DNA of 32,068 nucleotides from Chloroflexota bacterium (lineage in GTDB: Bacteria > Chloroflexota > Dehalococcoidia > Lucifugimonadales > Lucifugimonadaceae): assembly GCA_030831265.1 (NCBI GenBank), contig JAURLM010000039.1, forward strand, positions 1 to 32,068, in the 5' to 3' direction. The notes under the pieces are model-generated. The model did not search any database and had not been told where the DNA came from. It saw nothing but the letters and a program-made list of their open reading frames with translations. The translations under genes were made by a program, and so were the position numbers. Positions 1 through 32,068 of this stretch are shown one piece after another. Positions within the stretch are counted from its first letter, which is position 1. Every line of letters begins with the position of its first letter.

Positions 1-291
1 AGCGGCCGGGCTGCGGGTTGGTGCTCTTGTAGGGGCAGGTGTTGGAGTGGCGGCAGGTAGTACGGTTGGCGTCGGCGCGGGAATATCGGTAGATGTGTCG
101 CCGGGTTCTGGTGATGGGCTTGGCTGTGCCACAGCGGTAGCCGTGGTGTTCGCAGTAGTGGCTTCCGGCTTGGGCTGACCACCATTGCACGCGGCTACAG
201 TGACCAAAATCAGCAGCATTGCAGCGGCAGATATTAGCCCTGTAACGCGGAAAACTCGTTCCGTAACTGGTATGCTCCCGAACCTGCGCAA
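1..291 (-). CDS. Lipoprotein N-terminus (C-terminus runs off window), with Pro/Thr/Ala-rich linker
   Basis: Reverse-strand reading from TTG at 291: MRRFGSIPVTERVFRVTGLISAAAMLLILVTVAACNGGQPKPEATTANTTATAVAQPSPSPEPGDTSTDIPAPTPTVLPAATPTPAPTRAPTRSPAA. Signal peptide plus lipobox (TVAAC) followed by a low-complexity stalk; open to window edge. Confidence 0.75.
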   Translation of the reverse strand, partial: MRRFGSIPVTERVFRVTGLISAAAMLLILVTVAACNGGQPKPEATTANTTATAVAQPSPSPEPGDTSTDIPAPTPTVLPAATPTPAPTRAPTRSPAA

Positions 292-455
292 GCTTGCTCC
301 TGTGCCGGTCAGTTGCCGACGGGCTAATCCGGCGAACTGTATAGGATGTTCAACGTCACCATTATTAGACGTGGTGGACCGGAAACACTCTATTACAGTA
401 CTACGTCAGAGCGGCCGTGCAGGATATTGCCAAACCAGACACACAGGAGTGCGAC

Positions 456-1286
456 GTGAACGCCAGCGAACTGAAGAGCACCCTCGAACGGGGCCAGCCG
501 GTCTTCGGCATGATGATCTCGATGATGGAGAACATGCGGTGGATGAGCGTGCTTGCTGCAACCACCCTTGATTACGTTGTAGTGGACACTGAGCACGGTT
601 CGCGTGACAGGCGCGAGGTCGCCAATCACGTAATCATGGGCAAGGCCGCAGGCAAGACGGTCATTGTGCGTGTCCCTGAACCGAACCCGCTGTGGGTTGC
701 AGAAGCCGTTGACGCCGGTGCTGACGGCGTCCTGGTTCCCTACTGTGAAAACATTGATGACGTGCGCGCATGTGCATGGAAATTGCAGGTTCATCCGCTG
801 AAGGGCGAATACTTTGACCGGGTTGCACAGGGTGGTGACTACCCCAGCCCGAAGTCGAAGGCTTACCTGGAGAAGCGCAACGCCAACCGGCTATTCATCC
901 TGGGCATTGAGTCCGAGCCAGCGGTGGACAACCTTGAAGCACTGGTGACAGCGGGGCCGATCGACGGGGTGTTCGTTGGTCCGAACGACATGACAACATC
1001 TCTCGGTATCCCGGACGAGGTAGACAACCCGATCTACATCGACGTGCTGAAAAAGATCATCAAGGTGAGCGAATCTCACGGCAAGCCGGTGATGATTCAT
1101 CAGCAGACTATGGAGACCAGCAAGAAGGCTATCGAACTGGGAGCGCGCTGGATTTTGCACAGCACGGATGCCGGTTTCATCCGCAATGGCGTAAACGCAG
1201 ATTTCGCTGCATTGCGTGAAGCTGCCTCGAAGAAGTGGGAAGTCTCAACTTCGAAGAGCGGTGGTGACATGGGAGCGGTTCACTAG
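456..1286 (+). CDS. HpcH/HpaI aldolase/citrate lyase family protein
   Basis: ORF 417..1286; preferred start GTG 456 preceded by AGGAG. Motifs LERGQPVFGMMISM, VVVDTEHGSRD, GADGVLVPYCEN, ILGIESEPAVDNLE, DGVFVGPNDMTTSLG are typical of the family. Confidence 0.9.
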   Translation: MNASELKSTLERGQPVFGMMISMMENMRWMSVLAATTLDYVVVDTEHGSRDRREVANHVIMGKAAGKTVIVRVPEPNPLWVAEAVDAGADGVLVPYCENIDDVRACAWKLQVHPLKGEYFDRVAQGGDYPSPKSKAYLEKRNANRLFILGIESEPAVDNLEALVTAGPIDGVFVGPNDMTTSLGIPDEVDNPIYIDVLKKIIKVSESHGKPVMIHQQTMETSKKAIELGARWILHSTDAGFIRNGVNADFAALREAASKKWEVSTSKSGGDMGAVH

Positions 1287-1316
1287 GTCGGTATTTCGAA
1301 TCTCCTGGTCGTGGAA

Positions 1317-1351
1317 CTGTGGCCGGGCATTGCGCCCGGCCATAGTTTTTT
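1317..1351 (+). terminator. Rho-independent terminator after the HpcH/HpaI aldolase gene
   Basis: CTGTGGCCGGGC-ATTGC-GCCCGGCCATAG followed by TTTTTT; 12-bp stem with one G-T wobble, 5-nt loop, T-tract. Confidence 0.9.
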
Positions 1352-1433
1352 GCATTGGGGTTGAATCACATAGCTTTGACGTTTTTTCGAGATGTATGGA
1401 AGCTGCATAGCTGCATATAGGGGAGAAGCAGGT

Positions 1434-1817
1434 ATGGAACGGGAGAATTTCATCAAGGCCGTTTCAGATATGGCGGACCAGGTATGGGATTTCCATGAAC
1501 GCTGGAATTTCTGGCCATTCGAAGGGCCGGAGCGTTCGGCTGCACAGTCAATCACCGAACGACAGCCAATCCTCGATGAGGAGATCCGCGAACTCGCCGA
1601 GGCGGTTGCCGATGACGATTCCGTAGAGGTAGCTGCAGAGGCAGCGGACGTGCTGTTTGTTGCGCTGGGTCATGTACTTAGCCTTCGCAAGGAGGGCATA
1701 TCCGGCGTGGCGGCGGTCACTGCTAAAAACGCTGCCAAGACCGAAAAGACACACCGCATCCGACCAGACACGGGGAAGCTACTGCCGATCCACGGCAAGC
1801 CCCACAAGTGGGAATAG
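1434..1817 (+). CDS. MazG-like nucleotide pyrophosphohydrolase family protein
   Basis: ATG 1434 after GGGGAGAAGCAGGT. MERENFIKAVSDMADQVWDFHERWNFWP...ILDEEIRELAEAVADDDSVEVAAEAADVLFVALGHVL: EExxE ... ExAD pattern of MazG-type alpha-helical NTP-PPases. Confidence 0.75.
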   Translation: MERENFIKAVSDMADQVWDFHERWNFWPFEGPERSAAQSITERQPILDEEIRELAEAVADDDSVEVAAEAADVLFVALGHVLSLRKEGISGVAAVTAKNAAKTEKTHRIRPDTGKLLPIHGKPHKWE

Positions 1818-1895
1818 TCCATGCATGGAGCTCGCTCGCTTTGGCCCGGTAAATGCCGGCTGGCACGCACAAATGTGCCTGAATAGCGTTGATTT

Positions 1896-1939
1896 TCTGT
1901 TGGAAACAGATACGAATATAAGCTAGTATCACCAACTAG
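1896..1939. promoter_or_regulatory. Two inverted repeats upstream of the HTH/pseudo-receiver gene
   Basis: TCTGTT-GGA-AACAGA (1896-1910) and CTAGT-ATCACCA-ACTAG (1923-1939), both perfect dyads; TTGATT at 1889-1894 immediately precedes the first. Confidence 0.4.
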
Positions 1940-1972
1940 AGACGATAATCTACTAAACATACAGGTTGGAAT

Positions 1973-2503
1973 GTGCCTACATACCTGAACATCCGAGATG
2001 CCGCTGACTACCTCGGAATCAGCCCGCACACGCTCTACAAGCTGGTAGAGCGTCGGGAAGTTCCTGCAGCGAAGGTCGGCGGATCGTGGCGTCTGAACCC
2101 GGAAGCGCTGGACGCGTTTTTGCAGGGCGGCACGACACGCGGCGCGAAAACCATCGAAATACTTATCGTCGAGCAGGATGACTCTGTTCGGCGTGACCTG
2201 GCTTCCATTGCCATGTCACGCGGCGCTCGGCCGCAGATGGCATCGACATCAGAAGATGCACTGCTACTGCTTTCTGGCGGAGCGAGTGTTGACCTGATCC
2301 TGTGCGGAGTTTCTGCGGACCCCGTAGAGGCTGACGCGTTCTTGCAGCGGGCGAAAGAGCATTGTGCTGATTGTCGTATAGCGCTGATGGTGGAGCCTGA
2401 GCGCGCCGCTGACCTGGGCGGGCTGATGCGGCACGGCCCAATGATTATGTTGAGAAAACCGGTTGAACGACCCGATATTGTCAGCCTGCTGGCGTTGATC
2501 TAG
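1973..2503 (+). CDS. Excisionase/MerR-type HTH (HTH_17-like) domain fused to receiver-like (REC) domain
   Basis: GTG start. N-term MPTYLNIRDAADYLGISPHTLYKLVERREVPAAKVGGSWRLNPEALDAFL is a classic excisionase-family HTH; C-term IEILIVEQDDSVRRDL...VDLILCGVSAD...IMLRKPVE follows the CheY-like fold pattern. Confidence 0.85.
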   Translation: MPTYLNIRDAADYLGISPHTLYKLVERREVPAAKVGGSWRLNPEALDAFLQGGTTRGAKTIEILIVEQDDSVRRDLASIAMSRGARPQMASTSEDALLLLSGGASVDLILCGVSADPVEADAFLQRAKEHCADCRIALMVEPERAADLGGLMRHGPMIMLRKPVERPDIVSLLALI

Positions 2504-2512
2504 GGAGGACGC

Positions 2513-3016
2513 ATGGAGGCATTACAGCCCAACAACAGCAATGACAGGCTGCAGGTCATTCGCAGGGTTCCTACTCCGTTGCCAGCGCGTGGCTGCGAGG
2601 CGATGCTCAGCGTGCTGACGGAGAAGGTGCAACTACTGCTGGATCACGTGAAGGTGCTCGAAGACCGGATACAGCATGTGGAGTCAGGAACCGGGCCTGC
2701 CGATGATATTGCCAGCACGGGGCTGATTGATGCTGGCTCTGTGCAGATAGATCACGCTGCGCGGAGAGTTTATGTTGGCGGAAACGAGATTCCGCTTTCA
2801 CCGACCGAGTACCGGTTGATATACCACCTTGCGGCAAACTCAGGCAAAGTCGTGTTGCATCGTGACCTGCTGCGACGGGCATCGGTTCACGGCGAGGTTA
2901 ACCCGGCCAATCTGAAGGTCTACATTGGCAGGTTGCGCGCGAAGCTGAAGCAGGGCGATGCCGTCCAGTGTGAACTTGAAGCTGTGCGTGGCGTGGGCTA
3001 CCGGCTCACAGCCTGA
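2513..3016 (+). CDS. OmpR/PhoB-type winged-helix DNA-binding protein without receiver domain
   Basis: ATG after GGGAGGA, 9 nt downstream of preceding stop. C-term VQIDHAARRVYVGGNEIPLSPTEYRLIYHLAANSGKVVLHRDLLRRAS...NLKVYIGRLRAKL...VRGVGYRLTA is a Trans_reg_C domain; N-term has heptad-like MLSVLTEKVQLLLDHVKVLEDRIQHVES. Confidence 0.9.
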   Translation: MEALQPNNSNDRLQVIRRVPTPLPARGCEAMLSVLTEKVQLLLDHVKVLEDRIQHVESGTGPADDIASTGLIDAGSVQIDHAARRVYVGGNEIPLSPTEYRLIYHLAANSGKVVLHRDLLRRASVHGEVNPANLKVYIGRLRAKLKQGDAVQCELEAVRGVGYRLTA

Positions 3017-3019
3017 GCA

Positions 3020-3745
3020 TTAGCTGAGCGTGAACGCTCGGAACGCCTCTGCGTAGGCCGCTCCGACTTTTGCGCCTAGGTCAGCTCTTCGCTGACGCAT
3101 CCATTTCCCTGACTCTTCAGGGTTCTTTATCTGGCTGGTGTGCGCGTGCAGCGCACGAATACTTGTATCAACGTCGACTTCTTCCAGCGGGTTGAACCGG
3201 GTTGCATCTTCACCGAACATCGTGACCCACACTTCACGCACCTTGTGCGGCTCAAAACCCTCTTCCAGCAGTTCAGGGAATGTCAGGTGGTCGCGTGCTG
3301 CCGGGTAGACGGCTGACATGGCGGCCTCACCGGCTGCGAAGTGGTCCGGGTGGCCAATGTACCCGGAACCAAGCAGATCCCGGCGCGGGTTGGTCGTGAT
3401 GAGGATGTCCGGCCTATGGCGGCGAATCTCGCGGGAAATGTCTCGTCGCAGGTCCAGCGATGGCTCAAGGTAACCATCCGGGTATCCCAGGAATTCGACC
3501 GTCTTCAGGCCGAGCACCTTGCCTGCATCGATCTGTTCCTGTTTGCGAATTTCAACAAGTTTCTCGCTGCTGATATTGCGGTCGTCCGTGCCCTTCGAGC
3601 CGTCTGTGCACAGGACGTAGACGACTTCCCAGCCGAGCCTGCACCACTTCGCCACTGTTCCTGAGCAACCGAATTCGGCGTCATCAGGATGTGCAACCAC
3701 TACCATCGCCCTGCTGTATGCCGTTTCGTCTTTCTGCTGAGTCAT
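3020..3745 (-). CDS. PIG-L (LmbE-type) deacetylase family protein
   Basis: VVVAHPDDAEFGCSGTVA, CTDGSKGTDD, R(K)QEQIDAGKVLGL, GYIGHPDHFAAGEA motifs. Confidence 0.9.
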   Translation of the reverse strand: MTQQKDETAYSRAMVVVAHPDDAEFGCSGTVAKWCRLGWEVVYVLCTDGSKGTDDRNISSEKLVEIRKQEQIDAGKVLGLKTVEFLGYPDGYLEPSLDLRRDISREIRRHRPDILITTNPRRDLLGSGYIGHPDHFAAGEAAMSAVYPAARDHLTFPELLEEGFEPHKVREVWVTMFGEDATRFNPLEEVDVDTSIRALHAHTSQIKNPEESGKWMRQRRADLGAKVGAAYAEAFRAFTLS

Positions 3746-3882
3746 GTGCTGGAGAGCCTCACCCGGATACCTGTTGAGATGGCACAGCTATGACGCGCCG
3801 CGTCGTCACCTGGGCCAAGGAAAAAACTGGAAATAGTTGCGGCAGAAACGGATTCTAACAATCGTCAGGTCAGATGGAAGGC

Positions 3883-4659
3883 TCAGGAGGACGGATTGAG
3901 TGCGAGAAATGCCTGCACTTGTTGACGTGCTTCTTCTGACGAGTAGAAAGAGGCAGCATGTCCGATGCCGGGGAGTTCTGCAAAAATGTGACTTGGAAGC
4001 AAGGCGGCGGTGGACTTAGCAAACTCAAGTATGCTGTCCTGCTGACCGCAGTAAAGTAGCACCGGCATCTCGAAACCGGGCAAGCTAGCCTCTGCGCCGG
4101 GCCAGTCCAGCACCGCTTCTGTGGACAGTGCCAGCGAATCCTGGTCATTGTTTCTGCCGTCACCGGCGCGAGCACCAACGGCTCGCTCGACCATACGCCA
4201 TTTGTCGGAACGGAGCACAGCGATACGCCGTTCGAGATTTCTCCTGTCTATCGCCGGTGCCATCCCGTGCATCCCACCCACAATCAACCGTTCTACCCGT
4301 GAGGGTGCGTTGACCGCCAATTCAAAGCCGACTCGACCTCCCATTGAGAAGCCGAAGAAGACGAACCTCTCAATGTTTTCTGCGTCCGCAATCTTGAGCA
4401 CGGTAGCGGCGCGGTTCTCCATGCTGTAGTCGGCGCGATTTGTCGGCCGGTCGGAACGGCCATGTCCCAGTGCGTCCAGCGCGTAAATCGGGCGGTCGCC
4501 AAAAACATCGAGCCAACCCGCTTTCGCCCAGTCTTCCCCCCACTGCGCCATGCCGTGATGAACGATGATTGGTAGAGCGGAAGATTCTCGCGACGCCGAT
4601 GCGTCTATGCGAGAGTAGAACGTGCAGTTTCCATTGTGCTCAACGTATGGCAAGGTCAA
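3883..4659 (-). CDS. Alpha/beta hydrolase
   Basis: HHGMAQWGEDW, DALGHGRSDRP, nucleophile elbow GFSMGG, C-terminal GIGHAA His. Confidence 0.88.
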   Translation of the reverse strand: MTLPYVEHNGNCTFYSRIDASASRESSALPIIVHHGMAQWGEDWAKAGWLDVFGDRPIYALDALGHGRSDRPTNRADYSMENRAATVLKIADAENIERFVFFGFSMGGRVGFELAVNAPSRVERLIVGGMHGMAPAIDRRNLERRIAVLRSDKWRMVERAVGARAGDGRNNDQDSLALSTEAVLDWPGAEASLPGFEMPVLLYCGQQDSILEFAKSTAALLPSHIFAELPGIGHAASFYSSEEARQQVQAFLALNPSS

Positions 4660-4852
4660 TCTTTCACCTGTGGACGGTCAGCCGTAAACGAACCAGTATT
4701 CCTGATTCGAGTGTCGGACCGGGCGCGCCCACGCCACAGTGTTTAAACTTCACAGGCGATATTACCGTTTGCTGCGGGCGGTGTTCGTCTTTTCTGTTCA
4801 GTCAGAACAAGTATTAGATTTCAGCCCGGGCAAGAAATTCCAGGAGCGACAG

Positions 4853-5344
4853 ATGGCGAACCCGATAGTTTCCATCATCATGGGCAGCAGGTCTGACCTC
4901 GAAACGATGCAGCGCGGTGCTGATGTGCTGAAGGAACTGGGAGTTCCTTACGAGATCAGGATCATCTCCGCACACCGTACGCCAGACGACATGTTCAGGT
5001 TTGCCGAACAGGCGGCAGGGCGTGGCATCGAGGTGATTATCGCCGGAGCCGGTGGCGCCGCTCATCTGCCGGGTATGGTCGCGGCAAAGACGGTGCTTCC
5101 CGTGATCGGCGTGCCGGTCAATGCCACACCGCTAAACGGAATGGACGCACTGCTATCTATCGTCCAGATGCCCCGCGGGGTTCCGGTTGCGACTGTTGCC
5201 ATAGGAATTCCCGGGGCGACAAATGCTGGTTTGCTGGCGGCACAGATTGTCGGCATCAAGCGGCCGGAGATTCAACAGCGACTTACCGAACGTCGGGAAA
5301 AAGCGGCCGCAGAAGTGCGCGCCAGCAGCGAGGTAGAGGGCTGA
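4853..5344 (+). CDS. purE: 5-(carboxyamino)imidazole ribonucleotide mutase
   Basis: ATG 4853 after [42 protein letters not shown]-type, [46 protein letters not shown] motifs. Confidence 0.97.
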
Positions 5345-5345
5345 A

Positions 5346-6518
5346 GTGGCAGCAGATCCTTTTCGCGGTGATGAGCCGCTGGAACCCGGTTCAGTGATCG
5401 GGATAATCGGTGGTGGTCAACTTGGCCGTATGACGGCCATTGCAGCGCGCCAGATGGGATACCGCATCGCTGTGCTGGACCCGGCAGAAGACTCACCGGC
5501 AGCGCAGGTCGCGGACCGCGTCGTGGTCGCTCCGTACGCTGATCGTGATGCGGCGCGTGAACTTGCACGCATGTCAGACGTGCTCACCTATGAATTTGAG
5601 AATGCGGACGCTGATGCCGCAGAAGCAGCGGGTGAACTGACTCCGTTGATGCCGTCAGGCAGTGTCTTACGAACTACGCAGAACCGCGTGATGGAAAAAG
5701 GCGCGCTCCGGCGCAACGGGTTGCCGACGGCGGACTATCGTGCTGTCACCTCTGAGTCGGACTACATGGCCGGGCTGAAGGAGATCAGCGGGCCGTGGGT
5801 GCTCAAGACCGCCACGTCCGGCTATGACGGCAAGGGCCAGGTGGTCATCAAGACCGCTGACGGTGGTGAGGCTTACCGGCAGCTTGAGGGTCGTAGCCCG
5901 GCATTGATCCTTGAGAGGTTCGTGCCGTTCAAGCTGGAGATGTCGGTTGTTTGTGCGCGTGACGGCTCCGGCAATGTTCGAACGTTCCCTGCTTCGGAAA
6001 ATATCCACTCCAACAGCATCCTGGACACGTCAATAGTCCCGGCGCGGGTTGCTCCGCACATCACTGAGCGAGCTAGTGACCTTGCGATAGCTGTGGCGGA
6101 GTCGCTGGATGTGGTCGGGCTGATCGCAATTGAAATGTTCCTCACGCAGGATGATGAACTCCTGGTGAATGAACTGGCGCCGCGGCCTCACAACTCAGGT
6201 CACTACACAATCGAAGCGTGTCACACGTCGCAGTACGAGCAGCTGGTGCGCGTGTTGTGCGGATTGCCGCTCGGCTCGGTCGAGATGCAACAGCCATCTG
6301 TGATGGTGAACTTGCTGGGCGAGGTGTGGGTTGACACTGCGAACAAGCCTGACTGGTCTGGCGCGTTGAGCGTGCCGGGGGCGAGCCTGCACCTGTACGG
6401 GAAATCCGAGGCGCGGGTTGGCCGCAAGATGGGACACATCACTGTTATGGCTGACACTGTGGAGGAAGCACTTGCCCGTGCCACGGAATCACGTAACAGG
6501 GCGTGGCGCAGAGCGTAG
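5346..6518 (+). CDS. purK: 5-(carboxyamino)imidazole ribonucleotide synthase
   Basis: GTG start 1 nt after purE stop; IGIIGGGQLGRMTAIAARQMGYRIAVLDP, ATP-grasp, NELAPRPHNSGHYTIEAC. Confidence 0.97.
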   Translation: MAADPFRGDEPLEPGSVIGIIGGGQLGRMTAIAARQMGYRIAVLDPAEDSPAAQVADRVVVAPYADRDAARELARMSDVLTYEFENADADAAEAAGELTPLMPSGSVLRTTQNRVMEKGALRRNGLPTADYRAVTSESDYMAGLKEISGPWVLKTATSGYDGKGQVVIKTADGGEAYRQLEGRSPALILERFVPFKLEMSVVCARDGSGNVRTFPASENIHSNSILDTSIVPARVAPHITERASDLAIAVAESLDVVGLIAIEMFLTQDDELLVNELAPRPHNSGHYTIEACHTSQYEQLVRVLCGLPLGSVEMQQPSVMVNLLGEVWVDTANKPDWSGALSVPGASLHLYGKSEARVGRKMGHITVMADTVEEALARATESRNRAWRRA

Positions 6519-6519
6519 C

Positions 6520-7302
6520 TCAGTGGCCAGTTGGCTTCTTGAAAAGGGCATCGTGCTCATGGCCGCCAGCTGCACGTGGCGCCAGCACTCCGTCTGAAAT
6601 CTCGTAGATGTGGTCGGCCATATCCAGCAGCGTACGGTCGTGCGTTGTTGCGACGATTGTCATGCCGCGATCGTGTGACATTTCCTGGAACAACCCGAAG
6701 ATGTGTCCGGCGTTCGACGAGTCCAGTTCACCTGTTGGCTCGTCGGCAAGGATGATGTCAGGCTTGATACCGACAGCCCGTGCGATAGAGATGCGTTGCT
6801 GTTCACCGCCTGACAGCTCAAATGGCCGGTGCTTGGCCCGGCGGGTCAGGCCAACCATCTCCAGTGCTTCCTCCGTGCGCTGAGAACGCTCACGGGCACT
6901 CAGTCCTGCGATGCGAAGTGGTAGCTCCACGTTTTCGTAGGCGGAGAGCAGTGGCAGCAGGGCGAACGACTGGAAGACGACTCCGATGCGTTTGCGTCGC
7001 ATCTGGATGACCTCTTTTTCGCTCAGGGTAGCCATGTCCTTGCCTTCGAAAAGGATCTGGCCCTCTGTCGGGTGGTCAAGTCCTGCGAGCATGTTAAGCA
7101 GGGTGGTTTTGCCTGAGCCTGAACGGCCGACGAGCGTCACGAAGCTCTGTCGATGAATGTTCATCGAGACGTTCTTTACGGCGTACACATCCTCATTACC
7201 GAGTTTGAACGCTCTGCTTGCACTCTTGACTTCGATCAACGGCGCTGTGGTGCTGCGTGCTTCGGTAACGGCTGTTGCCGACGGGTTACTCACCTGACTC
7301 AA
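6520..7302 (-). CDS. ABC transporter ATP-binding protein (LolD/MacB-like)
   Basis: Walker A GRSGSGKTT, Q-loop VVFQSFALLP, signature LSGGEQQR, Walker B IILADEPTGELD. Confidence 0.95.
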   Translation of the reverse strand: MSQVSNPSATAVTEARSTTAPLIEVKSASRAFKLGNEDVYAVKNVSMNIHRQSFVTLVGRSGSGKTTLLNMLAGLDHPTEGQILFEGKDMATLSEKEVIQMRRKRIGVVFQSFALLPLLSAYENVELPLRIAGLSARERSQRTEEALEMVGLTRRAKHRPFELSGGEQQRISIARAVGIKPDIILADEPTGELDSSNAGHIFGLFQEMSHDRGMTIVATTHDRTLLDMADHIYEISDGVLAPRAAGGHEHDALFKKPTGH

Positions 7303-8173
7303 GAGTCACCTTCCCATCACTAACGCCGAGCCGTACCCGGCGGTGGATTGCGAGTTGATCCAGGACGTCACGCGGTATCTGCACCGAGCCGCTGGAGTCC
7401 ACGATGAGGAATTCCTCGGTCTCAGATGCTTCTCCGCCAATCTTGCGTTCGAACGATACGATCCGGGTTGTCTCGGTGCTTGTTTTGCCATCACGTATAG
7501 CGACTGCGCGGCCGACGCTTGTTGAGATTGCCGGGTCATGCGTCACGATGACGATGGTCGTGCCAAGTTCGCTGTTCACATTGTTGAGGAGCGCAAGGAC
7601 TTCCGAGGCTGTCTCGTCATCAAGCTCTCCCGTTGGCTCGTCTGCCAGTAACAGCGGCGGACGGTTCGCCAGTGCTACCGCAATGGCTACGCGTTGCTGT
7701 TCACCACCGGAAAGCTGACCGGGTTTGTGATCCCGCCTGTGGCCCAGGCCGACAATCTCCAGCAGTTCAGATGAACGTTGCTCCCGTTCCTTGCTTGGAA
7801 CTCCTGTCAACAGCATGGGAAGTTCGACATTTTCGTATGCCGTGAGGTACGGGAACAGGTTTCGTGATGTTTCCTGCCAGACGAACCCGACTTCTTGCCT
7901 GCGGTACTCCACAACCTCTTTGTTGGTCATCTGTAGCAGGTCGAACTTGCCTACGTGAACCGTGCCGGCAGACGGCGTATCGTAACCGGCAAGGATGTTC
8001 AGCATTGTGGACTTTCCAGAACCGGATGCCCCGACCACTGCGATCACTTCGCCGCGATCTACCGAAAGCTCAAGCCCGCGGAGGGCGACTACTTCAAGGT
8101 CTGCCACTTTGTAGATCTTGAATAGCCCGCTACAGACCAGGTATGGATCGTTCCCGGGATTTGTCATTTGCAA
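7286..8173 (-). CDS. ABC transporter ATP-binding protein with AbrB-like C-terminal tail
   Basis: Walker A GASGSGKST, signature LSGGEQQR, Walker B LLLADEPTGELD; 41-residue C-terminal segment FLIVDSSGSVQIPRDVLDQLAIHRRVRLGVSDGKVTLESGE; 17-nt overlap with next ATPase gene. Confidence 0.93.
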   Translation of the reverse strand: MQMTNPGNDPYLVCSGLFKIYKVADLEVVALRGLELSVDRGEVIAVVGASGSGKSTMLNILAGYDTPSAGTVHVGKFDLLQMTNKEVVEYRRQEVGFVWQETSRNLFPYLTAYENVELPMLLTGVPSKEREQRSSELLEIVGLGHRRDHKPGQLSGGEQQRVAIAVALANRPPLLLADEPTGELDDETASEVLALLNNVNSELGTTIVIVTHDPAISTSVGRAVAIRDGKTSTETTRIVSFERKIGGEASETEEFLIVDSSGSVQIPRDVLDQLAIHRRVRLGVSDGKVTLESGE

Positions 8174-8222
8174 TCGCCTGTTCTAACCGCTGTTTCAGCC
8201 CTGTGGATTCGCATTTCCTGGC

Positions 8223-11200
8223 TCATCCCTCTCCCATGCGCATAACGCGGTGGATTGACATTCGGTAGACGGACAACAGGATAGTGATAATAACCGCTGA
8301 GAAGACGACAGCGAGCAGCCCGAAGGTGATGCTGAATCCTGTCCAGTCGATCTGCAGAACCATTGGTGGCACAAGCGTCTTGTCTTCGCCGGAGTTGGCA
8401 AGGAACGGGATGATGGTGTCGCCCAGTCTCGTTCCCATGAACAATCCGATGCCGACCGCTACTCCGATGACGATGATTTGCTCAAGCAGCACCAGCACCA
8501 GCAACTGAGGCATCGAAAGGCCCATCGTCCTGAGCAGGGCGAACTCCCCGCGGCGGTTGGTGAATGAGATGCGCACATGTACCAGGAAGCCGATGGCGCT
8601 AACGATCAGCACTGTGAGGAACGATATACCGAGGAGTGCCTGCCAGCCAGCCGAAACCAGCGGATCAACGGCTACCGTGGACATTTGGGCAGACCTGTCG
8701 ATGATTCGACCTGAGCGTAGATCCATGCGAGCCGTTTCAGCATCGACGAGGGCAGCAACCGGGTCTACTGGCGGAGAGTTGAAGACAAACCCGGTTCGCG
8801 TGGCTTCTGCCTCGTCTCCCGTTACTGTGCGCAACCAGACTTCGTTCGGCTGTACCTCACCGGTCAACTGCGCAAGGTTGAGGGCGGCGTGCACTGCGTC
8901 GAGATCTGCAATCAGGAAGGGTTTTGTGTCACCGTTAAGCGTCGGGAACAGTTTTATCTGACCAGCAATTTTGATACGAATCCTGGCTGATCCCACGCCG
9001 ACGAGGACCGGATCTCCTGTTTCTACGCCGAACTTATCCATGAATGTGTTACTGGCGAGCGCGGGCATGACCGGTTCATCCCAGCCTACGGCTATGCCAC
9101 GTAGCTCCCGGGCAGCGGCTCCTGTCCAGCGGAACCGGGCAATTCCGGGTAACTGGTTGCCGGTGTCATCAGTTGCCACGCTAAAAGTGTCACCGAGAGA
9201 TTCGGCGGATGGCTCAAGCGTGCGCCAGCGTGAAAGATCATCGAACTCTTCGACAATTTTCAGTTGCGTCTCGTCCTCTGTGAGGACTGCGATATCGTCA
9301 ATATCAACAGCTCCTGGCGGAGCGCCGTTGCCGAAATCTACGATGCCGATGGAATGAAGCCGCACAGGGCTTTCAAAGAGCAGGGGGCGGTTCCTGCCGA
9401 GGGGAAGTGGTGCCAAGCGAGCACCAACTCTGCACCAGCCCGGAGTAACTGAAGGGTCTGGGTCGCTGCATGTGAAGCGGTTGCTATCAAGCGCTTCCGG
9501 CAGAAGGAGACCAAGGGCGACTGTGTAATACCGGTCGTTTGCATCACTGAGCCTTGCGATCACGTACGTGTCTTGCTGGCGGCTCAGAGGTTTGATTAGA
9601 GCGGTGATCCAGAATGAGTCATCGGGCAGTAGGATGCCGCCTCGTCCGCCAATTTCAATGGGTTCTAACACGCTGTCAATGGATCCAGATTCAATGAAAT
9701 CATCACGGAACCATGCAACGGAAGGGAATGTCTCTGATTCAATTCCGAGCAGGGTAAATGATTCATTTGTGGTGCCGTAAGAGACGCTGCCAGATTGGCG
9801 ATAGACGCTGGAAGCGGCAACCACCCCTTCAACCTGTTCCATCCTGTCTGCAGTCCGGAAACTGGGGCCGCCAACAATTGACGTGATGGACGGGACGCGC
9901 AGGTCCGCACCCGTATCTTGCAGTACCTGTTCGGTTGCACTTCGTTCAAGCGTAGTGGCGAAACTTGCGGCAAAAACGCCGAGGCCAGACGTGAGGATGA
10001 GCAGCAACGAAAGGCGTGCATGGCTTGCAGGGCTACGAGCCATCTGCCAGATGCTAAGTACGACTGAAGGGGGGATGATACGGCTACCTATCGAGGATGA
10101 CATCACCCGGCCCGTCAGGTTCATGACAGCCGGGAACACGCGCAACAGAACCACGCCTGCTGCGACGAGGAACATTGCCGGTACAGCCAGCACCAGGTTG
10201 TTGACGCTTTCGTCACCAAACACATCGGTGGCAATGAACGAACCCTGCCGTGTGAGTTGCCAGAACAAGAACATGACCACGCCCAGGATGCCGAGGTCAA
10301 GGTAATAGCGCTGTATGAAAGCGAGCCGTGGCGGTCTTGCGCGGGAACGTTTGTCGGTGAGCAGTCCAAGGCGGGTGGCGCGTATGGCGGGGATGAATAG
10401 CGCCAGCATACTGAGCGCTCCGCCGATGAGTGCGAGCTGGTATGCGCCGAATGTAATCCTGACGGGTAAGGCGTGTCCTGCGTTGAGGTCTGCATAGAAA
10501 GGCACGGTTCCGATAGCCGACACGCCGACCATTGCAAGCAACGGGCCGATTATCACCGCCAGCCCAACCAACACTGCCGCCTCAATGACGAATACTGCGA
10601 GTATCTGGCGAGACGTTGCGCCGCGGGAACGCAGGAGAGCTACTTCAGTGCGTTGCGCTTCGACAAGCAAGGATGCCAGCGTGACAACGTAATACAGCAC
10701 CACCAGTACGATCAGGATGAGCACAACGAACATTGGTAGTTTGTTGAAGAAGAGGTCGGACTCGAACTGCTCGAGGACGTCGCCAAGCTTGGTGTCGATG
10801 ACAAAGTTGTCGACAATGGCCCTCAACTCGTTGCTGGTCAGATTGATCGTGTCGCGAAGTTGCGTGGTCTGCGAGGCGTCGATAGATGACGGGTTGACAT
10901 CAAGGATCCATGCAAAGTCAGCGCCCATGCCGGGGAAGTAGTGTGCGATGCCGTCGATTATCGATTCATCGGAGACTACGAAGCGTGCGAACTCCAGCGC
11001 AAGGCCCTTGTTTGAGAAGGTGTCGTCATATATGCGCCACAGCGGCAAGTCCGGGTCAGTGCGCTGGTAGATTCCTACAACGCGGGCGGTCACTTTGGAG
11101 TGCACGTCATTCCAGAAGATCTTGCCGTGCAGATCACTGCCAATGGTCAAACCAAACAGATCCGCTGTATCTGAGTCGATCGCTGCATCGACCACGTACT

Positions 11201-11741
11201 CCCCGCCTTCAGGAGGCAGGTTCAGTGCGGGCGAGGGGAACCCTCCAGCGATGAACGTCAGGTTCTGGTCCGGGTCAGGCACCGTCACGAAAGACATGCG
11301 CTGACAGTCACAGGCAATTGTCCCCGCCGCAGCGTCATCCTCCGGTTGCGGAGCCGTATTTGTTGCACGGCACGGGCATTCTCCTGACATAACCTGGGGC
11401 AACGTCTCGTCGAGCAGGAATGTCCACGTCTTGAACGCGTGTTGCTCATCATTCAAGAACGGTTTCAGGCGCTCAACAATGCTGTCCTGCATGGTCTGCA
11501 AAACGCGGTCCTGTTTTTCATGCGTGATCGGAACGATGCCGGCCTGTATCTCCAGGTCAAGCCCTTGTTGATCAGCACTGTTCAGTGAACGATCCAGCGC
11601 GAGATTTCTGAGCGAGTCGAAGTAGATGGCGGCACTGGCCATCACCGTCACAGCCAGTACGACGCCGATGACAACGGCGGAGAGCAACCTTGCATGGGCG
11701 GCTGTTCTACGGGCGACGAGAAGTAACGATGCTGCTAGCAA
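8223..11741 (-). CDS. Large FtsX/MacB-type ABC transporter permease (1172 aa)
   Basis: Three clusters of hydrophobic helices (N-term LLSAVVIGVVLAVTVMASAAIYF; LPMFVVLILIVLVVLYYVVTLASLL ...LLRSRGATSRQIL; C-term FLTVLIVSAIGFLVHV...ALLRTMGLSMPQLLVLVLLEQ), as in FtsX-domain permeases; gene abuts the ATPases. Confidence 0.88.
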   Translation of the reverse strand: MLAASLLLVARRTAAHARLLSAVVIGVVLAVTVMASAAIYFDSLRNLALDRSLNSADQQGLDLEIQAGIVPITHEKQDRVLQTMQDSIVERLKPFLNDEQHAFKTWTFLLDETLPQVMSGECPCRATNTAPQPEDDAAAGTIACDCQRMSFVTVPDPDQNLTFIAGGFPSPALNLPPEGGEYVVDAAIDSDTADLFGLTIGSDLHGKIFWNDVHSKVTARVVGIYQRTDPDLPLWRIYDDTFSNKGLALEFARFVVSDESIIDGIAHYFPGMGADFAWILDVNPSSIDASQTTQLRDTINLTSNELRAIVDNFVIDTKLGDVLEQFESDLFFNKLPMFVVLILIVLVVLYYVVTLASLLVEAQRTEVALLRSRGATSRQILAVFVIEAAVLVGLAVIIGPLLAMVGVSAIGTVPFYADLNAGHALPVRITFGAYQLALIGGALSMLALFIPAIRATRLGLLTDKRSRARPPRLAFIQRYYLDLGILGVVMFLFWQLTRQGSFIATDVFGDESVNNLVLAVPAMFLVAAGVVLLRVFPAVMNLTGRVMSSSIGSRIIPPSVVLSIWQMARSPASHARLSLLLILTSGLGVFAASFATTLERSATEQVLQDTGADLRVPSITSIVGGPSFRTADRMEQVEGVVAASSVYRQSGSVSYGTTNESFTLLGIESETFPSVAWFRDDFIESGSIDSVLEPIEIGGRGGILLPDDSFWITALIKPLSRQQDTYVIARLSDANDRYYTVALGLLLPEALDSNRFTCSDPDPSVTPGWCRVGARLAPLPLGRNRPLLFESPVRLHSIGIVDFGNGAPPGAVDIDDIAVLTEDETQLKIVEEFDDLSRWRTLEPSAESLGDTFSVATDDTGNQLPGIARFRWTGAAARELRGIAVGWDEPVMPALASNTFMDKFGVETGDPVLVGVGSARIRIKIAGQIKLFPTLNGDTKPFLIADLDAVHAALNLAQLTGEVQPNEVWLRTVTGDEAEATRTGFVFNSPPVDPVAALVDAETARMDLRSGRIIDRSAQMSTVAVDPLVSAGWQALLGISFLTVLIVSAIGFLVHVRISFTNRRGEFALLRTMGLSMPQLLVLVLLEQIIVIGVAVGIGLFMGTRLGDTIIPFLANSGEDKTLVPPMVLQIDWTGFSITFGLLAVVFSAVIITILLSVYRMSIHRVMRMGEG

Positions 11742-11744
11742 CGC

Positions 11745-14700
11745 CTAGTCCCTTGTCCGGATCAGGATGTGCAACGGTAGCCGTGGGTACGCACGGAGCA
11801 GCGCACCAAGCACCAGCACTGCTGTGAGAATTGCAATGCCGAGGATGATGCCAACGGGGAACCAGTTGATCTGGAGTATGAACGGTGGCAGAAGCCTGTC
11901 ACCTGTTTCGGTGAATGCCATTGATTGCATAGCGATTCGGCTGATCCCAATGCCTGTGACCACACCGAGCACTATTCCAACTAGCCCTATCAAGCCATGT
12001 TCGATCATCACGATTCGCAGGAATTCGCCGCGTGAAAGTCCAATGGCCTGCATGTAGGCGGAGTCATGTTCCGTGCTTCGTGCGTGAGCGGAAAGGTAGG
12101 TGACGTATCCGAGGACCGTGGCAATGCCGGTGAGGATAAGGGCAACGACGCCCATGCCGCGCCAGCCAGCGACCGCCAGTGGGTCAACGGTGGTGTTGTT
12201 CAGCATCTCTTCCCGGTCAATGATCATCCCTGATCGGAAGATACCTCGTACCTCGTTCTTTATCTCAACATGCCTGGATGTGTCGATGGACACGAACATT
12301 TCGTTCGCACCAAGAGATCGCAGGCCGCGAAGTTCGATGAACGCAAGTAGCGAACTGATGTCAGCCACAACGAACGGGTCACGCTGTGAATCCAGGGTGG
12401 GAAAATAGCGGAGCGAGTCTATGACGACCAGCGGCACGAAGCCGCCGCCAATGTTGGCAACAAACGGAACTCCAACCTGTGAGTTTGTCGTTGTAAGGAA
12501 CGAGTCGCTCGCAATTACAGGGAGAGGGCCACCGGTAGCAGTTCGGTACACGCCGCGGACACCGCTGTTGGTTCCGCGATCCATTGTGATGATTGCAGTG
12601 TTGGTTCCCGGCTGGCCAATGCCGGGTGCTTCCGGGGTGATCAAATATACGGTGTCCAATCCGTTTGACGTTGGGAGTCCAGTCCAGAGTTCAGCGTCAT
12701 CGAACGAGATAACCGTGTCTGCAAACCCTGGCCCAATTGCCGTCAGGTCATCCAGGTGTATCTGTGTTGGGGTGCCGCCGTCGCCGCCTGCCTGCATAAA
12801 GGTCTGGATGGAAATGAGCTCTATGGGTTCAGTCAGGTTTGTCGGTACATCTACAGATTGCATCCCCCATGTATCACCAATCTGGCCCATCGTGGCGGTG
12901 ACCGTTCGGCCGGTCGATCCGCGAAGGATCAACCACAGGAAGTGGTCAGTAACGTAGGGGTCTTGCTTTGCCCATATCGTCAGCTGTGTCGTTCCAGCAG
13001 GTATCAGTATGGGTTCCGGTTTTACTGGTACGTTGACGCGGCCGAGCAACGTACTGACGTCATCTTCAGCGAAATCATCCCGGAACCAGCCGATCTGCGG
13101 AAACTTGAGAGCGTCCACAGCAAGCAGTTCGAAGTCAGGGCCAGAGTTCGTCGTTCCGAGTGTAGCGGTGGATCTCAATGCCAACGAAGCGAGGTTTACA
13201 CCCTCAATAGCTTCGACCTCGGTGATGTCTGCTGAAGTTACTGAATTGCTGATGCCGGAAGGTGTTACATGCAAATCACCGCCAGTTTCGTAAAGCACCT
13301 GCTCCCGGCTGCTTCGTTCGAGCGTTGATGCAAGCGTCCCGGCCAGCACTCCCAGTCCCCCTGCGAGCACAAGCAGGATGATGGGCCATGAATACCAGTA
13401 AGGCCTGCGTCCCAGTCTCCAGAAACCCATGGAAATGGAAGCTGAACCGGACCGGCCTGCGATTATGGATACCGTCTTGGCAACCAGGGGGAAGATTCGC
13501 AGGAATACCAGTGCGATGACGATGAGGAATATTGCCGGAGCGAACAAGAGCGTCGAATCAGCAGAGCGTCCGCCGTCTCGTGAAGCGGATACGACTGACC
13601 CACGTGAGTTGAGCTCCCACCAGACCAATCCCCCGAGTACCAGGAACAGTGCATCAAGGTAGTAGCGTTGGAACAACGGGGGGGTGTCAGGGCGGGATTT
13701 CGAAGCGCGGTCGGCGACGATACCGCTCTTGGCAGCGAGTAGAACCGGTCCGAGTATGACCACGAGCACGGCGACACCGGTTCCTGCCGAATATGCCCAT
13801 GCCTTCCAGGTTAATTCCACACTGAGCGGTTCTCCGTTGGTGACCTGGTCAAAGACCGGGAGCATGCCCATCGCCCAGACAGCGGCGGCGGCTACCAGTG
13901 GGGCTACCAGGACAGGAAAGCCAATCAGCAGCAACCCCTCCAGTGCTTCAAAACGAAGAATTTGCAGGACGCTTAGCCCACGGCTGCGTAGCATGACGGT
14001 TTCCGGGCCGCGTCTTGTCGAAAGTAACCCTGAAACGAGGAACAGGTAGTAGATGACGATCACGATGGTCAACGCGGCGATCAGGAACATGGGTATGCGG
14101 ACGAACGTGATCTTCTCTGTAAGCCGCTTGAAAGTGGGATCGATGGATGTGATTACACTCGGCCGGACGATTTTCTTGGCAACGTCGTCTTCCAGGCTGG
14201 TTATGCGCTGCAGCATGTCCCCAGCAGGGGCGTTGCTGAGTTTTTCAGCGTTCGTGAAGTAGACCCAGTTGAAATCAGCAGGCAACCCGGCATTAGCGGG
14301 TGCCACTCCCTGTGTAATGGCATCCCAGTTCACGTGGAGAATCAGCGGAAGGTCACGCCCTCCGAATTCGATTGGCGGTGATGGCGTCAGAATTGCAGTG
14401 GGATAGCCGAGCCAGAATGGGGAACGCTCATCGTTGGCCTTGAAGATGCCGGTAATCTTGACGTTGATTGTGCCGACCCCGCGCGGTTCGGAAACAGCAT
14501 GGATCACATCCCCAACATGCAGCGTTATCTCGTTTTCACCATGCTTTCGCGTCACCCTTGCATAGTTGATTGCAGCTTCAACGGTGCGCGTGCCATTCGG
14601 AGCTATGTCTACCTTGTTTGAAGGTGGCCCGCCTTCGAGGTAGGTGACCTGTTCTTGCAGCCCGGTCATTGTCTGGAAGAAGGCGCGGGATGACAGGGGG

Positions 14701-14966
14701 GCAGTTAGAGGCGGAAGGTCAATGAAGTTCCAGAAATGCCCCCTGGACTTGATACGGAACGAACTGGAATCGTAGTACCCCCCAATGTATTGCCGGGCGA
14801 GGTTGTCTACGGACGCTGTGGCCTCGTTTGCCGCCACCGCTTCCAGAGGAACCCAGTTTGAGTTGATTATGACGTTCTTGTTGTAGGCGCCCATGCCAGC
14901 AACTGCGTCGGTAACGCCGATCTTTTCAAGCGCACGCAGATACACAGGGCCGCCCGAGACGACCAT
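11745..14966 (-). CDS. Large FtsX/MacB-type ABC transporter permease (>=1073 aa), paralog of the neighbouring permease; N-terminus probably extends to about 15044-15077
   Basis: Same architecture and shared motif FPxxxWFRDDF; TVMLRSRGLSVLQILRFEALEGLLLIG and AYMQAIGLSRGEFLRIVMIEHGLIGLVG FtsX-like segments. ORF remains open to 15083, encoding upstream half of a TM helix (LLAGSFIAIFIAAMVVSGGPVYLRALE). Confidence 0.88.
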   Translation of the reverse strand: MVVSGGPVYLRALEKIGVTDAVAGMGAYNKNVIINSNWVPLEAVAANEATASVDNLARQYIGGYYDSSSFRIKSRGHFWNFIDLPPLTAPLSSRAFFQTMTGLQEQVTYLEGGPPSNKVDIAPNGTRTVEAAINYARVTRKHGENEITLHVGDVIHAVSEPRGVGTINVKITGIFKANDERSPFWLGYPTAILTPSPPIEFGGRDLPLILHVNWDAITQGVAPANAGLPADFNWVYFTNAEKLSNAPAGDMLQRITSLEDDVAKKIVRPSVITSIDPTFKRLTEKITFVRIPMFLIAALTIVIVIYYLFLVSGLLSTRRGPETVMLRSRGLSVLQILRFEALEGLLLIGFPVLVAPLVAAAAVWAMGMLPVFDQVTNGEPLSVELTWKAWAYSAGTGVAVLVVILGPVLLAAKSGIVADRASKSRPDTPPLFQRYYLDALFLVLGGLVWWELNSRGSVVSASRDGGRSADSTLLFAPAIFLIVIALVFLRIFPLVAKTVSIIAGRSGSASISMGFWRLGRRPYWYSWPIILLVLAGGLGVLAGTLASTLERSSREQVLYETGGDLHVTPSGISNSVTSADITEVEAIEGVNLASLALRSTATLGTTNSGPDFELLAVDALKFPQIGWFRDDFAEDDVSTLLGRVNVPVKPEPILIPAGTTQLTIWAKQDPYVTDHFLWLILRGSTGRTVTATMGQIGDTWGMQSVDVPTNLTEPIELISIQTFMQAGGDGGTPTQIHLDDLTAIGPGFADTVISFDDAELWTGLPTSNGLDTVYLITPEAPGIGQPGTNTAIITMDRGTNSGVRGVYRTATGGPLPVIASDSFLTTTNSQVGVPFVANIGGGFVPLVVIDSLRYFPTLDSQRDPFVVADISSLLAFIELRGLRSLGANEMFVSIDTSRHVEIKNEVRGIFRSGMIIDREEMLNNTTVDPLAVAGWRGMGVVALILTGIATVLGYVTYLSAHARSTEHDSAYMQAIGLSRGEFLRIVMIEHGLIGLVGIVLGVVTGIGISRIAMQSMAFTETGDRLLPPFILQINWFPVGIILGIAILTAVLVLGALLRAYPRLPLHILIRTRD

Positions 14967-15313
14967 TGCCGCGATGAAGATTGCTATGAACGATCCTGCG
15001 AGAAGCCGGGAATCGCCTCGGCCTCGGCTCTTTATGAAATCCAGGAAGCTCAGGGCAGGACGTCTCTTTCTGTCAATCGTCGATCACTGGAATACAAAAG
15101 TTGCCGGTTCGGAATCGTGCAGGATTGAAGGTAACCCGGTAGCAGGTGGGCGGTTGCGCTGGTGCCAGGGTTGGAACCTGTCACACTTCACCCGTGAGTG
15201 ACGGATTGTAGAACTTTTTTTATACAGCGGTTAATTTCGCCGGAATCTGCGGAATTGCTCAGAGGCATATAAAGTCTTGACAGTTCCAGTGCAAAATACG
15301 CCAACCACGGTGG

Positions 15314-16612
15314 ATGGGTTTGCACGGCCTCGATATGTCCCGCAACATGAATTTCAAGATCACAGGATTGAGGAATCCCAGGTCCGGGTTTAGTTTTGCA
15401 CTGGTGCTGTCAGTGCTGATGATGCTTGGCGCATGCACAAGTAACGTGCCGACTCCAACGGCAATCACGTTTCCTCCAACTCCGACCGCAGTGGTTTTCC
15501 CTCCGACTCCAACCGCGATTACGTTTCCTCCAACCCCGACCGCGGTAACTTTTCCACCTACTCCTACAGCGATAGTTTTCCCTTCGGCTATTGCGACAGC
15601 TACACCTGTCTCTGGCACTCCCACGGCCCTGTCGCCCACGCCGTCGGTAACCAGTACGCCGGTATCACCAACTCCGGTTCCGACACCAGATGTTCCCTTG
15701 ACCACTACCGAGATAGCGCGGTTGATGGAAGATTCTGTAGTGCGTGTTTCGGTGGATACTCCTGCGGGTCCAGCATCAGGAACCGGGATTGTGTTTGACG
15801 ATGAGGGCATGATCCTGACCAACTGGCACGTTGTAGAGAATGCGTTGTCCATCAGCGTTACCAAGTCAGACGCCTCCGTGGTTTCGGCGCGCCTGTACCG
15901 AGGGAATACTGACCGGGACATAGCACTTATTTCTGTTACTGCTTTCGATGGTCTGCAACCGGCCACGTTTGGAGATGCCGCCGAATTGGAAGTTGGTGAT
16001 GATGTCGTCGCGATAGGTTTTGCGCTTGGCCTCCTGGGCCCGCCTACCGTGAGCAAGGGCGTGATTTCCGCATTGAATCGGACGCTCGCCAATAACGGGG
16101 GGCCTGATCTGACCGGGCTTATCCAGACCGATGCCGCGATAAATCCCGGCAACAGCGGTGGTCCGCTCATCAATACCCGTGGCGAAGTGATCGGAATGAA
16201 CACCGCCAAGCTGAGCGCAGGTGACCGAATCGGTTTCGCTATCAATGCCAACGATGCACTGGCGGTTGCCGATGATCTAATAGCTGAAGGACCTATTCCC
16301 GCTCCCGGTTACCTGGGTATTGGTGGCAGGTCCATGCTGCAACCTGAAGCAGCCGGGTTGGGGTTGCCGATTACGGGCGGATATGTTGTGCAGCAGGTGG
16401 GAGATGGTACTCCAGCATCTGCTGGCGGCCTGCTCCCCGGTGACGTGATCGTGCAGATAGACACGACACCGATTCGGAGCGAGGCAGATTTCATTCTGTT
16501 CCTGTCAAACCACCCTGCAGGAACGCAAATTCACATTTACACCTGGCGCCTTGTGACTGGTAGCGGCTGGCAGCCGATCTCTGTCGATGCCACGCTGTCA
16601 ACGCGCCCGTAA
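15314..16612 (+). CDS. Lipoprotein S1C (HtrA/DegP-like) trypsin-like serine protease with PDZ domain
   Basis: Signal FALVLSVLMMLGAC; TNWHVVENA (His), DRDIALISV (Asp), INPGNSGGPLI (Ser), C-term GYVVQQVGDGTPASAGGLLPGDVIVQID PDZ. Start may be 15314, 15335 or 15347. Confidence 0.93.
   Translation: MGLHGLDMSRNMNFKITGLRNPRSGFSFALVLSVLMMLGACTSNVPTPTAITFPPTPTAVVFPPTPTAITFPPTPTAVTFPPTPTAIVFPSAIATATPVSGTPTALSPTPSVTSTPVSPTPVPTPDVPLTTTEIARLMEDSVVRVSVDTPAGPASGTGIVFDDEGMILTNWHVVENALSISVTKSDASVVSARLYRGNTDRDIALISVTAFDGLQPATFGDAAELEVGDDVVAIGFALGLLGPPTVSKGVISALNRTLANNGGPDLTGLIQTDAAINPGNSGGPLINTRGEVIGMNTAKLSAGDRIGFAINANDALAVADDLIAEGPIPAPGYLGIGGRSMLQPEAAGLGLPITGGYVVQQVGDGTPASAGGLLPGDVIVQIDTTPIRSEADFILFLSNHPAGTQIHIYTWRLVTGSGWQPISVDATLSTRP
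15449..15583 (+). repeat. Five tandem 27-bp units encoding PTPTA(I/V)(T/V)FP
   Basis: PTPTAITFP-PTPTAVVFP-PTPTAITFP-PTPTAVTFP-PTPTAIVFP read directly from sequence. Confidence 0.95.
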
Positions 16613-16618
16613 CTCTCT

Positions 16619-16657
16619 GCACGGTGTTCTGGCAGCCGTGCTCTGACGCCGTTTTTT
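16619..16657 (+). terminator. Possible weak intrinsic terminator after S1C protease
   Basis: GCACGG-N11-CCGTGC followed 10 nt later by TTTTTT; T-tract not immediately adjacent. Confidence 0.35.
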
Positions 16658-16731
16658 CTCACCTGTTATCTTTCCGCATTGGATTCTTGATCCTGCGATT
16701 TCTTCCAGCTTGATTTAGCGAGGTGAGTTTC

Positions 16732-17574
16732 ATGGCGAGCAGCGAACATGGCAACGTGCCACGGGCAAAAGAACTTGCTGGCAAGGTTGCGATAGTGACC
16801 GGTGCAGGGCGGAGGCGTGGCATTGGCCGTGCATCAGCACTGGTATTGGCAGAGATGGGCGCTGATGTCGTGATAACTGGCACCGGGCGTGACCCTGCGA
16901 CATTCCCGGATGATGAGAAGTCAGTTGGGTGGCGCGATATCGAATCCGTTGCCGACGAGATACGTGCCGTAGGCTCACGTGCTTTGCCACTGGTTGTCGA
17001 TGTGTCTGACGCCGGTCAAGTGCAATCGATGGTTGACCGTGCTGTCGCAGAATTCGGTCGTCTGGATGTCATCGTCAACAACGCTGCAGCACCTTACGGG
17101 CGTGATCGCATGCCAGTGCTGGAAGTTGACCCGGACGTTTTCAAGCGCGTTATAGATGTGAAACTCGGTGGTACGTTTATGTGTTCGCGGGCAGCGGCCG
17201 CGCAGATGGTCAAGCAGGGCGAAGGCGGCAGGATCATCAACCTGTCGTCGATCGTCGGCAAAAGCGGGAGAGCGAACACGGCGGCTTACTCCGCTGCCAA
17301 TTTCGCGGTGGACGGCTTCACGCAAGCCCTGGCGAAGGAACTGGCACCGCTTGGAATCACGGCGAACTCGGTGTGTCCGGGACTAATCGGCACGGCGCGA
17401 CTGGACAATATGAAACCGGAGGCGTGGGATGCCCGCATCAAGTCGATACCCATGCACCGTGCCGGTAGCGACAACGAGGTCGCAGAGCTGATCGGATTTC
17501 TCGCCAGCCCTCGCTCGTCGTATGTGACAGGACAGGCGATCAATGTGAACGGTGGCGACCAAACCGAACGCTGA
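16732..17574 (+). CDS. SDR family oxidoreductase-like protein
   Basis: TGAGRRRGIGRA cofactor motif, NNAAAPYG, NLSSIVGKSG, AAYSAANFAVDGF, GLIGTARLD; start ATG 16732 after AGGTGAG (GTG 16723 also in frame). Confidence 0.92.
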   Translation: MASSEHGNVPRAKELAGKVAIVTGAGRRRGIGRASALVLAEMGADVVITGTGRDPATFPDDEKSVGWRDIESVADEIRAVGSRALPLVVDVSDAGQVQSMVDRAVAEFGRLDVIVNNAAAPYGRDRMPVLEVDPDVFKRVIDVKLGGTFMCSRAAAAQMVKQGEGGRIINLSSIVGKSGRANTAAYSAANFAVDGFTQALAKELAPLGITANSVCPGLIGTARLDNMKPEAWDARIKSIPMHRAGSDNEVAELIGFLASPRSSYVTGQAINVNGGDQTER

Positions 17575-17716
17575 TTGTGCACACATCATCCCTCTGTGCT
17601 GCCATTTCCGAGGGCAGTTCAGGTCGGGATGTGAGAAATTGTTCCTGTCAGTCCATTCCCGGCGCATTCCCGGGATGCGATGTGTTGACCGTAACGTGAT
17701 GTGCGGAAGTGACAGC

Positions 17717-18229
17717 GTGCCGAAAATCCCTGAAAGTTGGAAGCTGAGACGAGCGCGAAAACAACGTCGCGTCCAGTATGACGCGCTCCAACGCTTGGGT
17801 TTGGCGACGTCAGGCTCACCGCTTTCTGGTGAGACGTCACTGTGCATCGCATACATGTGCCCGTATGCGTACATGTGCCCGAAAGCAGCGTTCAGGCCAG
17901 CGTTGGTAAGCCAGCGAGATTGCCTGCGACTGTATCCAGAGCAGATGCGACCGCGTTCCGGGTTGAGTGAGCATGCCATGGATACCCTGGCTGAACAACG
18001 GCGATCTGGTCAACGCCTGAACCCGGTGACGTTGTCCATGCTGGACCAGTTTCGTCCCGCGGGTCCCTCGCCAAGTTTTGGGCTGAAGCGTCCTCCCCGG
18101 CCGGGCTACATCGATGCGCCATCACGTCAGCCGGAAACGGGGCGGCAGATTACGCCACCGCGTCTAATTTCTAGTGTTCGCGTCCCCGGTCGGCTGCCGC
18201 GTGTCTTCGTGCCCAGCACGAATGGCTGA
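17717..18229 (+). CDS. Hypothetical basic protein (possible orphan)
   Basis: In-frame part of ORF 17552..18229; GTG 17717 preceded by GGAAGTG. MPKIPESWKLRRARKQRRVQYDALQRLGL...AYMCPYAYMCPKA...; no family recognised. Confidence 0.4.
   Translation: MPKIPESWKLRRARKQRRVQYDALQRLGLATSGSPLSGETSLCIAYMCPYAYMCPKAAFRPALVSQRDCLRLYPEQMRPRSGLSEHAMDTLAEQRRSGQRLNPVTLSMLDQFRPAGPSPSFGLKRPPRPGYIDAPSRQPETGRQITPPRLISSVRVPGRLPRVFVPSTNG
17849..17884 (+). repeat. 18-bp direct repeat x2
   Basis: GC[A/G]TACATGTGCCCG core repeated with 18-bp period, encoding AYMCP-Y/AYMCP-K. Confidence 0.85.
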
Positions 18230-18238
18230 AGGCGCTGG

Positions 18239-19090
18239 TCAATCGGCTGCGAGATGCTCGCCGACACTATTGCGGGACTGTGACCGGTGCTTCTCTATGA
18301 AGCGTTGTATGACATCGTAGTAGCTGTCCGGGTCAACGAGGTCAGGCCGATCGTGAGTGCCGCCCCGTACGATGTACATTTCCTTCGGATCGTTCGCAGA
18401 TGCGAATACGGATCGGGCGTACCTTATCGGAACTATCTCATCCTCGTCACCGTGAATCACGAGTGTCGGGACATTCAGCGAAGACAGGTGATGAGTTGTC
18501 TCGTAACGGAACCGTAGAAGCTTTGAGAGAGGAAGCATACGCGTCCACGGATACTGGATTGGTGCCAGTTCAGGGAACGATGTCGGCGGTGATTCCAACA
18601 GGAGCGCATCAGGCTTTTTGTCGACAGCTACCCGCGCTGCTACGGCCGCACCCATCGAGACGCCCATGTACACCAGTGGGCCGGGACTCGCATCTTGCGC
18701 GTGATGCCTGCGGATTGCTTCTACAACAGCGGCATGAGCGTCTGCGTAGGTGTCATCTTCCGATGGAGTTCCGTGGCTTCGGCCAAACCCTGAATAGTCG
18801 ATAGCGAGGATGTTCGCGCCGAACCGTTGATGAATGGCGCGGTAGCCGTCCAGCCGTCCGCTGATGTTACCGCCGCTGCCATGCAGGTAGACCCAGGTGG
18901 GGCGTCCGTCGGCAGGGGCAGGCCTGTCTGCCGGGCCGGGCATCCACCAGCCGTGGATCGTGTTGCCCAGATCAGTTTCAAGCCACAGGTTTTCGTAAGG
19001 CAAGCCAACGTGTTCTGGCGTGCCTTTGAATGTCCACTCAGGGAAGTACGCCAGGGAACGCTCCAACCATGTGAGTGCTCGCCTGATCAT
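18239..19090 (-). CDS. Alpha/beta hydrolase (serine aminopeptidase S33 / Bem46-like)
   Basis: VYLHGSGGNISGRLDGYRAIH, DYSGFGRSHGTPSE, GVSMGAAVAAR, VIHGDEDEIVPI, GGTHDRPD. Confidence 0.9.
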   Translation of the reverse strand: MIRRALTWLERSLAYFPEWTFKGTPEHVGLPYENLWLETDLGNTIHGWWMPGPADRPAPADGRPTWVYLHGSGGNISGRLDGYRAIHQRFGANILAIDYSGFGRSHGTPSEDDTYADAHAAVVEAIRRHHAQDASPGPLVYMGVSMGAAVAARVAVDKKPDALLLESPPTSFPELAPIQYPWTRMLPLSKLLRFRYETTHHLSSLNVPTLVIHGDEDEIVPIRYARSVFASANDPKEMYIVRGGTHDRPDLVDPDSYYDVIQRFIEKHRSQSRNSVGEHLAAD

Positions 19091-19162
19091 GCATATAGCG
19101 TATCTGACCTTTATTACGAAAGTATCTGTGTCTACCCGAACATGCCCTGTGGGGTCAGCCGA

Positions 19163-19189
19163 ATCCAGCGGATCCAGCGGATCCAGCTG
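19163..19189. repeat. Short tandem repeat (ATCCAGCGG)x3, last copy imperfect
   Basis: ATCCAGCGG ATCCAGCGG ATCCAGCTG in the intergenic region between the hydrolase and CoA-transferase genes. Confidence 0.9.
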
Positions 19190-19206
19190 GCAAATTCGGT
19201 ATGCAA

Positions 19207-20454
19207 TTAGTCCGGTTCAGGTAGCGAAATGCCGAGTTCGCTGAGCACTTCTACCGTGTGCTGCCCAAGCGACGGAGAAGGTCGCATTTCGGGCATCCCG
19301 TTCGAAAACTGCACCACGGGGCCAGATGTTCGGTACGTGAACCCGGCCGGGTGATCTAGTTCGATTACGTAGCTGTTAGCCAGTGCCTGTTCATCAGTGA
19401 TGAGTTCTTCGATGAAGCGGATTGGCTCGCACGGGATGTCGTTGGCGCGCAGTTCACGGAACCATTCTTCGGTCGTCCGTTCCGCGAATATTGCCTCCAT
19501 GGTTTGGATTAGCTCACGACCAATCCTGTCTGCTTCCGGTGAAGCGAGATCGAACGACGGGTCCTGCATGCGTGGGTCTTTGAGGCCAAGGAAGTCCAGG
19601 AGCCTTAGGCGTGCGTGCAATGCCAGCGTACCCAGTGCCATTCCGCCGTCTTTCGTGCGAAATGCGCGGTAGTAGCAGCGGTATTCAAGCGGCCTGAGGA
19701 GTCGCTGGTAGTCACTTTGCAGGCGAGTGTAATCCGCTCCGTCTACTATTAGCGCTGGTCGCTCGTTGTCATACCACTTCTGTACCGGTGAGGGGATTTC
19801 GTTGATACGTACAAGCCGCATCGTCTGCATTGCCAGGGCGTTCGCCAGCAGGCTGGTGCTGGCTTTCTGACCTTTGCCGGTTCGGCCACGTTCAAGGAGC
19901 CCGGCCATCACCGCACCGGCAGCAGCGTACGCCGTAGAGAAGTCGATATATGACGATGACCACACCGGGTCTGGCTGGTCATCAGTGAGTTTTCCTTCGT
20001 TCGCCATTGCGCCGGAGTAGCCCTGCATAATCATGTCGAAGCCGGGCATGCCTGCACGCGGGCCTTCGGGTCCGTACGCCGTGATTTCGACGTAGACGAG
20101 TTTCGGGTTACGAGCGGAGAGCGATTCGTAGTCGATACCGAGTTTTGCCGCGGTGTCGGGGCGGTTGTTGGAGATAACCGCGTCCGCTGAATCGACTATT
20201 TTGTCGAGTGCATTGCGGTCAGCGGGGTTCTTGAGGTCCAGGCATACGCTTCGGACGCCGCGGTTGAGCGGTAGAAAGACGCGGCTCTCGTTTGGAGCGA
20301 CCGGGTTCTGGTGTCGCCACGGGTCACCTGTGGGCGGTTCGATCTTTATTACGTCCGCACCCATGTCCGCAAGGAGTTGCCCGGCAAACGGTCCGGCGAT
20401 GAAGTTGCCGAACTCGATGACTCGGATTCCTGCGAGTGGTCCGCTGGCGTTCAT
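19207..20454 (-). CDS. Class III (CaiB/BaiF) CoA-transferase family protein
   Basis: MNASGPLAGIRVIEFGNFIAGPFAGQLLADMGADVIKIEPPTGDPWR, RSVCLDLKNP, GFDMIMQGYSGAMA; start chosen at ATG 20454. Confidence 0.95.
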   Translation of the reverse strand: MNASGPLAGIRVIEFGNFIAGPFAGQLLADMGADVIKIEPPTGDPWRHQNPVAPNESRVFLPLNRGVRSVCLDLKNPADRNALDKIVDSADAVISNNRPDTAAKLGIDYESLSARNPKLVYVEITAYGPEGPRAGMPGFDMIMQGYSGAMANEGKLTDDQPDPVWSSSYIDFSTAYAAAGAVMAGLLERGRTGKGQKASTSLLANALAMQTMRLVRINEIPSPVQKWYDNERPALIVDGADYTRLQSDYQRLLRPLEYRCYYRAFRTKDGGMALGTLALHARLRLLDFLGLKDPRMQDPSFDLASPEADRIGRELIQTMEAIFAERTTEEWFRELRANDIPCEPIRFIEELITDEQALANSYVIELDHPAGFTYRTSGPVVQFSNGMPEMRPSPSLGQHTVEVLSELGISLPEPD

Positions 20455-20580
20455 TCGAGTTGGTGCTCCTGCTGGTCTGCGATGCCGCGTGACATCAAGT
20501 TGAGCCGGAAAACTAACACGCTGCCCCGTTGCGCGCAATTTGTTGTTTTCGCACGATGGCCGAATGAACAGTCGGAACCG

Positions 20581-21453
20581 TTACTGGTTTTTAAGCACCA
20601 GCACAGGATGGTGAGATGCCCGGACGATCTTGTCAGCAACGCTTCCCATCAGCATGCGCTTGAAGCCCGTGCGACCGTGGGAGCAGATGACGATCATTGC
20701 GTCAGGTATGTTGCGGGTATCTTCAAGGATTCGTGCAGCGGCGTTGCCAAGGGCCGCGTGTACCTCCGCTTTCAGCCCTTTTGCTTCTGCCTGTGCGGCG
20801 AACCGGGCAAGATATTCCGTGGCCTTATCACGCTCTGTTGAGATGCCGTAGTCGACTCCGTAATACTCGGCTCCCGGACCTGAAACTGCGAACGCAGGCA
20901 GGTGAATTGCACGAATGAAGAGCAACCGCGCCCCGGTGGCTTCCGCTATGTCCAAAGCGGCAGGCACAGCAGTTTCGGCCAGGTTGGAACCGTCAAGTGG
21001 AACGATGATTGTAGATGGCGAACCAGCGGACACCTGCGTGGCATCAGGGTTGAGTGCGAGAACCGGAATCTCGGCACTACGCAGCACGAGGTCCGTGACG
21101 CTGCCAAGAATTCCGCGTGCGACAACGCTTTCACGGTGTGTAGCCATTGCAATCATGTCGGCTTTGAGTTCGGTGGCCGTTTCCAGGATCGTTTTAGCCG
21201 GAATGCCGGTCTTGACCACGGTACTAACCGTGACTCCCTGTGTTCGCGCTTGCTCGGCTTGGCTGTCGAGATAGTGGTGTGCTGATAGTTCCGCCTTCTT
21301 GGTGGCTTCCGGGCCACTGTGTTCAGGGCTGTGGACTATCGACAGCAGGATGAGTTGAGCGTTCAGGTCTGCCGCCATCGGCGTTACCCAACGCTGCACT
21401 TTTTCAGACGTTTCGGAACCATCCAGTGGAACGAGGATGTTCTTGAAGGTCAT
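20581..21453 (-). CDS. Universal stress protein with two tandem UspA domains
   Basis: MTFKNILVPLDGSETSEKV and second IIVPLDGSNLAETAVPAALDIA; GRTGFKRMLMGSVADKIVRASHHPVLVLK ATP-binding-type motif in second domain. Confidence 0.95.
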   Translation of the reverse strand: MTFKNILVPLDGSETSEKVQRWVTPMAADLNAQLILLSIVHSPEHSGPEATKKAELSAHHYLDSQAEQARTQGVTVSTVVKTGIPAKTILETATELKADMIAMATHRESVVARGILGSVTDLVLRSAEIPVLALNPDATQVSAGSPSTIIVPLDGSNLAETAVPAALDIAEATGARLLFIRAIHLPAFAVSGPGAEYYGVDYGISTERDKATEYLARFAAQAEAKGLKAEVHAALGNAAARILEDTRNIPDAMIVICSHGRTGFKRMLMGSVADKIVRASHHPVLVLKNQ

Positions 21454-21456
21454 TGG

Positions 21457-21729
21457 TTACTCGCCTTTTTGCTCTTCAATCTCTCGGTGTAGCTCAACCC
21501 AGTTAACAGGGAAGGTATTTCCTAGACGCGAACGCACCTGGCGGGCAGCGTTGCTGGAAGACGCCGGGGGCAACTGGTCTGGTGAGAGGTTTTCCATCTC
21601 AGCACGCTTCATGCCGTTGTGCTGGTGGAGATGCTTCAACCGCATGCGTCGCGGGTGAAGGCTTTTACCTTCACCGGAACCGGCACCGGAACCGGGCGAT
21701 CCACTGTTGTCTGATATTCTCTTGACCAT
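21457..21729 (-). CDS. Small hypothetical protein with Gly/Ser-rich segment
   Basis: MVKRISDNSGSPGSGAGSGEGKSLHPRRMRLKHLHQHNGMKRAEMENLSPDQLPP...VNWVELHREIEEQKGE; stop lies 3 nt before the Usp start, suggesting an operon. In-frame ATG at 21744 also possible. Confidence 0.65.
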   Translation of the reverse strand: MVKRISDNSGSPGSGAGSGEGKSLHPRRMRLKHLHQHNGMKRAEMENLSPDQLPPASSSNAARQVRSRLGNTFPVNWVELHREIEEQKGE

Positions 21730-21757
21730 GTCTACACCCTTCACCGTTGTCGATGAG

Positions 21758-22969
21758 TTAGAGCTTCACGCCGCGGGCTCTGGCTACCGTATCGAGGTCT
21801 TTGTCGCCGCGACCGCTCAGCAGTAAAAGAACGGTCTGGTCTGGCGAGAGTCCCGGAGCCATCTTCTGAATGTGGGCGATAGCGTGCGAAGGCTCCAGTG
21901 CCGGGATGATTCCCTCGGTCCTCGTGAGCAGCCTGAACCCTTCGAGAGCTTCGTCATCTGTGACCGCAACGTACTGAGCGCGTTCAGTCTCTTTGAGATA
22001 GGAATGTTCCGGGCCAACGCCGGGGTAGTCCAGCCCGGCGGAGATGCTGTGCGCTTCCAGTATCTGGCCCCAGCGGTCTTGCAGCAGGTAGCTCATCGCT
22101 CCGTGCAGGACTCCGGGCCTTCCCTTGCTCATGGTGGCGGCGTGCTTGCCTTCAAGGCCTTCACCCGCTGCCTCTACGCCAACGAGGATGACGGAAGGGT
22201 CATCGACGAAGCCTGAGAACATGCCGATGGCGTTGCTGCCACCTCCGACGCATGCGATCACGTAGTCAGGGAGCTCGCCCGTCCTGTCGACGAACTGCTG
22301 ACGAGCCTCGGTACCGATAATTGACTGGAAATCCCGGACGATCATTGGGTAAGGGTGCGGTCCGACCGCGCTGCCGATCAGGTAATGCGTCGTCTCAACG
22401 TTCGTCACCCAGTCTCGGATCGCCTCGTTGATGGCGTCTTTTAGCGTGCGGCTGCCAGAGGTGACCGGCACAACTTCGGCACCAAGCTCGTTCATGCGAT
22501 ATACGTTCGGCGCCTGCCGCTTCACGTCTTCCTCGCCCATGTAGACGATGCATTCCAGGCCCATCTGTGCACAAACGGTCGCCGTTGCGACTCCATGCTG
22601 GCCCGCACCTGTCTCTGCGACGATGCGTTTTTTGCCAAGCTGCTTCGCAAGCAGTATCTGGCCGAGCGCATTGTTGATCTTGTGCGCGCCCGTGTGGCAC
22701 AGGTCTTCCCGCTTGATGTAGATCTGCGGGCCGCCAAGTTGTTTCGTGAGGTTGCGAGCAAAGTAGATGGGAGTTGGCCGTCCAACGTAGTCAGCCAGCA
22801 GGGAGTTCAACTCGTCCCAGAAAGCCGCGTCTGCGCGAGCGGTTTCATACGCCTGCTCAAGCTCGGTCAACGCCGCCATCAGCGTTTCGGGGACGAACTT
22901 TCCGCCGAATTGACCAAACCGACCTGAGGCGTCGGGGAGTCCTGTTTTTCTTACGGGTACAGTAGCCAT
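21758..22969 (-). CDS. trpB: Tryptophan synthase beta chain
   Basis: [37 protein letters not shown] (PLP Lys), [26 protein letters not shown]; start at ATG 22969. Confidence 0.97.
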
Positions 22970-23124
22970 GTGCAGTTTTGTGGCCCGTGTGCAGTTGCCG
23001 CGTATCGGCATCAGGATTACTGAAACGTGTAAATCAGGCCAACTCAGGCTAGGATATCAGCCAGCAGAGGCAAACAAGCCGCGTTGACTGAAAGATAACC
23101 GAACTGGAGAATCGTTCACCAATC

Positions 23125-23667
23125 ATGTCTGACACGAATATCACCCGGCCGAATTTCGATGAATACATGATGGGCATCGCCATGGCTGTCAGGGCACGGG
23201 CGAACTGCCAGGGCAACCGTATCGGCGCAGTAATCGTAAAAGACCACCGGATTGTCTCTACCGGGTATAACGGCACGCCTTATGACATGCCGAACTGCGA
23301 TGAAGGTGGATGCGACCGTTGCAATCACACGGAACGCTACGCTTCGGGTACGGGATATGACCTGTGTATCTGCGTTCACGCCGAGCAGAACGCAGTGCTG
23401 GCTGCCGCACGGTTCGGTATCGAGTGTGAGGGTAGCGTGATCTACACCACTATGCGCCCGTGTTTTGGCTGTACCAAAGAGATGCTGCAGGCCAAGATTA
23501 CCGGTGTCCGTTACCTGCACGAATGGGCCTATCCCGGCGAAGAGGAACGGGCCCAGTATGACCGTCTGCAGGCTCGCTTTGTGGATGGAGTGAAACCGGT
23601 CCGTATGACGGACCCGGACGCAACGTGGGCCGTCAGGAGCCTTCGACAGAAGGCGGAATCCAGGTAG
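23125..23667 (+). CDS. Deoxycytidylate (dCMP) deaminase family protein
   Basis: YMMGIAMAVRARANCQGNRIGAVIVKD, CVHAEQNAVLAA and PCFGCTKEMLQA zinc motifs. Confidence 0.94.
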   Translation: MSDTNITRPNFDEYMMGIAMAVRARANCQGNRIGAVIVKDHRIVSTGYNGTPYDMPNCDEGGCDRCNHTERYASGTGYDLCICVHAEQNAVLAAARFGIECEGSVIYTTMRPCFGCTKEMLQAKITGVRYLHEWAYPGEEERAQYDRLQARFVDGVKPVRMTDPDATWAVRSLRQKAESR

Positions 23668-23703
23668 ATTCTTCCATATTCCATCACGTTGAGGGGTTGA
23701 ACA

Positions 23704-24894
23704 TTGAAGATCACTGACATCGAGGTGATTGCGCTTCGTGACACGGGAGACGGCTCGGTCGCTTCGTGGAACATTGGCGCGTCGGATGCAGGCGTCGCTG
23801 CCGGATATGACTTCACACTTGTACGTGTACATACGGACGAGGGAATCACGGGCATCGGCCAGTGCGAGGCCCCTTCGCTGGTGATCCAGGCGGTGGTCGA
23901 GAACTCAATGGGTCTGAAGGCGTTGCTGGTAGGCGAAGACCCGCGTGAGGTTCAACGGCTCTGGCAGAAGATGTACAACGCCACGGGGCTGTACGGGCGG
24001 CACGGCGTCGTGATCGGCGCGATGGGCGCAGTGGAGACGGCGTTGTGGGACATAGCGGGTAAGGCGATGGGTGTTCCTGTGCATCGCATTGCATGGCGGT
24101 CGTTCATGACAACGGCGACTCCCGCCGAGCCACCTGCGACTGTCACGCCGTACCTGACCGTCTACCCGCCCGGCGATGACATAAAGCACCTCCGTGAGCG
24201 CGTGCAGATGGCAGTGGATGCCGGGGCGCGGGCTGTGAAGATCGAGGAATGGCCGGGTCAGTTTGGCAATGTTGACCTGAAGACCGATATCGCGGTCATA
24301 GAGGCGGCGCGTGATGTGCTTGGTGATGAGCGCGAGCTGATGATCGACGTGCAGAGTCGCTGGCGTGACGTCGGACAGGCGTTGCAGACGATCAGGGCTA
24401 TTGAGCAGTTCAGGCCGTACTTCATCGAGGCGCCGCTGCCGGCTGACAATATCGACGGGTACGCGCGGCTTGCGGATGCGACGGATGTTCGGATAGCGGT
24501 CGGTGACTGGGGTTTTTCAGGCAGGCTTGAGTTCGCAGACCTGCTGCGGCGTGGCCGCGTTGACGTGGTGCAGCCGAGTTCGGTGCGCGGCGGTGGTATC
24601 CACGAAATGCTGAACATTGCAGAGGACGCATATCGCCACGGGGCGCTGTGCATACCGCACGCGTGGTGCCACGTGGTTGGGGTGGCTGCTGAGATACAGT
24701 TCGCAGCGATCAGCCCGGTTACTCCTTTTATAGAGTTTCCTATGGCGTTCCCGCGGTCCGAAGCGATTACAGATCTGCTTACACCCATGCTGGAACTTAA
24801 TGATGACGGAACGGTCACCGTTCCAGACAGGCCGGGACTCGGATTCGAACTGAACGAAGATGTTGTCGAAAAATTCCGGGTTGCGCCTTACTAG
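23704..24894 (+). CDS. Enolase-superfamily (mandelate racemase/muconate lactonizing enzyme) protein
   Basis: TTG start; MKITDIEVIALRDTG, AVETALWDIAGKAMGVPVHRI, ELMIDVQSRW, FIEAPLP, DVVQPSSVRGGG, CIPHAW. Confidence 0.93.
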   Translation: MKITDIEVIALRDTGDGSVASWNIGASDAGVAAGYDFTLVRVHTDEGITGIGQCEAPSLVIQAVVENSMGLKALLVGEDPREVQRLWQKMYNATGLYGRHGVVIGAMGAVETALWDIAGKAMGVPVHRIAWRSFMTTATPAEPPATVTPYLTVYPPGDDIKHLRERVQMAVDAGARAVKIEEWPGQFGNVDLKTDIAVIEAARDVLGDERELMIDVQSRWRDVGQALQTIRAIEQFRPYFIEAPLPADNIDGYARLADATDVRIAVGDWGFSGRLEFADLLRRGRVDVVQPSSVRGGGIHEMLNIAEDAYRHGALCIPHAWCHVVGVAAEIQFAAISPVTPFIEFPMAFPRSEAITDLLTPMLELNDDGTVTVPDRPGLGFELNEDVVEKFRVAPY

Positions 24895-25065
24895 GTCTCA
24901 GCCTATGAAAATCAATCGCTTTGAGGTGCGATTATCGGCCTGACTTTGGATACTCTGGCAAACACTGAACCGTACTCTGTCGTATCTTCTGAGAAAGAAA
25001 CTATTTCACGCGAATGGGCAAAGCCAGCCCACTGAGACAAATTGACACCTCATCCAATACCAACC

Positions 25066-25620
25066 ATGGTGGAAAATACGAAGTTGGCTCGCTTTCGAAG
25101 GGAGTTGAGAAACCCTTCGATGGCGACAGTTCTCTTGATCGTGCTCGCTGTGGCAGCGATCCCGTTGATTCTGCTTGTGCCCAGCTGGGTATCTACAACA
25201 AAAGGCAGCATCAAGTCTCGTTCTGATGCCGAATCTCTGCGAGACGCCAGTTTGCTGAGTTCCAGCGTGATAGTTCCCAGCCAGATAACCCCGTGGATGC
25301 TCAACCAGATCAGCCGGATGGAAGCTGCTGATAGCCCTTTCGATTGGAACTACACGGCGTTTACTGCGGGACCGTGCGCTGCATCAAACCTGGGCCAGTT
25401 GCCTCCGGGTCAGTATTCCGTTGCGATTCGTACCTCATGCACGCAACTTGACCTGATTCAGGCTGACTACGCGGGCGACTGCAAGACGGTTGCAGAGTGC
25501 GCAATACCGGCCGAGGCATATAAGCGTCTAGCGAGTGCGCGGTCGGAACTGCTCGAAGCGTTCTCTAACGCCGGATTCGTGTTGCCATACTCTGATCAAG
25601 AGCAGCAGACCGGGCCGTAA
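25066..25620 (+). CDS. Hypothetical protein with one N-terminal transmembrane helix
   Basis: MVENTKLARFRRELRNPSMATVLLIVLAVAAIPLILLVPSWV TM helix then soluble region with four Cys; ORF 25042..25620, ATG 25066 preferred. Confidence 0.65.
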   Translation: MVENTKLARFRRELRNPSMATVLLIVLAVAAIPLILLVPSWVSTTKGSIKSRSDAESLRDASLLSSSVIVPSQITPWMLNQISRMEAADSPFDWNYTAFTAGPCAASNLGQLPPGQYSVAIRTSCTQLDLIQADYAGDCKTVAECAIPAEAYKRLASARSELLEAFSNAGFVLPYSDQEQQTGP

Positions 25621-25630
25621 CACAGTCGGC

Positions 25631-27400
25631 CTACCAGACCGCTGCGTCTCCGTCCCTTCTGGGGTCTGAGGCAGCCATCAGCGACCGGCTTTCGGGGTGA
25701 ACCCTGATCGCGCCTTCACTGCCGTTGCCTTCAAAATCCCCGACCACTTTCACGTTGTGGCCGCGCGAGCGTAGCTGATCGACTGTTTCACCAGGAACCC
25801 GGTCTTCAATGCTCAACTCATCTCGTTCCGCGTGCGGATATGTGGAATCTGTCCGAGCCTGGAAGTGTGTCCAGCGAGGGCCTTCGATAGCTTCGGCCAC
25901 GTTAAGGCCGTAGTCAAACACGCCTGTGACTACTTGCAGGTTGGTTTGAACCTGCGTATCGCCACCGGGTGTACCGCAAACAAGTTCAAGATCACCTCCG
26001 ACCTCGGCAGGCGCGGAGAAAACCATTACTGGATTCATCGTGTGCCGTACGCGCTGGCCGGGTCGCAGGTGGTTGATGTGGTTCTCATCTATGTGCCAGT
26101 AGGTCATGCGGTTGTTCATGAGGATTCCGGTTGACCCGGCGATCAGGCACGAACCGAACATTGTCTGGATCGACTGCAACTCGCCGACGGAGTTGCCCCA
26201 GCGGTCTACCACGCAGAAGTGTGTAGTTTCGTTCCCGGCTGAAGTCGCAGGCTGGTGCGATTGACCTGATTGGCCGCGCCTGTAAAAGCGTTTTGTCTCG
26301 TCTGGTACGCGGTCCTGGAACGCCCAGGCATCTCCGGGTACAGGTTCAGGCATGGCGCGTTCAGCATGGATGTTGGCGAACCTGTTCGCTGCGTACTCTT
26401 TCGACAGCAGTCCTTCCATTGGAATATCCACGAATTCCGGATCGGCGATGTATGCCTCGCGATCGGCAAAGGCGAGTCTTTTTGCCTCGACCATCATGTG
26501 TATGGATTCGGCGGACAGATAGGGATACTTTGCCGGGTCGACCTGCTCAAACAGGTTCAGTTCCTGTAGCAGGACGTGGCCGGTGGAGTTTGGCGGAGCC
26601 TCGTAGACCGTGCGGCCTCGATATGTGGTGGAAATGGGGTCATCCCACCGAACCCGGTGCCGTTTGAAGTCCTCCATCGAAAGAAGGCCGCCGGATTGCT
26701 CGGAGAAACGGACCATCTCACGGGCGATCTCGCCCTTATAGAACGCATCACGACCATGTTCTGCAATCAGCCTGTATGTATGTGCGAGGTCAGGGTTGCG
26801 CCGTATCTCGCCCGGTTTAAGAGGCCGACCATTCGGGGCGAACACGGCAGCGGACGTTGGTGCAGTCATTAGCACGTTGTATTTGGCTGCTGAAGTGGCC
26901 TGGAAATGTGAAACCGGAACTCCATCCTCGCACAGCTCAATTGCCGGTTCGAGACAGGTTGCCAGGGGGAGGATGCCGTACTTTTCATGCGCAGACAGCA
27001 GGGCATCGACGATGCCTGGAACGGATATTGCAGTTGCGTGGGTCTGGGGGATGCCTTTGCCAAAGCGATCTGGTGTAGCGGAAAGTGGCGCTGCACCGGT
27101 GCCGTTGGCTACCTGCACCAGCTTACGGTCACGCATGTGGACCATGACGAAGCCGTCTCCACCAATGCTCGATCCCTGCGGTTCTGCGGGGCCGAGAGCG
27201 AAACCGACAGTCACGGCTGCGTCCACCGCGTTTCCCCCGCGCATCAGGGTTTGTAAACCTGCCTGTGCGGCTAACGGGTGATTCGCAACAACTGCGCCCT
27301 TGCCTCCCATGCGAACCGGACGATATGACTGGCCGCGTTCGCCGTGCGGCGTCCGGTTCTTCATGTGGTGGTCAGAGTCTGAGCTTGAACGAACCGGCAT
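25631..27400 (-). CDS. ggt: Gamma-glutamyltransferase family (Ntn hydrolase)
   Basis: GAVVANHPLAAQAGLQTLMRGGNAVDAAVTVGFAL, nucleophile motif NETTHFCVVDRWGN, NNRMTYW, HTMNPVMVF, CGTPGGDTQVQ. Confidence 0.95.
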   Translation of the reverse strand: MPVRSSSDSDHHMKNRTPHGERGQSYRPVRMGGKGAVVANHPLAAQAGLQTLMRGGNAVDAAVTVGFALGPAEPQGSSIGGDGFVMVHMRDRKLVQVANGTGAAPLSATPDRFGKGIPQTHATAISVPGIVDALLSAHEKYGILPLATCLEPAIELCEDGVPVSHFQATSAAKYNVLMTAPTSAAVFAPNGRPLKPGEIRRNPDLAHTYRLIAEHGRDAFYKGEIAREMVRFSEQSGGLLSMEDFKRHRVRWDDPISTTYRGRTVYEAPPNSTGHVLLQELNLFEQVDPAKYPYLSAESIHMMVEAKRLAFADREAYIADPEFVDIPMEGLLSKEYAANRFANIHAERAMPEPVPGDAWAFQDRVPDETKRFYRRGQSGQSHQPATSAGNETTHFCVVDRWGNSVGELQSIQTMFGSCLIAGSTGILMNNRMTYWHIDENHINHLRPGQRVRHTMNPVMVFSAPAEVGGDLELVCGTPGGDTQVQTNLQVVTGVFDYGLNVAEAIEGPRWTHFQARTDSTYPHAERDELSIEDRVPGETVDQLRSRGHNVKVVGDFEGNGSEGAIRVHPESRSLMAASDPRRDGDAAVW

Positions 27401-27446
27401 GACCGTGTCTCCCGTGAATTCTGCGGTTTTAGGGCGGTATATACAT

Positions 27447-27480
27447 ACTGCCGCGCACGAATTTTCGCGTACGCGGCAGT
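27447..27480. promoter_or_regulatory. 34-bp near-perfect dyad between tetR-type gene and ggt (operator or hairpin)
   Basis: ACTGCCGCG-c-ACG-AATTTTCG-CGT-a-CGCGGCAGT; 12 of 13 arm positions pair. Confidence 0.6.
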
Positions 27481-27521
27481 CTAGCAGCGGGAGGGCGGTG
27501 GGATTGGACGAGAACCGAAGG

Positions 27522-28175
27522 CTATTTGCGTCCGAAGCGCAGACGGCCCCGCATTGACTCGACCAGGCCGAGGGCGGGACGAGTCATTCGGGTTTCGTAG
27601 GCTGCGAGTATGACGCTGAGGCCTTCGTTGTACTTGAGCAGGTTGTTTGTTGCAGCGGTGCTGACTGCCGCTGTTACGGCCGAGCCGTAGTTGTACGTCA
27701 TCAAAGTGAAATACAGCTCCTGCGCAGGTTCAACCTGAAATCCAGCCTGTGTTAGAACGCCTGTGACGGCGTTGCTGTACCGAGTCGAACCGGGGCCTGG
27801 CTGAGCAGATGTGGCTGCAACGTACGGCGTAATTTCCGGGTGCTTAAGAATCAGGTCACGGTGAGCCCGCAGGAGCGTGCGAACGCGGTCCTGCCATGTC
27901 AACGCGCCCAGTGTTCGCGTGTCAATGCTGCCCAGCAGCGCATCAGCAACGTGCTCTGCCAGTTCTTCCTTGTTCTTAACATGGGTGTACAGAGCCATTG
28001 GTGCTACACCTAGCACTTTGGCGACGCTGCGAATGGACAGTGCGCTAAAACCTTCAGAGCGCGCAACTGTGATCGCTGCCTGTTCGATTATGTCCCTGGA
28101 CAGCTTCTGCTTCTTCCCCCGGGGAGCTGCTCCCGTGCCTGTAGTTTCTGAACCGGGGATAGCTGCGGTCGCCAT
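27522..28175 (-). CDS. TetR-family transcriptional regulator
   Basis: LSRDIIEQAAITVARSEGFSALSIRSVAKVLGVAPMALYTHVKNKEELAEHVADALL: TetR N-terminal HTH. Confidence 0.95.
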   Translation of the reverse strand: MATAAIPGSETTGTGAAPRGKKQKLSRDIIEQAAITVARSEGFSALSIRSVAKVLGVAPMALYTHVKNKEELAEHVADALLGSIDTRTLGALTWQDRVRTLLRAHRDLILKHPEITPYVAATSAQPGPGSTRYSNAVTGVLTQAGFQVEPAQELYFTLMTYNYGSAVTAAVSTAATNNLLKYNEGLSVILAAYETRMTRPALGLVESMRGRLRFGRK

Positions 28176-28209
28176 GTTGGACTCCTGTGAAAAATATGGT
28201 CGGTGCTTG

Positions 28210-28242
28210 TCACCTCAATCTGCACACAGCAGTTCGAGGTGA
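28210..28242. promoter_or_regulatory. 33-bp dyad upstream of the TetR gene (candidate operator)
   Basis: TCACCTC-aAt-CTGC-ACACA-GCAG-tTc-GAGGTGA, concentric; 12 of 14 arm positions pair. Confidence 0.55.
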
Positions 28243-28264
28243 GTGTTTGGGCGTTTCGAGAATT

Positions 28265-28283
28265 CGTCGTACGGACAACGACG
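28265..28283. promoter_or_regulatory. Perfect 6-bp-arm inverted repeat in TetR/AKR divergent intergenic region
   Basis: CGTCGT-ACGGACA-ACGACG. Confidence 0.4.
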
Positions 28284-28406
28284 TGGTTGCGTCCAAGACT
28301 TTATACGGCGTACGCGTTGCGCCTTGCCGCTATGCAGTTCAAACGTAATTTGATTGTTTTTGTGAGTTCAGACAGGTAAATATGCTGGGATACACGGAAA
28401 CGGATG

Positions 28407-28439
28407 CCCGGAACCGGATAAAACGTGACCGTTACCGGG
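28407..28439. promoter_or_regulatory. 33-bp imperfect dyad upstream of AKR gene
   Basis: CCCGGaAcCGG-ATAAAACGTGA-CCGtTaCCGGG; 9 of 11 arm positions pair. Confidence 0.45.
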
Positions 28440-28549
28440 TGAGGCAGGTGTGTAGTAGCGCAGGGCAGGTACAAGCGTAGAATCTGACGGCTTGAAGCTG
28501 AAAAGTAAAAAACTTACAACGCACGGATAGACCATTCGGAGGTGACGGG

Positions 28550-29488
28550 ATGCGATACAGGCATTTGGGGGCATCAGGACTTGAGGTTTCCGAGATCGGG
28601 ATCGGGACGAACAATTTTGGGGCGAGGCTCGACGCAAAGAAGTCCGAGACCGTGGTTCATGCTGCACTCGACCAGGGAATAAACCTGTTTGACACGGCAA
28701 ACATATATACACATGGAGAGTCTGAGGAGCATCTCGGCAAGGCGCTCAAGGGGCGGCGGGACGAAGCCATCATCGCCACCAAGTTCGGGATGCTGTGGGC
28801 TGAAGGACCACACGGCAAAGGCGGCTCCCGCAAGCACATCATGGATTCGCTGGAAGGTTCTCTGAAGCGCCTGGGCACCGACTATATAGACCTGTACCAG
28901 ATTCATCGGCAGGACCTGTCGACGCCCATCGAGGAGACGATGCGGGCTCTGGATGACGCTGTACGTTCAGGCAAGGTGCGATACATAGGTTGCTCAAACT
29001 ACGATGGCTGGCGGCTGGCTGATGCCATGTGGACCTCCGAGCACTATGGACTGGCACGCTTCGTCAGCGCTCAGCCGGAGTATTCGATGCTTGTGCGTGA
29101 CATCGAAAAAGAGGTGCTCCCTGCATGCGCGCATTACGGGCTGGGCATCCTGCCATACTTCCCGCTGGCTCATGGCTTCCTGACCGGCAAGTACCGTCGA
29201 GGTGAACCGGTTCCAGAGGGAACACGCCTGGCTTTAACACCCGGGGCGCAGGGACGACGCCTGACTGACAAAAACTTCGATGTCCTGGAAGGGCTTGAGG
29301 CGTTCGTTGGTAAGAACAACAAGACGCTGGTCGAGCTGGCATTTGCATGGCTGCTGGGACACAAAGAGGTCAGCTCTGTAATCGCGGGGGCAAGCAACGC
29401 CGAGCAGGTGAAGCAGAACGCCGGTGCCGCAGAATGGCAGCTATCCGCGTCTGACATGGCTGAACTGGCGACGATACTGGACAGTTAG
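28550..29488 (+). CDS. Aldo/keto reductase
   Basis: MRYRHLGASGLEVSEIGIGTNNFG, GINLFDTANIYTHGESEEHLGKAL, IATKFG, YIDLYQIHR, IAGASNAEQV. Confidence 0.96.
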   Translation: MRYRHLGASGLEVSEIGIGTNNFGARLDAKKSETVVHAALDQGINLFDTANIYTHGESEEHLGKALKGRRDEAIIATKFGMLWAEGPHGKGGSRKHIMDSLEGSLKRLGTDYIDLYQIHRQDLSTPIEETMRALDDAVRSGKVRYIGCSNYDGWRLADAMWTSEHYGLARFVSAQPEYSMLVRDIEKEVLPACAHYGLGILPYFPLAHGFLTGKYRRGEPVPEGTRLALTPGAQGRRLTDKNFDVLEGLEAFVGKNNKTLVELAFAWLLGHKEVSSVIAGASNAEQVKQNAGAAEWQLSASDMAELATILDS

Positions 29489-29518
29489 CGAGTCTGGAAC
29501 GGCATGGTGGTTGGCGGG

Positions 29519-31144
29519 TCACTCAGTTGTGATCTCGCCGCCATCCTGTGCCACTGTTTCGCCGGCGACAGTCGTGTTACGAAGTATCACCTTGCCGTTA
29601 CCGCGGGCGAACACGTTTCCGCCTACCAGACCATCACCGTAGTCGCTTCCGCGCACATCACAGTTGATCAATATGATCACTGCATCGTCGTTGGCGATGA
29701 CATCTCCGGTGATAACGGAATCCGTGATTATCATTGTCACGCGCTCGGACGCTGATAGCACGTTGACTGTGCTGCGGACTATCTCGTAATGCGCATCGCC
29801 GGAGTTCACCGTCGATGCTGTGTAGTTGCTGTCCCTGATGATCAGCGTGTTGTCTGCAAAGACATTCGGCTCCCAGCCATAGACCGAGGTATTTATTAGG
29901 GTCAGGGACGCATCAGGTCCAATCCACCACTTATTCAGGTCGTAGTATCCGCTTTCCAGGCCGTCTATCTCTACGATCGCTTCTTCCCAAGGCCGTCCGG
30001 CGATAATGCCGATCGTGATTGCGTCAGAATCGCGGATCGTGATGTTTGAACCGGGCAGCACGTTGATGCCCCATCCATCCACCGTGACGTTGTTCATGAT
30101 GAGCGAAAATTCGATGCCGTTGATTGGCTGTGGGCCATATTTGAACAGATCAACGGATGTTGGTAGTGCTGTATCTACCGTCGAACCTCCGGGCAGGCAG
30201 AGTTCTACTTCCAGCTCCTGGGAGTTTTCGATGCTGACTGCAGAGCCATCGCACACAGTTCCGCCGAAGTAGTCCCAAGTGGTGATGTCAACGTCTGAGT
30301 TTCCACTCATGAACACCCACGTGTTGCAATTGCCAACGCCAATGTCCACCTGTTCAGCGTACAACGTGGCGTTTTCCAGGAATGAATAGTTGAATGAGCC
30401 GGTGCAGTTGGAGCCTACGGACGAGTTTTCGATAGTAACCCGACTGTGACCGGAGGCCGATACGCCGTACTGGAAAGCAAAATCTTTGACGTGCGTGACG
30501 AAAGAGTTGCGGATGATGAGCTGGGCATTGTCAGTGAGGGTGATGTTGCCCTCATGCAGGAACAGCGTGTCCTCAATGATCATCTGATCATTGCCGCTGA
30601 GGTTGATGTCACCGGTCTTTTCCAGGACCTGGTCAAAAATCACGAAATCGGCTGCCGCAATCTCAGAAACATCCTGGCCAGCGCGATAAGTGACCGCCCG
30701 CAACTTTGCAGGTTCGGTGAGAACGATCGGCTTTGTATATATAGTGCCGGTTTGTGGTGATGGACTGGTGCCGTCCAGCGTGTACAGCACTCGTGCGTCT
30801 GTCTCACCGCTTCTGATAGTTACCGTTTGCGGCGTGCCGAAAACGCCACCGCTGGAATCTATGTAGGGCGCGTCCAACGTCGGGAGCGGAGTTGGCGAAC
30901 TGGTAACGACCGCCAGCGTGGCGTCGTTTGTTGCGGCACTGGAGGCTTCACTTGTTGCTGTCGGTTTTGCAATCGTAGCGGTAGGTGCTTCGTAGTCAGT
31001 CGACGTGGTTGGAGCAACCTCAACCGTTCCGCTCACACCAGGTTGTCCGGAGGCAGAACCTTCCGCGTCACCGCCGCATGCTACTGCAAGCAGGAACAAG
31101 GAAATTGCTGTCAGCAATGGGAATATTCGTCTCAGCTTCGTCAT
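29519..31144 (-). CDS. Lipoprotein with chitobiase/hexosaminidase C-terminal-like domain and beta-helix-like repeats
   Basis: Signal + lipobox LFLLAVAC; Thr/Pro-rich stalk; TVTIRSGETDARVLYTLDGTSPSPQTGTIYTKPIVLTEPAKLRAVTYRAGQ (CHB_HEX_C-like); then many short beta-strand repeats (GNITLTDNAQLIIRNSFV, ASGHSRVTIENSSV, LPGSNITIRDSDAITI, GNGKVILRNTTVAGE). Confidence 0.85.
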   Translation of the reverse strand: MTKLRRIFPLLTAISLFLLAVACGGDAEGSASGQPGVSGTVEVAPTTSTDYEAPTATIAKPTATSEASSAATNDATLAVVTSSPTPLPTLDAPYIDSSGGVFGTPQTVTIRSGETDARVLYTLDGTSPSPQTGTIYTKPIVLTEPAKLRAVTYRAGQDVSEIAAADFVIFDQVLEKTGDINLSGNDQMIIEDTLFLHEGNITLTDNAQLIIRNSFVTHVKDFAFQYGVSASGHSRVTIENSSVGSNCTGSFNYSFLENATLYAEQVDIGVGNCNTWVFMSGNSDVDITTWDYFGGTVCDGSAVSIENSQELEVELCLPGGSTVDTALPTSVDLFKYGPQPINGIEFSLIMNNVTVDGWGINVLPGSNITIRDSDAITIGIIAGRPWEEAIVEIDGLESGYYDLNKWWIGPDASLTLINTSVYGWEPNVFADNTLIIRDSNYTASTVNSGDAHYEIVRSTVNVLSASERVTMIITDSVITGDVIANDDAVIILINCDVRGSDYGDGLVGGNVFARGNGKVILRNTTVAGETVAQDGGEITTE

Positions 31145-31319
31145 ACATTTATGGTCGATGTATCAATTTCTATATGTGTAGGCGTGAACCTGTATTCGCT
31201 GGGGGCTGAAGATGGTGTCAGCACCCAGATTTTTGACGAACACCAGCCAGGAAAACCAAACTTCGATGCTTGCGGTACGCTGTCATGCCAGTGAGCCGTG
31301 ACAATCCGAGGAGTTCAAA

Positions 31320-32068
31320 TTGACAGGTATGACCCGAATACTTGCCATTGACCAGGGCACGACATCTACTCGTGCAGTCGTGTTCGATGGCGATGCACAG
31401 CCTGTTGCCAGCGCGCAGGTGGAGCTGAGCCAGCACTTCCCGAAACCCGGGTGGGTGGAGCACGACCCGCTGGAGATTTTCGACGCCACGCTGGATGTTT
31501 CCCGTGCGGCTGTCGCCAAAGCCGGTATCGAGATGTCAGACATAACCTGCATCGGAATCACCAACCAGCGTGAAACAACCCTGCTGTGGGACCGCGCAAC
31601 GGGAAAGCCCGTCGCCAACGCCATCGTCTGGCAGGATCGGCGAACGGCCGAAATCTGCGAAGGGCTGGAAAGCCGCGGGCTCGCCGAGGACATTCGGCAG
31701 ATGACCGGCCTCGTCGTCGACCCGTACTTCTCCGGCACGAAACTGCGGTGGCTGCTCGATACCGTCGTTGACGGCCAGCAGCGGGCTGAAAGCGGCGAAC
31801 TGTGCTTCGGCACGGTGGATTCATGGCTCATGTACCGCCTCACCGGCGGGACAGTCCACGCCACGGACGTCACTAACGCCTCCCGCACCATGCTGTTGAA
31901 CCTGCATGACCTCTCGTGGGATCCCGAAATGTTCTCAATGCTGGATATACCTCGTGCTGTATTGCCTGAAGTGCTGCCATCTTCTGGAGAGTTCGGCGTG
32001 ACCAACGGCGACGTGTTCGGTGCGGATATACCAATCACCGGCGTTGCGGGTGACCAGCATGCCGCACT
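31320..32068 (+). CDS. glpK: Glycerol kinase, N-terminal part (truncated by window end)
   Basis: TTG 31320 (GAGGAG 6 nt upstream) or ATG 31329; MTRILAIDQGTTSTRAVVFDGDAQPVASAQVELSQHFPKPGWVEHDPLEIF...IGITNQRETTLLWDRATGKPVANAIVWQDRRT...GTVDSWLMYRLTGG...VAGDQHAA. Confidence 0.95.
   Translation, partial: MTGMTRILAIDQGTTSTRAVVFDGDAQPVASAQVELSQHFPKPGWVEHDPLEIFDATLDVSRAAVAKAGIEMSDITCIGITNQRETTLLWDRATGKPVANAIVWQDRRTAEICEGLESRGLAEDIRQMTGLVVDPYFSGTKLRWLLDTVVDGQQRAESGELCFGTVDSWLMYRLTGGTVHATDVTNASRTMLLNLHDLSWDPEMFSMLDIPRAVLPEVLPSSGEFGVTNGDVFGADIPITGVAGDQHAA

Follow-up and report, generated by a model that had tools for sequence, protein, structure and literature searches.

A pseudo-receiver regulator and an adjacent receiver-less winged-helix protein behind a putative repeat operator in uncultured Dehalococcoidia

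RitR, ChxR and CmrT (ALR/PsR regulators) have a receiver fold without the phospho-accepting Asp, and the promoter of ChxR contains multiple sites that the protein itself recognises (PMC4395418, PMC12632262, PMC3960148). A 2025 review describes the on/off switching of such pseudo-receivers as a mystery (PMC12632262). According to that review, WhiI and BldM of Streptomyces exemplify an atypical regulator acting with a second regulator; both partners bear receivers, and hetero-pairing was reported. BldC of Streptomyces, a MerR-like HTH protein of 68 residues without a receiver, binds head to tail to variable numbers of AT-rich direct repeats, AATTXXXX(C), of about 9 bp (PMC5859096). Most OmpR/PhoB regulators bind direct repeats as well (PMC3960148), and PMC4832192 gives the PhoP/PhoB-type repeat as 11 bp, made of a 7-bp motif and a 4-bp spacer. 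Pseudo-receivers, BldC-type HTHs and PhoB-type winged helices are thus all already known.

The window analysed here, a stretch of 32,068 nt from an uncultured bacterium that its nearest named relatives place in the Dehalococcoidia (Chloroflexota), contains two adjacent genes, called gene 1 and gene 2, whose coordinates, strand and 9-nt gap were given exactly in the original prediction. The features of the locus are as follows.

417..1286, + strand: HpcH/HpaI aldolase, upstream neighbour of gene 1, conserved in sister genera too
1392..1817, + strand: MazG-like gene, between the aldolase and gene 1 in the genus
1900..1929, + strand: putative promoter elements found by eye, TTGGAA (1900-1905), an 18-nt spacer and TAGTAT (1924-1929), the latter inside repeat unit 2
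1913..1962, + strand: five tandem 10-bp direct repeats, predicted as a probable operator, in 7/7 genomes of the genus
1973..2503, + strand: gene 1, 176 aa, GTG start, HTH_17-pseudo-receiver regulator
1982..2128, + strand: HTH_17 (excisionase/BldC-type) domain, gene 1 residues 4-52 (Pfam PF12728, E 2.8e-15)
2156..2500, + strand: receiver fold without phosphorylation chemistry, gene 1 residues 62-176 (profile, AlphaFold, Foldseek and alignment)
2306..2308, + strand: codon of Gly112 of gene 1, at the position of the phospho-accepting Asp (alignment; Asp in all 32 canonical relatives)
2504..2508, + strand: GGAGG ribosome-binding site of gene 2 (from sequence)
2513..3016, + strand: gene 2, 167 aa, receiver-less PhoB-like winged-helix protein
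2591..2683, + strand: coiled-coil helix, gene 2 residues 27-57, a/d positions 32, 35, 39, 42, 46, 49, 53 and 56 (model and heptad analysis)
2723..3013, + strand: OmpR/PhoB-type winged helix, gene 2 residues 71-167 (profile and model)
3020..3745, − strand: PIG-L deacetylase, convergent and conserved neighbour

Gene 1 shares the receiver fold lacking the phospho-Asp with RitR, ChxR and CmrT, whereas these carry an OmpR-type output C-terminal to the receiver and gene 1 carries HTH_17 N-terminal to it. Multiple sites in the own promoter, as in ChxR, are also what we propose for the pair. The HTH of gene 1 and the tandem repeats resemble BldC and its sites, although the array has a period of 10 bp. 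Gene 2 resembles PhoB/OmpR proteins in its C-terminus, a whole winged helix, and differs in having a coiled coil in the place of the receiver. The likeness to WhiI/BldM is to the proposed pair as such; here the pairing is a proposal and gene 2 has no receiver. The closest relatives belong to an HTH_17-receiver family of Dehalococcoidia, NC10 and Brocadiaceae, with the same domain order, length and 10-bp periodicity before the gene, of which gene 1 is a derived member. Unlike the window pair, its canonical members lack gene 2, retain the DD pair, Asp, Thr and Lys, and are often encoded close to a histidine kinase. In the open-licence full texts covered, no literature on this family or on the pairing of gene 1 with gene 2 was found.

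The predicted coupling of an excisionase-type HTH to a receiver-like domain in gene 1 was borne out. The Response_reg match was weak (E 2.1e-4; 21.9 bits vs. a Pfam gathering score of 30.2). The AlphaFold model, built from a 12-row alignment (overall pLDDT 83.8), showed a winged HTH and a complete (beta-alpha)5 receiver, the latter with pLDDT of about 79-94, and Foldseek against the PDB returned many solved receivers (Spo0F, CheY4, RssB), with E-values to 1e-6 and TM-scores by target up to 0.87. In the alignment, Gly112 occupied the phospho-Asp position and Glu-Gln the DD pair; Asp, the second acidic residue (DD2) and Thr are missing and Lys is retained. The phospho-Asp position was Gly, Ala or Ser in 12/12 orthologues of family f1, and among its 11 full-length copies DD2 was acidic in none, Thr/Ser was present in none and Lys was kept in five. 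These replacements agree with the earlier proposal of control independent of the classic phosphorelay, and, as had been noted, no histidine kinase turned up among the main window ORFs, although an unlinked one is possible. Gene 1 hence combines the fold of a pseudo-receiver (PsR/ALR) with the HTH_17/MerR-like winged HTH of the BldC family. It lacks the phospho-accepting Asp and acidic pair of a canonical response regulator, and in the place of the C-terminal dimerisation coiled coil and effector domain of MerR proteins it has the receiver fold. As judged from sequence, the gene 1 product was formerly a response regulator and now has what PMC12632262 calls a pseudo-receiver, because the canonical relatives keep the phosphorylation residues and often have a kinase nearby, and family f1 has lost these residues.

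A class-wide search recovered the HTH_17-receiver architecture in many other Dehalococcoidia families, and a scan of named genomes recovered it in NC10/Methylomirabilota and Brocadiaceae; the contig scan gave matches with an alignment query and nothing with a single-protein query. All five phosphorylation residues were kept in 32/32 full-length relatives sampled outside the order of the window. Canonical Dehalococcoidia loci examined with wider flanks had a histidine kinase nearby in four of five cases (L155-L158), and none was found among the ORFs checked at the fifth, L154. The pseudo-receivers of family f1 formed one clade with a support of 100/100. Within the same order, family f114 contains two HTH_17-receivers (L152:3583-4116 and L153:3355-3891), in which Asp is changed to Glu and Lys is kept; their genes adjoin a TENA/THI-4 gene. 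The f114 proteins grouped apart from f1 inside the canonical part of the tree, a placement whose certainty is lowered by long branches, and this suggests a second, independent loss of the phospho-site.

Gene 1 without gene 2 was found in a recognisably similar neighbourhood in the sister genus g11 (four genomes, one contig ending inside gene 1) and in one g7 genome. It lies there downstream of the HpcH/HpaI aldolase gene and close to PIG-L and alpha/beta-hydrolase genes. The sequence comparison favours gene 2 as a later addition limited to the genus of the window over its loss in the sister genera, because gene 2 was absent from all 32 canonical loci.

Gene 2 had been described as an OmpR-type DNA-binding protein with a coiled-coil-like N-terminus replacing the receiver and with a strong Shine-Dalgarno sequence of its own, and both statements were upheld. 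Trans_reg_C matched residues 90-165 (E 5.5e-15), PhoB was the best NCBIfam model, and GGAG followed the gene 1 stop in 5/7 orthologues. Apart from stretches of low confidence, the structural model consisted of the single helix and an OmpR/PhoB winged helix. Gene 2 thus has the C-terminal winged helix of OmpR/PhoB proteins and no N-terminal receiver by profile, model or heptad analysis. The wording "coiled-coil-like" was right, because an unbroken 3-4 heptad pattern was kept in all seven orthologues: it runs through four heptads (residues 32-56), and all eight a/d positions were large hydrophobic residues in 7/7 orthologues (56/56), the best of the seven registers. V34, Q40, D44 and D51, at outward b, c and f positions, were invariant. 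Cys28 (2594-2596), at a d-like position just N-terminal of the coiled coil, was also invariant in 7/7 orthologues, and a disulfide or redox role for it is possible. For the N-terminal helix, no relatives above noise were found in other genomes of the order and no convincing ones outside the genus. One genome of the genus encodes two further winged-helix proteins that lack a receiver and have a short N-terminus of another kind (L073:4403-4948 and L074:4567-5055, both − strand), one downstream of a chemotaxis receptor gene and one beside a DUF3179 gene.

Upstream of gene 1, the five units of the array read CGAATATAAG CTAGTATCAC CAACTAGAGA CGATAATCTA CTAAACATAC in the window, and the genus consensus unit is CTAATATCGA. 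The motif before gene 1 across the genus reached 18.2 bits, compared to 11.9 ± 0.5 in shuffles (at most 14.0 over 40 trials). This motif makes up the head of the array, where five 10-bp units follow one another in phase. Over these 50 nt, autocorrelation gave z-scores of 7.2, 5.5 and 5.3 at lags of 10, 20 and 30. With units 1-2 as its training set, a unit matrix scored −0.9, 3.1 and 0.4 at units 3, 4 and 5, compared to an out-of-phase mean of −10.5 (sd 2.8). The array score of 22.7 was the best match of the whole 32 kb. At the other six loci of the genus the score was 17.8-38.6, two of them being best one unit further upstream, and at loci without gene 2 it was at most 5.1. In g11/g7 the DNA preceding gene 1 and the aldolase showed no periodicity, nor did the DNA preceding gene 2. 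When up to three mismatches were allowed, a two-unit pattern gave eight matches in the seven genomes, six of them at the gene 1 promoter (one genome twice); it recovered five of the seven genomes, because the copies in the window and in L062 are too divergent for the pattern. The two other matches, one overlapping the end of an SDR gene, were not arrays, and this search of seven genomes revealed no regulon or other targets. TTG at the −35 position, an 18-nt spacer and a TAnnAT hexamer were visible by eye in 5/7 orthologues and were too weak for a consensus scan.

A 10-bp period was also present within 80 nt of the start codon in 18 canonical relatives without gene 2, with z-scores of 4.0, 2.9 and 2.4 at lags of 10, 20 and 30, compared to −0.5, −1.6 and 1.2 in a control region, phased A-tracts in AT-rich promoters being a possible confounder. 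The repeat sequences of these relatives differ from the array of the window genus. Canonical HTH_17-receiver genes of Dehalococcoidia and NC10 with the periodicity just before the start codon include L076-L103 and L115-L118. These repeats suggest that tandem-repeat autoregulation is a trait of the HTH_17-receiver family and that BldC-like tandem-repeat binding may extend to response regulators.

We consider it probable that gene 1 and gene 2 form a phosphorylation-independent, self-regulating, co-transcribed pair of DNA-binding regulators with the array as their own operator. Gene 1 would have descended from an HTH_17-receiver response regulator that was once under kinase control, and its pseudo-receiver, though deprived of the phosphorylation residues, may have been kept for folding or protein contacts. 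Its HTH_17 would most likely bind the five 10-bp repeats head to tail in the manner of BldC, and binding over its own promoter would result in autoregulation. Gene 2 would be a permanent dimer through the predicted coiled coil in the place of the receiver. Being on the same message, it would most likely act jointly with gene 1 at shared or overlapping sites. The output would then follow the expression level, or a ligand or partner of the pseudo-receiver, rather than a kinase.

The two genes were direct neighbours in 7/7 genomes of the genus, with gaps of about 8-10 nt; conservation of this neighbourhood in relatives was a test named beforehand. Divergence at codon positions 1, 2 and 3 was 0.22-0.28, 0.14-0.23 and 0.54-0.61 in both genes across the genus, i.e., third positions diverged 2-4 times more than the others. 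Conservation of both ORFs in seven genomes together with this third-position divergence indicates that they are real, selected genes, not a chance or broken gene. The window and three relatives do have both genes in one frame with a single stop between them, as would be expected if a single conventional response regulator carried a frameshift or stop-codon artefact, or if the gene 1 stop were read through. The stop codon, however, varies among TAG, TGA and TAA. L066 and L067 have the two intact genes in different frames, with a gap of 8 nt, and the frames also differ in L064, which has an apparent small indel at the start of gene 2. The order of HTH, receiver and winged helix corresponds to no conventional regulator, and relatives without gene 2 terminate gene 1 at the same point. 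We therefore rule out that the pair arose through read-through or a sequencing frame error, an explanation with hardly any credibility left, and the separateness of the two ORFs is confirmed. A phage or excisionase origin was also rejected: tblastn gave no match in 50,697 phage records, and the neighbourhood is common to sister genera, so the pair consists of ordinary chromosomal genes. What did not survive is the idea of one response regulator distributed over two polypeptides, since gene 1 encodes a complete protein of the single-gene HTH_17-receiver family and gene 2 was added later. A related reading, that the pair forms an obligate hetero-complex in which the pseudo-receiver is docked on the gene 2 helix and the two proteins jointly replace one response regulator, is possible but rather unlikely. 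It accords with the strict adjacency and tight spacing in 7/7 genomes, with the heterodimers of an atypical regulator reported for WhiI/BldM in PMC12632262, and with the invariant outward residues of the gene 2 helix, which are unusual for a simple homodimeric coil and hint at a second partner. But gene 1 stands alone in the sister genera, the perfect heptads explain gene 2 as a homodimer, and a model of the two proteins as a single in-frame chain, with Gln at the stop, had good domains and no confident docking between gene 1 and gene 2 (pTM 0.41).

The identity of the array binder was considered in the same way. Gene 2 could be the binder, because sister genera, despite a very similar HTH_17, lack the array at gene 1: the array was found in 7/7 genomes with gene 2 and at none of the sister-genome gene 1 loci without it, and this co-occurrence favours gene 2. 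Its winged helix is closest to PhoB, and tandem repeats suit OmpR/PhoB domains. That gene 2 alone binds the array and regulates the operon, with gene 1 acting at other sites, is nevertheless a minority reading for us, against which stands the 10-bp periodicity before the HTH_17-receiver gene in canonical relatives without gene 2. For the same reason we prefer self-binding by HTH_17 as the ancestral state, with gene 2 joining later. The 10-bp period coincides with neither the BldC repeats of about 9 bp nor the 11-bp PhoP/PhoB type, and this counts against the preferred reading. A mixed filament of both proteins on the five repeats over their own promoter, with the pseudo-receiver docking or sensing a ligand, so that a response regulator freed from its kinase would have been rebuilt as a two-protein unit working without phosphorylation, is a speculative and doubtful extension. 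We regard it as improbable that the pseudo-receiver is a decaying relic, the array a mere conserved promoter and the pair an ordinary constitutive regulator operon. Most receiver elements do evolve faster than the HTH (41-89% identity by element, compared to a mean pairwise identity of 83% for HTH_17 within the genus), and −35/−10-like elements overlap part of the array, so part of its conservation may be promoter, because unit 2 doubles as the −10-like hexamer. However, the beta strands and alpha5 stay conserved (68-89%) in a fold predicted to be intact, the loss of the phospho-site is common to 12 species, and units 3-5, downstream of the −10-like hexamer, keep their phase.

The HTH_17-receiver family offers a before/after series, with canonical members, some near kinases, and two apparently separate losses of the phospho-site (f1 and f114). 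In one genus, a dedicated partner gene and a putative, sharply defined operator came after the loss. Together, the series, the partner gene and the operator make tests of what replaces phosphorylation concrete.

The steady neighbourhood of aldolase and PIG-L deacetylase gives only a hint of the targets of the pair. Elsewhere in the window, the divergent region between a hydrolase gene and purE (4660-4850) contains a TGTGAAGTNTAAACA-like motif conserved among four genomes of the genus. Further downstream (6520-14966, − strand), two ABC ATPase-like ORFs are followed by a pair of very large FtsX-type permeases (about 1,170 and 1,070 residues), and these genes are a large MacB/LolCDE-like exporter set.
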